In this document: positions 1 to 64,000 of the stretch, one piece after another
Numbering within the stretch: position 1 is the stretch's first letter
How the letters are laid out: the number at the start of each line of letters is the position of its first letter
DNA from: Metabacillus sp. KUDC1714
GTDB lineage: Bacteria; Bacillota; Bacilli; Bacillales; Bacillaceae
DNA length: 64,000 bases
Direction: 5' to 3'
Assembly: GCF_014217835.1 (NCBI RefSeq)
Contig: NZ_CP055263.1
Coordinates: forward strand, 3,103,501 to 3,167,500
Made by a program: the position numbers and the translations under genes
The notes under the pieces: model-generated
What the model was told of the DNA's origin: nothing
The model's input: only the letters and a program-made list of their open reading frames with translations
The model's database searches: none

Positions 1-1454
1 AATATTCTTTTACACCGAATGAACATGCGACAATCGTTAAGCGATTGATTGAGGCTGGTGCCATACCAGTTGGTAAAGCAAATCTAGATCAGTTTGCAAC
101 AGGTCTTGTAGGAACAAGAAGTCCATATGGAGAAACAAAAAATTCGTTGAACCCTGAATTAATCAGCGGTGGTTCAAGCTCAGGTTCCGCTGTTTCAGTT
201 GCACGAGGGATGGCCGCCTTTTCTCTTGGAACTGATACAGCTGGATCAGGTCGTATACCGGCTGCCCTGAACAGTCTTGTCGGCTATAAACCAAGTCTTG
301 GGGCATGGCCGATCAAAGGTCTGGTAAAAGCCTGTGCTAGCTTGGACTGTATTAATGTGTTTACCAATAGTCTTTCAGATGCTTTGCTTGTTGATGAAGT
401 GGTACGCGGGCTTGAAAGCTCTGATCCATGGTCCAAGTCAATCACGCGTAAATCCAATGCCCTTCCGGAAAAAATTTATCTTGTGCAAGAACCTCCTACA
501 TTTTTCGGACCCTTTGCACAGGACTACAAACAGGCATGGGAAAAAGCTGTTGCCCGCGTTGGGAAATTGGATATTCCGATCGAATACATCGATGGAAGCT
601 ATTTAGCGGAAGCCGCTGCTATTCTTTATGAAGGACCGTGGGTCGCTGAACGCTGGGCGGAATTAGGGGAATTTATTACGACACATGAGAATGCCGCTTT
701 TCCTGTGACAGAAACAGTCCTTCGTTCCGGAGCAAATCCAGAGCATGATGCGTCTTCTTTATTTAAAGCGATTCACAGGCTACAGACATTAACGAAAAAA
801 GCCCATCAGCAGTTAAAAAATGCGGTTTTGGTCATGCCGACATGCGGAGGTACATGGACGCGTGAAGAAGTACGTGAAAATCCAATTGAAACCAACAGTC
901 TTATGGGACTATATACGAATCATTGCAATCTATTAGATCTTAGTGCTGTAGCGGTTCCAGCAGAAGCTGAAGAAGAAAATCTACCATTTGGAATTACGTT
1001 GTTTTCAAGCAATGAAAATGAGCATTTGATTTGTGGGCTTGCCGATTTATTTATACATGGTCGCCGCTTTCGACAAAAGAAGGAAACGACACTCGTAGCA
1101 GTATGTGGACTGCATATGCGTGGATTTCCGTTAGAAAAGCAAATGATCGAACATGGAGCTGTCTTTATTCGAGAAACGAAAACCGCTCCGCAATACAAAA
1201 TGATTAAACTATCTTCCCATCCATCTAAACCGGGATTAATTCGATTGAACGAACCAGGGGCGTCTATTGAAGTAGAGGTTTGGGAAATGCCACTCAGCCA
1301 GTTCGGATCCTTCGTCTCTCTGATTCCATCTCCGCTTGGGATTGGAAAGGTAGAATTGGAAGATGGCTCTGAAATACCAGGATTTATCTGTGAAACAAGT
1401 GCAGCCAAAACAGCAGAAGATATTTCACATACTGGTGGCTGGCGTTATTCTTGA
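1..1454 (+). CDS. atzF: Allophanate hydrolase (amidase family), 5'-truncated by the window edge
   Basis: The reading frame is open from base 3, so the gene enters from the left; a TTG at 45 is internal, not the start. Allophanate hydrolase splits allophanate to ammonia and CO2 in the urea carboxylase or cyanurate pathway. The amidase-signature part shows the Gly/Ser-rich loop GGSSSGSAVSVARG and the following GTDTAGSGRIPA, which hold the cis-Ser/Ser residues of the Ser-Ser-Lys triad (the Lys lies near VGKANLDQF). After about residue 345 a second domain starts (VAVCGLHMRGFPLEKQ, later LNEPGASIEVEVWEMP), the small C-terminal domain typical of AtzF and absent from plain amidases. A terminator follows at 1517. 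The operon partners lie outside the window, so the pathway is inferred from the family only. Confidence 0.85.
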   Translation, partial: YSFTPNEHATIVKRLIEAGAIPVGKANLDQFATGLVGTRSPYGETKNSLNPELISGGSSSGSAVSVARGMAAFSLGTDTAGSGRIPAALNSLVGYKPSLGAWPIKGLVKACASLDCINVFTNSLSDALLVDEVVRGLESSDPWSKSITRKSNALPEKIYLVQEPPTFFGPFAQDYKQAWEKAVARVGKLDIPIEYIDGSYLAEAAAILYEGPWVAERWAELGEFITTHENAAFPVTETVLRSGANPEHDASSLFKAIHRLQTLTKKAHQQLKNAVLVMPTCGGTWTREEVRENPIETNSLMGLYTNHCNLLDLSAVAVPAEAEEENLPFGITLFSSNENEHLICGLADLFIHGRRFRQKKETTLVAVCGLHMRGFPLEKQMIEHGAVFIRETKTAPQYKMIKLSSHPSKPGLIRLNEPGASIEVEVWEMPLSQFGSFVSLIPSPLGIGKVELEDGSEIPGFICETSAAKTAEDISHTGGWRYS

Positions 1455-1516
1455 GCGACTTTAAAATAAAGAGAGCTTTAAATTAAACAAAGTTTGCTAA
1501 TTTTATAAGGTTTAAG

Positions 1517-1553
1517 AAAAGATCCTGTATTAATTTAATCAGGATCTTTTTTT
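1517..1553 (+). terminator. Rho-independent terminator of the allophanate hydrolase gene
   Basis: AAAAGATCCTG (1517-1527) pairs with CAGGATCTTTT (1540-1550) over 11 bp and runs into a T tract. It lies 63 bp after the stop codon. From here to 1826 I see no gene or other clear signal. Confidence 0.85.
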
Positions 1554-1825
1554 GCTCTAACACGGTGGTGATTTGGTGATAAATAAACTAGGTTAATATC
1601 TTTCATTTTTATATAGAGAAGATTAAGCAAACATTTGCGATGAATAGAATAACGTTCGCTTCTTCATTTGTTGCATAACAAGGTGCCTTTATTAATGGGG
1701 GTACTAAATCCTATGCAAATTAATTGCATTAAAAAGCCTACAAAGGTTTGTGTTTTTAGTAATATCAGTTCATGAAAACAATAATAACTCACTAAACGGT
1801 TCAATAATCCAAAATAATATATGAC

Positions 1826-1854
1826 TTGAATGAAAGCGGATAATTAGGTATATT
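1826..1854 (+). promoter_or_regulatory. Probable sigma-A promoter of the LacI-type regulator
   Basis: TTGAAT (1826-1831) and TATATT (1849-1854) are separated by 17 bp. A transcript would start near 1861, just before the operator-like site at 1866. A partial CRE-like stretch (TGAAAGCGGATAAT, 1831-1844) lies in the spacer but lacks the conserved 3' end, so I do not call it. Confidence 0.5.
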
Positions 1855-1865
1855 TGTAGTAAGTT

Positions 1866-1881
1866 TAGTAAAATATAACTA
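1866..1881. promoter_or_regulatory. Degenerate LacI-type operator, likely autoregulatory
   Basis: TAGTAAAATATAACTA matches 12 of 16 bases of the perfect palindrome at 4448-4463, including both outer half-sites (TAGTAAA and ACTA) at the same spacing. It lies right after the expected transcription start of the regulator gene, a classical roadblock position. Confidence 0.5.
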
Positions 1882-1917
1882 AATAAAGTAGTATTGTTAA
1901 CTAAAGAGGGTGGAATT

Positions 1918-2946
1918 GTGACGACAATTAAGGATGTTGCGTCTAAAGCTAATGTATCAACAGCGACTGTTTCAAGAATATTAAGTAATGATGAAACCTT
2001 ATCTGTTGGAGAGGATACGAGAAAACGTGTTATTGAAACTGCAAATTTATTAAATTATAAGCCAGCAAGAAGAAAGAATTGCAAGAGCTTAGAACAGAGT
2101 CCTAATATCGGCTTAGTTTTAACTAGTTCACAAGAAGATGAAATAAATGACCCTTATTACTTATCGATTCGTCTTGGAATTGAAATGGCATGTGAATTCT
2201 ATAAGTTAAGGATTAATACGATCATTAGACTTAACCAGGATATTGATACAAATAGCTTGAATGAATTAGACGGAATAATAATAGTTGGTTCGATTAGTGA
2301 TTATGCTATACAAAAAATTAAGAAAAATAAGAAAGAAATTGTCTTTGTGAATTTTGATCCTAAGTTGAGCGGTTGTGATATTGTAATTTCTGATCTAGCA
2401 AGTGCAACTGAACGAGTGCTAGAGCACTTAATGAATTTAAACCATAACCAAATCGGTTATATCGGTGGAATGGAGATTATAAAGGATTTTAAAAATAATA
2501 TTGAAAGTGAACTTGATGATATTAGAAAAGTAACATTCCAAAAGATCATGCATGAAAAAGGGTTGCTAATAAATGAAAATGTTCTAATTTCAAGTGATTG
2601 GGGTCCAAATGGTGGATACCAACTGATGAAAGAAATGATTAGAAAAGGTAACCTGCCAACTGCAATTGTTGTAGCAAGTGACCCGATGGCTATGGGAGCG
2701 TTAAGAGCTCTCCATGAAGCAAATATAAAAGTACCTGATGATGTTTCAATTTTTAGTTTTGATGATATTGAGTCTGCTGCATATTTGAGTCCACCACTTA
2801 CGACAGTAAAGGTATATCCTGATGAAATGGGTAAAACAGCAGTGAAGTTACTAAAAGACCGAATAAATGGAAGAAAAGTAGCGATAAAAACAGTATTAGA
2901 AACTGATTTAGTATTAAGAGAAAGTTGTCAATACAAAAAAGAGTAA
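1918..2946 (+). CDS. LacI family transcriptional regulator of the alpha-galactoside cassette
   Basis: 342-residue repressor with an N-terminal helix-turn-helix (TIKDVASKANVSTATVSRIL) and a periplasmic-binding-protein-like effector domain ending in the usual LTTVKVYPDEMGKTAVKLL region. I chose the GTG at 1918 because AGAGGGTGG lies 6-14 bp upstream and because LacI proteins begin directly with the helix-turn-helix; the TTG at 1894 has no such site. It precedes an AraC regulator and the sugar ABC genes. A 16-bp palindrome sits in the promoter of the solute-binding protein gene and a weaker copy sits in its own promoter, so it probably represses both. The effector is unknown; an alpha-galactoside is likely from context. 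Confidence 0.85.
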   Translation: MTTIKDVASKANVSTATVSRILSNDETLSVGEDTRKRVIETANLLNYKPARRKNCKSLEQSPNIGLVLTSSQEDEINDPYYLSIRLGIEMACEFYKLRINTIIRLNQDIDTNSLNELDGIIIVGSISDYAIQKIKKNKKEIVFVNFDPKLSGCDIVISDLASATERVLEHLMNLNHNQIGYIGGMEIIKDFKNNIESELDDIRKVTFQKIMHEKGLLINENVLISSDWGPNGGYQLMKEMIRKGNLPTAIVVASDPMAMGALRALHEANIKVPDDVSIFSFDDIESAAYLSPPLTTVKVYPDEMGKTAVKLLKDRINGRKVAIKTVLETDLVLRESCQYKKE

Positions 2947-3016
2947 GAGAAAAGAAACCGATTTTATTCAGCAAAATTGGACCTTAACGAGCTATTTAAG
3001 AGACTTGATCTACAAG

Positions 3017-3038
3017 AAAGGCTGTTTAGGCAGCCTTT
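3017..3038. other. Short inverted repeat between the two regulator genes
   Basis: AAAGGCTG (3017-3024) and CAGCCTTT (3031-3038) form a perfect 8-bp stem, but no T run follows on either strand. It may be a weak attenuator or a remnant of a mobile-element end; the MITE in this window starts with a similar AGGCTG. Confidence 0.35.
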
Positions 3039-3152
3039 AGGAATAGGTTTCAAAATCTTAAGCAAAAGTCTTAGTTGAAACCGAAAACTCCTGGATTTTA
3101 TATCCTATTATTAATGTCCATCACACAAATATGATTCACAGGAGTGTGAAAT

Positions 3153-4100
3153 ATGAAACGAGCAACAAGTGATTTTGAAAAAGATCCTCCATCAATTCAA
3201 AGCTATTATGAAGGGACTACTTTGTCAAACCGAAAACGAGGATCCTATGGGTTTCGGTTTCAAGATAGATCCTATAAATATTTAGTTAACCTTTGGAATA
3301 TCGGGTGGGAATTACAATCTTCAACTGATTATTGTTGGGATGGTAATGAACGTGATGAGATAGGGAAACTTATTTTTCAATATACACTATCTGGTACAGG
3401 GAAATTAGAAATAGAAGATCAATCATATACACTTCAAAAAGGACAAGCTTTTATAGTCTCAATCCCTAGTAATCACCGGTATTATTTCTCAGGTGGAAGT
3501 GAACCATGGGAATATATTTTTCTTACTCTATATGGTCTTGAAGCCGAAAAAGCATGGAGTTATATAACGAAAAGAACGGGACCGATACTAGACATACCTC
3601 CTGACTCCCCTCTAATAAACTCAATTTTTAATATTTATAAAGAAACAAGAAAAGAAAATGTTAAAGACGCTTACTATGCATCGGCTTTGAGCTATAGGTT
3701 TCTTATGGAATTAATTCGTTTTACAAAAAACAATACCAATCAAGATGTAATTCCAACAAATATTAAAAAGGCTATTACATTTATGGAAGACTATTTGGAT
3801 CGTGACTTAACTTTGGAAGATATTTCTGAGGAAAGTAACTTATCAAGGTATTATTTTTCAAAAATATTTAAAGAGCAGGTAAAAGTAACTCCAATGCAAT
3901 ATTTAACGCAATTAAGAATAAAAAAATCTACGTATCTACTTTTGCAAACGAATAAGACAATTAATGAGATTGCTATTGAGGTTGGTTTTAAAAACGGAAA
4001 CTATTTCAATAAAGTTTTTAAAAAGTCACTAGGAGTTTCTGCTGGTGAATTTAGGAAAGATAATGGTCATAATTTTATGGATTACATTGTTACGGAATAG
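3153..4100 (+). CDS. AraC family regulator with cupin-like sensor domain (RafR/MsmR type)
   Basis: 315 residues. The N-terminal half carries a cupin-type sugar-sensing fold (IFQYTLSGTGKLEIEDQSYTLQKGQAFIV, residues about 73-101) and the C-terminal 100 residues are two AraC helix-turn-helix motifs (LTLEDISEESNLSRYYFSKIFK, then INEIAIEVGFKNGNYFNKVFKK). The ATG at 3153 has CAGGAGTG 8 bp upstream. Proteins of this kind activate raffinose/melibiose genes in Firmicutes, which fits the GH36 alpha-galactosidase downstream. The cassette therefore seems to have a LacI repressor and an AraC activator. A terminator follows, so the structural genes have their own promoter. Confidence 0.85.
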   Translation: MKRATSDFEKDPPSIQSYYEGTTLSNRKRGSYGFRFQDRSYKYLVNLWNIGWELQSSTDYCWDGNERDEIGKLIFQYTLSGTGKLEIEDQSYTLQKGQAFIVSIPSNHRYYFSGGSEPWEYIFLTLYGLEAEKAWSYITKRTGPILDIPPDSPLINSIFNIYKETRKENVKDAYYASALSYRFLMELIRFTKNNTNQDVIPTNIKKAITFMEDYLDRDLTLEDISEESNLSRYYFSKIFKEQVKVTPMQYLTQLRIKKSTYLLLQTNKTINEIAIEVGFKNGNYFNKVFKKSLGVSAGEFRKDNGHNFMDYIVTE

Positions 4101-4108
4101 TAGATTGA

Positions 4109-4142
4109 GGAAGAGGTTATAGATCTCTTCCATTTTTATTTT
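4109..4142 (+). terminator. Terminator after the AraC regulator
   Basis: GGAAGAG (4109-4115) pairs with CTCTTCC (4125-4131), followed by a T-rich tail, 9 bp after the stop codon. The remaining 300 bp up to the promoter at 4443 hold no gene that I can see. Confidence 0.7.
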
Positions 4143-4442
4143 ATGAATACCTTTATGGTTTATGGCAGCTCAAGAGTCAACTTTAACTAATTCTACCTCT
4201 AAATTTTTAAATTACACTTCATAAAACACTTCAAAATTTTACTTAAAATTCATTTAAAATTTACTTAAACTAAGCCGATTGGAAGCTGATTTTTAATAAA
4301 TAGCCATAATTCTTAAATCTGTAAATACCGCGTGCATAAAGGGTTTAAAGGAGTAATGATAGAAAAGATGAACATAAATAATTTTTAGTTAATTTAGTAG
4401 AAATAGCGAATAATTACCCTTAATTCAACAAAAACTTACTCT

Positions 4443-4470
4443 TGTAATAGTAAACGTTTACTAATATATT
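4443..4470 (+). promoter_or_regulatory. Promoter of the alpha-galactoside ABC operon with embedded LacI operator
   Basis: A -35 like TTGTAA (4443-4448) and a -10 like TATATT (4465-4470) are 16 bp apart. The perfect 16-bp palindrome TAGTAAACGTTTACTA fills the spacer exactly (4448-4463). A bound LacI dimer would block RNA polymerase. Confidence 0.7.
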
Positions 4471-4510
4471 GGTTGTAGAGTAACTAAATATTATTTGAGG
4501 GGGAACTAGG

Positions 4511-5800
4511 GTGAAGAAAACAATAGTAGTTATGATTGTTTTATTATTTTCAATAGGATTAGCAGCTTGTAGTAATGAGGAAAAAAGCAGCAATCAAAAT
4601 AATGGAAAACAAGTAGAACTAACTTTTGCAACTTGGGGAAGTCCAGCAGAATTTGAAGTTTTACAAAAAGCAGTAGATAAATTTAATGAAGAACATGAGG
4701 ACATCCATGTAAAAGATATAATTGGTATCCCATGGGCGAACTATAATCAAACAATTACGACTAGATTACAAGGTGGAGAAGCTCCGGACGTTTTTTATGT
4801 GAATGGACAAAACATTTCAAATTTAATTGAAACAAAATCTATACTACCGATTAATGATTTTATGGAGAGTTCTGAATCCTATGTAAAGGTTGATGAATAC
4901 CCGAAAGATATCTGGGGCCCGTCAGATAAAGATGGCATCAAATATGGATTCTCTGTAGATTCTAATCCAATTGTTATGTACTATAACAAAAAAGTATTTG
5001 AAGAAGCTGGAGTAAAAACGCCTCAGGAGTACTTTGATGAAGGGAAATGGAATTGGGATGCTATGGAGGAAGTTACGAGTCAATTAGTTGAGGCAGGAAA
5101 GTATGGATTTGTACAGGACCCTGCACACAATGCAATGTTGAATTGGGTATGGGCTAATGGTGGAGAATTTGCAGTTGATGGTGAGGTCGTAGTTCAAAAT
5201 GATCCGAAGGCTAAAGAAGCATTTGAATTTGTTAATAAAATGATTGAAAGCGGTAACTTTGTATCGGGTGGTACCCTTCCTGAAGGACAAGGGTCAGATG
5301 CGATGTTTATGTCTAATCAAGTAGGGATGATTGGCGGTGGACGTTGGTATTCACCAGGTTTCAAAGAGGCTAATGTTGAGTACGATTATATACCTTGGCC
5401 ATCAAATACCGAGAATAAATTGGAACCAGCAGAAATTGCAACCGCATTCCTATCAGTTAATAGTGATACAGAGCATAAGGAAGCAGCTCTTAAGTTTGCA
5501 TCTTACTATAGTTCAGAAATAGGACAAGAAGTACGTTTGAAAGGTCAAGGGAATGCAGTTCCATCTGTACTAGGACTCGATCATCTAATTACCGATAGTC
5601 CAGAGACGGAACATGCAAAATATTTGTTAGACGCGAGAAATATTGGTAGAGTAGTTGATTTTGCGGTTAGTATACCTGGATTAAATGATGAATTAAATTC
5701 TATTTATCAATTGTTTATGCTAGGTGACCTAACTGTAGATGAAACAATAAATCAGTTAACGGAAACTAGCCAAAAAATGGTTGCTGAAAATAAAGAATAA
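4511..5800 (+). CDS. ABC transporter sugar-binding lipoprotein (CUT1 family)
   Basis: 429-residue extracytoplasmic binding protein (SBP type 1, MalE/MsmE-like). The signal peptide ends in a lipobox (IGLAAC), so it is a membrane-anchored lipoprotein. Further signs are LTFATWGSPAEFEVLQKAV, GEAPDVFYVNG and MYYNKKVFEEAGVKTP, all typical of family 1 binding proteins. The start is a GTG with GAGGGGG 8 bp upstream. Its promoter carries the LacI operator, and two permease genes follow after a stem-loop. With the GH36 enzyme downstream the ligand is probably raffinose, melibiose or stachyose. No ATPase gene is present; such importers usually share MsmX. Confidence 0.88.
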   Translation: MKKTIVVMIVLLFSIGLAACSNEEKSSNQNNGKQVELTFATWGSPAEFEVLQKAVDKFNEEHEDIHVKDIIGIPWANYNQTITTRLQGGEAPDVFYVNGQNISNLIETKSILPINDFMESSESYVKVDEYPKDIWGPSDKDGIKYGFSVDSNPIVMYYNKKVFEEAGVKTPQEYFDEGKWNWDAMEEVTSQLVEAGKYGFVQDPAHNAMLNWVWANGGEFAVDGEVVVQNDPKAKEAFEFVNKMIESGNFVSGGTLPEGQGSDAMFMSNQVGMIGGGRWYSPGFKEANVEYDYIPWPSNTENKLEPAEIATAFLSVNSDTEHKEAALKFASYYSSEIGQEVRLKGQGNAVPSVLGLDHLITDSPETEHAKYLLDARNIGRVVDFAVSIPGLNDELNSIYQLFMLGDLTVDETINQLTETSQKMVAENKE

Positions 5801-5813
5801 AGAATAATTCATT

Positions 5814-5845
5814 AAGAATAAGGGACCAAGTCGTGTTCCTTATTC
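5814..5845 (+). other. Intercistronic stem-loop between binding protein and permease genes
   Basis: AGAATAAGG (5814-5822) pairs with CCTTATTCT (5837-5845), with no long T run after it. Stem-loops at this place in ABC operons typically stabilise the upstream message and lower permease expression; here that is inference. Confidence 0.5.
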
Positions 5846-5873
5846 TATATTAAATTAAAAAAAGGTGATTTAA

Positions 5874-6743
5874 ATGCACACAAATAAAACAAAATGGTGG
5901 GGTTATTTTTTTATAGGTCCACAACTCATTGGAATGTTGGCATTTTCATTAATTCCGCTCGTCTCTGCACTAGTGTTAAGTTTTATGGACTGGGACGGTT
6001 TTAACTCTGCAAAATTTGTTAGTTTATCCAATTATATAGATCAGTTAAGTAATGATAATTTTATAACTGCTTTAATCAATACCGCTTATTACACGCTTTT
6101 GGTAGTCCCAGTAGGGATAGCATTAGCTTTAGTTGTGGCTCTGGGATTAAATAATGTTACGGGAAGTAATGTATACAGAGTTTTTTACTTTATGCCTGTT
6201 GTCACAAGTTCAGTTTCTATAGGTGTCATTTGGATGTGGTTGTTGAACGGGGACTTTGGTTTAATTAATCAATTACTTTCTTATGTAGGTATAGAGGGCC
6301 CTAATTGGTTAACAGATAGAAAACTAGTCCTACCTTCCATTGCAATGTTAAGTATTTGGTGGGGATTGGGTACAAATATGGTGATATTTTTAGCTGGTCT
6401 AAAAGGGATTTCAAAAACCTTTTATGAAGCAGCAGATATTGATGGGGCAAGCCCTTTACAGAAATTTCGTCATATCACCTTACCAATGTTATCACCGACA
6501 ACATTTTTTATTTCCATAACAACAATTATTGGTTCGTTCCAAGTGTTTGATCAAACGTATGTCATGACAAAAGGTGGACCAGGGAAAGCAAGCTATACCG
6601 TGGTTTATCACATTTATGATACCGCATTTGGTCGATTTGATTTTGGGGCAAGTTCAGCTGCAGCTATGATTCTTTTCATTATTATATTAATCTTTACCTT
6701 AATTCAGTTCTTGGGTTCAAGAAAGTGGGTTCATTATGAGTGA
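5874..6743 (+). CDS. Sugar ABC transporter permease (MalF/UgpA type)
   Basis: 289-residue inner-membrane permease with about six hydrophobic segments. The cytoplasmic EAA loop that contacts the ATPase reads FYEAADIDGASPLQKFRHITLP. The ATG at 5874 has AAAGGTG upstream. The 3' end overlaps the next permease by 8 bp, showing translational coupling. It works with the lipoprotein at 4511 and the permease at 6736. Confidence 0.9.
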   Translation: MHTNKTKWWGYFFIGPQLIGMLAFSLIPLVSALVLSFMDWDGFNSAKFVSLSNYIDQLSNDNFITALINTAYYTLLVVPVGIALALVVALGLNNVTGSNVYRVFYFMPVVTSSVSIGVIWMWLLNGDFGLINQLLSYVGIEGPNWLTDRKLVLPSIAMLSIWWGLGTNMVIFLAGLKGISKTFYEAADIDGASPLQKFRHITLPMLSPTTFFISITTIIGSFQVFDQTYVMTKGGPGKASYTVVYHIYDTAFGRFDFGASSAAAMILFIIILIFTLIQFLGSRKWVHYE

Positions 6744-7626
6744 GAAAATATTAATAACGCCTAAACAATTAACAACAAATCGAACGTTAGTAGCAAGTAA
6801 AAGAAAACAGACTGTGTTAAAAATAATGCTTCATCTTCTTTTAATCATTGGAGCTATTGTTATGTCTGGTCCATTTATATGGATGTTCTTAAGTGCTGTT
6901 AAACCATTAGATCAGATCTTTGCTGTACCACCGAAGTGGATACCAGAGCCGTTTGTCTGGAGTAATTTTATAGATTCATTAAAGGCAATGCCTTTTGGTA
7001 AAGCTTATTTTAATAGTTTTTATATCTCGATCATTGTAGTTGCTAGCCAAATATTGACTTGCTCAATGGCGGCATATGGGTTTGCGAAGATCAAATTTCC
7101 GGGTTCGAAAGTGTTATTTATTTTGTTTTTATCAACTATGATGGTTCCTATGCAAGTAACATTAATTCCGCTTTATTTAATAATGGATGCAATTGGATGG
7201 TTAAATACACATGCATCTATTATTATACCGAGTGCTTTATTTAACGCGTTTGGTGTATTTCTCCTACGTCAATTTATAATGGGCATTCCAAAAGAAATGG
7301 AAGAAGCAGCGATTATTGATGGTGCGAATCCATTTCAAGTGTATGTGAAGGTAATATTACCGTTAATTAAGCCATCATTGGCAGCGTTTGGGATATTTTC
7401 TTTTATTGGTGTTTGGAATAATTTTATTCAACCTTTAACCTTTTTAAGTAGCCAGGAGCTATATACTGTACCACTTCTGCTTAGTTATTTTAAAGGGCTT
7501 TATGTAACAAATTGGGCACTAATGATGGCTGGTGCTACTATTTCTGTCATACCTATTCTAGTAGTTTATATTATTGCTCAAAGACAGATTATTGAAGGGA
7601 TAACACTCACAGGAGTAAAAGGTTAA
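6736..7626 (+). CDS. Sugar ABC transporter permease (MalG/UgpE type)
   Basis: 296-residue second permease of the importer. The EAA motif is EMEEAAIIDGANPFQVYVKVILPL, near residues 189-212, followed by the usual PSLAAFGIFSFIGVWNNF segment. The N-terminus is hydrophilic for about 30 residues before the first membrane helix. The start overlaps the previous gene by 8 bp. After the stop, 136 bp without a clear terminator lead to the alpha-galactosidase, so the genes are probably co-transcribed. Confidence 0.9.
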   Translation: MSEKILITPKQLTTNRTLVASKRKQTVLKIMLHLLLIIGAIVMSGPFIWMFLSAVKPLDQIFAVPPKWIPEPFVWSNFIDSLKAMPFGKAYFNSFYISIIVVASQILTCSMAAYGFAKIKFPGSKVLFILFLSTMMVPMQVTLIPLYLIMDAIGWLNTHASIIIPSALFNAFGVFLLRQFIMGIPKEMEEAAIIDGANPFQVYVKVILPLIKPSLAAFGIFSFIGVWNNFIQPLTFLSSQELYTVPLLLSYFKGLYVTNWALMMAGATISVIPILVVYIIAQRQIIEGITLTGVKG

Positions 7627-7762
7627 TAATTTGGTAGGTTCAATATATATAAAACAGATGTTGAGGAACACCTAAGTTATTTTGTATTTATGTATATTAA
7701 AATGATGATTAGTGGACTGACAAAATTAGTTAATAGATAAAATCGGTCTAAAGGAGACAACA

Positions 7763-9949
7763 ATGGCTATAACTTTTAACAACGATACTAAAACGTTTCA
7801 TTTAAAAGCGAAAAATACAAGCTATGTTATGCAAATAATTAATGACGGCTATTTAGCTCATCTGTATTGGGGAAAGAAAATTAACGAATATAATTATTCG
7901 AATGGAGTACGATATTGGGACCGAGGATTCTCTCCTAACCCAGTATCGAGTGATCGCACATTTTCACTTGATACATTACCACAAGAATACCCGCAATTCG
8001 GAAATACAGACTTTCGAACACCAGCCTATCAAATACAATTAGAAAATGGCAGCACAATCACCGATCTACGCTATCAATCTCATACGATTGTAAAAGGTAA
8101 GCCATCACTTGATGGTCTTCCTGCTACGTATGTCGAGTCTGAATCAGAAGCTGAAACATTAGAAATCATCCTATTTGATAAAGCAATTGGGTTAAAAGTA
8201 AAGTTGCTTTACACAGCTTACAATGATCTAGATGTCATAACCCGTTCAGTTCAATTAATAAATGAAGGCAATACTAACTTGAAATTATTAAAAGCTGCTA
8301 GTGTGAATGTCGATTTTCGAGAGCATAAGTTTGAGATGATTACCCTTTACGGTGCTCATGAAAGAGAACGTTTTGTGAACCGTACGGGTTTACGATATGG
8401 GATTCAATCAATTGATAGCGGACGTGGAACGAGTAGTCATCAACAAAACCCGTTTGTCGCGTTAGTAAAAGAAGATACACGGGAAGATCACGGTGATGCT
8501 TATGGGGTCAATCTTGTTTACAGCGGCAATTTCCAAGCGTCTGTAGAGGTAGATCAATTTGATTGTACACGTCTAACAATGGGTGTGAATCCATTTGATT
8601 TTACTTGGTTGCTAGAAGCAGGTGAGGCATTCCAAACTCCTGAAGCTATCATGGTTTATTCATCTCAAGGTTTAGGACATATGTCTAGAACCTTCCATAA
8701 GCTTTACCGGACACGTCTTTGCCGAGGTGAGTTTAGAGACCAGACTCGTCCAATCTTAATCAATAACTGGGAAGCAACATACTTTAATTTTGATGAAGAG
8801 AAAATCACTGAAATTGCTAGAAAAGGGAAGGATCTCGGAATTGAGTTATTTGTATTAGATGATGGTTGGTTTGGTAAACGTGATGATGATAACACATCTC
8901 TTGGAGACTGGTTTGTGGATCAAAATAAACTCCCGAATGGCCTTGAGTCGTTAGTAGAAAATGTCCGCAACATGGATATGCAATTTGGACTTTGGTTTGA
9001 ACCGGAAATGGTTTCGGAAAACAGTGATTTATTTAGGGAACATCCTGATTGGTGCATTCATGTTCCAGACCGACTTAAGTCAAAAGGAAGAAATCAATTA
9101 ATTTTAGATTACTCTAGAAAAGAAGTATGTGACGAAATTATCGACCGAGTGTCAGCGATTCTTGCAAGTGCACCAATTACGTATGTGAAGTGGGATATGA
9201 ACCGCCATATGACTGAAGCTGGTTCAGCCGCTCTACCAGCAGAGCGCCAAAGAGAAGTCGCTCACAGATATGTACTCGGGGTATACCGAGTTATGGAGGA
9301 GATTACGTCGAGGTTTCCTCACATTCTATTTGAAAGCTGCTCGGGTGGCGGTGGCCGCTTTGATCCAGGAATGCTTTACTATATGCCTCAGACATGGACG
9401 AGTGATAATACGGACGCGATTTCTCGCTTGAAAATTCAATATGGAACAAGTCTAGTTTATCCAATCAGTTCAATGGGGGCTCATGTATCAGATGTACCGA
9501 ATCACCAAGTAAACCGAGTCACATCTGTTGAAATCCGCGGGCATGTTGCAATGTCTGGCAACCTTGGGTATGAACTTGACTTAACAAAAATGACAGAAGA
9601 GGATCAACGAGAAGTTATCAATCAAGTCAATTACTACAAAGAAATCAGACCTCTTATTCAATTTGGGGACTTTTACCGACTGCTCAGTCCGTTTGAAGGA
9701 AATGAGACAGCATGGATGTTTGTATCTGAGGACAAATCTGAAGCTGTTTTTGCTCACTTTAAGGTATTAGATGAGGGGAATTCTCCTTTCCTATCAGCTA
9801 AGCTACAAGGGCTAGATCCAGATAAAAAATATACAATTGCTGAACTTGACGAATCATATTACGGGGATGAACTAATGAATGTCGGCATAAATATTCCGAA
9901 AGTCAGAGGAGATTTTACGAGTGTTATGTGGAGATTGAAAGCTGAGTGA
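7763..9949 (+). CDS. Alpha-galactosidase, GH36 family (AgaN/RafA type)
   Basis: 728 residues, the usual length for GH36 alpha-galactosidases. It removes terminal alpha-1,6-linked galactose from raffinose-type sugars and melibiose. The catalytic nucleophile is Asp478 in YVKWDMNR and the acid/base is Asp548 in TWTSDNTDA; between them lies the substrate loop FESCSGGGGRFD. FVLDDGWFGKR marks the start of the TIM barrel. There is no signal peptide, so it acts in the cytoplasm on imported oligosaccharides. The ATG has AAAGGAG 8 bp upstream. Position after the importer genes makes it the hydrolase of the same operon. Confidence 0.92.
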   Translation: MAITFNNDTKTFHLKAKNTSYVMQIINDGYLAHLYWGKKINEYNYSNGVRYWDRGFSPNPVSSDRTFSLDTLPQEYPQFGNTDFRTPAYQIQLENGSTITDLRYQSHTIVKGKPSLDGLPATYVESESEAETLEIILFDKAIGLKVKLLYTAYNDLDVITRSVQLINEGNTNLKLLKAASVNVDFREHKFEMITLYGAHERERFVNRTGLRYGIQSIDSGRGTSSHQQNPFVALVKEDTREDHGDAYGVNLVYSGNFQASVEVDQFDCTRLTMGVNPFDFTWLLEAGEAFQTPEAIMVYSSQGLGHMSRTFHKLYRTRLCRGEFRDQTRPILINNWEATYFNFDEEKITEIARKGKDLGIELFVLDDGWFGKRDDDNTSLGDWFVDQNKLPNGLESLVENVRNMDMQFGLWFEPEMVSENSDLFREHPDWCIHVPDRLKSKGRNQLILDYSRKEVCDEIIDRVSAILASAPITYVKWDMNRHMTEAGSAALPAERQREVAHRYVLGVYRVMEEITSRFPHILFESCSGGGGRFDPGMLYYMPQTWTSDNTDAISRLKIQYGTSLVYPISSMGAHVSDVPNHQVNRVTSVEIRGHVAMSGNLGYELDLTKMTEEDQREVINQVNYYKEIRPLIQFGDFYRLLSPFEGNETAWMFVSEDKSEAVFAHFKVLDEGNSPFLSAKLQGLDPDKKYTIAELDESYYGDELMNVGINIPKVRGDFTSVMWRLKAE

Positions 9950-9996
9950 GATATACTAAGTGAGTAATATAGAATCACGAAGTAATGGGGTATCTA

Positions 9997-10950
9997 ATGT
10001 TAAAAAAGCTATCTTTTTCTCTATTAATTATATTCGCAGTGTCTATGTTCTTAATAGTATATATATCTAAAACATTATCAGCTGAAAAACCAAATGTAAC
10101 TGTTGTTTTAAAAGGTCTAAATTCTGAGTATTGGGAGCTAATGGCAGCCGGAGCAAGAAAAGGATTTGAGGATTTTGGTATAAATGGTAAAGTTATTGCT
10201 CCTTCTGATGGATCTACTGTTGAGGAGCATGATCGTTTTTTAGAACAAGTTCTTATGGAAAGTCCTGATAGCTTAATTATAGCTCCTATTTATCCGGATA
10301 ATATTAGTTCTACGTTAGAAGAATTTGTAGAACAGGATATTCCAGTTATCTTACTAGATACAGATGTTACTTGGGAGGATAAAACCGCTTATGTTGGCAC
10401 TGATAATGTTGAGTTAGGTAAAAGAGCGGGTGCGTTACTAGGTTCCCAACTACAGCCTGGAAATGAAGTTGCTATACTAGGAGTAGATACAAATAGTCCG
10501 GTAGCTTCTGACCGGATAAAAGGTGCTAAAATAAGTTTAAAGTCTGTAGGAATTGAAATTGTTGCAGAAGGAGTCGATGTTTTCTCTGAGCCTTTGCAAG
10601 TGAAAGAAGATTTGAAAACGATTTTAGACGAACACCCTAACCTTAAAGGAATTATCGCCACGAATGACGGACTAGCATTAATTGTTTTTCATGCTATTGA
10701 AGATCTGGGTTATAAAATGCCGGTCATTGGAGCGGATGGTATTAACAAAATGATTGAATTGATTGAAGAGGAAAAGCTGCCTGGGACAGTGGCACAAAAT
10801 CCTTATGATATGGGATATTTAAGTGTCGAAGCCGTTATGAAGGTATTAAATAGTGAGAATGTTGAAAGAAATATCGATAGTGGAATCGATATCATCATTA
10901 ATGGGAATGCAAAGCAACGGTTCGAATTTCAGGAGAGAGTGTTAAGGTAA
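9997..10950 (+). CDS. Orphan ribose-type sugar-binding protein (Peripla_BP_4)
   Basis: About 317 residues from the ATG at 9997, which I prefer over 9985 because GGGG lies 6 bp before it. An N-terminal hydrophobic segment ends near ISKTLSAEKP with no lipobox Cys, so it is either secreted or membrane-anchored. The rest is a type-1 periplasmic binding fold like RbsB (VVLKGLNSEYWELMAAGARKGFEDFG; ASDRIKGAKISL; IIATNDGLAL; VIGADG; GTVAQNPYDMGYLSV). It starts 47 bp after the alpha-galactosidase, so it probably ends the same operon. There is no RbsA/RbsC partner here. A sensing role, as in binding proteins that talk to histidine kinases, is possible but not shown. Confidence 0.75.
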   Translation: MLKKLSFSLLIIFAVSMFLIVYISKTLSAEKPNVTVVLKGLNSEYWELMAAGARKGFEDFGINGKVIAPSDGSTVEEHDRFLEQVLMESPDSLIIAPIYPDNISSTLEEFVEQDIPVILLDTDVTWEDKTAYVGTDNVELGKRAGALLGSQLQPGNEVAILGVDTNSPVASDRIKGAKISLKSVGIEIVAEGVDVFSEPLQVKEDLKTILDEHPNLKGIIATNDGLALIVFHAIEDLGYKMPVIGADGINKMIELIEEEKLPGTVAQNPYDMGYLSVEAVMKVLNSENVERNIDSGIDIIINGNAKQRFEFQERVLR

Positions 10951-11096
10951 TGGTAATCGGCTAATTCTAATCACTAGTCGAAAACGTTGATTTACCAATA
11001 CTTCATTACCTCCATTCTTTGTTCAGTTAACTTTTATTTTTTCCCCCTTTTATTTATGAGGGCAGTGAAAAACTGATGTCTATGACAGATTTTTTT

Positions 11097-11147
11097 AAAA
11101 AAAGAAGATTTCCAGTACTAGTATTGATCTGGAAATCTTCTTTTTTT
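11097..11147. terminator. Bidirectional terminator
   Basis: A 19-bp perfect stem (11097-11115 with 11129-11147), rich in A on the left and T on the right, lies between two convergent genes. It ends the alpha-galactoside operon on the plus strand and the MFS gene on the minus strand. Confidence 0.9.
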
Positions 11148-11227
11148 GTTGGCTAATGTTGTTCTGTCGTGTATTTTACCCCATCAATCAGTCAATGCAA
11201 TCTATAAAAATCTGAATTTAATAAACT

Positions 11228-12541
11228 TTAAACCAGCACTTTACTTTGAGCCTTACGTGACCAAGTAATGACAGGAATAAGCAACAATGAAAGGATAGCT
11301 CCAGAAAGTGATAATGCTGCATAACTTGAATGAGCGACGACAATTCCTGATAACACACCGCCAGAGGCACCTGATAATGCAAGTAAGACATCAACCGATC
11401 CTTGAGTTTTTGCACGAATGGATGGATGTGTTGCATCAATAATGAGTGCCGTTCCACTAATTAAGCCAAAGTTCCAACCAACACCTAACAATACAAGCGC
11501 ACAGATAAGCAATATCATTGAGTCTGCCGGAGCAAAAGCCGCTAGAAGACCAGAAGCGAGAAGTGTGGCACCAGCAGCAATAGCCATCGTAGTACGGCCG
11601 ACTTTATCTACCAGCAGGCCTGTAACAACTGAAGGGAAATACATGGCGCCTATGTGAAAACCTATGACCAGCCCGACTTCCCTCAAACCATGGCCATGGT
11701 GTCCCATATGGATTGGTGTCATGGTCATAATGGCTGCCATGACAAATTGAGTCAAAACCATAACGGTAGCACCAACGACAATTCCCCTTTTGTTTAATGT
11801 AGAGCTTTCCAAAGTTGATTCTTCTAAGACTTTACCGTCTTCCGCCTGGGCACTTGCTACGGCTGTAGATACGATCAATGGGTCTGGACGAAGAAAAATT
11901 AGAAGAACCAATCCGGCAAGAATAAACGCAGCAGCCCCTAAGATAAAGGGACCAGCCAGAGTGGGAATACCAATAGAATCTGCAAATTCTCCCATCACAT
12001 TGACCAAGTTAGGACCCGCAACAGCACCAAAGGTAGTCGAAACCATGGCCATGCTGACAGCAGTTGCCCGCTGTTTAGCTGTCGCCAGATCTGTACCCGC
12101 GTAACGTGCTTGCAGATTTGAGGCTGTACCAGCTCCATAGATAAGTAGGGAAGCGAATAAAAGGAAGACACTGTTAAGTAAGGCAGCGATTATTACACCG
12201 ATCGCACCCAATCCGCCAGTAAGAAAACCGGTTGCAAGTCCTGCTCTGCGGCCGAAACGCTGTGAAAGCCGGCCTACAAGAAGTGCGGCCCCTGCAGAAC
12301 CTAAAGTGAGTAAGGCAACTGGAATCCCTGCAGCACTTTCTGTCCCCAGCATATCTTGAGCTAGAAGTGCGCCTACCGTTATACCGGCTGCTAGTCCTGC
12401 CCCTCCAAAGATTTGTGAAAGGATCACTATTCTTAATGTTTTTTTATAAAGCTGTTTTTGCTTTTCTGGTGAATCAATATATTCTTGAAGCCAAGCAGGA
12501 TTCTGTTTTGGCTTGCTTTTAACTACTTTTTCAGTGGTCAT
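11228..12541 (-). CDS. MFS transporter
   Basis: 437 residues with about twelve hydrophobic segments after a 40-residue hydrophilic N-terminus. The MFS signature between helices 2 and 3 reads GRLSQRFGRRAGLATG, and the equivalent loop in the second half is GLLVDKVGRTTMAIAAG. GAGGAGG lies just upstream of the ATG at 12541. The family exports drugs or moves small metabolites; the substrate cannot be told from sequence. A His-rich loop (HMGHHGHG) near the centre is unusual and could hint at metal binding. It stands alone and faces away from its neighbours. Confidence 0.8.
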   Translation of the reverse strand: MTTEKVVKSKPKQNPAWLQEYIDSPEKQKQLYKKTLRIVILSQIFGGAGLAAGITVGALLAQDMLGTESAAGIPVALLTLGSAGAALLVGRLSQRFGRRAGLATGFLTGGLGAIGVIIAALLNSVFLLFASLLIYGAGTASNLQARYAGTDLATAKQRATAVSMAMVSTTFGAVAGPNLVNVMGEFADSIGIPTLAGPFILGAAAFILAGLVLLIFLRPDPLIVSTAVASAQAEDGKVLEESTLESSTLNKRGIVVGATVMVLTQFVMAAIMTMTPIHMGHHGHGLREVGLVIGFHIGAMYFPSVVTGLLVDKVGRTTMAIAAGATLLASGLLAAFAPADSMILLICALVLLGVGWNFGLISGTALIIDATHPSIRAKTQGSVDVLLALSGASGGVLSGIVVAHSSYAALSLSGAILSLLLIPVITWSRKAQSKVLV

Positions 12542-12640
12542 AAGCCGTACCTCCTCAAAAAATCAATTTTAGATTTTTATGCCTTCTCTATCTATCTCTT
12601 TTAGAATATTATCGTTTCTCATAACTATTGACTAATCATT

Positions 12641-12678
12641 AAGAAGCTCATGATTATCAACACAATCATGAGCCTCTT
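12641..12678. other. Strong hairpin upstream of the MFS gene
   Basis: AGCTCATGATT-type arms (12641-12655 and 12664-12678) pair over 15 bp with one mismatch. No T run follows. Its role is unknown; it could be a transcript-processing site or part of a degraded repeat. Confidence 0.4.
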
Positions 12679-12745
12679 GTCATTTCTAATGATTACTACA
12701 CACGATAAGATTTAAATTCTTAATAGACAATTAACATTTTGTCTT

Positions 12746-12976
12746 TTTAAAAGGCTGTTTTCGCAAACTTTGTTGCTTTTAAAATAGTATTGGGTTGGTT
12801 GATTGGCGCTCCAGGATGCTCGCTTTCCGTGGGGCGGGCGATGAGCCTCCTCAGCGCGAAGCGCCTGCGGGGTCTCATCTGTCCCGCTACTCCCACAGGA
12901 GTCTCGCATATCCGTTCCAATCACCCTAATCTGTTTTGTTCAAAAACAACAATCTTTTAGAAAAGAGCCTTTTAAA
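12746..12976. mobile_element. MITE copy 1: 219-bp element with 6-bp target duplication
   Basis: The element spans 12752-12970 and is flanked by TTTAAA on both sides (12746-12751 and 12971-12976). Its ends are imperfect inverted repeats, AGGCTGTTTTC... against AGGCTCTTTTC..., matching 23 of 29 bases. The centre is GC-rich and palindromic, unlike the host DNA. It codes for nothing. It differs from copy 2 by one base (G12792 against A34892). Its right end lies 9 bp after the stop codon of the metallo-hydrolase gene. Confidence 0.85.
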
Positions 12977-12979
12977 AAA

Positions 12980-13747
12980 TTAAAATGTGTATGATTGCCC
13001 GTCTTCTGGCACTAACACATGTGAAGAGATTCCTTTTTCCTCAATGAAGCTTTTTAATTCTTCTCGGGATAATGTCCAATGGTTAACAGCTTCCATATGG
13101 ACAGAAATGATTTTTGCGTAAGGAGCAGCCTTATGCACTTCATAGATGTCATCTTTCCCCATTACTAAAGAACCGCCTTGAAGGAATTGATTATCTCCGC
13201 CATTTACAACAATGATATCTGGCTTATGTGAATTGATCTCTTCTTGGATTCCATCATACCATACCGTATCTCCAGCCACATATAACGTTTTTTCACTTGT
13301 GTGTTTGAAGACAACGCCACACACTAAACCAGCAAATTTTAAAATTTCTCCTCTTCCGTGTTCACCTTTCGTTTTTACTAATTGGATACCTTCAAAGACT
13401 GTATCTTCTTGTAGAACCACTACATTTTGAAAACCAGCGTTTCTTACTTCTTTCGCATCTTCTTCATTTTGGACAAATATTTTGATCTCTTTTGGCAATA
13501 CCTCTTTGGCCGTATCATCCCAATGGTCTAAATGTAAATGAGTTAAAATTACTGCATCAACATTATTAATAATAGTATCAATTGATGTTGGTAAGCTAAC
13601 TAAAGGATTATTTTGATCTTGTCTTAAAGAATTTGGGAAAGGTGGATAAGTCCCCTTCTCTGCTAAAAATGGATCAATTAAAAACTTCTTACCTGTATAT
13701 TCGACAACAATTGTTGCATTTCGAATTTGTTGTATATTCATATTCAT
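12980..13747 (-). CDS. MBL-fold metallo-hydrolase (UlaG-like)
   Basis: About 255 residues from the ATG at 13747, chosen because AAGGAG ends 3 bp upstream (an ATG two codons later is equally good); the longer frame to 13804 has no ribosome binding site. The metallo-beta-lactamase motif is THLHLDHWD (His70, His72, Asp74, His75), followed by AGDTVWYDG and a late SVHMEAVNHW. Such proteins hydrolyse esters, lactones or phosphodiesters with two metal ions in the cytoplasm; the substrate is not predictable. It is divergent from an Lrp-type regulator 124 bp away, which may control it. Confidence 0.8.
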   Translation of the reverse strand: MNMNIQQIRNATIVVEYTGKKFLIDPFLAEKGTYPPFPNSLRQDQNNPLVSLPTSIDTIINNVDAVILTHLHLDHWDDTAKEVLPKEIKIFVQNEEDAKEVRNAGFQNVVVLQEDTVFEGIQLVKTKGEHGRGEILKFAGLVCGVVFKHTSEKTLYVAGDTVWYDGIQEEINSHKPDIIVVNGGDNQFLQGGSLVMGKDDIYEVHKAAPYAKIISVHMEAVNHWTLSREELKSFIEEKGISSHVLVPEDGQSYTF

Positions 13748-13870
13748 TAACTCCTTTTCTTTTAAATTTCCTTTGAACAATGTATATTCTATACTGTGAC
13801 TCATTGAAGATACATAGATTAAATAAAGTGTTTTGGCCGTTTGACTTTATTAATGAAAGGAGATAAATAA

Positions 13871-14281
13871 ATGTTAGATAACACGGATATGCAAATCTTA
13901 GATGAACTATCCAAGAACAGTCGGATAACAATGAAAGAATTGGGCGAGAAAGTCCATTTGACTGGACCGGCTACTTCAGCTAGAGTGGTGAAATTAGAGG
14001 ATAGTGGAATTATTGAGGGTTATACAATTAAAGTCAACCAAGTCAAATTAGGTTATTTTATACATTCTTTTATTAATATATTTACAAAAAGCGCCCATCA
14101 TCAACCTTATCTGTCGTTCATAAAAACACAAGAACAATACATCATAAATAACTATAAAATCAGTGGGGATGGTTGTTATCTTCTTGAGTGCAAATTTCCA
14201 TCTAATGAAATATTGGATCAGTTTTTGGAAGGGTTAAATGAGCATGTAAATTATAAATTAACGATTGTAATTAACAAATAG
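13871..14281 (+). CDS. Lrp/AsnC family transcriptional regulator
   Basis: 136 residues. The N-terminal winged helix reads LDNTDMQILDELSKNSRITM, then KELGEKVHLTGPATSARVVKLEDSGII; the C-terminal half is a degenerate RAM/effector domain (ISGDGCYLLECKFPSNEILDQFL). AAAGGAG lies 8 bp before the ATG. It is slightly shorter than the usual 150 residues. It is divergent from the metallo-hydrolase gene, which it may regulate. Confidence 0.85.
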   Translation: MLDNTDMQILDELSKNSRITMKELGEKVHLTGPATSARVVKLEDSGIIEGYTIKVNQVKLGYFIHSFINIFTKSAHHQPYLSFIKTQEQYIINNYKISGDGCYLLECKFPSNEILDQFLEGLNEHVNYKLTIVINK

Positions 14282-14548
14282 TATATCAATAGAGATTGAA
14301 AATCCTTGGTATTATTGGGTTAAGGCGTCTTTTTAATAAAAACATAATTCACTATAAGGAAAATTATCCGAACTATCTAGATCGTTCAATACGTTTAGCC
14401 AATCCTGTTGCTTTAATTGTCAGGAATAAAGTTTTACAAGGTGAAAGGGTTTATGGCAGTTCTAAAGTTGATTTAAGGACTGAAAACATGCTGCTTTTAA
14501 TCAACGTATCGCGGGCCAGTTGGGCAGGGATTATCAATTGGTCGTGTA

Positions 14549-14640
14549 ATAGAATAAAAAATATGATATTGAGATACCAATTGATTTATTGTCGATGGTA
14601 TCTTTTTTGTTTTTATATAAATGCGGTTTCTGAGGCTGCA
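14549..14640. repeat. Fossil repeat with terminator, copy 1 (partner at 32226)
   Basis: This stretch resembles 32226-32335. Both contain GGTCGTGTAA, then GAATAAAA, a GATACCA...TGGTATC terminator stem, and on the minus strand the end of a reading frame reading ...AASETAFI-stop here and ...LAAETANI-stop there. A short plus-strand frame before it ends GQLGRDYQLVV-stop. I read it as the remains of two convergent genes around a shared terminator. The gene identity is unknown to me. Confidence 0.35.
14572..14608 (+). terminator. Rho-independent terminator
   Basis: AGATACCA (14572-14579) pairs with TGGTATCT (14596-14603), followed by TTTTT. The next intact upstream gene is the Lrp regulator 290 bp earlier, which it may serve now that the intervening gene has decayed. 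Confidence 0.6.
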
Positions 14641-14800
14641 AATCTTGATAAAGCTATAAGTTTATTGCGTTGTGTTGCGGTGTTCCATGAACCAGTCCAA
14701 TCCTCAGCTAGAATATTATAATCCTTCCATATCAAACGGAGGAGCGTACCTGTATTCGAATACAGTTCTAACTAATCCCAGGCGAACTTCTCAAAAGGTA

Positions 14801-14900
14801 CTAAGTTTCTTCATAATAAATACCTTGTTCAAGGTCATAGATCAATTTTGCAGTTGCTTTTTGAGCTTCCTTTTTTGCCACTCCTTTTCTGTTTTGGGAT
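14801..14900 (-). pseudogene. Phage-type tyrosine recombinase (integrase) N-terminal remnant
   Basis: On the minus strand the frame reads VAKKEAQKATAKLIYDLEQG and then IYYEET-stop, which resembles the arm-binding N-terminal domain of phage integrases (TKKEAQKALAKLLYELEQGT in typical members). The rest of the gene is absent. This suggests a lost prophage or integrative element. The remaining sequence up to 15110 holds no other gene I can support. Confidence 0.4.
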
Positions 14901-15109
14901 CTCTACAAAAAGCTACAATATTCGTAAAAACTCTCTACCCTGCTACAAAAAATTTACATAACTTTAACAGTTTCCCTATATTCAAATAACATACACTCCT
15001 TATACTTAAATTTCGTCTAAGAGATTGAATAAAATATTAAAGGAGAAATAAAGTATTTTAAAATTAATCATTTAAAAATTTGCAGCAGAAAAGGAGAAAC
15101 ACAAAAGGT

Positions 15110-17410
15110 ATGAAATTTATGAAAAAAAAATCAATAATAATACTTGCAACACTAACTCTGGCATCTTCTACGCTTCCTGTTCAGGCTGCCAGTCAATATT
15201 CTGATATCGAGCGGAGCTTTGCGAAAAATGAAATTCAAACTGGGATTGATAATGGCTCAATAAAAGGATATCCTCACGGTTCTCGTGCAGAAGCCGTAGT
15301 TACATCAAATAATGCTTTTAAAAAAGATAAGCTTTCAAAACCTGCAAAGCCACAAGGGACTACTGAAGAAGTAAATATAGATGCTCCTGAAGATGATCAA
15401 CCTTTACCAGCAGTGGATAATGGTAGATATGCTAATGATGCAATCTTAAAGAACATAGCTGCGACTAATCCTTTTATTAATATTTTAGATGGTTTTGATC
15501 AAATATGGTCTATGAATCAACCAGATTGGAGAGACGGAACAGCGTTAACTAAACCAGGTGTAAATGGTGAGGTTGCAAACTATGGTGACGGACCTACCGT
15601 TTATTTTGATGGATATAAAAATGATAAGACAAAAGTAGTAGCAGATAAGAAGACATATGCTAACGAAGAAATCAGAGATGCAGAGACTTGGGCAGCTAAT
15701 ATAAAATATGTAGAAGACGTTACCAAAAACAGAACTGATGAAGAGGCGTTAGCGGCCTATTATGATGATCAAAGAGATAAGATATATAGTATGATGGAAG
15801 CTTATGGGCCTTTAGCTAATACCTACATAGATATCGTTAACCCGATCACAAGTGTTGTAAGATCAACAGAGGACATGAATAAAGTATTGGAAGAAACGAC
15901 TGTTGAAGACCAAAGTCAAGGAATGGGACAATGGAAGGGATCTGAACTATCAGATGCGATGGATTTAGTTCATTTAATTAGATTTAGAACTCCTTCTTCG
16001 TCAAACCCTTCTAAGTACTTTTTCTCTTCTCCAAGACCGTACAGAATGAATTCAAATGGAGAAGTGAAAGAAGTTGTTGATAAGAACGGTTTACCTGTTT
16101 GGGAAACAATCGGCAGTGGTGAAAGTACAGTAGAAGAATTACCTTCAGGTGGTAAAAAAGAAACGGGAGAAAGACATTACCAACAATATGAAACGAATGT
16201 GGAAGTAATTCCTGCATTAGAATATGTAAAAAGAGAAGCGAAAGACGGAAGAGGCAAAGACGGAGCTTTTCCAAGTGGGCATACAAGTGCATCTTATTTG
16301 TCAACATTTGGATTTGCATACGCAACACCGGAAAGATATGCTGAATTTTTAACTAGAGCAGCTCAAATGGGAGAAAATAGAATAGTGAGTGGAATGCACT
16401 CTCCACTTGATGTCATAGGAGCAAGAATACAATCTACAGCAATGACTGCCTATGCATACAATCTTCCAGAAAACAAAGAGGTATTGGATAAGGCTTATGA
16501 AAATGCTGGAGAAGTATTCGGTAAATTAGCTGAATCAAAAGAAATGAGCTTGTACGAATATGCACATACGGTAACAGAGGCTTATAAGTTTGAAAGTGCG
16601 TACGATGAAGAAAAGTGGGAAGATCATGAAACAAATAAAGCTTTCTATCGGGAAAAACTTACTTACGGATTACCTCAAACAGGAACAAAAGGTTTAGACC
16701 CTGTAGTACCTAAAGGGGCAGAAGTTTTATTGGAAACTCGTCAGCCTTATTTGACAGATAAACAACGTAGAGAAGTATTGTATACCACAGAAATTGAATC
16801 AGGCTACCCTGTAATAGACGAGTCAAATGGTTGGGGAAGACTTGATTTGGTAACAGCATCTGATGGATATGGTGCGTTTTTAAGTAATGTAACAGTGGAT
16901 ATGGATGCTTCAAAAGGAAGATTTAATGCCCATGATTGGTGGAGAAATGATATTACTGGCAGTGGTATGCTTACCAAGCAAGGGACGGGAACGCTTACAT
17001 TGACAGGAAATAATAGTTATTCAGGAGGCACATTGCTACAAGAAGGAACGTTAGAAGCTACTTCTACGACTGCTTTTGGTGAAGGCGATCTTTATGTAGA
17101 AAATGGTGAAGTTTTAGTTAATGTAGATGGACCTTTAAATTTAAATGGCAATTTAACAATGGAAGCTGGAAACCTAGATATTGCAATGGATAATGACAAC
17201 AGTCAACTAAATGTAGATGGACTGTTATACCTTGATGGTGGGGACCTGAATTTAGATCTTTCTAATTATGAAATAGAAAAGGGTACAAACATTACTTTAA
17301 TGACTGCCGACAAGGTGAAAGGTAAATTCGATAATGTAACTGCTTATGGTTACAAGGTAACTGTCACTTACAGAAATAATAGTGTCGTTGCACATATCAA
17401 AGCAAAATAA
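15110..17410 (+). CDS. Exported PAP2-type acid phosphatase with SLH-like and autotransporter-type repeats
   Basis: About 766 residues. A signal peptide (KKKSIIILATLTLAS...PVQAA) is followed by a single partial S-layer homology motif (FAKNEIQTGIDNGSIKGYPHGSR). The catalytic domain carries the three PAP2/vanadium-haloperoxidase motifs: KYFFSSPRP (about 302-310), FPSGHTSASY (about 386-395) and RIVSGMHSPLD (about 423-433). The C-terminal 150 residues hold a PATR-like strand repeat (GSGMLTKQGTGTLTLTGNNS) of the kind seen in Gram-negative autotransporters. The ATG at 15110 or 15119 is the likely start, after AAAAGG. It would hydrolyse phosphomonoesters outside the cell. It stands alone with its own terminator. 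Confidence 0.8.
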   Translation: MKFMKKKSIIILATLTLASSTLPVQAASQYSDIERSFAKNEIQTGIDNGSIKGYPHGSRAEAVVTSNNAFKKDKLSKPAKPQGTTEEVNIDAPEDDQPLPAVDNGRYANDAILKNIAATNPFINILDGFDQIWSMNQPDWRDGTALTKPGVNGEVANYGDGPTVYFDGYKNDKTKVVADKKTYANEEIRDAETWAANIKYVEDVTKNRTDEEALAAYYDDQRDKIYSMMEAYGPLANTYIDIVNPITSVVRSTEDMNKVLEETTVEDQSQGMGQWKGSELSDAMDLVHLIRFRTPSSSNPSKYFFSSPRPYRMNSNGEVKEVVDKNGLPVWETIGSGESTVEELPSGGKKETGERHYQQYETNVEVIPALEYVKREAKDGRGKDGAFPSGHTSASYLSTFGFAYATPERYAEFLTRAAQMGENRIVSGMHSPLDVIGARIQSTAMTAYAYNLPENKEVLDKAYENAGEVFGKLAESKEMSLYEYAHTVTEAYKFESAYDEEKWEDHETNKAFYREKLTYGLPQTGTKGLDPVVPKGAEVLLETRQPYLTDKQRREVLYTTEIESGYPVIDESNGWGRLDLVTASDGYGAFLSNVTVDMDASKGRFNAHDWWRNDITGSGMLTKQGTGTLTLTGNNSYSGGTLLQEGTLEATSTTAFGEGDLYVENGEVLVNVDGPLNLNGNLTMEAGNLDIAMDNDNSQLNVDGLLYLDGGDLNLDLSNYEIEKGTNITLMTADKVKGKFDNVTAYGYKVTVTYRNNSVVAHIKAK

Positions 17411-17440
17411 TAGCATTTGGTAATTCGAAATCGAGTAGGA

Positions 17441-17510
17441 GGGGGTGATGAACCCCCCCGACTCCAGGTAGATTGGCCTTGAGACCACTAGTAAGAAATA
17501 GTGGTCTTTC
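17441..17510 (+). terminator. Tandem hairpins ending the PAP2 gene
   Basis: A short GGGGGT/ACCCCC hairpin (17441-17457) is followed by AGACCACTA (17482-17490) pairing with TAGTGGTCT (17499-17507) and a T/C-rich tail. The second is the likely terminator. The rest of the gap to 17699 shows nothing. Confidence 0.65.
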
Positions 17511-17698
17511 CTCTTTAGTGGGAAAATCAAGTATTCTTGATGGCTTAGCGCTTAAACAAACGGTATCACCAGTCAAGAGCAATCTTCAACAATCAAGCGC
17601 TTTTCCGGAACACAGAAAGCTTCTTTTTTGATGTAACAGTTAGATCTGCTTTTCAATCGTTTTGTTGGGTGCGAAACTTAAGAAATCTTAATCATCGT

Positions 17699-18190
17699 TT
17701 ATAAATATGATCGCTGAGCTGGCCATGAACCTTGTAGTTTACGAAGTTGTACAATTTGTCCTGTATGATAAGCATCGTGCAAAAGGATATTCAGATATTG
17801 TTGCCAAACTGGTAGAGAAGGACTTGGTTGATCCAATTCTGCTTCTTGAAGGGATGTTAATGAAGATTGTAAGGCATCATGTACTTGAAGCGTTCGCTTC
17901 ACTGTATCTTGCCAGGCATCTTCATCATTAGCTCCACCTTGGACAAACGTGTCATCATTATTTTGGGGAGCAACAAAGGTGTCATCTTGTTGTAAGCGGG
18001 AAAGTAAGCGCTCTTTAAAGGTTAGTAAATGGTTTACATTTTCCCAAATCGTATTACCGGCCATTCCTTCTGGTTGCCAACATGCTTGTGCAGCGGTAAG
18101 ATTTTTTAATGCTTCTGATATCGGTGGGTACCATTCTTCTTCGTAAAAAGCTTGCTTGACTCCATTTTGCAAGATTTCTTTTTTACTCAT
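17699..18190 (-). CDS. DinB family protein
   Basis: 163 residues with the four-helix DinB/YfiT fold. The metal-binding histidines are visible: His54 (NVNHLLTFKERLL) and His138/His142 (LLHDAYHTGQI). AAGGAGG lies 8 bp before the ATG. DinB-like proteins include thiol-dependent transferases (bacillithiol users) in Bacillaceae; the actual reaction here is unknown. It stands alone and converges on the PAP2 gene. Confidence 0.85.
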   Translation of the reverse strand: MSKKEILQNGVKQAFYEEEWYPPISEALKNLTAAQACWQPEGMAGNTIWENVNHLLTFKERLLSRLQQDDTFVAPQNNDDTFVQGGANDEDAWQDTVKRTLQVHDALQSSLTSLQEAELDQPSPSLPVWQQYLNILLHDAYHTGQIVQLRKLQGSWPAQRSYL

Positions 18191-18340
18191 TAGGATAGCC
18201 TCCTTGTTTGTAACTATCTAAATAAAATTCATTAGTTACGATCAATTTATCATATTTCCCTAAATAAATACATTGGAGGGAAAATATACATGAACTTTAT
18301 ACTGCTATCGCTTGAAACAGTAACGGAAAGTAATCTTTAA

Positions 18341-18526
18341 TCACTTGTTGGCGATATCTTGTAAGACTACTGGAGATAAAAAGTATTGTAGTACTTGTGC
18401 GAAAAGATTCAGTTCATTTGAAATGATAGGATTCATCAAAAACGCTATGCTTATCGTAAACTTCTTACGATAAGCATAGCGTTTTTTCATTTTGGTGTAT
18501 GATTTTAACTGATCTTGATGGGCATG
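18341..18526 (-). mobile_element. IS231-like (IS4 family) left-end remnant A
   Basis: Read on the minus strand it begins at 18526 with CATGCCCATCAAGATC, like the ends of IS231 elements as I recall them, then a leader hairpin, then the transposase N-terminus NPIISNELNLFAQVLQYFLS followed by PVVLQDIANK before the frame stops. The 19-bp perfect hairpin AACGCTATGC... (18441-18459 with 18465-18483), with flanking A and T runs, would block read-through transcription into the transposase. The catalytic part and the right end are gone. A second remnant lies at 22190. Confidence 0.65.
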
Positions 18527-18724
18527 TAACACTACCCATTAAACAGCTTATTTTGTTATTCTATTAACCTCACAAGGATTGGAACTAGTTTCCGACTAAA
18601 CTTCCTCATTTTCTAACAAAACTACAAAAAATTCAAAAAAATATGTAACATTACCTTACAAATATGTACAAATATTCCGAAAAATGCATTAAATTAAAAT
18701 TTATTACAGGAGGTGTAAAGAAAG

Positions 18725-20353
18725 ATGACAAGAAATCAAGAAAAAGGTATGACGAGAAGGGATTTTTTGGATCAAGTCGGAAAAGTTGGGGGAGCAGTTG
18801 CGGTTTGGGGCGCAATGGAATCTCTTGGTTTATTAGGTAAGCCATTAATGGCAAGTGCAAAGGAATTTACTAGTCCTAAGAAAAGCGATTTAGCAATGGC
18901 GAATAAAAATGGCAAAAAAATCATTATTTTGGGAGCGGGCATTGCTGGAATGGCTGCAGCTTATGAATTAGGAAAGGCAGGTTATGATTGTAAAATACTT
19001 GAAGCAAGGGAGCGCACTGGTGGTCGCAACTGGACAGTAAGAAAAGGTACAGCAGAAAGTGAAATAAATGGGGTAAAACAAATTGCGAAATTTGATAAAG
19101 GGCTATACTTTAATGCGGGTCCAGCGCGTATACCTCAGCATCATGTAACAATTGATTATTGCAGAGAACTTGGTGTTGAACTTGAAGTATTCTGTAATGC
19201 CAATGAATTCTCATACTATTATCAAGAAAACTCCGGGCCTCTATCTAGCCAGAAAATACGAAAGGGCACTGTAAAGGCAGATACTCGCGGTTATATTTCA
19301 GAATTGTTAGCGAAGGTTTCAGATAAAACCGCACTAGATCGCCCTCTTTCGAAAGAGGATATTGAACGGTTAACTGCCTATCTTAAAGGTGAAGGAGATC
19401 TATCTTCAGATTATACATATAAAGGTTCAACTCGTCGTGGATATAAGGAGTTGCCGGGGGCTGGTCTTAATCCTGGTACAATCGATTCGCCATTAGCCCT
19501 TACAGAGCTGCTGCAATCAGGAATGATGAACAGCATCAGCGGTGATTATGATTTCAATCAGCAACCGATGTTGTTCCAACCTGTAGGAGGGATGGATCAA
19601 ATTCCAAAAGCTCTTGAAAGTAAGTTGTCGGGAAAAATCACTTTCGGAGCTGAAATACAAGAAATTAGACAATCAGCGGATGGAGTTCGAATTGTATACA
19701 AAACAAATAAGAATGGTAAAACAAGTGAAATAACAGGAGACTATTGTATTTGTACTATTCCTCTTCCTGTATTAAAAAATATTCCAGCTGATTTTACACC
19801 ACAAATGAAAAATGCAATTAAAAATATAAATTATGCAACGACTGGAAAAATTGGTCTTCAGTTTAAAAACAGATTCTGGGAAAAAGACGATCGTATCCTT
19901 GGCGGAATTACGACAACTAATATGGATATATCACAAATTTGGTACCCATCCAATGACTTTTTATCTCAAAAAGGAGTGTTAGTTGGCTATTATAATTTTG
20001 GTCAAAATGCAGTGGATTATGGGAATCTATCACTCTCGCAGAGACAAGCTCGTGCGATATCTCAAGGTGCGAAAATCCATCCTCAATATGCGCAAGAATT
20101 TGAAACTTCTTTTTCACTGGCTTGGCATAAAATCAAATATAGTGAAGGCGGATGGGCTTCATACTCTGCATCTGATCGTACGAACTACTATCCTATCCTA
20201 AATGAACCACAAGGACGAATTCATCTTGCTGGTGAACATCTAAGTTATTTAACTGGATGGATGGCAGGTGCTTTTGAGTCAGCAAGAATTGCAGTTAGCA
20301 GAATTCATGAAGAAGTACTCAAAGAAAGTAAGGTTACTTCTAAAGTAGGCTAA
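18725..20353 (+). CDS. Tat-exported flavin amine oxidase (L-amino-acid oxidase / monoamine oxidase type)
   Basis: 542 residues. The N-terminus has a twin-arginine motif (MTRRDFL, Arg11-Arg12) and a hydrophobic stretch (VGGAVAVWGAMESLGLLG), so the folded FAD enzyme leaves by the Tat route. The FAD dinucleotide-binding motif is KIIILGAGIAGMAAAYELGKAG, ending in ILEARERTGGR; the C-terminal FAD motif is GRIHLAGEHLSYLTGWMAGAFESA. The family oxidises amino acids or amines to imines with release of H2O2. GGAGG lies 10 bp before the ATG. It heads a cluster with exported RidA, tatA and tatC, so substrate, helper and exporter genes sit together. The exact substrate is unknown. Confidence 0.9.
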   Translation: MTRNQEKGMTRRDFLDQVGKVGGAVAVWGAMESLGLLGKPLMASAKEFTSPKKSDLAMANKNGKKIIILGAGIAGMAAAYELGKAGYDCKILEARERTGGRNWTVRKGTAESEINGVKQIAKFDKGLYFNAGPARIPQHHVTIDYCRELGVELEVFCNANEFSYYYQENSGPLSSQKIRKGTVKADTRGYISELLAKVSDKTALDRPLSKEDIERLTAYLKGEGDLSSDYTYKGSTRRGYKELPGAGLNPGTIDSPLALTELLQSGMMNSISGDYDFNQQPMLFQPVGGMDQIPKALESKLSGKITFGAEIQEIRQSADGVRIVYKTNKNGKTSEITGDYCICTIPLPVLKNIPADFTPQMKNAIKNINYATTGKIGLQFKNRFWEKDDRILGGITTTNMDISQIWYPSNDFLSQKGVLVGYYNFGQNAVDYGNLSLSQRQARAISQGAKIHPQYAQEFETSFSLAWHKIKYSEGGWASYSASDRTNYYPILNEPQGRIHLAGEHLSYLTGWMAGAFESARIAVSRIHEEVLKESKVTSKVG

Positions 20354-20392
20354 ACAGATCTTCAATATTCATAGGTAGAAGGAGATGGAATG

Positions 20393-20926
20393 ATGAAAAA
20401 AACGATTAAATCTTTGGCCATAACCACTGTACTTGGGACAAGCCTAATTGCTGGATTCTCTGCTTCTGCAGGAAGTGAAAGTTCAGCATTGAAATCAAAT
20501 AAAGTAACCTTCTTTGGATCTCCGACATCTTCGATTTCTAGTTCAGTTGCTGTGCCGCACAATTATAATCGATTATCGTATAGTGGGACAGTCCCTCCAT
20601 TAATAAATAAGGATGGAAAAACGACATATGAACGATATGGAGATACAGAAACGCAAGCCATTGGAATATTAAAGACCTTTAAAGCTGATCTTGAAGCAAA
20701 AGGACTTTCTATGGCAGATATCACATATTTAAGAGTGTATCTTACTCCAGACCCTAGCAAAGGGAATAAGCAGGATTACCAAGGATGGTTCAATGCTTAT
20801 GCCAAGTTCTTTAATACAAAAGAAAATTCAGTAAAGACTGCCCGTTCAACGGTAGGTGTCGATAGTTTAGTAAATTCAGATTGGCTAATTGAGATTGAGG
20901 CTGAGGTAGCCTATAAAGCTAAATGA
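20393..20926 (+). CDS. Exported RidA/YjgF family imine deaminase-like protein
   Basis: About 177 residues. Unlike ordinary 125-residue cytoplasmic RidA it begins with a signal peptide (MKKTIKSLAITTVLGTSLIAGFSASAGS). The RidA fold follows: RLSYSGTVPPLINKDGKTTY, TQAIGILKTFKADLEAKGLSMADI, YLRVYLTPDP, ARSTVGVDSLVNSDWLIEIEAEVAYK; the Arg in ARSTVGV matches the conserved substrate-binding Arg. I take the second ATG because AAGGAG is 8 bp before it. It starts 40 bp after the amine oxidase. RidA hydrolyses imines, the products of the upstream enzyme, so an extracytoplasmic imine-clearing role is a reasonable inference. Confidence 0.85.
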   Translation: MKKTIKSLAITTVLGTSLIAGFSASAGSESSALKSNKVTFFGSPTSSISSSVAVPHNYNRLSYSGTVPPLINKDGKTTYERYGDTETQAIGILKTFKADLEAKGLSMADITYLRVYLTPDPSKGNKQDYQGWFNAYAKFFNTKENSVKTARSTVGVDSLVNSDWLIEIEAEVAYKAK

Positions 20927-20977
20927 AGGAAAGAAAGGAGTAAACTTACGACAGCGGGATCAGCACCCTTTCCTTCA
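20924..20977 (+). other. Stem-loop starting at the ridA stop codon
   Basis: TGAAGGAAAG (20924-20933) pairs perfectly with CTTTCCTTCA (20968-20977). It is followed by A-rich rather than T-rich sequence, so it is more likely an mRNA-stabilising or attenuating structure before tatA than a terminator. Confidence 0.45.
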
Positions 20978-21014
20978 TAAAAAAAATAAAATATAGACAA
21001 GGGAGAGAATCATT

Positions 21015-21248
21015 ATGCTTCAGAATATCGGTGTTCCAGGGTTAATCTTAATTCTTATCATTGCACTTGTCATTTTCGGGCCTTCAAAATTACCTGAGAT
21101 TGGGCGTGCATTCGGTAACACTCTCAAAGAATTCAAAAAGGCAACAAACGATCTTGTGAATGGAGACAATGAATTTAATAAAACAGAAGAAGAAACAAAA
21201 AAACTACAAGCAGTTGAATCGACTAAACAAAGTAACACTGGTAGTTAA
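21015..21248 (+). CDS. tatA: Sec-independent protein translocase TatA
   Basis: 77 residues: one N-terminal membrane helix ([16 protein letters not shown]), the hinge [14 protein letters not shown], then an amphipathic helix ([14 protein letters not shown]) and a charged tail. This is the pore-forming component of the twin-arginine exporter; in Firmicutes a single TatA also fulfils the TatB role. GGGAG lies 9 bp before the ATG. It is followed by tatC and preceded by a Tat substrate. A second TatA elsewhere in the genome is likely. Confidence 0.95.
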
Positions 21249-21257
21249 CATATTTAA

Positions 21258-21293
21258 AAAGATGTAGGTAGGTGATCCTGCTTACATCTTTCT
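21258..21293 (+). terminator. Weak terminator-like hairpin between tatA and tatC
   Basis: AAAGATGTA (21258-21266) pairs with TACATCTTT (21283-21291), with a further partial stem inside. The T run is only three long. It may let only part of the transcription through to tatC, giving TatA in excess. Confidence 0.5.
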
Positions 21294-21363
21294 TATCTAG
21301 AAGGATCTTTTTACATGATAGTGTTTAAACGTCAATAAGGGTTTTCGTTAGGGGGCTTTACAT

Positions 21364-22089
21364 TTGGATAAAACCAAAATGAATCTAGTTCAACATTTAG
21401 GAGAATTGCGAAAACGAATCATCATCGTTTTAATTGCTTTTATCGTTTTCCTTTGTCTATCCTTCATTTTTGTGCAAGATATTCACCAGTTTTTAGTGAA
21501 AGATTTAGATGATAAATTAGCATTACTAGGTCCTGGTGATATCTTATGGATTTATATGATGATTGCTGGAGTTGTTGCAATTGCGGCAACAATTCCGATT
21601 GCAGCTTTTCAAGTTTGGAAATTTGTAAAACCAGCTCTCAAAAAAGAAGAACAAAAAGCAACATTAGCATTTATACCAGGTATATTTCTTTTATTTTTGT
21701 TGGGGATTTCCTTCGGCTACTTTATCCTTTTTCCAATTGTCCTATCATTTTTAGAAAATTTAGCAGGAGAACAGTTCGAAGCGTTCTTTACAGTCGATAA
21801 GTATTTCAGTTTCATGATCAATTTAACGTTGCCATTTGGATTTTTATTTGAAATGCCTGCGGTTATTATGTTTTTAACAAAACTAGGCATCATAAATCCT
21901 CATAGACTAGTAAAAGCAAGAAAAATATCCTATTTTGTTTTAATGATTATTTCAGTGGTCATTTCTCCCCCCGATTTGGTTTCCGATGTTCTAGTCATCG
22001 TACCTTTACTCATCTTATATGAGTTTAGCATTACATTATCTAAAATAGTATTTAGGAAAAAAATAGAATTACTAAAAGAAGCAAGTTAA
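21364..22089 (+). CDS. tatC: Sec-independent protein translocase TatC
   Basis: 241 residues with six hydrophobic segments and the N-terminal signature NLVQHLGELRKRIIIVL. TatC recognises the twin-arginine signal peptide. The start is TTG with AGGGGG 8 bp upstream; an ATG five codons in is possible. It forms a TatAC pair next to a Tat-dependent amine oxidase; two further Tat substrates, the PhoD proteins, are encoded 30-40 kb away. Confidence 0.95.
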   Translation: MDKTKMNLVQHLGELRKRIIIVLIAFIVFLCLSFIFVQDIHQFLVKDLDDKLALLGPGDILWIYMMIAGVVAIAATIPIAAFQVWKFVKPALKKEEQKATLAFIPGIFLLFLLGISFGYFILFPIVLSFLENLAGEQFEAFFTVDKYFSFMINLTLPFGFLFEMPAVIMFLTKLGIINPHRLVKARKISYFVLMIISVVISPPDLVSDVLVIVPLLILYEFSITLSKIVFRKKIELLKEAS

Positions 22090-22159
22090 TAATGGAAGTT
22101 TTTTCTCTTTCTCTTTTTCGGTGGCTGTGCCTTCCGAAGTTTGTCGAAAATAGGGTTGG

Positions 22160-22374
22160 GGTAACTTACTAGATTGCTGCAAAGCCAACTTGTTTGGCTA
22201 TATCTTGTAGGACTACTGGAGATAAAAAGTATTGTAGTTCTTGTGACAAAAGATTCAGTTCATTTGAAATGATAGGATTCATTAAAAACGCCATCCTTTC
22301 TCGTAAATTTTTTACGATAAGCATAGCGTTTTTTCATTTTGAGGGTATGATTTTAACTTCGCTTGATGGGCATG
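22160..22374 (-). mobile_element. IS231-like (IS4 family) left-end remnant B
   Basis: Homologous to 18341-18526. On the minus strand it begins CATGCCCATCAAGCG at 22374 and carries the same transposase start, extending slightly further (LQDIAKQVGF) before stop codons. The hairpin's right arm is intact but the other arm has mutated, so this copy is more decayed than A. It abuts a DJ-1/PfpI fragment and probably helped break it. Confidence 0.6.
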
Positions 22375-22414
22375 TGACTGTACCCCTAAATTTGTCATAA
22401 AAAAAGTATTCAAT

Positions 22415-22556
22415 AATGGATACTTGAGGTGCTGGACCATGACATTCTGCTGCAACAATGCCACCCTCGTCATAAATTGCTTTGATAATTCGATCTAAAT
22501 CATCATCTTTTGCAAGGTTGTACATTACATGATCTCCAACTTCCAGAACGACATCA
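22415..22556 (-). pseudogene. DJ-1/PfpI family (GATase1-like) fragment
   Basis: The minus-strand frame reads YDVVLEVGDHVMYNLAKDDD, then LDRIIKAIYDEGGIVAAECHGP, and matches the central part of DJ-1/PfpI proteins, including the nucleophile Cys in AECHGP. A stop codon lies directly before the first residue and the 3' half is replaced by IS231-like sequence. It is a dead internal fragment. Confidence 0.6.
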
Positions 22557-22744
22557 TATTATTAAGCTGTGTAAAGAATGGCTTGGAGAAGTATTTGCAT
22601 AAATTTGTTGTATTTTCTATAAGAAGATAAGGGGAATTCCAATCGGTGACTGAATTCCTCTGTATAATTCATTAATATATCTTTCAGAAACTGACTAGTT
22701 TTGGAAAAAGTAAGGATTTGCGACCATCAATAGAACATTTAAAC

Positions 22745-23581
22745 TTACCAAACAAACTTAGAGGGCGGCACTTTATAATATTTTTTAAACGCTTTAGAGA
22801 AACTGTAAGGATCAGGGTATCCGAGCATACTTGCAATTTCCTTTATCGAATAGCGTTTAAGGTACAATAATTCTCGAGCACGGTTCATTTTCAATTGATA
22901 AATGTAGCGCCCTGGTGTCAGACCAAGAGCTTGCTTAAAATAAGAGATAAAATACTTCTCTGACATACTCGCTACTGCAGCAATCTCTTCAACTCGAATT
23001 GTTTGATGAAGGTGTTCATGGATAAAATCAAATACAGGCTGAAGCTTAACCAAATCCATGGTCAACTTCTGATTAGTTGGATAATGCACGAATTCCCCAC
23101 GATATTGTTTACGACCATACTGTTCCATAATCTTAGCGATTAAAATCGTCAAACATCCTTTCAAACGAATCCCTGACATTGGAGCACTACGTTTATATTG
23201 GTCATACGTATCCAAAAAAAGCCGAATCTCCTCTTCAACAAGAGTACTATGAATAATGCCAGACAGCTGAAAATTGTCTAGTATTCGAATATGATCCCCG
23301 AGACTAAGATCAAAGTGTGTGAATATAAATTTGCAACTGGTACTTAGGGTTGTAGCGGTATAGGTAACTTTTGGAGTGAAAAGAATCAAATCTCCCTCAG
23401 AAGCAAGATACACCTCTTCTTGAATACGAATTTCAATCTGTCCTTCTTGAATGCACCATAAGTCATAATCCTTATGTTGTCTTCTCTCAATCCAACTATT
23501 GGGATGCGCAACTTCGCTACAAGAATTTATTTGGAGCTTGATGAGCTCTGAAAGTTCGTTGAAAATATCTAAACTATCCAT
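22745..23581 (-). CDS. AraC family transcriptional regulator
   Basis: 279 residues from the ATG at 23581, chosen because GGGGGTGG lies 8 bp upstream; an ATG at 23632 would add 17 residues but has no ribosome binding site. An N-terminal cupin-like domain (YDLWCIQEGQIEIRIQEEVY, then LASEGDLILF) precedes two helix-turn-helix motifs (IRVEEIAAVASMSEKYFISYFK; IKEIASMLGYPDPYSFSKAFKK). It is divergent from the GH4 glycosidase and probably activates it. The shared 180-bp intergenic region has TTGACA at 23689 and TATAAT at 23739, not at promoter spacing to each other. Confidence 0.85.
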   Translation of the reverse strand: MDSLDIFNELSELIKLQINSCSEVAHPNSWIERRQHKDYDLWCIQEGQIEIRIQEEVYLASEGDLILFTPKVTYTATTLSTSCKFIFTHFDLSLGDHIRILDNFQLSGIIHSTLVEEEIRLFLDTYDQYKRSAPMSGIRLKGCLTILIAKIMEQYGRKQYRGEFVHYPTNQKLTMDLVKLQPVFDFIHEHLHQTIRVEEIAAVASMSEKYFISYFKQALGLTPGRYIYQLKMNRARELLYLKRYSIKEIASMLGYPDPYSFSKAFKKYYKVPPSKFVW

Positions 23582-23776
23582 CGGTAAAACCACCCCCATA
23601 CTTTTAGATGTATTATTGATACTTTTAGACATTTTTTTATTTATTTATTATAACTTATGAATTTGTTAAGATTATCTAATATTACTATTTGACATGAAAT
23701 GATTACTCTCTTACATTTCTAATTTTGTATGCGCTCTCTATAATTGTAGATAACAAATGTATTGGAGGGGATTTCT

Positions 23777-25168
23777 ATTACTATTCAGAAGCCTAAGGTA
23801 GTCGTGTTAGGAGCAGGGAGTTTGTTTTTCGGTCGTCAGTGTATTTGGCAAATGGTTCATTCTAAACATCTAAACAAAGGTACTTTAGTTTTAGTAGATA
23901 CAAACGAAGAACGGTTAAACAAACTGGTCAATTTAGCCCAAATGGTTGTCGATGCTAATCAAGTAGATTTGAAGATTGAGGGATCGGTTGACCGTAAGCT
24001 AGTTCTTCAAGATGCTGACTTTGTTGTACTTAGTTTTGCTAAGGATACAGTAAAGTACAGGGGAATAGACTGTGAGATTTCCGAAAAGTATGGGATAAGA
24101 ATGTGCTCTGGTGATACGATCGGACCTGGTGGGGTTTTCCGAGCGATGCGCGAGCTTCCTATGATTTTGGAGTGTGCAAAGGACATTGAAGAAATTTGTC
24201 CCGAAGCTTGGGTCATTAATTATATTAACCCGTCGACGGTCAATGGAATAGCGTTAAAAAGATATGCACCGAATTTAAAAACTTTTGCTTTGTGTGATTC
24301 GCATCATATGCCACATAAGAAAATGATCTATGCTGAACGAGCGGGGATAATCAATGACAAAAGTGAGTACTCCGAAGAAATCGACCGTAAATTCAATTTA
24401 CGCATTGCCGGAGTAAATCACTTCACTTGGCTGTTAAAAGCGGAGTATGAAGGAAAAGATGTCCTTCCTACTATTGCTGAATCATTGAACCGTTCGGCGG
24501 AGACGGAAACAGTAGGTGGTGACACAGGTGCCAAGGCTCTTTACAATGATGCCATCAGCTATCAACTGTATGACATCTTTGGCTATGTTCCAACTTGTAC
24601 TGCTCATACAAAGGAATATGTTCCTTATTGGCAAGGGCTCGGCAAGCTGGAAGATACGATACCGCCATTATCTATTTGGGAAACGGAAGACCGTTATAAG
24701 CGCCATGATGAGATGTGGCGGCAGATTGATAGTTTCCTAAGCGGTGAAACACCAATCAGTGAGTATATGAATACATTTGGTCCGGACCATGCGACAGATA
24801 TTATTGAAAATATGGTGGGCGGATTAGGGAAACCTTTCTACATTAACACACTTAATCAAGGCGCGGTAACGAATATGAACGATGATTCATTCCTCGAACT
24901 GTTATGTGAAGTCACTATGGATGGGGTAAAGCCTTTACCTGTTGGCGAGATGCCTCGTGGGATTCGCGGCATGCAGGAGCTAGTACTGGATACACATGAA
25001 TTAACAGCGGAAGCCGTTGTGGAACGCGACCGTAAGAAGCTTAGAAGGGCTATGCTGACAGATCCTCTCGTTAACTCCATTGCAGATGCCGATCAAATCA
25101 TTGAAGAACTTTTAGAGTTGGAAAAGGATATTATTCCTGAGCATTGGTATGCAAAGGATCTTATATAA
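23777..25168 (+). CDS. GH4 family glycosidase (alpha-galactosidase/glucuronidase-like, NAD-dependent)
   Basis: About 463 residues. GH4 enzymes use NAD+ and a divalent metal and cleave by an oxidation-elimination route. The Rossmann motif is KVVVLGAGSLFFGRQ, followed by LVDTNEERL, the NPST loop and GVNHFTWL; the metal-binding Cys and His lie in LCDSHHMPHKK, where many members have CHS. There is no ATG near the N-terminus: GGAGGGG (23764-23770) points to an ATT at 23777, or TTG at 23762 which would overlap that site. No signal peptide. It is divergent from an AraC regulator and has no adjacent transporter, so the substrate is uncertain. Confidence 0.85.
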   Translation: MTIQKPKVVVLGAGSLFFGRQCIWQMVHSKHLNKGTLVLVDTNEERLNKLVNLAQMVVDANQVDLKIEGSVDRKLVLQDADFVVLSFAKDTVKYRGIDCEISEKYGIRMCSGDTIGPGGVFRAMRELPMILECAKDIEEICPEAWVINYINPSTVNGIALKRYAPNLKTFALCDSHHMPHKKMIYAERAGIINDKSEYSEEIDRKFNLRIAGVNHFTWLLKAEYEGKDVLPTIAESLNRSAETETVGGDTGAKALYNDAISYQLYDIFGYVPTCTAHTKEYVPYWQGLGKLEDTIPPLSIWETEDRYKRHDEMWRQIDSFLSGETPISEYMNTFGPDHATDIIENMVGGLGKPFYINTLNQGAVTNMNDDSFLELLCEVTMDGVKPLPVGEMPRGIRGMQELVLDTHELTAEAVVERDRKKLRRAMLTDPLVNSIADADQIIEELLELEKDIIPEHWYAKDLI

Positions 25169-25182
25169 CTAGTCCCGCCGGG

Positions 25183-25368
25183 ATGTTTTTTCATTCGCTT
25201 TATGATCCTGACATCCCAGAACAGACTCTAATTGAGCTTTCTGAAAAAGCATCTGCTAGATGGTCTCTATAATGGTTAGATGGAATTCTTCATAGTATTC
25301 AAATACGAAACCTTACAGGGACATCGATGGCCGAGTACCTTGAAAATCTTGTGAAAGGACGCGCATAG
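25183..25368 (+). pseudogene. Decayed unidentified gene fragment
   Basis: One frame runs MFFHSLYDPDIPEQTLIELS to a TAA at 25270 and continues in the same frame as WLDGILHSIQIRNLTG, then TSMAEYLENLVKGRA, before a TAG. The look is of a coding 3' end with an internal stop. I do not recognise the family. The following 200 bp up to 25567 show nothing else. Confidence 0.35.
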
Positions 25369-25566
25369 CATTTGTTGTTATAAAGGTAGATAAAATAACA
25401 AAAGGGGAGAGATTCCCCTTAATCTACAAAACTTAACTTCGTGTAAAATATCTATTATCCAAACTAAGTCTTTATGAATGAAAACTCCCAAAACTTCTAT
25501 TCAATCAGACTAAAGTCCGCTTATAACAAAACCTCCACTTATTGAAGGTTTACTTTATATGATATA

Positions 25567-26487
25567 TTATTCCATCAGCTGTCTCGCTTCCATAAACAAC
25601 GCTTGGATAAATTTTTTCATGTTAATGCGGCTCTGGTTGCTTGCCTTTTCGCTTTTGTCATCCAGCTCCAGCATTTTTTTGCGGACTTCCGAGAAATCAA
25701 AAAATGTGGAAGAATAGGCTTCGAATTTTGGATTCATATAATCCGTCAATCCTAATGAAGCGATATGGATGAGCGCCTGGTAAAGAGCGCGGCGGACACG
25801 CTGCTCAGAAGCTTTCATTTCCTTCTGGATGTCGGCCTCTTTCACTCGATCTCCTAGCTTTTCAGCAGCGATGCCTGCAAAAATATCCTTTAAAGATGGA
25901 AACGTATAGGCAGAACCGAGTCTTTGCTTTTCATTTTGGAGGAATTCTAAAATTTTTAGTAAATCCTCGCTTCCCCCTTCTCCAATCATACCTAAATCTG
26001 AAATTAAGGGACGTCCGGCTTCAATAATATTTTTTGTATGATAGGAGGACACGAACGGAGACTGCGGTTGGCCTGTAAATAAGTTCAATGATTCTTGAAT
26101 GCCTCGCATTGATTGTTCCAACAGAACCTGCTTGTTTACTTTTTTTAATATGCATGCAATTTCAAGATGGTTCAGCGGTTTTGTAATGTAGTATTCCGCC
26201 CCTAAACGGTACGCCTCTCCGATCAGTTCCTTCGTTTCTACTTGAGAAATCATCACAAACTTTCCTTGAAATCCATCAGCAAGAGCCCGGATCGTTTCAA
26301 TTCCGTCCCTTATTGGCATGAGCAAATCAATTAAGACAACGTCTGCTTTTTTTAATGACAACAAGCCATTATCCACTAACGATCCGTCCTCCGCTTCTCC
26401 CACCACGGTTCCTAAATCTTCGTCTTCAATCATTTCAATCAGCATTGCTCGAATGGCAATATCGTCATCTATAATGAAATAATTCAT
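25567..26487 (-). CDS. Response regulator with YcbB-type output domain (GlnL-like)
   Basis: 306 residues. A receiver domain (phospho-acceptor Asp54 in VVLIDLLMP, Asp7-Asp9 acidic pocket, Lys in YYITKPLNH) is joined to the rare YcbB DNA-binding domain, with RRALYQALIHIASLGLTDYM near its centre, found in Bacillus GlnL. It overlaps the sensor kinase gene by 4 bp, so the two are translationally coupled. The pair is divergent from the symporter gene at 27967, whose upstream region carries four tandem 10-bp repeats that are the probable binding site. Confidence 0.88.
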   Translation of the reverse strand: MNYFIIDDDIAIRAMLIEMIEDEDLGTVVGEAEDGSLVDNGLLSLKKADVVLIDLLMPIRDGIETIRALADGFQGKFVMISQVETKELIGEAYRLGAEYYITKPLNHLEIACILKKVNKQVLLEQSMRGIQESLNLFTGQPQSPFVSSYHTKNIIEAGRPLISDLGMIGEGGSEDLLKILEFLQNEKQRLGSAYTFPSLKDIFAGIAAEKLGDRVKEADIQKEMKASEQRVRRALYQALIHIASLGLTDYMNPKFEAYSSTFFDFSEVRKKMLELDDKSEKASNQSRINMKKFIQALFMEARQLME

Positions 26488-27755
26488 CTCGCTAACCCTT
26501 TCTCGATCATCGCATTCATTGGAATTTCTAAGATAAATACAGTTTCTTTATGGTTATCCATAAGCCTGATATGTCCTCCCCATTTTTCAACCGTTTGTTT
26601 CACATACGATAAACCGATACCCGTCGAAGGGTTTCCAGCCGCATCAAATTTCTTTGTAAAGCCTTCTGTGAAAATGACTTCCTTCAGTCTAGGTGCAATG
26701 CCGGGGCCATTGTCACTGACGCAAAACTCCACGAATTGATCTTTCCTTTTCACATGCAGCGATACGTATCCCTCTTCTTTAATGGCTTCCACGGCATTGG
26801 CTAACAAATTATTGATTAATGATAATACCATGTATACATGGTAAGGCGGATGGTCCCCATCTACATGCAAGGAAAATGAAACATCTTTGCAGTTAGACTC
26901 TGCATATCGTCTATTGGACACGATCATAATGTTACCAAGCTCTTCGATTGTCATATAATCTTGTAGGTTTTTGGAAGCCATGAGTTCCGACACCCCTGCA
27001 TAAATCCGCTGGTTATCTTTTTTGATCTCATGGACAAGACCGGCAATCTGCAGTGCCGTTTGCGCATCATGGCCGCTTTCCTCCCGTGATTTTAACCGGC
27101 GATAAAAATCATAACACATGCTGGTGATTTCTTCCGCATTTAGCATCGTTTTCTTCAGTTGAACCGATTCTTCATACAAATTTGAAATGAAAAGCAGCAT
27201 TTGCTCCTTTTGCTTGCGTTGCTCTTCTTCTGCGAATTTTGCTTCTCTCAGCTTGAAAATATTAAAAAAGCCGAGAACGAAAAAGCTTCGAATAAAGGCA
27301 ATGAAAACGAGTTGTTCAATGGTCAGCAAGGTTATGTCTTGATTTGCCAGGAAAGAACGGATCGCCATTTCCGATACGCTTGCAAAAAGCTCGATCAATA
27401 CCCCTAAAAGCCCGATTATAAACGGCTGATCATGCCGTTCGTTCAATTTCGTCAAATGAAATACGAACGCGTACATGACGTAATAGAAGAAGGCGGGAAA
27501 ATGAAGATACATCGCTTCCTCAACAGATATGTCTCGTATCCCAACAGCCAGCAAAAAACGTAAAACAAACACACTTAACCCCGTTAAAATGCCTGCAATA
27601 TTCGGATGAATCCTTCTCCCCCACAGCAAAAACAAGAAAAAGACAGGCGTCCCCAAACTGACTCTGAATGTATCGTCGAATGGATAAAACTTGAATTCAC
27701 CCGCAAGAGGCACTGCAATCATCATTAATAGTAAAATCCTTATACGCTCTTTCAA
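26484..27755 (-). CDS. Sensor histidine kinase (GlnK-like)
   Basis: About 423 residues from a TTG at 27755, chosen because GGGGAGGG lies 6 bp upstream; the ATG at 27788 has no such site. About six hydrophobic segments fill the first 180 residues, then a coiled stretch (KFAEEEQRKQKEQM), the phospho-accepting His242 in LVHEIKKDNQ, and the ATPase boxes NNLLANAVEA (N), DNGPGI (G1) and GIGLSYV (G2). It is a membrane sensor of the GlnK/YcbA kind. The neighbouring genes point to glutamate, aspartate or C4-dicarboxylates as the signal, by inference. Confidence 0.88.
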   Translation of the reverse strand: MKERIRILLLMMIAVPLAGEFKFYPFDDTFRVSLGTPVFFLFLLWGRRIHPNIAGILTGLSVFVLRFLLAVGIRDISVEEAMYLHFPAFFYYVMYAFVFHLTKLNERHDQPFIIGLLGVLIELFASVSEMAIRSFLANQDITLLTIEQLVFIAFIRSFFVLGFFNIFKLREAKFAEEEQRKQKEQMLLFISNLYEESVQLKKTMLNAEEITSMCYDFYRRLKSREESGHDAQTALQIAGLVHEIKKDNQRIYAGVSELMASKNLQDYMTIEELGNIMIVSNRRYAESNCKDVSFSLHVDGDHPPYHVYMVLSLINNLLANAVEAIKEEGYVSLHVKRKDQFVEFCVSDNGPGIAPRLKEVIFTEGFTKKFDAAGNPSTGIGLSYVKQTVEKWGGHIRLMDNHKETVFILEIPMNAMIEKGLAR

Positions 27756-27860
27756 TACAGTCCCTCCCCAGTCACTATATAAAAACATAACACATTGTAC
27801 TAATGGTAAAAAAGGGGAAAGGGTTTTGACTAAAATTTTTAATTTTCCTATTTGCCCTTG

Positions 27861-27900
27861 TGGGTTTCAGTAGGTTTTAGTTGGTTTTAGTGGGGTTGAG
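27861..27900 (+). promoter_or_regulatory. Four tandem 10-bp repeats, probable response-regulator binding site
   Basis: Four head-to-tail decamers (TGGGTTTCAG, TAGGTTTTAG, TTGGTTTTAG, TGGGGTTGAG) follow with exactly 10-bp spacing and lead straight into TATAAACT at 27901, a likely -10. Sites repeated on one helix face over the -35 region are typical of response-regulator activation. B. subtilis GlnL also binds direct repeats. Confidence 0.65.
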
Positions 27901-27922
27901 TATAAACTAAGATAAATAATAA

Positions 27923-27936
27923 TGAAAGCGTTAACA
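27923..27936 (+). promoter_or_regulatory. CRE box (CcpA operator) before the symporter gene
   Basis: TGAAAGCGTTAACA fits the CRE consensus TGWAARCGNTWNCA. It lies just after the predicted -10, so CcpA/HPr-Ser-P would repress the dicarboxylate operon in the presence of good sugars. Confidence 0.75.
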
Positions 27937-27966
27937 AAAAACAACTAACATTAGGGGGGAATTTAT

Positions 27967-29238
27967 TTGAAAAAGTTTGGATTAGCTACACAAATTTTTG
28001 TTGCACTTATACTAGGTATTTCTGTCGGTGCAGTATTTCACGGGAATGAAACAGTCATGGTCATTATGGAGCCGATTGGAGACATTTTTATTCATTTAAT
28101 TAAGATGATTGTCGTTCCGATTGTCATTGCTGCATTAGTAGTCTCAATCGCAGGAGTCGGCGATATGAAAAAACTAGGGAAATTAGGCGGGAAGACCATT
28201 CTCTATTTTGAAATTGTCACCACAATCGCCATTGCTATTGGATTACTGGCGGCCAACTTGTTCCACCCGGGTTCTGGTTTAGATACAAGCAATCTTGAAA
28301 AAAGTGATATTTCAAATTATGAAGAAACGACGAAAACAGCTGAAAGCCAGGGTTTTGCGGAATCGATTGTTCATATTGTTCCGAAAAACATATTTGAATC
28401 CATGGCCCAGGGTGACTTGTTACCGATTATTTTCTTCTCTGTGTTTTTTGGTTTAGGAATTGCGGCAATAGGAGAAAAAGGAAAACCTGTCCTTGGCTTT
28501 TTTGAAGGTGTATTAGAAGCAATGTTTTGGGTGACAAACCAAGTGATGAAGTTTGCCCCGTTTGGTGTATTTGCACTGATCGGTGTAACTGTTGCTAAAT
28601 TTGGCATTGTAACATTAATTCCATTAGGGAAATTAGTGCTTGCTGTTTATGTGACGATGGTATTTTTTGTGTTCGTCGTTCTTGGAATTATTGCGAAAAT
28701 GTCCGGGACAAGCATTTTTGTTCTCTTGAAAGTGTTAAAAGACGAACTGATTTTGGCATTTACAACGGCAAGCTCAGAGGCTGTATTACCAAGGTTAATG
28801 GAAAAAATGGAGAAATTTGGCTGTCCAAAATCGATTACTTCATTTGTTATTCCAACAGGCTATACGTTTAATTTAGACGGTTCATCGATTTATCAAGCAA
28901 TAGCTTCACTTTTCGTGGCACAAATGTATGGTATTGATCTATCAATTACACAACAGATAACGTTATTACTAGTATTAATGTTAACGTCAAAAGGAATGGC
29001 CGGCGTTCCGGGTGCGTCATTTGTTGTCATTTTAACAACACTTGGTTCTATGGGACTGCCACTCGAAGGAGTTGCGTTTATTGCCGGTATCGATCGTATT
29101 TTAGATATGGTACGAACAGCGGTTAATGTCGTTGGGAACTCATTAGCAGCAATTGTTATGTCAAAGTGGGAAGGCGAATTTAACCAAGAAAAAGCAAACC
29201 ATTACGTTGATTCAATTAAACAGTCAGACGTAGCATAA
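27967..29238 (+). CDS. Glutamate/aspartate/C4-dicarboxylate:cation symporter (DAACS family)
   Basis: 423-residue membrane protein of the GltP/DctA family. It shows the serine-rich re-entrant loop (LAFTTASSEAVLPRLM), the NLDGSSIYQA motif and MLTSKGMAGVPGASFVV, which form the substrate and cation sites. The start is TTG with TAGGGGGGAA 6 bp upstream. It is the first gene of an apparent operon with aspartase (29-bp gap), so aspartate is a likely cargo. Control is by the adjacent two-component system and CcpA, judging from the upstream sites. Confidence 0.92.
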   Translation: MKKFGLATQIFVALILGISVGAVFHGNETVMVIMEPIGDIFIHLIKMIVVPIVIAALVVSIAGVGDMKKLGKLGGKTILYFEIVTTIAIAIGLLAANLFHPGSGLDTSNLEKSDISNYEETTKTAESQGFAESIVHIVPKNIFESMAQGDLLPIIFFSVFFGLGIAAIGEKGKPVLGFFEGVLEAMFWVTNQVMKFAPFGVFALIGVTVAKFGIVTLIPLGKLVLAVYVTMVFFVFVVLGIIAKMSGTSIFVLLKVLKDELILAFTTASSEAVLPRLMEKMEKFGCPKSITSFVIPTGYTFNLDGSSIYQAIASLFVAQMYGIDLSITQQITLLLVLMLTSKGMAGVPGASFVVILTTLGSMGLPLEGVAFIAGIDRILDMVRTAVNVVGNSLAAIVMSKWEGEFNQEKANHYVDSIKQSDVA

Positions 29239-29267
29239 ACTTGCCTGAGGATAAAGGAGGAAACACT

Positions 29268-30707
29268 ATGTCAACAATTAGAATAGGTCATAACGTACGC
29301 ATTGAAAAAGATTTCTTAGGTTCAAAAGAAGTACCTGTAGATGCATACTATGGGGTCCAAACATTGCGTGCGGTCGAAAATTTTCCGATTACAGGCTATC
29401 GTATTCATGAAGAATTAATTAAAGCGTTGGCTATCGTGAAAAAAGCAGCAGCTTTAGCAAATATGGATACGAAACGTTTGTACGAAGGACTTGGTAACGT
29501 GATCGTTCAGGCAGCAGATGAAGTGATCGAAGGTAAATGGCATGATCATTTTATCGTGGATCCAATCCAAGGCGGTGCAGGTACATCGATGAATATGAAT
29601 GCAAACGAAGTCATTGCTAACCGTGCACTCGAATTACTTGGAAAAGAGAAAGGGGACTATGTTCTTCATTTAAGTCCAAACACCCATGTGAACATGTCAC
29701 AATCAACAAACGATGTGTTCCCAACCGCAATTCATATTGCCACCCTTCGTTTACTCGAAAAATTGTTACCTACGATGGAGTATATGCTTGATGTCTTTAA
29801 GAAAAAGGCACAACAATTCGACCATGTGATTAAAATGGGACGGACACATCTTCAAGATGCGGTGCCAATCCGACTTGGTCAAGAGTTTGAAGCATTTAGC
29901 CGAGTAGTAGAGCGTGATATTAAACGCATTAAACAATCACGCCAACATTTATATGAAATAAATATGGGAGCAACAGCTGTGGGAACAGGATTAAATGCAG
30001 ACCCTCGCTACATCGAAAGAGTGGTTAAGCATTTGGCTGATATTAGCGGCCTTCCGCTTGTTGGGGCAGAGCATCTTGTTGATGCGACACAAAATACAGA
30101 TGCTTATACAGAAGTCTCTGCAGCGTTGAAGGTATGTATGATGAATATGTCCAAAATCGCGAATGACCTACGTTTAATGGCCTCAGGTCCTCGCGCGGGC
30201 CTTGCGGAAATTAGCTTGCCGGCCCGTCAGCCAGGCTCATCCATTATGCCGGGAAAAGTCAATCCGGTTATGCCTGAAATGATCAATCAAGTAGCGTTCC
30301 AGGTCATTGGCAATGACCATACTATTTGCCTGGCATCTGAAGCGGGTCAGCTTGAACTGAACGTGATGGAACCAGTGCTTGTGTTCAACTTGCTTCAATC
30401 CATCAGCATCATGAACAATGCATTCCGTGCCTTTACAGACTACTGTCTCGCAGGAATTGAAGCAAACGAAAACCGTCTAAAAGAGTATGTAGAAAAAAGC
30501 GTTGGGATTATTACGGCTGTTAATCCGCATATTGGGTATGAAGTGGCAGCTCGTATCGCAAGAGAAGCGATTTTAAAAGGTAAATCCGTACGTGAACTAT
30601 GCCTGCAGTATGATGTGTTAACAGTGGAAGAGCTTGATCTTATTTTAAATCCTTTTGAGATGACAAAACCAGGAATTTCTGGGGCAGCTCTATTTGACCG
30701 AGAATAA
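29268..30707 (+). CDS. aspA: Aspartate ammonia-lyase
   Basis: 479 residues. It converts L-aspartate to fumarate and ammonia. The superfamily signature GSSIMPGKVNP lies near residue 323 and holds the catalytic Ser loop; TSMNMNANEVIANRA, NTHVNMSQSTNDVFPT and GRTHLQDAVPIRLGQEF are the conserved aspartase/fumarase regions. GIITAVNPHIGYEVAA favours aspartase over class II fumarase. AAAGGAGG lies 7 bp before the ATG. It follows the symporter and precedes malic enzyme, which together feed aspartate carbon to pyruvate. Confidence 0.92.
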   Translation: MSTIRIGHNVRIEKDFLGSKEVPVDAYYGVQTLRAVENFPITGYRIHEELIKALAIVKKAAALANMDTKRLYEGLGNVIVQAADEVIEGKWHDHFIVDPIQGGAGTSMNMNANEVIANRALELLGKEKGDYVLHLSPNTHVNMSQSTNDVFPTAIHIATLRLLEKLLPTMEYMLDVFKKKAQQFDHVIKMGRTHLQDAVPIRLGQEFEAFSRVVERDIKRIKQSRQHLYEINMGATAVGTGLNADPRYIERVVKHLADISGLPLVGAEHLVDATQNTDAYTEVSAALKVCMMNMSKIANDLRLMASGPRAGLAEISLPARQPGSSIMPGKVNPVMPEMINQVAFQVIGNDHTICLASEAGQLELNVMEPVLVFNLLQSISIMNNAFRAFTDYCLAGIEANENRLKEYVEKSVGIITAVNPHIGYEVAARIAREAILKGKSVRELCLQYDVLTVEELDLILNPFEMTKPGISGAALFDRE

Positions 30708-30894
30708 ATAAGTTTTTATAAGCCCGATGAATCTTAGAAAATTGGCAACGGTAATTGGTTTGCGAGAGTAGATATAGGTGACATAAAGGGGAGAAAACTA
30801 GAGTAAAACCGATATAATATGCAGGATATTACTCTACTATAAGTTCTTCCTTTACTATAATTATACAAAAATTAAACAATGGGAGATATACTGA

Positions 30895-32142
30895 ATGTCA
30901 AATTTACGAGAAGAAGCATTAAAGATACACAAGGAAAATCGAGGAAAGCTTGGTGTTCATTCAAAAGTTCCGGTACGAAATGCGAAAGATTTAAGTCTCG
31001 CTTATTCTCCAGGTGTAGCGGAACCATGCTTGGACATTTATGAAGATGACAGCAAAGCGTATGATTACACAATGAAGGGGAATCTTGTTGCTGTTGTTTC
31101 AGATGGAACAGCTGTACTCGGCCTTGGGAATATCGGCCCGAAAGCAGCCATGCCTGTCATGGAAGGGAAAGCATTATTATTCAAATCGTTTGCAGATGTG
31201 GATGCATTCCCGATTTGCTTAGATACAACAGATCCGGACAAGATTGTGGAGGTCGTTAAATTATTGGAACCGACTTTTGGCGGAGTGAACTTAGAAGACA
31301 TCGCAGCACCGCAATGCTTTGAAATTGAAGAGCGGCTACGAAAGATTTGTAATATTCCAGTTTTCCATGATGATCAGCACGGTACAGCTATTGTAACAGC
31401 GGCAGGGTTACTCAATGCTTTGAAACTAGCAAACAAAAAGATAGAAGAAATTCACGTTGTCGCAAACGGTGCCGGTGCTGCTGGCGTGGCGATTGTCAAG
31501 CTGCTGTTGCATATGGGTGTAAAAGACGTCATTTTATGCGATACAAAAGGAATCATTTATGAAGGACGACCGTTTGGAATGAATCCATTTAAAGAAGAAA
31601 TGGCTCGCATCACTAATAAAGAACAAAAACAAGGTACATTGGCAGATGCTCTTTTGGGAGCCGATGTGTTTGTCGGGGTATCAGCCGCAGGTGCCGTCAC
31701 GAAAGAAATGGTTCGTTCCATGAACCATGATCCAATCATTTTCGCCATGGCCAATCCAGTACCGGAAATTATGCCACAGGAGGCAAAAGAAGCGGGAGCA
31801 CTGGTAGTAGGAACAGGACGTTCTGATTTTCCAAACCAGGTCAATAACGTACTTGCATTCCCTGGTATTTTTCGGGGAGCTTTAGATGTTCACGCAAAAC
31901 AAATTAATGAAGAAATGAAGCTTGCTGCTGTTTATGCGATTGCTGGATTAATTGCAGAGGAAGATCTTCATACCGATTATGTCATTCCAGATCCATTTGA
32001 CAGAAGAGTGGTCGCTTATGTATCGGCAGCTGTTGCTTACGCTGCAATGGAAACAGGCGTTTCGCAAAAGCATGTAAATGTAGAAGAAATCAAAAAGTGT
32101 CTATTAGCCCTAGCAGAAGAAACACAAGTTGTTATTGTATAA
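30895..32142 (+). CDS. NAD(P)-dependent malic enzyme (short YtsJ/MaeA type)
   Basis: 415 residues, the short bacterial form. It decarboxylates malate to pyruvate. Seen are SLAYSPGVAEPCLDI, GLGNIGPKAAMPVMEGKALLFK with the catalytic Lys, FHDDQHGTAIV, and a Rossmann motif VVANGAGAAGVAIVKL. GGGAGAT lies 6 bp before the ATG. It lies 187 bp after aspartase without an obvious terminator between them, so it probably belongs to the dicarboxylate operon. Coenzyme preference cannot be read with certainty. Confidence 0.92.
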   Translation: MSNLREEALKIHKENRGKLGVHSKVPVRNAKDLSLAYSPGVAEPCLDIYEDDSKAYDYTMKGNLVAVVSDGTAVLGLGNIGPKAAMPVMEGKALLFKSFADVDAFPICLDTTDPDKIVEVVKLLEPTFGGVNLEDIAAPQCFEIEERLRKICNIPVFHDDQHGTAIVTAAGLLNALKLANKKIEEIHVVANGAGAAGVAIVKLLLHMGVKDVILCDTKGIIYEGRPFGMNPFKEEMARITNKEQKQGTLADALLGADVFVGVSAAGAVTKEMVRSMNHDPIIFAMANPVPEIMPQEAKEAGALVVGTGRSDFPNQVNNVLAFPGIFRGALDVHAKQINEEMKLAAVYAIAGLIAEEDLHTDYVIPDPFDRRVVAYVSAAVAYAAMETGVSQKHVNVEEIKKCLLALAEETQVVIV

Positions 32143-32225
32143 ACCTGGTTCAAATAAAGGAACACCTTATTTACTGCTTAAATGCTCAATAAATCCTATT
32201 TCATACCAATTTATGATGGGTATAG

Positions 32226-32335
32226 GGTCGTGTAAAGGAATAAAATGATCTGGATTGAAGAAGATACCAATTGGTTTAATGCCGATGGTATCTTTTTTAT
32301 TTTTATATATTTGCAGTTTCTGCTGCTAAAACTAA
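32226..32335. repeat. Fossil repeat with terminator, copy 2 (partner at 14549)
   Basis: Partner of 14549-14640: GGTCGTGTAA, GAATAAAA, the same GATACCA/TGGTATC terminator with a similar loop, and a minus-strand frame ending LAAETANI-stop. The copies are diverged, so duplication or parallel descent from a gene end is old. Confidence 0.35.
32262..32298 (+). terminator. Rho-independent terminator downstream of malic enzyme
   Basis: AGATACCA (32262-32269) pairs with TGGTATCT (32286-32293) followed by a T run. It is 120 bp after the malic enzyme stop and is the best candidate for the operon's end. From here to 32626 I see no gene. Confidence 0.65.
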
Positions 32336-32641
32336 ACAAAAATTATGAATGAATAGAAACTTCCCCCTACTCTTAGGTCATCAGAAAAAGAGACCACTAT
32401 TGTGACCCATTTTTTGACAATGAAACATATTTAACGGTATATTATTAATATTTTTTAAAAGTATTGAATCGATGTCAAAGCTTATTAAAACAGGGATAGT
32501 TTAATATTGTGTTTATCCATATTATTCTATTAAACAATGGTATTGTTTTTCCTTATTGAAATTACGTTCAATGTAGTTGAATAAGGGGATTCAAACGGGT
32601 AGCATAGTTACAGAAATTAATTTCATAAGGAGAAATAATCG

Positions 32642-33616
32642 ATGGCAGTTAAAACAAATTTTTCATCAAAAAACTTTAAAGACATTCTTTCAAATTACAA
32701 CTTGGGTGAACTTGTATACTCTAACCCAATAACCAAGGGTACAGTACAGACTAATTTTTTAATTAAGACAACAACCAATAAACTTGTTTTTAGATATTAT
32801 GAAAATCGTACAACAGAATCGGTTTTATTTGAAATTAATTTATTGAACTATTTACAAGAGAAAAAATATCCTTGTCCCACCCCATTATGTAATAATGATG
32901 GACATTTCATTGGTATCTATAATAACAAGCCTTATGTTCTATTTCATTTTATTGAGGGGGAGCATATAGAAAATCCTACTACTAAACAAAAAAAACAGCT
33001 CATAAGAAAAGTGGCTGAATTTCACAATCTAACTAAAGGGTATAAATCGGATCTAACACAGTACCGATTGAATTACAACGTAGAACAGTGTGAAAGGTTA
33101 GCTCAGGAAAGTGCTGAAAAGATAAATACTTTAAATTCTCAAGAAAAACTTAAGTGGTACATACATCAGCTGAAACAGCTAGTCCTTCCAAGCTCATTAC
33201 CAAAGGGGATTTGTCATTCTGACTTTCATTTCTCTAATGTCCTTTTTCAGAACGATGAATTTAAGGCACTTATAGACTTTGATGATGCCAATTATACATT
33301 TTTAACTTTTGACCTTGTGTGTATGATAGAACCATTTAAATCTACTTTTGATTGGGATACTTGGGAGAAATTCAGTTTAGAAGACGATGTTTTTGATTTT
33401 AGTAATGCAAAGAAAGTAGTATTAGAATATTCTCAATATAGACCGCTAAATGAATCTGAAAAAATACATTTATTTGATTTACTAAAATTCGGAATATTAA
33501 TTGACTGTATTTGGTATTTTGAAAGAGGTAATGTTGATGATTTTTTCGAAAAACGGAAAATTGACTATCTTAATAATTTAGGTAGAGAAAATTTTACTAA
33601 GGAACTCTTCGGATAA
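32642..33616 (+). CDS. Aminoglycoside/choline/homoserine kinase-type phosphotransferase
   Basis: 324 residues with the APH-like kinase fold. The catalytic loop is ICHSDFHFSNVLF (Asp and Asn as base and metal ligand) and the second metal site is ALIDFDDANY. The N-terminal lobe contains NFLIKTTTNKLVFRYY. AAGGAG lies 10 bp before the ATG. Proteins like ThrB (RhiA/ThrB2 type) phosphorylate homoserine, others sugars or antibiotics; the true substrate is unknown. It stands alone with its own long leader (about 300 bp). Confidence 0.8.
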   Translation: MAVKTNFSSKNFKDILSNYNLGELVYSNPITKGTVQTNFLIKTTTNKLVFRYYENRTTESVLFEINLLNYLQEKKYPCPTPLCNNDGHFIGIYNNKPYVLFHFIEGEHIENPTTKQKKQLIRKVAEFHNLTKGYKSDLTQYRLNYNVEQCERLAQESAEKINTLNSQEKLKWYIHQLKQLVLPSSLPKGICHSDFHFSNVLFQNDEFKALIDFDDANYTFLTFDLVCMIEPFKSTFDWDTWEKFSLEDDVFDFSNAKKVVLEYSQYRPLNESEKIHLFDLLKFGILIDCIWYFERGNVDDFFEKRKIDYLNNLGRENFTKELFG

Positions 33617-33756
33617 TATAATGGCTCTGTTATCTTAATTACGGTTAAAAGCCTTAAAAGAAGTTCATGATGCTGGAATTATGAAACAATCTTCTATCTT
33701 GCCCGTTTTGCCCTTTCCCCTTGAGCTTCTAAATGGTCTATAGGATCATAAAAAAG

Positions 33757-33800
33757 AAAAGCTTCAATCCTTTGGTAGATAAGGAATTGAAGCTTTTTTT
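33757..33800. terminator. Convergent terminator
   Basis: AAAAGCTTCAATCC (33757-33770) pairs with GGAATTGAAGCTTTT (33783-33797) with one bulge, followed by T residues. It separates the phosphotransferase from the convergent RsbR paralogue. Confidence 0.85.
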
Positions 33801-33870
33801 ACATTTAAAAAATCTTGTTCGAACTTACTTGCAGTTTATCTAGAGCCATACCTTCGCCTTTAAATAGAGT

Positions 33871-34695
33871 CTATTGACGTAAGTGTTCATGTAAAGCTTG
33901 TTGTAGTGTGCCTAAAGTTTTTGTATTTTTGTTAAATGAGGCGCCAAGGTGGATCATTTTTCGTACTACCTCAGCCCTTAATCCGGTAATAACGGATTTA
34001 CATCCCATCATAGAAGCTCCATCTATTATTTTTAATAAATGATTAATAACTTCAATTTCCATAATAGCGATACCAGATAGATCAATAATCAAAGTTTGAA
34101 TGCGGCTGACTCCAATTTCAGTTAGGACTTTTTCTTCTAGGATATTTGTTCGAAATTCATCAATAGTCCCAATTAATGGTAAAATACAGACGGAAGAATT
34201 TATTGGGATAATTGGTACTGATAGATTCTCAACCAACTCTCTATGTGCTTTAATCAAAGAATCTTTGTATGTAGAATAACTCATAAAGAAGGAATTTAAA
34301 AAATCATCAATCCGATTATTTATTTCTTTTTCTAGAGTAAAAAAGTTGATAATAATCTGTTCATTCGTTAATCGGTTATACTCTTTTATAAGATACCAAA
34401 CCGTTCTACGAATGGCTTGTATCCACTCTAATTTAAATGATAAGTCAATTGAATGAGTCGCCCAAGCAATACCTTCTTGCTTTGCAAACAGCTGAAGGTC
34501 TTTTTCTTTTTTATTAATAATATAGATAACGAGATTTTTTGCATTATTTACAAGATCAATATTTCCAATTTGTAAGATTTCATCAATCTTATCTTTTACA
34601 TTAACAGCCTCAGAAAGAAGCAACTCTTCAAAATTTTCAATATTGTTTTCAAAAAAATCTTTTAATTGGTATGTGGCTAGGTAGTTGAATTTCAT
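33871..34695 (-). CDS. RsbR-type stressosome protein with C-terminal STAS domain
   Basis: 274 residues. The N-terminal 150 residues are all-helical like the non-haem globin-like Rsb_N domain; the last 110 form a STAS domain (PIIPINSSVCILPLIGTIDEFR; QTLIIDLSGIAIMEIEV; CKSVITGLRAEVVRKMIHLG). RsbR paralogues assemble into the stressosome with RsbS and RsbT and set sigma-B activation. The phospho-acceptor position equivalent to Thr171 of RsbRA appears to be Ser here (DLSGI), while the Thr of ITGLRAE matches the second site. It lies alone, as other rsbR paralogues do in Bacillus. Confidence 0.85.
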   Translation of the reverse strand: MKFNYLATYQLKDFFENNIENFEELLLSEAVNVKDKIDEILQIGNIDLVNNAKNLVIYIINKKEKDLQLFAKQEGIAWATHSIDLSFKLEWIQAIRRTVWYLIKEYNRLTNEQIIINFFTLEKEINNRIDDFLNSFFMSYSTYKDSLIKAHRELVENLSVPIIPINSSVCILPLIGTIDEFRTNILEEKVLTEIGVSRIQTLIIDLSGIAIMEIEVINHLLKIIDGASMMGCKSVITGLRAEVVRKMIHLGASFNKNTKTLGTLQQALHEHLRQ

Positions 34696-34845
34696 TGCTT
34701 ATTCCCCTTTATTTTTATTTTTTTGAAATTTGTATAATATCCCCAATGGTAATTACCCCCTTAACTCCTTAAGTAAACAACTTTTATGCATTTTTTACCT
34801 ATATTTAATAATGGAAAATATTTAAAGTGATATTGTTCATTTTTT

Positions 34846-35076
34846 ATATAAAGGCTGTTTTCGCAAACTTTGTTGCTTTTAAAATAGTATTAGGTTGGTT
34901 GATTGGCGCTCCAGGATGCTCGCTTTCCGTGGGGCGGGCGATGAGCCTCCTCAGCGCGAAGCGCCTGCGGGGTCTCATCTGTCCCGCTACTCCCACAGGA
35001 GTCTCGCATATCCGTTCCAATCACCCTAATCTGTTTTGTTCAAAAACAACAATCTTTTAGAAAAGAGCCTATATAA
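34846..35076. mobile_element. MITE copy 2: 219-bp element with 6-bp target duplication
   Basis: The element spans 34852-35070, with ATATAA directly repeated at 34846-34851 and 35071-35076. It is identical to copy 1 (12752-12970) except at one position. The inverted termini start AGGCT on both strands. The low divergence points to recent movement, presumably by a transposase encoded elsewhere. No gene lies between 34695 and 35306 besides it. Confidence 0.85.
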
Positions 35077-35305
35077 ACAATCTTGCAGGATCAGATTTGT
35101 ATTCCTTTTTTACAAGGCAGTACTTTCATATTGATTGCATGTATCGTTCATTCAATATGAAACTGATAGAAAGACATGGGAAACTCATGATCTTAATAGG
35201 TATCACAGAAATATTTATTATATGTGAAACATACGCTACTCTCTCCACCACTTCTATATATATTCTATGAAAGGAATTTTCTAAGAAGAAAGGGAAGTGG
35301 TAGAT

Positions 35306-36283
35306 ATGGCAAAATATCGAATGGTGCGTACTGAATTTTGGAAGAATCCGATTGTTTCAGAAGAAATGACCCCGGAGGATAGATATTTTTACCTATATCT
35401 TCTTACGAATCCACAAACGACTCAAATTGGAATTTATCGAATTACGAAAAAACAAATGGCTTTTGATTTGGGTTATTCAATTGAGAGTGTTCATTCGTTA
35501 ATGAAACGATTCATCGAACATCACAAATTGATTCGCTATAATCCAGAAACTAGAGAACTCGCCATTAAAAACTGGGGGAAGGATAACCTGCACAAAGGTG
35601 GGAAACCGGTTATGGATTGTATACTTTCTGAATTGAAAGAGGTCGAGGATACTTCGCTTATTTCATATGTTTCGGAAACTATTCAAAAGCCGGAAATTCG
35701 TGGTCTATATGAATCTTTTTTTAGTGAAGTTAGTAACCAAGATGAAAATGATACATATCAAGATACCGAATGTGAAGAAGTTGACGATACGTTCATGCGT
35801 CATAATACGATACGTGGACAAAAAGAAAAAGAAAAAGAAAAAGAAAAAGAAAAACAACAACAAAAAGCTTTTAACCCAAATATAGAGAATAATCCAGACA
35901 GAGAGGATCAATCACAAACTCATAAAACGAAAGACGTGAAAGAAATTGTTGAGTTTTGGGACAACAATGGATTTGGTTTTTCAAATGTCAATGCGAAACA
36001 GCAGCTTTTAGCTTGGTTAGATGATTCATGCTTTTTACAGCCTAAAGACACAATTTTAAAAGCCATGACGATTGCCTGTGCTAATAACAAGCGAAGGCTG
36101 AACTATGTGATTGGCATTCTGAAAAACTGGGAAAATGAATCTTTACTGACCGTGGGAGAGATTGATTCTTTTTGTGAGAACCAATATTCTATATCAAAGC
36201 ATAAGCAATCAACGGAATCGTTTCCTGCTGGAAGAGATATTCCGAGTGGGTTTGAACTTGATCTAACAGCAGGTGAAGAGTGA
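35306..36283 (+). CDS. Phage-type replication protein with DnaD-like domain
   Basis: 325 residues. The N-terminal winged helix (AKYRMVRTEFWKNPIVSEEM; LLTNPQTTQIGIYRITKKQM) is that of phage replisome organisers, and the C-terminal VKEIVEFWDNNGFGFSNVNA...LNYVIGILKNW is the DnaD/DnaB2 domain that contacts DNA. A low-complexity linker of alternating Lys-Glu (from about 35820 to 35853) is encoded by a near-perfect AAAGAA hexamer array. I take the ATG at 35306; a GTG at 35297 is possible. No other phage genes lie next to it, so it is a stranded prophage gene, perhaps still intact. Confidence 0.8.
   Translation: MAKYRMVRTEFWKNPIVSEEMTPEDRYFYLYLLTNPQTTQIGIYRITKKQMAFDLGYSIESVHSLMKRFIEHHKLIRYNPETRELAIKNWGKDNLHKGGKPVMDCILSELKEVEDTSLISYVSETIQKPEIRGLYESFFSEVSNQDENDTYQDTECEEVDDTFMRHNTIRGQKEKEKEKEKEKQQQKAFNPNIENNPDREDQSQTHKTKDVKEIVEFWDNNGFGFSNVNAKQQLLAWLDDSCFLQPKDTILKAMTIACANNKRRLNYVIGILKNWENESLLTVGEIDSFCENQYSISKHKQSTESFPAGRDIPSGFELDLTAGEE
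35820..35853 (+). repeat. Hexanucleotide (GAAAAA)n tandem array in the DnaD-like gene
   Basis: About five copies of GAAAAA encode (Glu-Lys)n in the linker of the replication protein. Since the unit is six bases, slippage changes linker length but not the frame. Confidence 0.7.
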
Positions 36284-36496
36284 TGAGTATTGTTTGGAGG
36301 TAAAAGTAGATAATGAATTTTAGAGAGCAAAATAAGGAGTAAACTATCCAGATATGATAGATTTACAACTTCTTGGTGTAATTGGTCTTTCGAGAGATCC
36401 AGTAGAATGTAATTCATTTGGATTTTTACTGACAAATATTGCTGGAGTTAAATGAAGGAGATTTGTTTCATTTGTAAATGCTGGTCATTGGTTTCC

Positions 36497-36540
36497 CCAC
36501 CCATTTTCAGGGTAGGGGTTGGGGTTCGAATCCCTCTAGA
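36497..36540 (+). other. tRNA 3'-end-like stretch, possible attachment-site remnant
   Basis: GGGGTTCGAATCCCTC (about 36521-36536) looks like a tRNA T-arm (TTCGAAT loop with a G/C stem), but no matching D-arm, anticodon arm or CCA is present. Phages often integrate into tRNA 3' ends, and a phage gene lies just upstream, so it may mark an old integration border. The evidence is weak. Confidence 0.25.
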
Positions 36541-36560
36541 ATCATCTAAATGAGATGCTT

Positions 36561-36597
36561 TAATCCTTTAGTAGAAAGAAGGGGGATTAGTCTTTTT
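36561..36597 (+). terminator. Terminator downstream of the DnaD-like gene
   Basis: TAATCC (36561-36566) pairs with GGATTA (36584-36589), followed by a TTTTTT stretch. The stem is short. It faces the convergent AraC regulator. Confidence 0.5.
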
Positions 36598-36692
36598 TCA
36601 TTTGATGGCCTACTGCTACAAACCTAGCAGCCTTTTGATTTACCTATTTGTAATAACAATTCTATATCCTAAAACATCTTTGAAGCCCTTTT

Positions 36693-37496
36693 TTACGAAA
36701 ATAGAGTAGAAACCTCAACCTGATGTCCATACATTGCAAATTCTTTTGGGGACATTGCTGTTAATTTTTTAAACATACGAGAAAAATAGGAAGGGTCATA
36801 GTATCCGAGATAATCAGAGATAGCTACAATTGTCATATCGGTATTTAATAAGAGATTACATGCTTCAATGATTCTTAGTTGATGAATATATCTGATTGGA
36901 GACTGTCCCATTAATTCCTTAAAGACCGAAATTGTGTAACTTGGAGACCTGTTAATTAATTTTGCGAGTTGATCAATTTCAATGGTTTTACGGTAATTTT
37001 TTAACAAGTAGTTCTCGATGATTGAAGTGTATTTCACCTTGCTTGGTGTGATTGTAGGGCTATCTAGTTCCCGGGCAAACATTCCAAGTAATTCCTGTAG
37101 TATTCCAACACATATATAGGAGCGGAATTTTTTATCACCTCTACTATCGACGAATAACCTCTCAAAACGATGCTTTACATATTCGGGATTCCTTGTTTTA
37201 ATTTTGTGGAATTTTTTACTGATAGGAAAAGGGTCCGTATAAGCGACATTTTCAGGAATTGTAAACGCAACTGTGTATTTTTGGTGCCCGCCAGATTCAT
37301 GATTCTCTCCACCACGTAAAGTCCCAAATGGAATATATACAAGATCACCTTTTTCAGCAATAATCTGTTCTCCATTTATTGAATAGGCGACTTTCCCTTT
37401 TACCATTAGAATAAAAACATTGTAATCAATTTTCTCAGTTTGCGTATGCCAATTTGGAATTAAATTATCAAAAAAAACGCCAGTTATGTTAATGAT
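36693..37496 (-). CDS. AraC family regulator of the sulfated-saccharide locus
   Basis: About 267 residues. The coding frame extends 30 codons beyond the first ATG (37406) to a perfect GGAGGT (37503-37508); the only candidates there are ATC (37496) or ATT (37493), 6 and 9 bp on. The added residues (NITGVFFDNLIPNWHTQTEK) complete the cupin-like sensor, so a non-AUG start is likely. The C-terminus has two helix-turn-helix motifs (IEIDQLAKLINRSPSYTISVFK; IVAISDYLGYYDPSYFSRMFKK). It is divergent from the GPH transporter. The repeated TACATG half-sites before both operons of this locus are its probable targets. Confidence 0.85.
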   Translation of the reverse strand: MINITGVFFDNLIPNWHTQTEKIDYNVFILMVKGKVAYSINGEQIIAEKGDLVYIPFGTLRGGENHESGGHQKYTVAFTIPENVAYTDPFPISKKFHKIKTRNPEYVKHRFERLFVDSRGDKKFRSYICVGILQELLGMFARELDSPTITPSKVKYTSIIENYLLKNYRKTIEIDQLAKLINRSPSYTISVFKELMGQSPIRYIHQLRIIEACNLLLNTDMTIVAISDYLGYYDPSYFSRMFKKLTAMSPKEFAMYGHQVEVSTLFS

Positions 37497-37591
37497 GTAG
37501 AGACCTCCTTACAGGCTAATTTTTCTATAAATTTAATATACACGATATCTCCAAGTAGAAATATAGAAAAATAAAATGTAGTAAAAAATCA

Positions 37592-37617
37592 TACATGAAA
37601 TCGATAAATTGTACATG
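37592..37617 (+). promoter_or_regulatory. AraC-type double site upstream of the GPH transporter operon
   Basis: Two direct TACATG half-sites (37592-37597 and 37612-37617) lie 20 bp apart. The second abuts the -35 region; a -10 like TATACT follows at 37640-37645, exactly 28 bp after the second half-site. The same geometry recurs at 41195. A related 10-base match, in inverted orientation, is found around 37695-37706. Confidence 0.65.
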
Positions 37618-37661
37618 GACTATAATTCGACATAACCAGTATACTTGTTATCAATAAGATG

Positions 37662-37675
37662 ATTAAGCGTTTACA
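37662..37675. promoter_or_regulatory. CRE-like box before the GPH transporter
   Basis: ATTAAGCGTTTACA is close to the CRE consensus read on either strand and lies 22 bp after the start of the -10. A second CRE-like sequence, TGGAAGCGCTTAAA, lies at 37719-37732. Confidence 0.6.
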
Positions 37676-37883
37676 CACCTTGCACATATCTCAATATGTA
37701 CAATTGTTTTGTGATATTTGGAAGCGCTTAAAGGGAGTCGTAAATTAGATCTTAAGGGTGCAATTTACGGTCTTAACTAAATATAAAGGTGGTGGCACAG
37801 GATATAAATTAATATTTTGTCCTTAACAGTAACCAAACACTTCACTATGAGTTTAGCTTAGGCCGAATATGGGGGGATTACTT

Positions 37884-39248
37884 ATGTTTAAAGTAGATCA
37901 AGTTTCATGGAAAGAAAGAATTAGTTATGGTTTAGCGGATACTGCATCTAATTTAATTTTTGTAATGGTTTCAACATATTTACTCTATTTTTATACAGAT
38001 GTTTATGGTATTGGTGCAGGTGTTGTTGGTACTTTATTCTTGCTTGTTAGATTTTTAGATGCAGGTACAGATTTGCTTGCTGGTTATGTAATCGATCGAA
38101 CAAATACGAAATGGGGTAAATGTAGGCCATATTTTCTATGGTTAGCGATCCCATTTGCAGCTGTCGGTGTTTTAGCCTTTTTGACTCCAGATTTAGATAC
38201 ACAAGGGAAAATTTTGTTTGCTTATTCAAGCTATATACTATTAGGTCTTATTTATACGTTTATTAACATTCCTTTATCAGCCATGTTACCTAGCATGTCA
38301 AATAATCCGCAAGAACGTCATGAAGTCACTTCTATACGTATGATTTTCGGTCAGATTGGTGGCTTTGTTGTCTCGGTTGCAACATTACCTTTAGTTGCTT
38401 ATTTCGGAAATGGTAATGATGCAAAGGGTTTCGCGATAACAATGACTGTATTTGGTGTCATTTCTATTCCGATGTTTATAAATGCATTTAAAAATACGAA
38501 AGAAAGAGAGTATTACAATAGTAAAAAGACTGTTCCTTTAAAAGATGGATTGAAAGCATTTAATATCCCATGGTTAATTATCTTTACTGCAAAACTTGCT
38601 TTCTTCTTTGTATTTATTATTCGTAATCAAACGACTATTTACTTTCTTAAATATAATTTTGGCAGAGCAGATATCGTTCCAATTGTTATGGGTTTGAATT
38701 ATTTAACAATTGTTTCCTTACTTTTAATTCCGTTTGTTACAAAGAAACTTGGTGGTAAGAAAACCATGCAGTTTGGGATTGTGGTGTCCATTATAGGATC
38801 TCTTATCATTTATTTCAGTTCAATAACATCTTCTATTCCATTACTTTTGATTGGGGTTGGACTTGGTGGATTAGGTCTTGGTTTCGTTCCGAGTCTATTA
38901 TTCTCACTTATTGCTGACACAATTGATTATGGTGAGTGGAAATCAGGTGTTCGTGCAACGGGTCTTTTATACTCAGGTTCAACATTTGCAGCAAAATTTG
39001 GAATGGGTATAGGCGGTGCTGCGGGGGCTTGGTTATTAGCTTTATATAATTATGACCCAGCATTAACTCAACAATCTACAGAAACTTTGGAAGCGATTGA
39101 ATTTAGTTTTATATGGTTCCCAGTCATAAGTTTTGTATTAGTTCTCATTCTGTTGCAATTCTACAAACTTGATAAGATTCATCCTCAAATAGTGGAAGAC
39201 TTGAAAAAAAGAAATGAGACAAATACTGATCTCGCAAAAGAGGCTTAA
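37884..39248 (+). CDS. GPH family glycoside/cation symporter (MelB/XynP type)
   Basis: About 454 residues, twelve hydrophobic segments. The family signature is seen in RISYGLADTASNLIFVMVSTYLLYFYTDVYG and LLVRFLDAGTDLLAGYVIDRTNTKWGKCRPYFLW. I place the start at the ATG 37884 because GGGGGG lies 7 bp before it; the upstream ATG at 37869 contains that site. It imports glycosides or uronides with Na+ or H+. It is co-transcribed with sulfatase 1 (92-bp gap with a stem-loop at 39256-39291), so it probably imports a sulfated mono- or oligosaccharide. Confidence 0.88.
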   Translation: MFKVDQVSWKERISYGLADTASNLIFVMVSTYLLYFYTDVYGIGAGVVGTLFLLVRFLDAGTDLLAGYVIDRTNTKWGKCRPYFLWLAIPFAAVGVLAFLTPDLDTQGKILFAYSSYILLGLIYTFINIPLSAMLPSMSNNPQERHEVTSIRMIFGQIGGFVVSVATLPLVAYFGNGNDAKGFAITMTVFGVISIPMFINAFKNTKEREYYNSKKTVPLKDGLKAFNIPWLIIFTAKLAFFFVFIIRNQTTIYFLKYNFGRADIVPIVMGLNYLTIVSLLLIPFVTKKLGGKKTMQFGIVVSIIGSLIIYFSSITSSIPLLLIGVGLGGLGLGFVPSLLFSLIADTIDYGEWKSGVRATGLLYSGSTFAAKFGMGIGGAAGAWLLALYNYDPALTQQSTETLEAIEFSFIWFPVISFVLVLILLQFYKLDKIHPQIVEDLKKRNETNTDLAKEA

Positions 39249-39255
39249 AAATATT

Positions 39256-39291
39256 AAGCTTATCCGTTATTGAAAGTAGACGAATAAGCTT
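39256..39291 (+). other. Intercistronic stem-loop between transporter and sulfatase genes
   Basis: AAGCTTAT (39256-39263) pairs with ATAAGCTT (39284-39291) with partial extension on the inside. There is no T run, so it is more likely an mRNA-stability element than a terminator. Confidence 0.4.
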
Positions 39292-39340
39292 TAAAAACAA
39301 TCTCATCCAACTAGAATACGAATTAAAGGAGAAGTTATTT

Positions 39341-40882
39341 ATGAGAATATTATTTTTAGATTTAGATTCAGTAAGCCCACGCCATTTAGGATGTTACGGT
39401 TATCACCGTAATACTTCACCTAATATCGATAAAATTGCAGAAAAGGGAGTTCGTTTCAATAATTACTATACTTCAGATGCTCCATGTGCACCTTCTAGAA
39501 CGGCCTTAATGTCTGGTCAATTTGGAATTCGTAATGGTTTAGTAGGACATGGAGGTACAGCTGGAGATATGAAACTAGAAGGAGTTAATCGTAACCTTTT
39601 TGGTAGACTTTCAGTTGGTGGATCTCTCCCTTCTTTCTTACAATTAGGAGCAGGTATAAATACAACTTTAATTAGCCCATTTCCGCAACGCCATGCAACA
39701 TATAATTTTTACGCTGGTTTTAACGAAATAATTAACACTGGTAAGTTTGGAATGGAATCAGCTGAACAAGTTTCTCCTGTTGTTACAGATTGGATTGAGA
39801 GAAATGCTGCAAAAGACGATTGGTTACTTTATGTGAATTATTGGGATGCTCACACGCCTTATCGTGCGCCAGAGAGTTTCGGTAATCCTTTTGCTGAAGA
39901 GCCACTGCCGGAATGGGCTAACGAAGAAACGTTAGAAAAGCATAAAGACGCTGTAGGTCCTCATACTGTGCATGAATTAGTTATCGATCATAATGGAAAC
40001 ACGTATACGAATGTAGAAAGTGAAAAATTCCCAAGAAGTCCTGGTGAGATTAAAAACATGGACGATTTAAGATCTATGATTGATGGATATGATTGTGGTA
40101 TTCGATATCTTGATGATCATGTCGGCAAATTATTTTCATTGTTAGAAGATAAGGGAATTTTTGAGGACACGATTATTATTATCTCAGCAGACCATGGAGA
40201 GAACATGGGACAATTAGGGATTTATGGAGAACACGGAACGGCCGATGATGGCACATGTCGTATTCCAATGATCATTTCATGGCCAGGCATGCAACAAGGA
40301 ATTGTCGATGACGGCTTACATTATCACTTAGATTTACCTGTTACATTAGCAGAAATGCTTGAGCTACCTGCTTCTCCAGATTGGGATGGAAGAAGTTATG
40401 CATCTGTATTAAAAGAAGGAAAAGATTGTGGGCGTGACTATCTAGTTGTTTCTCAGTGTGCTCACGTTGCTCAACGAAGTGTACGTTTTGGCGATTGGTT
40501 ATATATGAGAACGTATCATGATGGATATCATTTATTTGATAAAGAAATGCTATATAATCTTGCAGAAGATCCTAGAGAAGAAAACAACGTTGCAGATAAG
40601 TATAAAAACCTTTGCATGGAAGCAACCTATTATTTGAATGAATGGCATGATGAAATGATGGTAAGAAGTGGTGATGATGTTGACCCTCTATGGACTGTTA
40701 TGAAAGAAGGCGGACCATATCATGCTAAGGGATTCCTTGAAAATTATGGAGAAAGACTCATTCAAACTGGAAGAGAACGACAATTTAATGCATTGAAACA
40801 AAAACATCCTAGTGAGTTTCCAGAAGAAATTGATGAAGCAAGAGTTGCGTTTACTCGTGCGATGATGAAAAATTTATTTTAA
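39341..40882 (+). CDS. Cysteine-type sulfatase 1 (cytoplasmic)
   Basis: 513 residues of the type I sulfatase/alkaline phosphatase superfamily. The formylglycine motif is CAPSR (Cys49-Arg53), preceded by the metal site LFLDLDS (Asp7, Asp9) and followed by the late ADHGENMG metal-binding segment. It hydrolyses sulfate esters after Cys49 is oxidised to formylglycine. There is no signal peptide, so it works inside the cell on imported material. It is closely related to the sulfatase at 44732, with nearly identical N-termini. AAAGGAG lies 9 bp before the ATG. The formylglycine-generating enzyme at 47952 would mature it. Confidence 0.92.
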   Translation: MRILFLDLDSVSPRHLGCYGYHRNTSPNIDKIAEKGVRFNNYYTSDAPCAPSRTALMSGQFGIRNGLVGHGGTAGDMKLEGVNRNLFGRLSVGGSLPSFLQLGAGINTTLISPFPQRHATYNFYAGFNEIINTGKFGMESAEQVSPVVTDWIERNAAKDDWLLYVNYWDAHTPYRAPESFGNPFAEEPLPEWANEETLEKHKDAVGPHTVHELVIDHNGNTYTNVESEKFPRSPGEIKNMDDLRSMIDGYDCGIRYLDDHVGKLFSLLEDKGIFEDTIIIISADHGENMGQLGIYGEHGTADDGTCRIPMIISWPGMQQGIVDDGLHYHLDLPVTLAEMLELPASPDWDGRSYASVLKEGKDCGRDYLVVSQCAHVAQRSVRFGDWLYMRTYHDGYHLFDKEMLYNLAEDPREENNVADKYKNLCMEATYYLNEWHDEMMVRSGDDVDPLWTVMKEGGPYHAKGFLENYGERLIQTGRERQFNALKQKHPSEFPEEIDEARVAFTRAMMKNLF

Positions 40883-40902
40883 TTCATGATAACGCTATTT
40901 TT

Positions 40903-40943
40903 ATACCTTAGTTTAGTATTTTACTAGACTAAGGTATTTTTTT
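40903..40943 (+). terminator. Terminator after sulfatase 1
   Basis: A 15-bp stem (40903-40917 with 40923-40937, one G-T pair) is followed by seven T residues. It ends the first transcription unit of the locus. The next 250 bp lack genes. Confidence 0.88.
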
Positions 40944-41194
40944 GCTTAAGCAAAGATATAGAAAAGTAAATATTAAATAAGATAGTAGATAACAAATTGA
41001 CCACTAATTATTTTCTTGCATGCAGAAGTAGAATGAAAAACATGCTCATTCTTTATACTTTTTTGAGAAGGGTAGCTTAGCTCTTTTTATCTCGTTTATT
41101 AAAAAATTGCCCTTAAATAAATTACAGGTGACCAGTAACAGAAAAAGATGTTTTGAGTCCAAGGGAGGGGTATTTTGAATATTCTGAAAGATTA

Positions 41195-41220
41195 TACATG
41201 AAATCATAATATCGTACATG
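41195..41220 (+). promoter_or_regulatory. AraC-type double site upstream of the ABC transporter operon
   Basis: TACATG half-sites at 41195-41200 and 41215-41220, 20 bp apart, and TATAAT at 41243-41248, 28 bp after the second. Spacing is identical to that at 37592-37645, and the bases around the sites are also shared (ATACATGAAATC; GTACATGGAC). Confidence 0.68.
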
Positions 41221-41263
41221 GACCATGATCCTTCTAGCCATCTATAATTAGCAATAACAAGAT

Positions 41264-41277
41264 ATTAAGCGCTTACA
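41264..41277. promoter_or_regulatory. CRE-like box before the ABC transporter operon
   Basis: ATTAAGCGCTTACA lies 21 bp after the start of the -10, matching the position of the CRE in the sister promoter. CcpA repression of both units is the inference. Confidence 0.6.
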
Positions 41278-41317
41278 AAATCTTGTGGAGAAAATATCAA
41301 AGGGGAGAATTACATTG

Positions 41318-42787
41318 ATGAGAAAAAAGTGGTTGATATTGCTATTAAGTACATTTTTAGTTTTTTCACTCACAGCTTGTGCGTCATCAAGTGAAGAAGC
41401 AGGGGGAGAAGAGGGAGAAAAAGATGGAAAAGTAGTCTTACGTGTAATGGATTGGAGCGACAGCACGAAGGACATACGTGAGGAATTCCACAAAAGATTT
41501 ATGGAAAAATACCCGAATATTGAAGTGGAATATACGCAACTTACAATTGATCAATACAAAAATACTATTTTAACAGCAGTAAACTCAGGAGAAGCTCCGG
41601 ATTTATTCCCTGTACCTAGTGGAATGAAATTAGCAACTCTTGTAAAGGACGGATGGTATCAGCCACTTGATCCGTATATAGATGATAAATTTAAAAATAT
41701 CTTTGTGGAAGGTACATTTCAAAATGGAGTCACAATGGTTGATGGAGAAATCTATTCTATTCCAGAAACTGCTTATGTACCTAGCAGTCTCATATTCTAT
41801 AACAAAAAATTATTTAAAGAAGCAGGCTTAGATCCTGAGCAACCACCTACAACCTATTCAGAATTTAGAGAAGCTGCAGAGAAAATAACAGAAACTGGAG
41901 AAGGTAAGTATTACGGAATAATTGAAGGTGGGAAACAAAGTAACCGCTGGTTGGAGACGGTAAGAGACTGGTCATCACTAGGTGGAAGTGGGATAAACGC
42001 TAATTCACCAATTAGCCTTGCAACAAATGAGACGACATATGACAGTGAACCTGTACTTAATTTATTTAAACTATTTAAAGACATTAAGGAAGATGGTAGC
42101 TTTCATCCGAAGACGATGAATATTTCTGCACCTGAAGCAAGAGCGCTATTTGGACAGGGGCAAGCAGGGTTTATTGTTCAAGGGGCATGGTGTATTGGTG
42201 TTTGGAACAAAGATAACCCTGATTTAGAGTATGGAGTTATGGCACCTCCAGTTCCAGACTCAGGAAGAAAAGGTTCATTATCCATTATAAGCAATGCAGC
42301 ATGGATGGGATTATCGGCTACTTCAGAACATCCAGAAGAAGCCGCGTTATATCTTAAGGAATTTTATGGTGGAGACTATTTTCAACAAGAGCAAACGAAA
42401 AAAGGAGGAGCATTCTCTATTGTAAAGGGAATCAATGAAGAATATATCACAGTCGAGCAACTTCAACAATACTACGATATTTCTCGGGAGATTGGTCGTG
42501 TTATTCCTAATCCAAGTGTCAAAAACCCAAATACATCTGCAGTTTTTGCTGAATTTAAAGATGTAAGTCCTAATGTGGGTGAAATACTTGGTGGAGTTGT
42601 AGCAGGAGCCGTATCTGACTATGAAGGTGAATTAGGAAAGTATTCAGAACAGTTAGGAATAGCCTGGGACAAAGCACTTTCAGCTGCAAGTGAAAAAGGA
42701 GTAGAAGCGAAACGTTCAGATTTTGAATTCGCGAATTGGGATCCGATGGAAAATTATACAGAAGAGGGTTATGCAGAACTAAAATAA
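41318..42787 (+). CDS. ABC transporter sugar-binding lipoprotein of the sulfatase locus
   Basis: About 489 residues from the ATG at 41318 (GGGGAG 10 bp upstream; a TTG at 41315 is equally possible). The signal peptide ends in the lipobox SLTAC. Family 1 binding-protein features include RVMDWSDSTKDIREEF, NSGEAPDLFPVPSG and LIFYNKKLFKEAGLDPEQPP. The sequence is acidic and Gly/Glu-rich after the lipid Cys. Two permeases and sulfatase 2 follow, so the ligand is probably a sulfated oligosaccharide. The operon has its own AraC site and CRE box. It has no ATPase gene. Confidence 0.88.
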   Translation: MRKKWLILLLSTFLVFSLTACASSSEEAGGEEGEKDGKVVLRVMDWSDSTKDIREEFHKRFMEKYPNIEVEYTQLTIDQYKNTILTAVNSGEAPDLFPVPSGMKLATLVKDGWYQPLDPYIDDKFKNIFVEGTFQNGVTMVDGEIYSIPETAYVPSSLIFYNKKLFKEAGLDPEQPPTTYSEFREAAEKITETGEGKYYGIIEGGKQSNRWLETVRDWSSLGGSGINANSPISLATNETTYDSEPVLNLFKLFKDIKEDGSFHPKTMNISAPEARALFGQGQAGFIVQGAWCIGVWNKDNPDLEYGVMAPPVPDSGRKGSLSIISNAAWMGLSATSEHPEEAALYLKEFYGGDYFQQEQTKKGGAFSIVKGINEEYITVEQLQQYYDISREIGRVIPNPSVKNPNTSAVFAEFKDVSPNVGEILGGVVAGAVSDYEGELGKYSEQLGIAWDKALSAASEKGVEAKRSDFEFANWDPMENYTEEGYAELK

Positions 42788-42850
42788 TTGCAAATAAAGG
42801 CGGGTTTATTGATGTACTCGCCTTCTTTTGTACAAGAGAGAAGGGATTTT

Positions 42851-43813
42851 ATGAACAATACAGATATAGTAATCTCGACCAAAACTGTTAAAAAAGTTCG
42901 TAAAGGTTCATTATCTAGAAAAACGAACTTGTGGTGCTGGCTCTTTATTTTGCCGAATCTAATTTTTTATGCACTGTTCCAAGGTTGGCCGATAGTAATT
43001 AACTGGTATTATTCAATGCTAGACTGGTCAGGACTAAATTCTAACGTAGCGTTTGTAGGCCTTGAAAACTTTAAAGCAGTTATTAAAGATCCCCACTTTT
43101 GGAATGCGTACAAAAATAGTTTTGTTTTTATGGTAGGTGCTGTTCCTTTACTACTTATTCTTGCATTGTTCGTTGCACTTATCTTGAATAATCCTAAACT
43201 TCGATATGCAAGTGTATACCGTACTCTTTTCTTTATTCCTGTTGTCACAACTGCATCAATTGTTGGGATCATCATGGTGTATATTTGGGGTTCAGATGGT
43301 GCTGTGAATTTTGCCTTAATGAAATTAAACCTCATTGATCAGCCAATTAACTGGTTAAGCGATGCAAAAATGGCTATGACAACTGTCATCTTAATTTATG
43401 TATGGAAGAATTTGGGGATGAACATGATTTATTGGTTAGCAGGTCTTCAAAGCATACCTAAGGAACTGTATGAGGCCGCAAAGGTAGATGGTGCTGGGCA
43501 TGTAAAAACGTTCTTTTATATAACACTTCCACAGCTTATTCCAATCGGAGTTGTTATTCTCTTATTAAATGTAGCCGGTTCATTAAAGGTATTTGATTTA
43601 ATCAAAACGATGACGGATGGAGGACCATTTTTTTCCACAGATGTTGTATCAACTTATATTTACCGTTATGCTTTTTCAAGTGAAATGGGTCTCCCACAAT
43701 TAGGGTATGCATCAGCTGCTGCCATTTTCTTTACCTTGACGATTGTATTCATTGGTATTGCTCAAGCAATTATCAAACGTCCATTTAAACAAAATGCAAA
43801 GGGGATGGAGTAA
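42851..43813 (+). CDS. Sugar ABC transporter permease (MalF type)
   Basis: About 320 residues. I use the ATG at 42851 because GAGAGAAGGG lies 6 bp upstream; the longer frame from 42788 has no such site. Six hydrophobic segments follow a basic N-terminus (KTVKKVRKGSLSRKTN). The EAA loop is LYEAAKVDGAGHVKTFFYITLP. The stop codon directly touches the next ATG, so both permeases are translated together. Confidence 0.9.
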   Translation: MNNTDIVISTKTVKKVRKGSLSRKTNLWCWLFILPNLIFYALFQGWPIVINWYYSMLDWSGLNSNVAFVGLENFKAVIKDPHFWNAYKNSFVFMVGAVPLLLILALFVALILNNPKLRYASVYRTLFFIPVVTTASIVGIIMVYIWGSDGAVNFALMKLNLIDQPINWLSDAKMAMTTVILIYVWKNLGMNMIYWLAGLQSIPKELYEAAKVDGAGHVKTFFYITLPQLIPIGVVILLLNVAGSLKVFDLIKTMTDGGPFFSTDVVSTYIYRYAFSSEMGLPQLGYASAAAIFFTLTIVFIGIAQAIIKRPFKQNAKGME

Positions 43814-44638
43814 ATGACCAAAGTAGGTAAAATTGTTACACACACTACACTAGTTGCTGTTTTATTTGTTTGGATTTATCCCTTTTTATGGATGGTTTCA
43901 GCAGCCTTTAAAAGTGACTCTGAATTTTTCACAAAAGGGTTGAGCTTAATTCCATCTACTTTCGATATGTCGAACTTTACCCGTGCATGGGATGCTGGAA
44001 ACTTCGATCGATACTTTATCAATTCTGTCATTATAACAGTAGCCGTAATTGCTATTGTATTATTCATAACTGCAACTTGTGGATATGCACTTGGTAGATA
44101 TTCTTTCCCGGGAAAGAAATTGTTTATGGCAGTGCTCGGGGCTAGTATCTTTTTTCCGCTTGAGTTTTCGATCATTCCTATCTTTCAATTGATAAAAGAA
44201 ATGGGACTGATGAATTCACTTCTTGGAATCATCCTTGCAGAATCTGGTGGTGGACACGTATTGTTCGTTTTACTTTTTGCTAGTTTCTTTAGGGCTGTTC
44301 CAAAGGAATTAGAGGAAGCATCAATAATCGATGGATGTAACTTCTTTCAAACATTCATCCATGTCATTATGCCATTATCTAAACCGATAATCGGAAGTGT
44401 TATCATTATGCAATTCGTGTGGACATGGAATTCATTCCTTTTACCATTGGTATTAACTCTTAGCACACCAGAACTTAGAACGTTAGCGGTTGGATTATAC
44501 ACACTCCGTGGTGAAAATATTGTTGACTGGACAGGAATTGCTGCTGGTGGAACGATCGCTTTAGTGCCAATTATTATTATTTTCCTATTTTTACAGCGTT
44601 ATTTTGTGGATGGAATTGCTGGAGCGGTTAAGGGATAA
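43814..44638 (+). CDS. Sugar ABC transporter permease (MalG type)
   Basis: 274 residues, six hydrophobic segments, EAA loop ELEEASIIDGCNFFQTFIHVIMPL, then the usual PIIGSVIIMQFVWTWNSF. GGGGATGGAG of the preceding gene's end serves as ribosome binding site. It forms the membrane channel with the permease at 42851. The 93-bp gap to sulfatase 2 holds no terminator. Confidence 0.9.
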   Translation: MTKVGKIVTHTTLVAVLFVWIYPFLWMVSAAFKSDSEFFTKGLSLIPSTFDMSNFTRAWDAGNFDRYFINSVIITVAVIAIVLFITATCGYALGRYSFPGKKLFMAVLGASIFFPLEFSIIPIFQLIKEMGLMNSLLGIILAESGGGHVLFVLLFASFFRAVPKELEEASIIDGCNFFQTFIHVIMPLSKPIIGSVIIMQFVWTWNSFLLPLVLTLSTPELRTLAVGLYTLRGENIVDWTGIAAGGTIALVPIIIIFLFLQRYFVDGIAGAVKG

Positions 44639-44731
44639 GAGATTGTACTACAAAAATAAAACGTAACTTTGTCATGATAAGAATAAGAACAATTAATTTC
44701 ATATATAAGTGTAAAGAAGGAGAGAGCGTTT

Positions 44732-46192
44732 ATGAGATTCCTATTTTTAGATTTAGATTCAACAACACCTAGTCATTTGGGATGTTACGGGTATCATCGT
44801 AATACATCGCCTAATATTGATAGAATTGCAAATGAAGGGATAAAGTTTACAAACTATTATACTTCCGATGCTCCATGCCTACCCTCTCGGACAGCCCTTA
44901 TGACAGGAAAGTTGGGAATTCATTCTGGGGTTGTAGGTCACGGGGGAACTGCTGCTGATGTGCGTCATGAAGGAAAAGATCGCCAATTTAAGGATTCTCT
45001 TGCTACACAGAGTTTTCCTGCCTTCTTTAGATCTTTAGGGATGAAAACGTCATTAGTTAGTCCGTTTGCTGAACGTCATTCTGCTTGGACATTTTATGCA
45101 GGGTTCAATGAAATGTTTAACACGGGAAAAAGTGGGATGGAATCCGGTGAAGAAGTTACTCCAGTCGTATTAAATTGGATTGAACAGAACGGTAAAGATG
45201 ACAATTGGATGCTCTATGTAAACTACTGGGACCCACATACACCTTATAGAGCACCCGACATCTTTGGTAATCCATTCGAGAATGAGCCTCTTCCGTCGTG
45301 GCTAACCGAAGATGTACTTGAAACACACAAGCAAAAAGTTGGTCCACATAGTGTGAATGAAATAAACATGTTTAATAACCAAACAAGTCCTGATTATCCA
45401 CGATATCCAGGCGATATTAAAGATATGGATGAGTTACGCAATATGGTTGATGGTTATGATTGTGGTGTTCGACATATGGATAATCAAATAGGTATGATCT
45501 TTGATCTGTTGGAGAAACAAGGTGTTATGGATGAAGTCATAATCATTATTTCTGCGGACCATGGTGAAAACATGGGCGAACTTGGGATATATGGAGAACA
45601 TGGAACTGCAGATCATGGAACTTGTAATATTCCGATGATTATTCGCTGGCCTGGGTGTCAAAAAGGACATGTAGATAATGAGCTCCATTATCATCTCGAT
45701 ATCTTACCTACTATTGCGGAAATGGTTGGGAAAAATCCTGCACCAAACTGGGATGGACAGAGCTTTGCAAAAACAATTCAACGAGGGGAGAAGGCAGGTC
45801 GAGAATTTTTGGTCGTCTCTCAATGTGCACATGTGTGTCAGCGTAGTGTAAGATTTGACGATTGGCTATATATCCGAACGTACCATGACGGATATCATCT
45901 GTTTGACAAAGAGATGTTATTTAATCTAATAGAAGACCCTCATGAGCAACATAATATTGCTAATGATAGACCTGATATATGCAAAGATGCGGTTTATTAT
46001 TTAAATGAATGGCATGATGAGATGATGGCAACAAGCCCTTCTGATATAGACCCAATGAGAACCGTCATGCAAGAGGGTGGGCCATATCATGCAAAAGGTG
46101 CGCTTAAAGATTATACAGAATGGCTTATTGAGACGGGAAGAAGTCACGCTGTACCAGAACTAAAGAGACGTCATCCGAGGGAGTTTGTATAA
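44732..46192 (+). CDS. Cysteine-type sulfatase 2 (cytoplasmic)
   Basis: 486 residues, a paralogue of sulfatase 1 with the motif CLPSR (Cys49-Arg53), metal ligands in LFLDLDS and the ADHGENMG segment. No signal peptide. GAAGGAGAG lies 7 bp before the ATG. It is the last gene of the ABC operon, followed by a terminator. Two related sulfatases, each with its own importer, suggest different positions or sizes of the same sulfated substrate. Neither unit contains a glycosidase, so the sugar backbone must be cut by enzymes elsewhere, or the substrates are already small. Confidence 0.92.
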   Translation: MRFLFLDLDSTTPSHLGCYGYHRNTSPNIDRIANEGIKFTNYYTSDAPCLPSRTALMTGKLGIHSGVVGHGGTAADVRHEGKDRQFKDSLATQSFPAFFRSLGMKTSLVSPFAERHSAWTFYAGFNEMFNTGKSGMESGEEVTPVVLNWIEQNGKDDNWMLYVNYWDPHTPYRAPDIFGNPFENEPLPSWLTEDVLETHKQKVGPHSVNEINMFNNQTSPDYPRYPGDIKDMDELRNMVDGYDCGVRHMDNQIGMIFDLLEKQGVMDEVIIIISADHGENMGELGIYGEHGTADHGTCNIPMIIRWPGCQKGHVDNELHYHLDILPTIAEMVGKNPAPNWDGQSFAKTIQRGEKAGREFLVVSQCAHVCQRSVRFDDWLYIRTYHDGYHLFDKEMLFNLIEDPHEQHNIANDRPDICKDAVYYLNEWHDEMMATSPSDIDPMRTVMQEGGPYHAKGALKDYTEWLIETGRSHAVPELKRRHPREFV

Positions 46193-46230
46193 GGGTTCAT
46201 AACGTTTCTGCTCTAAGTTTATTACTAAAT

Positions 46231-46277
46231 AAAATAGTTCAAACTTCTCTTCATAACGGAGGTTTGAACTATTTTTA
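46231..46277 (+). terminator. Terminator after sulfatase 2
   Basis: AAAATAGTTCAAAC (46231-46244) pairs with GTTTGAACTATTTT (46262-46275), followed by T residues. The remaining 430 bp to the next gene show no coding sequence and nothing else I can name. Confidence 0.9.
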
Positions 46278-46713
46278 ATAGTAATTATATTGTTTAAATA
46301 CCTATGTTAAATTAACATCAATTAAATTACCTTCATAAAGGCGTGATTTAAACTTGAATTCATGTTCTTAATATAAACGAGTGACAAACTTTCTTCTAAA
46401 TAAGACTAGCTTATAGTTATGAATTAGACCATTAATATCATTATATGTTTTTTAATTGTATAGATATTTCTAGGCATTAATTTACTACTCTCAACCAATT
46501 AACGCAATGTGAGCCTGTTTATGCAGATAACACCTAGCAATCTTCTGTTTGGCGACAGTTACAATAAAAAGGTTTTTTTATACTCATACGTTTTATTGAG
46601 GTGTCCTTGACAACTTACGAGAAAAAGACTTAACATTTTTTTATGGGAATTATTAAAATTCCTTGGTCATTTAATTACAATCATTATGTGAAATTTGAAG
46701 AACTAATTATAAA

Positions 46714-47661
46714 CTAAAACTCGGACTCAAGACGTTTTAAAAACTCTTCTGCAGCACTGTATCCTTGCTGCTTTAGAAGCCAGTTATTTGCGGCAGCTTC
46801 GATTAATCCCGCCACATCCCGACCAGGTTGGAGCTGGATCTCAATGTGAGGAATTTGAACACCCATATATTCTGTAAAAGAAGATTCATGCTCTAATTCA
46901 TTATTTAGGGAATTCTTCTGCCATTTTGTCAGTTCAATATCGAGTGCAATCCTAGTTTCGTCCTGAAAAGCTTTTCTGCCATATAAGCGGACCACATTTA
47001 AAAGCCCAATACTACGTAATGCGAGAAATTCCTTCGTTTTCTCGTCATGAGTACCAAGAATAGTTCGCGGACTAAGCCTTTTTAACACGACGATATCATC
47101 AGCCACAAGCCTGTGCCCTCTGCCTATCAATGTGTGTGCAGTTTCACTTTTACCTACTCCTGATTTTCCTCGAATTAAAATGCCCATTCCATATACGTTT
47201 ATACATACTCCGTGTATTGCGGTTTCTGGAGCAAGAGTTTTCACCAAATAAGCATCAAGTTTTGTTATAAATTCAGAGGTTGTTTGTGATTCGTTTGTAC
47301 ATAACAAAGGAATTCCTTCTTCTATACAATATTGGGTCAAGTATGTTAGTCCATCTTGGCCGGCAGTAACGATAAAACAAGGTGGGTGGTATTTAACGAT
47401 ATTGCCAATTCGCAGTTGACGCTCCTCGATGCTTAACTTATGTAAATAAGTAATCTCTTTTCTTCCAAGTATTTGAACACGTTCAGTTGGAAAAAAATCA
47501 AAGTGACCAACAAATTCTAAACCTGGGCGATGAGCTCTTGATTGTGTAATTTTTTGTTGTAGTTTATTTTTTCCAGTCAAAATTTTCAATGAAAACTTTT
47601 GAACTAAATTTTCAACTGTTAATGATTTCAATTCTACGACACACTCCGTCCGTAATGACAT
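46714..47661 (-). CDS. HPr kinase/phosphorylase paralogue
   Basis: 315 residues in the frame; ordinary HprK is about 310 and starts like the segment from the TTG at 47631 (KSLTVENLVQKFSLKILTG), so that may be the true start. Seen are His150 in IHGVCINVYG, the P-loop GKSGVGKSE (165-173), ADDIVVL, and the HprK signature region LRSIGLLNVVRLYG with the late QPGRDVAGLIEAAANNWLLK. HprK phosphorylates HPr on Ser46 for CcpA-mediated repression. Several motif residues differ from canonical HprK (for example LALRSIGLLNV for EIRGLGIINV), so this is an accessory copy. It lies downstream of the sulfatase-maturing enzyme on the same strand, after a hairpin. Confidence 0.82.
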   Translation of the reverse strand: MSLRTECVVELKSLTVENLVQKFSLKILTGKNKLQQKITQSRAHRPGLEFVGHFDFFPTERVQILGRKEITYLHKLSIEERQLRIGNIVKYHPPCFIVTAGQDGLTYLTQYCIEEGIPLLCTNESQTTSEFITKLDAYLVKTLAPETAIHGVCINVYGMGILIRGKSGVGKSETAHTLIGRGHRLVADDIVVLKRLSPRTILGTHDEKTKEFLALRSIGLLNVVRLYGRKAFQDETRIALDIELTKWQKNSLNNELEHESSFTEYMGVQIPHIEIQLQPGRDVAGLIEAAANNWLLKQQGYSAAEEFLKRLESEF

Positions 47662-47854
47662 TCTGAATTAATGAAGAGATGAAAATGTTGTTTCAAAATC
47701 TTATTTTTAGAGATATTCCAAAAAAGTTTAATCATTTGATCGTACTTAATAATAACTGATATTACGAGTAGATATCTATTCTGATGGTTTGAATGTAGAA
47801 TAAAAAGTTGGTTATGTGCCATGGGAGAAGTAAGTGTTATATGGTGTCATTAAA

Positions 47855-47889
47855 TTGGGCAGGTTCCCCTAGAAGAGAATTCTGCCCAA
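47855..47889 (-). terminator. Hairpin between the FGE and HprK-like genes
   Basis: TTGGGCAG (47855-47862) pairs with CTGCCCAA (47882-47889). On the minus strand it is followed by AT-rich DNA with only three T in a row, so termination after the FGE gene is probably partial. Confidence 0.5.
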
Positions 47890-47951
47890 AACTTGATATA
47901 TTAAAGTGATCCAAATGCTAAAATATTTTTCGCTAGATGTATCTTAACTCA

Positions 47952-48920
47952 CTACTCTACATCAGCTACACAGCGAAAGCCTAAATGACCTGATGAACTA
48001 TCTGGTGTATTCGAGGTTCGTGCTGCCACTCGATAACGATTACAATAAGATTCATGGCATAAATATGATCCACCACGCATAATCTTCGTTTCGCCAGTTA
48101 ATGGTCCTTGAGGGTTCGTTCGCCCACCTCTGTTGTGAATACTTCTGCTAAACCAATCGGAACACCATTCCCATACATTCCCTGACATGTTGTAAAGACC
48201 GTATCCATTTTCAGGAAATGATTTTGCCGGAGCTGTTCCATTATAGCCATCATCGCTTGTGTTACTTTCAGGGAATTTCCCTTGCCAGATATTACAGTAA
48301 TGCTCACCTTTTGGTTCTAATTCATTACCCCATGGATATCGTTTTTGCTCAAGACCTCCACGAGCTGCAAATTCCCATTCAGCTTCTGTTGGCAATCGTT
48401 TCCCTGCCCATTTGCAAAAGGCAAGTGCATCATTCCAAGTTACATGGACAACAGGGTAATCCATACGGTCTTCAATAGTAGAGGTAGGACCTTCTGGTTG
48501 GTACCAATAAGCTGCATTAACAGCACACCACCATGGTGTATTGACAACACGATTTACTTTGCCGATTAGATTTTGGGGTAAGAAGCTATAAAAGACATAA
48601 GACCAACCAAATTTCTCTGCTTCAGTGACATAGCCTGTATCTTTGGTGAATTCAGCAAATTCTGCATTCGTAACGGCATAACGATCGATTAAAAATGGAT
48701 TTACTTTCACCTTCCTTACTGGACCCTCACCATCTGCTTTGAACCCTTCTTTTTCATTAGTACCCATTAAAAATTCTCCGCCAGAAAGGTAGACCATTTT
48801 TTCTCTAAAATGATTTTTACCTTGAGAAATTTCTTGTAATGGTTCATTGTTTGCTTCAATTTCTAGATCGGATTTTGTTCTTTTAATAGCACAACATGAC
48901 ATTTTATTATCCGTTTTCAT
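47952..48920 (-). CDS. Formylglycine-generating enzyme (sulfatase-modifying factor)
   Basis: 322 residues of the FGE-sulfatase family. It oxidises the Cys of the CxPxR motif in sulfatases to formylglycine in the cytoplasm. The catalytic cysteines are Cys288 and Cys293 in GGSYLCHESYCNRYR, which matches the active site of SUMF1-type enzymes; DSSSGHLGFRC, GNVWEWCSDWF and RLPTEAEWEFAARGG are further family motifs. AGGTGAG lies 5-6 bp before the ATG. The two sulfatases of this locus both have Cys at this position and so would depend on it. Upstream on the same strand is a broken LacI regulator. Confidence 0.92.
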   Translation of the reverse strand: MKTDNKMSCCAIKRTKSDLEIEANNEPLQEISQGKNHFREKMVYLSGGEFLMGTNEKEGFKADGEGPVRKVKVNPFLIDRYAVTNAEFAEFTKDTGYVTEAEKFGWSYVFYSFLPQNLIGKVNRVVNTPWWCAVNAAYWYQPEGPTSTIEDRMDYPVVHVTWNDALAFCKWAGKRLPTEAEWEFAARGGLEQKRYPWGNELEPKGEHYCNIWQGKFPESNTSDDGYNGTAPAKSFPENGYGLYNMSGNVWEWCSDWFSRSIHNRGGRTNPQGPLTGETKIMRGGSYLCHESYCNRYRVAARTSNTPDSSSGHLGFRCVADVE

Positions 48921-48976
48921 TTTATCTCACCTTCTACTTTTTTTAATAATGAGCAAAGACTTCATTTCTATTACTA

Positions 48977-49598
48977 TTAAAAATCACTCATCTTCAAAGG
49001 ATTTTTGACAGAGTTGCGTTCAATAATATTTGAATCAACAACAATCTCCTTGGAAAATTCCTGTGTTCCTTGTAAATACTCAAATAGTACGTTTGCAGAT
49101 TCAATCCCCATTTGATAAGCAGGTACATAAACACTTGTAACAGAAGGGAAGCATTGCTCTGCATCTTGATACTTGTGTTCAATTGTAATGATGGAAACAT
49201 CTTCTGGAACAGATAACTTTAGATTGTTTAGAAGGTTAATTGTTTGCTGAACTTTAGAGATATCATGAACCAATAGAGCTGTAGGTTTATCATTTTGAGT
49301 AAAAATATTCCTTAATAAGTCTAGATATGAATTTAAGTTTACTGGGTCAAAATAATGGTCTATCTTTAGATCTTTATCATTTTTTTCTACCTTGAACTTT
49401 CGCGTAACGGATTCTAATTTTTCTTCTAATCCAATAACAACGATATGTCGATGATCACGGTTATAAAAAAAGTCTAATATATCTTTATTATATTGTTTGA
49501 ATTGGCAGTATACATTTAATCCAGAATGATTATATAGCTGTTGATATAGAAACACCAGCTAAGTTCGCAACATCATAAATAGATGCTTTCATTTTCAT
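48977..49598 (-). pseudogene. LacI family regulator, broken by an internal deletion
   Basis: The gene starts at about 49598 (ATGAAAATGAAAGC) with a normal LacI helix-turn-helix start (ASIYDVANLAGVSISTA), then meets a TAA after about 20 codons. A second frame resumes at once (YNHSGLNVYCQFKQYNKDIL) and continues with the C-terminal half of a LacI effector domain to 48977. The link from helix 2 straight into the middle of the sensor domain means about 100 or more residues plus the frame are lost. The C-terminal part (PTALLVHDISKVQQTINLLN; PEDVSIITIEH) is otherwise well kept, so the loss is probably recent. Confidence 0.75.
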
Positions 49599-49636
49599 CA
49601 CCACAGAATGTAAGTATTTATATTAAATTTCATGCA

Positions 49637-49658
49637 ACTATGGAAGTGCTTCCATAGT
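49637..49658. promoter_or_regulatory. 22-bp palindrome, probable operator of the broken LacI regulator
   Basis: ACTATGGAAG (49637-49646), centre TG, CTTCCATAGT (49649-49658): a perfect 10-bp palindrome just upstream of the broken LacI gene. Confidence 0.7.
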
Positions 49659-49842
49659 TATTGTGATTAAATGCATCAAATTAATGAAAATAGGTCAATT
49701 GAACTCTATTTCACTTTATCATTAATACAGGTTTTTGTGAAAAAATAATTTCTATTGGTATATAAAAATTTGTTATACCCTATAAATTAATTGATGTTGC
49801 ACGGGTATTAATTTTTTTATAAATTTGAAAACAAGGAAGTAA

Positions 49843-49855
49843 AAGTGCTTCCATA
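49843..49855. promoter_or_regulatory. Second, half-conserved operator
   Basis: AAGTGCTTCCATA repeats thirteen bases of the palindrome at 49637-49658; its left arm is not conserved. It overlaps the start of the sulfatase-like remnant and may be a deletion junction or a secondary operator. Confidence 0.5.
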
Positions 49856-50003
49856 CTTTTATCAGTTTAGAGAAACTGTAAATAAAATTAATGATAGCTC
49901 ATTATCGAATGTTTTGGTTGATTCAAAAGAGAGAATGCTAGATTTCTATCAAGAGACTTGTGATGTAGTTCCACAAGTGAGATCTAGTAGAGAAGTGAAA
50001 TAA
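49851..50003 (+). pseudogene. Sulfatase C-terminal remnant
   Basis: An open frame without start reads FRETVNKINDSSLSNVLVDS, then KERMLDFYQETCDVVPQVRS to a TAA at 50003. The end (ERMLDFYQETCDVVP) resembles the C-terminus of many arylsulfatases. A perfect terminator follows at 50053. It lies beyond the operator of a broken LacI gene and near the FGE gene, so a third sulfatase was probably deleted here. The identification is tentative. Confidence 0.45.
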
Positions 50004-50052
50004 TTGAGGTAAATATATCTACTAAAAGAGTATTAGAATGCTTAATAAGGGG

Positions 50053-50090
50053 ATGTTGTTACTTGCAAAACTGCAAGTAACAACATTTTG
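50053..50090 (+). terminator. Terminator after the sulfatase remnant
   Basis: ATGTTGTTACTTGCA (50053-50067) pairs perfectly over 15 bp with 50072-50086, with a 4-base loop and a short T run. Confidence 0.85.
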
Positions 50091-50177
50091 TAAAACCAAA
50101 GGCTAGGAAAAGCTAGCATAGTGTATAAACTACGATTAAAATCCCTCTCATCTATATCGTTCAATCAGTTTTGCTCA

Positions 50178-50321
50178 TTATTGTGAATCATCTTCTTGTT
50201 GTTCAGTTGGTTCTTCGCTTGGATCTGGCTCATCTTCATCCACACCATCGTCACATGCTACTAATAACCCCATGGACAAAATGGCTGTCATCATTCCAAA
50301 CAAGTATTTATTCTTTTTCAT
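50178..50321 (-). CDS. Small acidic lipoprotein (47 residues)
   Basis: Short gene on the minus strand: start ATG at 50321, AAAGGAG 10 bp upstream, stop TAA at 50178. The product is a lipoprotein signal (KKNKYLFGMMTAILSMGLLVAC, lipobox LVAC) followed by 24 residues, mostly Asp, Glu, Pro and Gln (DDGVDEDEPDPSEEPTEQ). It would be tethered to the outer face of the membrane as a short acidic tail. I do not recognise a function; the start, lipobox and composition together make it a real gene. Confidence 0.7.
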   Translation of the reverse strand: MKKNKYLFGMMTAILSMGLLVACDDGVDEDEPDPSEEPTEQQEDDSQ

Positions 50322-50455
50322 GGAAGGCATCTCCTTTCATCTGATGTATACATCCCGTTTTCCCTATAGACTCTATTGCTAAACTCCCCATTAATTTTCG
50401 AAATTCAACTTCAAGTAAAATACAATTTATCCAAATTAAATGGTAATGGAACTAA

Positions 50456-50635
50456 ACTGCGACGGGCTTTCATACCCTACTTGAAAACCAGCATCCGAAG
50501 CTTCTATCGTTTCTGAAAAGAGTAGCCTTCGTGCCTAAGGGGTACACGATCTTGAGCACCGAAAAGACATATGACGACATAGAGCATATTGGTGATAAAC
50601 ATTGGGAGAAAAATTATAAGGATGGGATTGAATAG
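50456..50635 (+). pseudogene. Unidentified C-terminal gene fragment
   Basis: A 59-codon open frame without a start codon reads FHTLLENQHPKLLSFLKRVA, then FVPKGYTILSTEKTYDDIEH, and stops at 50635. It is protein-like in composition but I do not recognise the family. A 20-bp perfect stem-loop starts inside its last codons. Confidence 0.35.
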
Positions 50636-50676
50636 CGAAGTACTTAATCTTTAACAGATTAAGTACTTCGCTATTC
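50630..50676. other. 20-bp perfect stem-loop
   Basis: 50630-50649 pairs perfectly with 50657-50676 around a 7-base loop. No T run follows, but its position at the end of an open frame suggests an old terminator or transcript-end structure. Confidence 0.6.
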
Positions 50677-50727
50677 AAATATTTCACTTAGAACATCTTC
50701 TTTTATTTTACATCCCACGAAAATATA

Positions 50728-50913
50728 TTGGGTCCTGAGCAAAAGATATTAGGAGCTACTATAGGAACACATGGGATCAATATGACAATAATTATGAATT
50801 ACTTTGATGACCGTTATGGAAATAGTTTTTGGAAAAGTACATCTAAGCCTGATATATATCGAATAAAATTTAATAATGAAAGTTTAATCGAAATTAAGAG
50901 ATTGTGGAGTTAA
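50728..50913 (+). pseudogene. Histidine phosphatase family C-terminal fragment
   Basis: The frame reads LGATIGTHGINMTIIMNYFD, then DRYGNSFWKSTSKPDIYRIKF, ending ...IEIKRLWS. This resembles the C-terminal third of phosphoglycerate-mutase-like phosphatases, with the second catalytic His in GTHG. The N-terminal RHG motif is missing, so it is a dead fragment. From here to the leader at 51265 I see no gene; there is only one weak GTTAAC-type hairpin near 51090-51125. Confidence 0.5.
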
Positions 50914-51264
50914 TACATAAAGCATTTATTTTAAATTAGGAGGTTTTTCTGAATCTTAGACAAATGGCAGTTGCTTTACTTTTTAATGATCAGAATTGAG
51001 TTGCCCTCTAACCACGAAAGGTTAAGAATGAAAAATGCTTTTTTATCATATCTAGGTTCCTGTCCTATTAAAAATGGGTTCAAAAAAAACGTGATTAACT
51101 ACTACGGCTTAGCTGTGGTTAACCAGAAATTATGACAAAAAGCAGGTATAATGAACTAACTTTTGAAACAATAATTAATTTTACATTTACTTATCAATAA
51201 TACTTATTTAATAAATTAGTTTTATTATAAATAAGTAGAGTTTGAATGTTAAAGAATAGCTTAC

Positions 51265-51386
51265 ATATTGCTAACTGCCAAGGGTGGAGTATATGGAGAA
51301 AACCCAGGTATAGTTACAAGTTCTCTGAAAATGCAAATTTGTTAAAATTATTTGCATGTTGAGGGCTGGCTATACTTGGGTTTTTT
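51265..51386 (+). ncRNA. Leader element A: conserved box plus terminator upstream of PhoD 1 (probable GlpP antitermination target)
   Basis: A conserved 5' box (CCAAGGGTGGAG, ending near 51289; then GGAGAAAACCC) leads into a terminator: AACCCAGGTATAG (51301-51313) pairs with CTATACTTGGGTT (51370-51382, one G-U), followed by TTTTTT. GGGT of the box can pair with ACCC of the terminator's left arm, which would give an alternative, antiterminating fold. It is identical to element B over 68 bases. The GlpP gene lies 2.3 kb downstream. Confidence 0.7.
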
Positions 51387-51459
51387 GTTGTCGAATTATA
51401 GTCTTAAAGTAGTTAGAGAAAGCTAATCAATCAATAAAAATTAAGGGAGGGAATTAGAC

Positions 51460-51528
51460 ATGGAATACAAGAAGGAACCTACTCTATGGATATGTGGCTG
51501 CTGGTCGTCCATAACTTCAGTAATTTAA
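51460..51528 (+). CDS. Possible 22-codon small ORF between leader and phoD
   Basis: GGGAGGG lies 8 bp before an ATG at 51460, and the frame encodes MEYKKEPTLWICGCWSSI plus four more residues before TAA. It could be a leader peptide, a remnant of a gene start, or chance. No homologue is recognised. Nothing else is evident between 51386 and 51809. Confidence 0.3.
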   Translation: MEYKKEPTLWICGCWSSITSVI

Positions 51529-51808
51529 AGATAAAATTATTTATTTTTTATTTCTCTATCAAACCTGCTTTTGGAAAAATTATAGCTAGTATATTGAGGT
51601 TCTAAATAAGCTGAAAATAAGAGATTCATAGGAAGAGTTGTTTGTGCCTATGTGTATAAATCTAGGATAGATATATCTTTTTCTCAGCATCTTAATAAAA
51701 GATTTTACGACTATCTACTATTTTTTTAAATAACAAAACTTCCACAATAGTGTTAAATTTTCTAAATGTTTTTTCACATGATAAATGTATTTAAGAGGAG
51801 AGAAAAAA

Positions 51809-53422
51809 ATGAAAAATTCTAATATTGATTCAGAAAAGTTTAATCGGAGAAGTTTTTTAAAGAAAACAGGAAAAGGAGTAGGAATTGCACTTGGTGTTAC
51901 GATTGCAAATACCTTACCGGTGAATTTTGCTTCTGCACAGTCTAAGAAATTATCCTATCCTTTTACACTGGGGATTGCTTCAGGAGACCCGGTGCCTGAT
52001 GGAGTTGTTTTGTGGACAAGACTTGCTCCAGATCCTTTGAATGGCGGGGGCATGGATAATCATCCTTTCCCAGTACAATGGGAGGTTTCTCTTGATTCTA
52101 GCTTTAAAAAAGTCGTAAAAAGAGGAACAGAGCTTTCCAAACCTCAACTAGGTCATTCTATTCATGTTGAGGTTGATGGCTTGCAACCTTCTACATGGTA
52201 TTATTACCAATTTAAGGCTGGTTCTGAGATCAGTCCAGTTGGGCGAACAAAAACTGCTCCAGCTTTTGGCAGTCACGTAGATAAGCTGGCTTTTGCATTT
52301 GCTTCTTGCCAAAATTGGCCAGTTGGTTATTACACAGCATATCAACATATGTCCAAGGATGATTTGGATTTGGTTATCCATTTAGGTGACTATATATATG
52401 AAGGTCGTCATAACTCAAGCGGTGTTAGGCCTATTGAGAAAGATTTTCCAGAAATCTATACGATTGATGATTATAGGAACCGCTATGCTTTATATAAATT
52501 AGACGCTGACTTGCAAGCAGCCCATGCAAATTTTCCATGGATTGTTACAAATGATGACCATGAAGTAGATAATAACTGGGCAGGAGATGTCCCGCAAGAT
52601 CCTGGTAAGCAAAACACGGAAGATTTCTTAAAACGGCGGGCAATTGCTTTTCAAGCTTATTATGAACATATGCCGTTTCGACGTACTTCGTTCCCAAATG
52701 GAAGCAGTATGCAATTATATCGGAGACTCAACTTTGGTAATTTAGTAGATTTCAACGTACTTGACACCCGTCAATACAGAGACGACCAGGCAAATGGGGA
52801 CGGATGGGACAGTCCAACACCTGAGTCTATGGATCCGTCTCGAACCCTGCTGGGAGAAAAACAAGAGCGTTGGTTATTAGATGGATTGACTACTTCTCAG
52901 GTAAAATGGAATGTTCTTGCGCAGCAAGTATTTTTTGCAAGACGTGATGGTGCGTTTGGTCCAGAGAAAGAACGCTACAGCATGGATGCTTGGGATGGGT
53001 ATCCTGGTGCACGCCAGCGGATATTGGACTTTTTAGCAGAGAATAATATAACCAATACGGTTGTCTTAACGGGAGATGTTCACACTAGCTGGGCAAATGA
53101 GGTCAAAGCGAACTTTGATGACCAAAACTCCAAAAATGTTGCGGTCGAATTTGTTGGAACTTCTATTACTTCTGGTGGTGACGGATCTGATGTAAATAGC
53201 GACACTGCGCAAATACTACAAGAAAATCCACATATTAAATTTTTTAGTAACCAACGCGGTTATGTTCGCTGTACATTAACCCAGCAAAAATGGCAAACAG
53301 ATTTTATGGTGGTTCCGTATGTAACTAGACCAGGTGCACCAATCCAAACACGCACTTCATTCATTGTAGAAGATGGAAAATCGAATTTACAGCAAGTAAC
53401 GACTGAAGCCGCTCCGGTTTAA
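51809..53422 (+). CDS. phoD: PhoD family alkaline phosphatase/phosphodiesterase 1, Tat-exported
   Basis: About 537 residues. The ATG at 51809 follows AAGAGGAG; the ATG at 51785 contains that site and is not used. The Tat motif is NRRSFLKKTGKG (Arg13-Arg14), then a hydrophobic stretch ending in NFASAQ. A PhoD N-terminal domain (PFTLGIASGDPVPDGVVLWTRLAP) precedes the catalytic domain: FAFASCQNW, HLGDYIYEG, NDDHEVDNNWAG and VLTGDVHTSWANE, which carry the metal ligands. B. subtilis PhoD is a Ca2+/Fe3+ phosphodiesterase acting on teichoic acid and other phosphodiesters. It is preceded by leader element A, followed by GlpP. Confidence 0.92.
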   Translation: MKNSNIDSEKFNRRSFLKKTGKGVGIALGVTIANTLPVNFASAQSKKLSYPFTLGIASGDPVPDGVVLWTRLAPDPLNGGGMDNHPFPVQWEVSLDSSFKKVVKRGTELSKPQLGHSIHVEVDGLQPSTWYYYQFKAGSEISPVGRTKTAPAFGSHVDKLAFAFASCQNWPVGYYTAYQHMSKDDLDLVIHLGDYIYEGRHNSSGVRPIEKDFPEIYTIDDYRNRYALYKLDADLQAAHANFPWIVTNDDHEVDNNWAGDVPQDPGKQNTEDFLKRRAIAFQAYYEHMPFRRTSFPNGSSMQLYRRLNFGNLVDFNVLDTRQYRDDQANGDGWDSPTPESMDPSRTLLGEKQERWLLDGLTTSQVKWNVLAQQVFFARRDGAFGPEKERYSMDAWDGYPGARQRILDFLAENNITNTVVLTGDVHTSWANEVKANFDDQNSKNVAVEFVGTSITSGGDGSDVNSDTAQILQENPHIKFFSNQRGYVRCTLTQQKWQTDFMVVPYVTRPGAPIQTRTSFIVEDGKSNLQQVTTEAAPV

Positions 53423-53702
53423 AAACCACTTTTTAATGTATTTATTATTTACATTTTATTGCTGTAAACGAATTAATATTTGAAAATGATAGTCAAAAAC
53501 AATCTTTTTTATTGATAGATACAAACCTATGAAAAGTATGCAATTTAAATTAGTAGAAATTAAAGTGATGGTAAAGATACTGAGTCAGTCTTTTGCTTTC
53601 TCCACCTTTTAGTTTATTAAGAAGTTTAAAAAATATTTTACAATTTAATAATAAGACTCTTAATAATTGATTGATAGAATCTAATTATTGGAGGTTGAAA
53701 GT

Positions 53703-54269
53703 ATGGATAAAAAGGAACTTGTAACAAAGAATCCCATTATTGCTGCTGTACGTGACGTATCGTTAATCGAGAGGGCTGTTCTTTCCCCTGTAGAGACAAT
53801 ATTTTTAATGACAGGTGATATTTTCTCAATTGATCACTGTATCGAAGTTTGTAGGAAAAACAATAAGTCGATTTTTTTACATGTTGACTTAATAAAAGGA
53901 ATAGCAAATGATCGGGAAGGAATTAGATATTTGTCGAGAAAAGTAAAGCCTGATGGAATTGTTTCTACAAGGAATCAATTATTACAAGCAGCGAAAAAAG
54001 AGGGGTTATTAGCTGTCCAGCACTTATTCATGATAGATACGTTAGCTTATGAAAATGGGATTCGAAATATTTTAGATATTAAGCCTGATGCAATTGAGAT
54101 CATGCCCGGATTAATGCCAAGGGTTATTCGAGAATTTACCGAAAAAATAGATTGTCCAATTATTACAGCGGGATTAATCAAAAATCCAGATGAAGTCAAA
54201 GAGGTTATTGAAGCTGGGGCTCACGGTGTAGCCATTGGTGAACCAAGATTGTGGGATGTGAGGATTTAG
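53703..54269 (+). CDS. glpP: GlpP-type glycerol-3-phosphate-responsive antiterminator
   Basis: About 188 residues; B. subtilis GlpP has 192. The ATG at 53703 follows GGAGG by 8 bp. The TIM-barrel-like sequence shows NPIIAAVRDVSLIERAV, FLHVDLIKGIANDREGI, GIVSTRNQLLQAAKKEG, DAIEIMPGLMPRVI and ITAGLIKNPDEVKEVIEAGA, all characteristic of GlpP. In B. subtilis GlpP plus glycerol-3-phosphate binds leader mRNAs of glp genes and prevents termination. Here it lies among phosphodiesterase genes that carry three copies of one leader-terminator, and no glpF/K/D genes are near. It is therefore probably a dedicated paralogue. Its own 280-bp upstream region has no copy of the leader. Confidence 0.92.
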   Translation: MDKKELVTKNPIIAAVRDVSLIERAVLSPVETIFLMTGDIFSIDHCIEVCRKNNKSIFLHVDLIKGIANDREGIRYLSRKVKPDGIVSTRNQLLQAAKKEGLLAVQHLFMIDTLAYENGIRNILDIKPDAIEIMPGLMPRVIREFTEKIDCPIITAGLIKNPDEVKEVIEAGAHGVAIGEPRLWDVRI

Positions 54270-54422
54270 ATCTACTTGAATTGTTACAAGAAGCAGGGAT
54301 AAAGAATCAATTGATGAAATAATAATTAAAAATACTTTTACTTAATCAACATACTTTATTAATGAATGAATTTTACTATTAAGATGTAAAGTTTGAATTT
54401 TTTAAAATACCTCCATAATTAA

Positions 54423-54548
54423 ATATTGCTAACTGCCAAGGGTGGAGTATATGGAGAAAACCCAGGTATAGTTACAAGTTCTCTGAAAATACGTGATTGC
54501 TTATCTAAGCATGTGTTTTTATAGATACTGGCTATACTTGGGTTTTTT
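54423..54548 (+). ncRNA. Leader element B upstream of the HupE-like gene
   Basis: Same as element A: its first 68 bases are identical to 51265-51332 and the last 22 (CTGGCTATACTTGGGTTTTT and on) also match, while the apical loop between them differs. The terminator is AACCCAGGTATAG with CTATACTTGGGTT and a T run. It ends 75 bp before the next start codon. Confidence 0.7.
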
Positions 54549-54622
54549 GCTGTTCTTTTTTCATTCTTCAGGGTGGAACGCAATAAAAAACCTATCAATG
54601 GAGATGAAAGGAATGACAAATC

Positions 54623-55711
54623 TTGAAAAAAAGTATTGCATATTCGGTATTGATTCTTGGCTGTTTCTTTATGATGTTGTGCCCTTTTAAAGCAATGGCT
54701 CATACGGATAATAGCGAAGGATATTCGAAGATTACGATGGATCGTGAAAATGAAAAATTGCATGTTGACCTTTATATCGATTATTTCGAAATGGGGCGAT
54801 TAATTGATTACGGAGTGAATCCAGGTGCTACTCCTGCCCAGCTTAGTAAGGCATTATCTGAAAAGAGTAAAGCGTTGTCAGACTACCTATCAGCACATTT
54901 TGAGATGTTTTATAACGGAGAAAAGGCAGAAGGAACGATTGTTTCTACGAATGTAGAAAAAAGGGTAGACCGAGATTACGCAAAGGTTTCATTAAATTAT
55001 CCAATGCCTTCCTCCGAAGCGTCCATTCAAATTTATTACAATATCTTCTTTGATGATAATGATCCGATGCATCGAAACATCTTAACCTATGACTTCGGGG
55101 AGAAGAATGGGCAGTTTATCTTTCAGGCTGGAGAAAGGGAGCTGCAGATAGGGGAAGAATCTCTGGTAAACCAAATCACCAGATTCATTAAACTTGGATT
55201 TCACCACATTATGATCGGTTATGATCATATCTTGTTTGTCATTGCGCTCGTTATGGGAACGCGGAAGCTTTCAGACGTTTTTGAAATCATTACCATTTTT
55301 ACAATTGCCCATAGCATTACCCTTGGTCTTACAGCTTTGAAGTTTCTTCAATTACCTGCTGAGATCATTGAGCCGCTTATAGCGTTAAGCATCGCCTATG
55401 TAGCAGTAGAAAGCATTCTTGGTTTTTCTTCAAAGTTCAGGCTGACGGTTGTTTTTATTTTTGGACTTATTCATGGGGTTGGATTTGCTGGTGCCTTGCA
55501 GCTAAATAATGAAATAACATGGCAAACATTGTTGTCGATCCTTTCCTTTAATGTTGGTGTTGAAGTAGGACAAGCTCTAATTATTACGTTTTTGTTTCCT
55601 TTACTGCTTTTAATAAGAAAATTCAAATGGTCATTTTATCTTCAGGGAGCTACGACAGCTTGGATATTGGGTATGGGCTTATTTTGGTACTTTGAGCGCT
55701 TTTTAGGCTAA
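54623..55711 (+). CDS. HupE/UreJ_2 family membrane protein
   Basis: 362 residues. The start is a TTG with AAAGGA 11 bp upstream. A signal peptide or first membrane helix (SIAYSVLILGCFFMMLCPFKAMA) is followed by about 150 extracytoplasmic residues and then a C-terminal membrane domain of about six helices with conserved His/Asp: LGFHHIMIGYDHILFV, FTIAHSITLGLT, GLIHGVGFAGAL. The HupE/UreJ superfamily is linked to nickel or other metal uptake. Next to metal-dependent phosphoesterases, a metal-supply role is possible, by inference only. It is the first gene after leader B and is followed 80 bp later by the giant phosphoesterase. Confidence 0.8.
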   Translation: MKKSIAYSVLILGCFFMMLCPFKAMAHTDNSEGYSKITMDRENEKLHVDLYIDYFEMGRLIDYGVNPGATPAQLSKALSEKSKALSDYLSAHFEMFYNGEKAEGTIVSTNVEKRVDRDYAKVSLNYPMPSSEASIQIYYNIFFDDNDPMHRNILTYDFGEKNGQFIFQAGERELQIGEESLVNQITRFIKLGFHHIMIGYDHILFVIALVMGTRKLSDVFEIITIFTIAHSITLGLTALKFLQLPAEIIEPLIALSIAYVAVESILGFSSKFRLTVVFIFGLIHGVGFAGALQLNNEITWQTLLSILSFNVGVEVGQALIITFLFPLLLLIRKFKWSFYLQGATTAWILGMGLFWYFERFLG

Positions 55712-55791
55712 TGCATTAGCCATTTAAGGAGGTGGTGCTGCTACTTTGGTTGCAAGATAAATAAACGAAATAGTTTAGAGGAGGAGAGACT

Positions 55792-58700
55792 ATGAAACTA
55801 GCAGAAGGCAAATGGAAAATCACGAAGAAAAGGCTAAAAGCAATGACAGCAGTTGTCATGTGTGGTTTGGCCATTTCCGCTATAGCCAAGCCAGTTATTG
55901 CAAACAACATGAATGTAACAATTAAGGGTGTCGTTTATGATGACAAAAATGAAAATGGCAAGCGTGACAGCAATGAAAATGGGATTCCGAATGTATCCGT
56001 ATCAGATGGGAAGAAAATTACAGTAACAGATGAAGAAGGGAATTATCAGTTAGCTACAAGTGCTGATAGACGACAAACGGATATCGTCTTTGTTACAGTT
56101 CCTAGCGGATATAATGTTAAAACGGATGAGAACAAAACGCCTCAGTTTTATAAAATGCTAGGCAGCCTTAAAGCAGGCGAAACTCGAGAGCAGGATTTTG
56201 GATTGTTACATACGCCAGAAAATAAAAATCCAAACTTTAGCTTTGCCAATGTAGCTGATGTTCACGTAGAGGCTGGAACGACTAATAACCGTGAACGGTT
56301 TACGGATCAGCTCAAGCAAATAAATGAGTCAACAGGGGATCCGGCTTTTATTGCTGTCAGTGGGGACCTCACCAACCGGGCGACAGATGCAGAATTTCAG
56401 GACTATACCGCGAGTACGGCAACTTCTACCCTTCCTGTTTATCCTGCAGTAGGAAATCATGATTTTGCTCCTGGTTCAGACTATCAAACAAGAATTGATC
56501 GTTATCGAAATTATTTAGGACCAGAATGGTACTCTTTTGATTATGGTAATAAGCATTTTGTTACGTTAGAAAACACATTGGGGTTTTCAGAAGCTGACCA
56601 ATTAGAGTGGTTAAAGCAGGATCTTGCACTAAATGCAAAAGATAAGGAAGTCGTAGTCTTTGTTCATAAACCATTAAATACACCACAAACACCATCACCA
56701 GATAATACGAAGCAATTTATTGAACTTCTTAGTGAATATAATACTCGTCTTGTGATGGTTGGACACACGCATGTAAATGATGTAGCACAAGACACGATTC
56801 CTGGTGCCGATCATGTAACGACAGTTTCCAGTTCCTACACGATTGATCAGTCGCCTAATGGATTTAGAATGGTCACATTCCAAGGTGACAAACAAGACCC
56901 AAAATTTAAGATGTATGATGTGAATAAAAGTGCTTCCATTGTACATCCAGCAAACAATAGTGAAGTTTCACAAGGTAAAATGAATATTTTGGTAAACGCT
57001 TATAATACATCAAGCAATGTAAAAAAAGTGGAATACCGTATTGATGGAGGGCCTTGGAAAAAGCTTAAGCAAAGCAGTGGCATGAGTTGGTATGGTACAT
57101 GGGATGACAGTAAAGCAAAATTAGGAAGACATCATATGGAAGTTCGGGTAACAGATGATGCAGAAAATGTGTGGGCAAAAATTTCTCAATTTACGATTGT
57201 TGATAGCGACAAAAAAATTACGCCAAAGAGCGGCAGTGACTGGACAATGTTCCATGGCGATGCACAGCATACGGGTTATGCAAAGGATACGCTTGAAGCA
57301 GGCCTTCGCCTAAGCTGGACTTACCATACTCCAGGAACAATCCTTACTTCTTCACCTGCAATTGTAGATGGTATTATCTATATTGGCACCCGTGATGAAG
57401 ATGGCAATAAACATCATGCCATTCATGCAGTGGATCAAAAAACTGGCAAGAAGCTATGGCAGGTTAAGGCAGATGCACAAGTCCAATCATCTCCTGCAGT
57501 TGCTGAGGGAATTGTATATGCTTCGACGATTCGCGGTACCCTTTATGCCATGGATGCAAAAACTGGAAAAATGATCTGGGAAAAGTCAGTAGGAAAAGAT
57601 GAAGTACAGCGTGCTTGGATGTACTATTCTCCAACGGTTGAAAACGGAGTTGTCTATCAGGCATATAGTACAGGTAGCGGCGGAGCCATGATGGCCATTG
57701 ATGCTCGCACTGGAAAGGAATTATGGAACTCACCTTTAGCGGGTGGCTGGATCGTTGAATCAACACCAGTTGTAAAAGACGGCAAGGTGTATGTTGGTGC
57801 AGACGGTGGCTGGTTAATTGCTCTTGATGCTAAAAGTGGAAAAGAAATCTGGCGACAAAAGCCTGCAGGAGGCTGGATGCATTCTATGCCTTCAATTTCA
57901 GATGGACGGGTATATATGGGTTATCAAGGCGGATTGTTAGTTGCTCTTGATGCCTCAACAGGCAAGGAGCTGTGGCGTTATAAGAGTTCAGATTCATCCT
58001 ATATTCACGGAGGAGCAACTGGATCATCTGCTGCTATAGCTGATGGAGTCGTTTATATGGGATTCCCTGATGGAAATGTAGCAGCTTTAGATGCCGCTTC
58101 TGGATTATTGAAGTGGAAGTACCGCACACAAGGTGGAATCATTTCTTCTGCAGCAGTTAGCGGTGAAGTGGTATTTATCGGATCAAATGATGGAAATCTT
58201 TATGCATTTGACCGCATGACTGGCCAGCCTTTGTGGCAGCATGAAATTGGGGCATGGGTAGCATCATCGCCTGCTATTTCAGGTAATACCTTAGTGGTTG
58301 GTGCGCTTGATGGCAACCTGTATGCATTCACTCCTGGCGGAAAAATGGTTCAACGCTGGCCGCGTATTACCGGAAAAGTAAGCGATGCTAAAACAGGAAA
58401 GCCTGTAAGTGGCGCGGCAATTTTAGCTATAAACGACAAGGGTGAAACACAAACCACAGTCGCAGATACAGAAGGTGAATATGTTCTTGGAGTACAGCCA
58501 GGGAAGTATACTCTTTCTGCAAAACGGAGAGGTTATCTCAATGGTGATCCGGTTTCTGCACAAATCGTGGCTGGTCAAGTTGAGACGGTCAATCTGCATT
58601 TAGAAGAGATTACAGAACCTGTTGCTGGAAAGTCTCAGGAAGCACCTGATTATAATTCAGGAAGTCCGCGATTGGATGCAGTGAACGGTGAAGAGTATCA

Positions 58701-60456
58701 CTATGTGATGAATGATCGAATTCAAGCAACGATCTCTTCGGAAATCGGGACAAACAACCTTGCGGGAACTTTCCAGCCGGGGTGGCTTGGGGATCTTGCT
58801 TTGTTGGACAATAATGGAATGGAAACGATTGACTGGAGTGAGATGGTCCTAACTCCGACAATGAATGATCCAAAACGGCCATGGAACCGTGAAGGTGAAT
58901 GGTTGTCTTTACCTGCTATTCAGGTTGAGGGGGATACTGTAAAAGCTTCAGGACAAGCACAAATGAATCCGGCAGTCAAAACGTCCGTTACGTATAAGGT
59001 GCTTCCGAATGCGCCGATTGCAAAGTTTACATTAGAGCTAAACAATACTGGTTCAGAGGATTTTAAGGGATATTTTCAATATTTGCTTGATCCTGACAGT
59101 CCTGATGACACAGTATTTGTTCCTGGAATAACAGCTGCAAATCCTGGTTTCATCACATCTGGCTATACAGGGAATTATCTTTATGATGGACCAAAAACAG
59201 CAATTTCAAGCCCTGCACACGGAATTGCATGGGTAAATGACCAACCTGCTGGATTAAGTGCTTTTGGCTATATTTTTGGGGCATCCTTTGATGCAAGCGT
59301 AGCAGCTGGTCAAAAAAAGTCGATTAGCTGGTACCACATCACTGATTATCCAGCTGAAGGAAGCGACCCTGCAGCTAATATTGCCAATTGGGCTGCTATG
59401 ATCGGGACATTAGACCCGGAAGCAGCTGAGCAATCAAGAATTCAGGGAAGGGTTACGGATGCCGAAACCAAGCAACCTGTTGAAGGAGTGTTAGTAGAGG
59501 CTCTCGATGAAGATAATAAAGTAATTGCCTCTTCAACAACAAATCAAGAAGGAAAATATTTATTTGCAATCCAAAAACCTGGACACTATAAAGTTCAGAC
59601 AAGTCGTTTGTCCTATGAAAGTGCTTTAATCGATACGAAAATTAGTGCGGGTGAAACCAAGTCTTTGGATCTTCCGCTAAAGCCAGTAACAGTTAATGTT
59701 AGTACTGGAAAAGTGTTGCCAGGTCCAGTTTCTGAAGGTTCAAAGCAAGATATATTGATGGAAAACAGCAAACTAGCAATGATGATTGCTTCCGTAACTA
59801 ATGACGCACAGCTTCCTGGAGTAACGAAAGGAAAGCCGATTGATATTTCAGCTAAAGGCTATCATGATCAAATGGACTGGTTTAATCTTCCTTATGTATC
59901 AAAAGAGCAGCCAACAGGACCGGATGCATGGGCACAGCTAACTGTAAAAAGCGAGGAAGTAAAAATAGAGGAATCTACTACTGAACGTGCTGTATTAAGT
60001 GTAAATGGTGGATCTATGGAGGATCCAGAATTGAGTGTAAACACTACTTATACCATTTTACCTGACCAAGAGTGGATTTCAGCGGAAACGATCGTAACGA
60101 ATACGGGCAAGGAAGCAAAATCAGTTTGGCTAGGTGATGCGCTTGATCACGACGGTTCAGGACAGAAAAGCGGTGTTGCCGGTCATGGTTCGATTACGCT
60201 ACCCTATTCTAGCCCACAGGAGTTTATCCCTACAGAACCGTGGATTGGAATGACTGGAACAGACAGGCAAACAATTGGTCTTGTTTATTCTGGAAATACC
60301 ACCGGGTTAAAAGCATATGGTAATGGAAATTGGATGATGACCCGACAATTTATTGATCTTCCAGCAGGTAAGAGTCATACGATGACTAGAAAAATTGTGG
60401 CTGCACCTGCTGGATCTGAGGATCCGTTTTCGGTACTAAGCGCCATTTTCGAGTAA
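55792..60456 (+). CDS. Giant exported calcineurin-like phosphoesterase with PQQ propeller and carboxypeptidase-regulatory domains
   Basis: 1554 residues; GAGGAGGAG lies 6 bp before the ATG. Order: signal peptide (about 1-38), an SdrD/B-like immunoglobulin domain (KGVVYDDKNENGKRDSNENG), a calcineurin-type metallophosphoesterase (about 150-330; NVADVH, SGDLTN, GNHDF, VGHTHV supply the metal ligands), a second Ig-like domain (380-475), a PQQ-type beta-propeller of repeated GxLYALDAxTGKxLW blades (about 483-857), two carboxypeptidase-regulatory Ig folds (about 858-940 and 1219-1300) and two related beta-sandwich modules. No sortase motif or SLH domain is visible. It is probably a secreted enzyme that hydrolyses phosphodiesters while bound to a wall polymer. 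No introns, frameshifts or stops are seen. Confidence 0.85.
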   Translation: MKLAEGKWKITKKRLKAMTAVVMCGLAISAIAKPVIANNMNVTIKGVVYDDKNENGKRDSNENGIPNVSVSDGKKITVTDEEGNYQLATSADRRQTDIVFVTVPSGYNVKTDENKTPQFYKMLGSLKAGETREQDFGLLHTPENKNPNFSFANVADVHVEAGTTNNRERFTDQLKQINESTGDPAFIAVSGDLTNRATDAEFQDYTASTATSTLPVYPAVGNHDFAPGSDYQTRIDRYRNYLGPEWYSFDYGNKHFVTLENTLGFSEADQLEWLKQDLALNAKDKEVVVFVHKPLNTPQTPSPDNTKQFIELLSEYNTRLVMVGHTHVNDVAQDTIPGADHVTTVSSSYTIDQSPNGFRMVTFQGDKQDPKFKMYDVNKSASIVHPANNSEVSQGKMNILVNAYNTSSNVKKVEYRIDGGPWKKLKQSSGMSWYGTWDDSKAKLGRHHMEVRVTDDAENVWAKISQFTIVDSDKKITPKSGSDWTMFHGDAQHTGYAKDTLEAGLRLSWTYHTPGTILTSSPAIVDGIIYIGTRDEDGNKHHAIHAVDQKTGKKLWQVKADAQVQSSPAVAEGIVYASTIRGTLYAMDAKTGKMIWEKSVGKDEVQRAWMYYSPTVENGVVYQAYSTGSGGAMMAIDARTGKELWNSPLAGGWIVESTPVVKDGKVYVGADGGWLIALDAKSGKEIWRQKPAGGWMHSMPSISDGRVYMGYQGGLLVALDASTGKELWRYKSSDSSYIHGGATGSSAAIADGVVYMGFPDGNVAALDAASGLLKWKYRTQGGIISSAAVSGEVVFIGSNDGNLYAFDRMTGQPLWQHEIGAWVASSPAISGNTLVVGALDGNLYAFTPGGKMVQRWPRITGKVSDAKTGKPVSGAAILAINDKGETQTTVADTEGEYVLGVQPGKYTLSAKRRGYLNGDPVSAQIVAGQVETVNLHLEEITEPVAGKSQEAPDYNSGSPRLDAVNGEEYHYVMNDRIQATISSEIGTNNLAGTFQPGWLGDLALLDNNGMETIDWSEMVLTPTMNDPKRPWNREGEWLSLPAIQVEGDTVKASGQAQMNPAVKTSVTYKVLPNAPIAKFTLELNNTGSEDFKGYFQYLLDPDSPDDTVFVPGITAANPGFITSGYTGNYLYDGPKTAISSPAHGIAWVNDQPAGLSAFGYIFGASFDASVAAGQKKSISWYHITDYPAEGSDPAANIANWAAMIGTLDPEAAEQSRIQGRVTDAETKQPVEGVLVEALDEDNKVIASSTTNQEGKYLFAIQKPGHYKVQTSRLSYESALIDTKISAGETKSLDLPLKPVTVNVSTGKVLPGPVSEGSKQDILMENSKLAMMIASVTNDAQLPGVTKGKPIDISAKGYHDQMDWFNLPYVSKEQPTGPDAWAQLTVKSEEVKIEESTTERAVLSVNGGSMEDPELSVNTTYTILPDQEWISAETIVTNTGKEAKSVWLGDALDHDGSGQKSGVAGHGSITLPYSSPQEFIPTEPWIGMTGTDRQTIGLVYSGNTTGLKAYGNGNWMMTRQFIDLPAGKSHTMTRKIVAAPAGSEDPFSVLSAIFE

Positions 60457-60472
60457 CATCAATACTAAAATC

Positions 60473-60510
60473 AATACGGGTTGAAGAGTAAATTCTTCAG
60501 CCTGTATTTT
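60473..60510 (+). terminator. Terminator after the giant phosphoesterase
   Basis: AATACGGGTTGAAGA (60473-60487) pairs with TTCTTCAGCCTGTATT (60493-60508), followed by T residues. From here to leader C no gene is visible. Confidence 0.82.
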
Positions 60511-60647
60511 GATGGTAAAAATTAAATCTTTCAGCTTTACCCAATAGTCCATTCATTATGAATTCTTAACATTGAGATAATATAAGATTTACAATATTGT
60601 GTTTAAATAATAAAAGATTAAATTTTTTTATAGGTTGCAAACTTAAT

Positions 60648-60763
60648 AGTACTTTCTACCGAGGGTGGAGAATTGGAGAAAACCCAGGTATAGTTCTTAG
60701 TCAGATCGAATAGAAGCTCAATGAATTTCTATTTATTTTGAATAACTATACTTGGGTTTTTTT
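60648..60763 (+). ncRNA. Leader element C upstream of the HAD phosphatase operon
   Basis: A diverged copy of elements A and B. It keeps CGAGGGTGGAG, TGGAGAAAACCCAGGTATAG (the left arm) and the right arm CTATACTTGGGTT with seven T, while flanks and loop differ. Conservation of exactly these parts supports a functional role. It lies 131 bp before the HAD phosphatase start. Confidence 0.7.
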
Positions 60764-60894
60764 ATTATCAAAAATGGAGGTCAACTTGCAAAAAGAAGAA
60801 CCCTTAATTAATAAGTAAAAATGTAGAGGTATTTCTATAAATAGATGAAATGCAGCAAGATAACTAAGCAAAGAAAAGGCAGTGACACATAAAA

Positions 60895-61722
60895 ATGACA
60901 TTTAATCTAGCAAATTGTTCGACATTTATTTTTGACTTAGATGGATCGGTTTATTCTGGTAACAGGTTATACGCTGGAGTACAGAAATTATTGCAATTAC
61001 TGAGTCTTAGGCAAAAAAAAATATTCTTTTTAAGCAATAACTCTACGGATACAGCGGAATCTATTCGCAAGAAACTGCAAGGGATGGGTTTATCGATTCA
61101 TCATACTTCTATTCTAGTTGCCACAGAATTGGTAGGTGACTATTTACTAGAAAAGTACGGAAAAATTCGAGTGAAAACGTTTGGGACAACTGCACTTGAA
61201 CAGTCCATTAAGTCATGCGGGCACATTATATCATCTGCAAGTAGTAAAGATCCATGTGATGTGGTCGTTGTAGGAAGGGATCCATCATTTACCTATGAAA
61301 AGCTTTATGATTGTACAAGAACTCTTACAAATGGTGCAAAACTTGTGGCGGTAAATCCGGATCTATTTCATCCAGGTGAAGACGGCAGCAGGGTTCCCGA
61401 AACTGGGGCAATTATATCAGCGATCCAAGCGGTATCAGGCTACTCAGACTACGAATCAGTAGGTAAACCTTTTGATTATTCATTTAAAAAGATTCAGGAA
61501 CAATCTTTATCTGAGCCAAAATCATGCATCATGATAGGAGACAATCCTTACACAGATATTCTTGGAGGATACATGGCTGGAATGCATACAGCATGGATTT
61601 CCCATGGAGAAATATTTCCTTCAGAGCTTGGATTCAAGCCGGATGTAACAGTTTCATCCATTGGTGAATTAGTTCCTTACATTTTATTTGGGGAGTTTCA
61701 GGAAGAGAGTTACGAGGCTTAG
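60895..61722 (+). CDS. HAD superfamily IIA phosphatase (NagD/p-nitrophenylphosphatase type)
   Basis: 275 residues. HAD motif I is FDLDGSV, motif II SNNST, motif III Lys near SVGKPFDYSF, motif IV GDNPYTDILGG; the C2A-type cap lies between. The family includes glycerol-3-phosphate phosphatases (mammalian PGP, mycobacterial Rv1692) and NagD, all with small phosphomonoester substrates. Since it follows a GlpP-type leader, glycerol-3-phosphate to glycerol is a plausible reaction. There is no signal peptide. It precedes phoD 2 by 160 bp and probably shares its transcript. Confidence 0.85.
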   Translation: MTFNLANCSTFIFDLDGSVYSGNRLYAGVQKLLQLLSLRQKKIFFLSNNSTDTAESIRKKLQGMGLSIHHTSILVATELVGDYLLEKYGKIRVKTFGTTALEQSIKSCGHIISSASSKDPCDVVVVGRDPSFTYEKLYDCTRTLTNGAKLVAVNPDLFHPGEDGSRVPETGAIISAIQAVSGYSDYESVGKPFDYSFKKIQEQSLSEPKSCIMIGDNPYTDILGGYMAGMHTAWISHGEIFPSELGFKPDVTVSSIGELVPYILFGEFQEESYEA

Positions 61723-61881
61723 AATTCATGATTTCCCTTGGCTTTTCTCTTAAGTTATGAGATTGCAATTTATACCTAAAAAGTTAGTTAGTGACTTATC
61801 AAAGAAAGCAAAAGATAGCATTACCCGTTTACTCTATTAAACAATCATTCGAATTACTTTAATATAAAAGGAGAGATTAAT

Positions 61882-64000
61882 TTGAGTTACGAAAAATGGA
61901 TAAATAATTTGAGTTCGAAAAAAATGGATCGCCGAAGCTTTCTAGGGACAACTGGGAAAACGATGGCATTTGCTACACTTGGCTTTTCACTTCCTCTTGT
62001 ACAACCTGATAAGATAAAGGCTTCACCAATTTTCACTACAAATCCTTTTACCCTTGGAGTCGCTTCTGGTGATCCTCTTTCAGATAGCGTTGTTTTATGG
62101 ACGAGGCTTGCTCCTAATCCACTTGCAGAGGATGGACGAGGCGGGATGGATAATAGCTATGTTTCCGTTGAATGGGAAGTAGCAGAAGATGAAAATTTCA
62201 GTAGAATTGTTCGAAATGGTACGGAGATTGCTGGACCTGAGCTTGGACATTCTGTGCATGCTGAAGTGTATGGCTTAAAGTCATGGAGAGAATATTACTA
62301 TCGTTTTAAAGCAGGTAATGAAATTAGCCCAATTGGCAGAACAAAAACAGCTCCTGAGGAGGGTTCGCATGTAAAAAGTCTTTCGTTCGCCATAGCTTCT
62401 TGTCAATCGTGGACAGGTGGACGTTATTCAGCTTATAAACATATGGCTGAAGACAATCTTGATGTCGTTTTTCATTTAGGTGATTATATTTACGAGAAGG
62501 GTGATACAGAAACACTTACTGATTACCGGCTTCTTCATTCCCAATATAAAACATCCCCAGATCTGCAAAAAGCTCATGCGGCCTTTCCATTTATTGTTAC
62601 GTTTGATGACCATGAGGTGGATAATGATTGGTCAAATGATATCTCTGAGCCAAATTATCCGGAAGGGGAACGTGAACGTTTCCTTGCAGTACGCGCAGCT
62701 GCTTTCCAGGCCTATTATGAGCATATGCCGTTAAGACGCCGATCTAAGCCTAACGGTCCAGATATGCTTCTCTACCGCAAGTTTACTTTTGGAGATTTGG
62801 CAGAATTTAGTGTTTTGGATACTAGACAATACCGAAACAATCAAGTTGGAGCAGGCTTCCCTGGTGGACCTATTCATCCTGATGCATCGAATCCATCAAG
62901 AACGCTGATGGGATCTGAACAGGGGAAATGGCTTATTAATAATTTGAAATATTCACGTGTACGTTGGAATGTTATTGCACAACAAACGATAATGGCGCAA
63001 TTTGACTATGATACAGGAGAAGGGCTTAGTATTAACCGTGATCAGTGGGATGGGTACTCAGCGGACAGGGATCGACTATTTGACTTCATTAAAGAAAGAC
63101 GCACATCTAATCCAATTGTTCTTAGTGGTGATTGGCATTCAAGCTGGGTCAATGATTTAAAAGAGGATTTCAACAATCCTAAATCAAAAACAATTGCAAC
63201 CGAATTTGTGGGTACGTCCATCAGTTCAGGCTGCGGGTGGAAGAATCAAGTTGAAGCAGCTCTTACTGCCAATCCACATGTCAAGTTTTTTAATGGAGAT
63301 TACCGTGGATATGTGCGCTGCCTTGTAACACCTCAAGCATGGCAAAGTGATTATTGTATTGTAACTTCTGCAGATAATCCAGATGCCTCTATAAGCACAC
63401 TTGCATCATTTGTTGTTAAAAACGGCAAGCCTGGCGCTGTTCGCATCGGGGGAGTGGATGTTTCAAATATTGTATCAAATACAATGTTTGCTGGTAAGGC
63501 AAGCCCTATTTCAGTAACACTAAGTAATGGGACGAAAAAAACAGTAAAGGTTGATGTTCGTGTTCATGTTCCAAAGGAGTGGGAAAGTGAAGCTAAAACG
63601 ATCATTCTTGAACCTTATGGATCATCAACAGCTGAAGTGATGGTAACACCACCTGCCGGAATCCCAGTAACAGAAAAACTTAGTTTAGAAGTAAACGCTG
63701 ATAAGACAGAGGTATTCGGTACATCAAGAGACTTTTATGTAGTCTCCACATTTTCTAGGGAAGAGCTTTTTCTTGCTTTAGATGCTGGAAGTGAAACGAG
63801 TGCGCTATTACCGTCATACACTCGATTATCCCATAAAGATACTTGGGATGTCTCTAAGGGGTATGGATGGGTTGGAACAGTACCATCTTCTAGAGACCGT
63901 AACAAGCTGGATGAGTTACAGCGTGATTTTATCCTTTCTAAAGGAAATCCTACGAAACTTAGACTTTCTGTTCCTGCAGGTGTTTACAAAACTTATATTC
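61882..64000 (+). CDS. PhoD family phosphodiesterase 2, Tat-exported, with C-terminal extension; runs off the window
   Basis: More than 706 residues, open to the window end. The start is a TTG with GGAGAG 7 bp upstream. The Tat motif is MDRRSFLGTTGKT, followed by a hydrophobic stretch. The PhoD regions match those of phoD 1: LGVASGDPLSDSVVLWTRLAP, FAIASCQSW, HLGDYIYEK, FDDHEVDNDWSND, VLSGDWHSSWVNDL. After about residue 520 come an NEW3-like beta domain (MFAGKASPISVTLSNGTKKT) and a carbohydrate-module-like segment (YTRLSHKDTWDVSKGYGW...LSVPAGVYKTY) like those of polysaccharide-active enzymes. It is related to but clearly diverged from phoD 1. Confidence 0.9.
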   Translation, partial: MSYEKWINNLSSKKMDRRSFLGTTGKTMAFATLGFSLPLVQPDKIKASPIFTTNPFTLGVASGDPLSDSVVLWTRLAPNPLAEDGRGGMDNSYVSVEWEVAEDENFSRIVRNGTEIAGPELGHSVHAEVYGLKSWREYYYRFKAGNEISPIGRTKTAPEEGSHVKSLSFAIASCQSWTGGRYSAYKHMAEDNLDVVFHLGDYIYEKGDTETLTDYRLLHSQYKTSPDLQKAHAAFPFIVTFDDHEVDNDWSNDISEPNYPEGERERFLAVRAAAFQAYYEHMPLRRRSKPNGPDMLLYRKFTFGDLAEFSVLDTRQYRNNQVGAGFPGGPIHPDASNPSRTLMGSEQGKWLINNLKYSRVRWNVIAQQTIMAQFDYDTGEGLSINRDQWDGYSADRDRLFDFIKERRTSNPIVLSGDWHSSWVNDLKEDFNNPKSKTIATEFVGTSISSGCGWKNQVEAALTANPHVKFFNGDYRGYVRCLVTPQAWQSDYCIVTSADNPDASISTLASFVVKNGKPGAVRIGGVDVSNIVSNTMFAGKASPISVTLSNGTKKTVKVDVRVHVPKEWESEAKTIILEPYGSSTAEVMVTPPAGIPVTEKLSLEVNADKTEVFGTSRDFYVVSTFSREELFLALDAGSETSALLPSYTRLSHKDTWDVSKGYGWVGTVPSSRDRNKLDELQRDFILSKGNPTKLRLSVPAGVYKTYI

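Follow-up and report, generated by a model that had tools for sequence, protein, structure and literature searches.

Main

A gene cluster at the end of a 64,000-nucleotide stretch of the Metabacillus sp. KUDC1714 genome (hereafter the window) is likely, judging from its sequence, to be a GlpP-type antitermination regulon dedicated to breaking down phosphodiesters outside the cell. It comprises three units that begin with nearly the same leader and terminator, and in which a glpP paralogue, two PhoD genes, a giant phosphoesterase, a HupE-like protein and a HAD phosphatase are grouped as the initial annotation had described; gene calls, the covariance model R2 and RNA folding agree on this arrangement (Table 1). 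GlpP is a classic antiterminator. Its action on glp leaders has been established in Bacillus subtilis (PMC9604022, PMC7430163); the wider regulon seems to have been little explored by comparative genomics, which PMC3750489 describes as not undertaken in that work. The model proposed here is a concrete one, in which a hairpin overlapping the terminator carries twin GAG repeats in its loop. The data also point to a distinct GlpP lineage in control of phosphodiester scavenging, secreted PhoD-type hydrolases included. If true, this would extend inducible phosphorus and carbon scavenging in the Bacillota and offer a set of RNA–protein pairs for studies of specificity.

Results

Both PhoD proteins combine PF09423 and PhoD_N with a Tat-type motif (judged by eye, RRSFLKK in PhoD1), as does the B. 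subtilis PhoD teichoicase, from which they differ in being tied to a GlpP-type leader and, for PhoD2, in having an additional C-terminal part. PhoD1 matches alkaline phosphatase D (2yeq) at an E-value of 2e-196, and neither PhoD1 (805 bits) nor the G336 orthologue of PhoD2 (640 bits) reaches the NCBIfam PhoD equivalog cut-off of 1000. PhoD2 is truncated by the window end and continues for about 224 further bases in the same genome, giving a total of 780 amino acids (aa). The giant phosphoesterase is putatively exported, with a signal peptide recognized by eye. The HAD protein might, as a family-level guess, be a glycerol-3-phosphate phosphatase; its top matches in the PDB are other HAD-IIA enzymes, and entries named as glycerol-3-phosphate phosphatases rank lower. 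For PhoD1, an alternative in-frame ATG is possible upstream at 51785.

Table 1 Features of the locus. Coordinates are positions in the 64,000-nt window, and all features lie on the (+) strand; leaders 1–3 belonged to the R2 training set, so their bit scores are those of training members.
Feature	Position	Strand	Evidence and remarks
Leader 1	51273..51388	+	R2 92.2 bits; heads PhoD1, perhaps glpP too
Small ORF	51460..51528	+	22 codons with a ribosome-site-like stretch, from sequence; between leader 1 and PhoD1
PhoD1	51809..53422	+	PF09423, 408 bits; RRSFLKK motif; predicted secreted phosphodiesterase/phosphatase
GlpP paralogue, window clade	53703..54269	+	PF04309, 204.9 bits (cut-off 27)
Leader 2	54431..54550	+	R2 85.6 bits; heads HupE-like protein and giant phosphoesterase
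HupE_UreJ_2 membrane protein	54623..55711	+	Family match; start codon uncertain
Giant calcineurin-type phosphoesterase	55792..60456	+	1554 aa; MetallophosN/Metallophos/Big_7/PQQ-propeller/CarboxypepD_reg
Leader 3	60654..60764	+	R2 95.0 bits; heads HAD-IIA and PhoD2
HAD-IIA phosphatase	60895..61722	+	TIGR01460, 129.4 bits (cut-off 100.15)
PhoD2	61882..64000	+	Tat-type motif RRSFL; C-terminal extension with weak NPCBM-associated match

None of the classical glpF, glpK, glpD or glpT/glpQ genes lies at this locus, as the initial annotation had noted, and a normal glpF-K-D-P cluster is found elsewhere in the genome at 2.18 Mb. There is also no leader directly upstream of glpP here, so that this gene would use either leader 1, by way of PhoD1, or a promoter of its own. 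No close relative is present in the plasmid collection (39 records, all below 60% identity).

The terminator structure of the leaders is well supported, and its conditional behaviour is predicted. Leaders 1–3 fold far more stably than their dinucleotide shuffles (z of -5.3, -6.1 and -5.8; 0 of 200 shuffles as good in each case), and among 13 related leaders both sides have changed in 10 of the 18 terminator pairs, which none of 500 shuffles matches. Immediately 5' of the terminator stand two GAG repeats spaced 8–10 apart, a criterion derived from the canonical leaders compared here rather than from a paper; GGAG repeats are common to the canonical and window leaders. In leader 1, a stem of GGGU (51282–51285) and ACCC (51302–51305) encloses GGAG-N5-GGAG, after which the terminator runs to 51386. 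When folded on their own, the 5' parts of leaders 1 and 3 form this GGGU/ACCC hairpin, whose own stability does not exceed that of shuffles. Pairing between antiterminator arms is better for true partners than for permuted ones across 34 distinct leaders (0 of 5,000 permutations; 40 leaders less three skipped by the extraction rule, with duplicates merged and relatedness still in the statistic) and in the 13 canonical leaders alone (0 of 5,000). Window-type leaders taken alone give the antiterminator stem no independent support, either by arm permutation (2,705 of 5,000) or by the cells paired in it (113 of 500 shuffles).

We propose that, by default, each leader RNA would fold into the strong terminator, and that the ligand-bound local GlpP paralogue would grip both GAG repeats, which the weak upstream GGGU/ACCC hairpin carries in its loop. 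Because the 3' arm of this hairpin would form part of the 5' arm of the terminator, holding the hairpin should prevent termination and let the phosphodiesterase genes be transcribed. Direct binding of GlpP to the leader is what we infer, as is a ligand of the glycerol-phosphate phosphomonoester type, with glycerol-3-phosphate as the default guess.

By covariance modelling, the window leaders belong to the GlpP leader family, since R2, built from 13 window-type leaders only, reaches leaders of glpD, HAD-IIA and ugp-like genes and, on held-out loci, finds a leader at 13 of 13 with a ugp-type GlpP (E ≤0.2) and nothing at E ≤1 at nine of nine others from the genome of origin. Among the 13, L062 has lost its ugp genes; L060 and L062 have a broken glpP. 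Across 397 genomes of the order R2 returns three strong leaders in the genome of origin and one weak match in each of seven others, in a scan with stricter Infernal filters and rough E-values, for which about four chance matches are expected at E 0.01; the seven are credible because of their positions, not their E-values. Three lie upstream of glpD (62–70% to the GlpD of our genome), two upstream of HAD-IIA, one of a HAD-GlpP pair and one of ugp-like permeases, and for each of the four away from glpD a GlpP gene lies no more than 7 kb off. The wide occurrence of leaders in genomes lacking glpP, which the initial annotation had set against its own proposal, was therefore not seen. The leader is present at eight of eight loci with a window-type GlpP, reaching Sporomusa, and glpP follows directly behind it in four (L051, L074, L075 and L076).

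R2 has its bounds. It misses two canonical leaders of the genome of origin, those of glpF and glpD (L006), as well as the L007 hydrolase leader and the L064 glpD leader; at L095 and L097 it finds nothing and at L096 only a match at E 0.22, the GlpP of all three being 45–46% identical to that of the window. Above E 0.15 it also yields sequences that by eye are not leaders (for example, L073:1972-2041 and L074:13002-13110). With the reverse model R1, trained on canonical and ugp leaders, the window leaders are not recovered significantly: leader 3 comes second at E 0.59, and leaders 1 and 2 are unlisted. Rfam has no match in the window or six further loci at gathering scores. Scanning 731,115 bases with a loose regular expression for twin GAG repeats and a terminator proved unspecific (97 distinct forward rows against 93 reversed rows that were not deduplicated), and covariance models were therefore used instead.

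A strict 5' pattern occurs in the 5.76-Mb genome three times at the locus and once at 651.3 kb, there without a clean terminator. Among 299 genomes of the order it is confined to the genome of origin, and a reversed control matched 2 of 299, so that a lone match in another genome would carry little weight; the search says little on diverged leaders, for which the 397-genome R2 scan is the better test. The CAAGTTAATA-like 5' box, common in the canonical and ugp leaders compared here and not known to us as a published defining trait, is absent from the window leaders and takes a partial form in Sporomusa (L076).

The structure model of the window GlpP (mean pLDDT 89.2) has eight strands alternating with helices in a barrel-type fold, with 3kts and 1vkf as PDB relatives. 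The protein is 31–34% identical to three canonical GlpPs, and in a tree the GlpPs of its lineage split from four canonical ones with a support of 100/100. Where context is known, neighbours of this lineage are HAD-IIA, ugp, diesterase or PhoD genes. In a comparison whose window group of 33 rows held 32 distinct entries (one duplicate), H60, D62, D70, T89, D112 and E132 are common to window and canonical GlpP, whereas eight conserved ligand-face positions differ (14, 36, 39, 68, 107, 134, 177 and 179), sitting on strands or the loops that follow them.

Discussion

What the local GlpP senses admits more than one answer. Tentatively, we put forward that an old sister subfamily of GlpP may sense another phosphomonoester, such as sn-glycerol-1-phosphate or another product of phosphodiester cleavage, and run its own scavenging regulons through the same twin-GAG antiterminator; such regulons would include HAD-IIA, a type I phosphodiesterase or GDPD, a ugp importer, or secreted enzymes of the PhoD and calcineurin types. 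sn-Glycerol-1-phosphate is the unit of lipoteichoic acid. Less likely than not is the feedback circuit of the initial annotation, in which secreted enzymes free glycerol-3-phosphate from poly(glycerol phosphate) and its uptake and binding to the local GlpP raise more enzyme. Of that claim, the GlpP-type leaders and their link to this glpP clade stand. The six residues kept from canonical GlpP accord with it, as do the cutting of wall teichoic acid by B. subtilis PhoD (PMC7086022) and a ugp-type importer at 2.457 Mb. Its ligand fares less well: the eight ligand-face positions are unlike canonical GlpP, the enzymes' substrates are putative, and another glycerol-3-phosphate sensor would duplicate the genome's two other GlpPs. 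The genome also holds no GlpT above the family cut-off, so glycerol-3-phosphate would probably enter by the ugp-type importer.

With three GlpP genes in one genome and GGAG repeats in canonical and window leaders alike, one of the other copies (at 2.19 Mb or 1.09 Mb) could read these leaders while the local GlpP does a different job; we consider this improbable, as the leader type accompanies the window-clade GlpP at all eight loci and the strict pattern is missing from the 298 other genomes, though a GlpP gene of some kind is present in all 80 genomes examined from the family. A reading in which the leaders act as riboswitches or are recognized by some other protein, with glpP a bystander, would suit a GlpP–leader contact that is predicted and a 651.3-kb motif distant from all three glpP genes, and is very unlikely given the lack of an Rfam match, the leaders of glpD, HAD-IIA and ugp type to which R2 leads, and glpP at every one of the eight loci.

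The proposed GlpP-run scavenging regulon has likenesses elsewhere. The B. subtilis system of GlpP with glpFK, glpD and glpT-glpQ likewise joins a PF04309 regulator, a twin-GAG leader (as in the canonical leaders compared here), a conditional terminator and glycerol-phosphate genes. It differs in its targets, here secreted PhoD, the giant phosphoesterase, HAD-IIA and the HupE-like protein, in the 5' box that the window leaders lack and in the ligand-face residues. The predicted phosphodiester theme extends beyond this locus: at other Bacillota loci compared here, HAD-IIA, diesterase and ugp genes accompany paralogues of GlpP. In relatives, a paralogue of a sister GlpP lineage heads ugpCAEB-GDPD operons with the same leader type and theme, on which our literature search noticed no published report; these encode uptake and GDPD, and the window locus secreted PhoD enzymes instead. 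TRAP is an RNA-binding antiterminator that reads short repeated triplets. HutP does so too (PMC7430163). The triplets of both end in AG, as at the window leaders; HutP and TRAP differ in protein family and ligand, and the window leaders hold their two GAG repeats in one hairpin loop.

Organization of the locus

A GlpP regulon at the window locus (G000:C1:3103501–3167500 of a one-contig, 5.76-Mb genome) is, with high probability, real. The 1554-aa product is an exported calcineurin-type phosphoesterase with a PQQ-type propeller, and the PhoD2 reading frame continues for approximately 224 bases beyond the window end. The PhoD1, HupE and HAD genes are each preceded by a leader; the three leaders share a core (GGGTGGAG-N3/4-TGGAGAAAACCCAGGTATAGTT) and a 3′ arm ((GG or AA)CTATACTTGGGTTTTTT), and each has a terminator fold far more stable than shuffled sequences (0/200 equally stable for each of the three).

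An AT-rich repeat precedes leaders 1 and 2, from which the promoter region seems to have been duplicated along with the leader. Two small open reading frames with ribosome-site-like stretches lie between leader and first gene, each encoding Lys and Glu close to its beginning. The regulon lies downstream of two sulfatase-family genes that flank ABC importer genes.

Coordinates of features in the window, elsewhere in the same genome (G000) and at fetched loci of other genomes
Feature	Location	Strand	Remark
PhoD1, GlpP, HupE_UreJ_2 protein, 1554-aa phosphoesterase, HAD-IIA phosphatase, PhoD2	window 51.27 kb to window end	+	
glpP	window 53703–54269	+	
Leaders 1, 2, 3	window 51273–51388, 54431–54550, 60654–60764		ahead of PhoD1, HupE-like, HAD-IIA genes
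134-base repeat	window 51128–51261 and 54279–54412		74% identical
Small reading frames	window 51460–51528 and 60786–60818		22 and 10 codons
Sulfatase-family genes	window 39341–40882 and 44732–46192		
ABC importer binding protein	window 41285		between the sulfatase-family genes
PAP2-domain protein	window 15080		
GH36	window 7763		
Third GlpP	L007 9245–9802		1.09 Mb; own canonical-looking leader
Alpha/beta-hydrolase-like gene (by eye)	L007 7951–8883		adjoins third GlpP
ugp-type leader	G000:C1 about 2455517–2455604 (L106)		25.3 bits
Fourth copy of 5′ leader motif	G000:C1:651277–651298 (L017 about 7299)	−	without clean terminator
Orphan leader of G336	L049 16288–16393		next gene on opposite strand
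Exported-looking proteins	L092 9992–11941 and L094 10192–12105		about 640 aa each

Window-clade GlpP in other genomes

Among 80 family genomes, full-length window-clade GlpP was found only in the window's own genome and in G336, which holds two copies (82% and 59%; a TGA is flagged in the second stretch, where a 186-aa open frame is readable). In a third genome, G339, the gene is broken, a fragment (72% over 54 residues) being retained next to a relic leader that the orphan leader of G336 resembles. One G336 locus reads glpP, leader, PhoD2 and the other leader, glpP, HAD, HupE and a shorter phosphoesterase. Two peptide patterns drawn from the clade, run against the 84,980 species genomes of genome_contigs, yielded at least five named loci. 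These belong to Bacillus sp. NTK034, Sporosarcina globispora, Chryseomicrobium aureum, a Bacillota MAG and Sporomusa silvacetica. For Chryseomicrobium, the MAG and Sporomusa, the gene order immediately behind the leader is glpP, HAD-IIA, then a PF01663 (type I phosphodiesterase) gene; ABC importer genes come next in Chryseomicrobium and Sporomusa, and the MAG contig stops at the PF01663 gene. A leader is present at 8/8 window-clade GlpP loci.

Protein searches with the window GlpP list 59 clusters with E values of 1e-40 or lower, 32 of them at least 55% identical. One window-clade GlpP (P0010, 84% identical) is plasmid-borne by annotation in Bacillus sp. F19, a hint that the regulon may be mobile.

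Other GlpP genes and leaders of the genome

Two further GlpP genes are encoded at 2.19 Mb, behind glpF-glpK-glpD, and at 1.09 Mb. The glpF, glpD and hydrolase leaders are canonical, running from a CAAGTTAATA-like box through a short stem and a pair of GAG repeats to the terminator. No GlpT scored above the cut-off in this genome (sole match 33 bits versus 632.55), and four GDPD loci away from the window locus had no leader by regex check or by R2, a covariance model built from 13 window-type leaders. At 2.457 Mb, a ugpCAEB-like operon, whose UgpA matches that of a genus relative at 86%, retains a ugp-type leader with no GlpP gene in the surrounding 14 kb, whereas relatives have one heading the operon; the stem and 5′ box of this leader are unlike those of relatives. 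The 651-kb motif copy lies upstream of a dienelactone-hydrolase-like gene, and its would-be hairpin contains an apparent tRNA-gene piece (both by eye), as if the copy had been interrupted.

Covariance-model searches

In a covariance-model search of the kind proposed in the initial annotation, R2 matched in 8 of 397 genomes of the order. It recovered the three leaders (85.6–95 bits) and the reverse strand of one terminator in the window's own genome, and one match (31–41 bits) in each of seven others, all upstream of glpD (3), HAD-IIA (2), a HAD-GlpP operon (1) or ugp-like permeases (1), with a GlpP gene within 7 kb of each of the four not at glpD. A protein search of equal size at E up to 1e-50 returned the window's own genome and three others (45–46%), none of which was among the R2 matches; R2 found nothing at two of their loci (L095, L097) and E 0.22 at the third (L096).

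On fetched loci, R2 detected a leader at all 13 loci with ugp-type GlpP, at E values no higher than 0.2; 12 of these loci still have ugp genes. At L050, L052 and L064 it picked up leaders of glpF or glpD. Further terminator-bearing matches at L073, L091, L092 and L094 precede ABC, transporter-like, HAD and exported-protein genes, all with GAG repeats by eye except L073:13863. The exported-looking proteins of L092 and L094, from two other genomes, each follow a twin-GAG leader and adjoin a GlpP gene. R2 did not recover the canonical leaders of the window's genome at L006, that of L007 or, at L064, the one of glpD, and gave no match at E up to 1 at 9/9 other loci of the window's genome; a reverse model (R1), from canonical and ugp leaders, fell short of significance for the window leaders.

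A proposed antitermination switch

Antitermination by GlpP is already known (PMC9604022, PMC7430163 and PMC6225680). In the excerpted literature on GlpP with PhoD, where the matching publications appear to be soil surveys, we found no such regulons; nor did excerpts on the GlpP name, on GlpP with antiterminators or regulons, or on ugp with antiterminators describe any. The original papers of 1991–2002 may contain an earlier antiterminator model.

Terminator covariation is marked, both sides having changed in 10/18 pairs (0/500 shuffles; slid controls far lower). In the proposed antiterminator, bases right before the first GAG would pair with the first bases of the terminator 5′ arm (GGGT/ACCC, GTG/CAC, CGGT/ACCG, TATGGC/GCCATA and others). 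Across 34 distinct leaders of four classes, and likewise in 13 canonical leaders alone, own-partner fit of the arms lay above all 5000 permutations, relatedness still being included in both; window-type leaders alone (2705/5000 permutations) are too alike for this comparison. Truncated leaders 1 and 3 fold weakly into the antiterminator hairpin, no better than shuffles. We infer that GlpP binds the GAG-GAG loop, where it would hold the hairpin and keep the terminator from forming.

GlpP divergence and candidate ligands

In a tree of 32 rows, a 100/100 branch parts four canonical GlpPs from the other 28. Of these, 8 are database entries lacking context; the neighbours of the other 20 are known and include PhoD, HAD-IIA, ugp or diesterase genes. 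Comparing 33 window-clade with 16 canonical rows, core residues are common to both and eight conserved positions differ, all on strands of the predicted barrel or loops after them. Barrels of the GlpP type bind ligands at strands and the loops that follow. Because the eight positions would sit at such sites, a changed ligand for window-clade GlpP is possible. PMC7086022 describes wall and lipoteichoic acids as built from glycerol-phosphate units that are enantiomers of each other, and PhoD as an endo-acting teichoicase; sn-glycerol-1-phosphate is therefore a candidate ligand besides sn-glycerol-3-phosphate.
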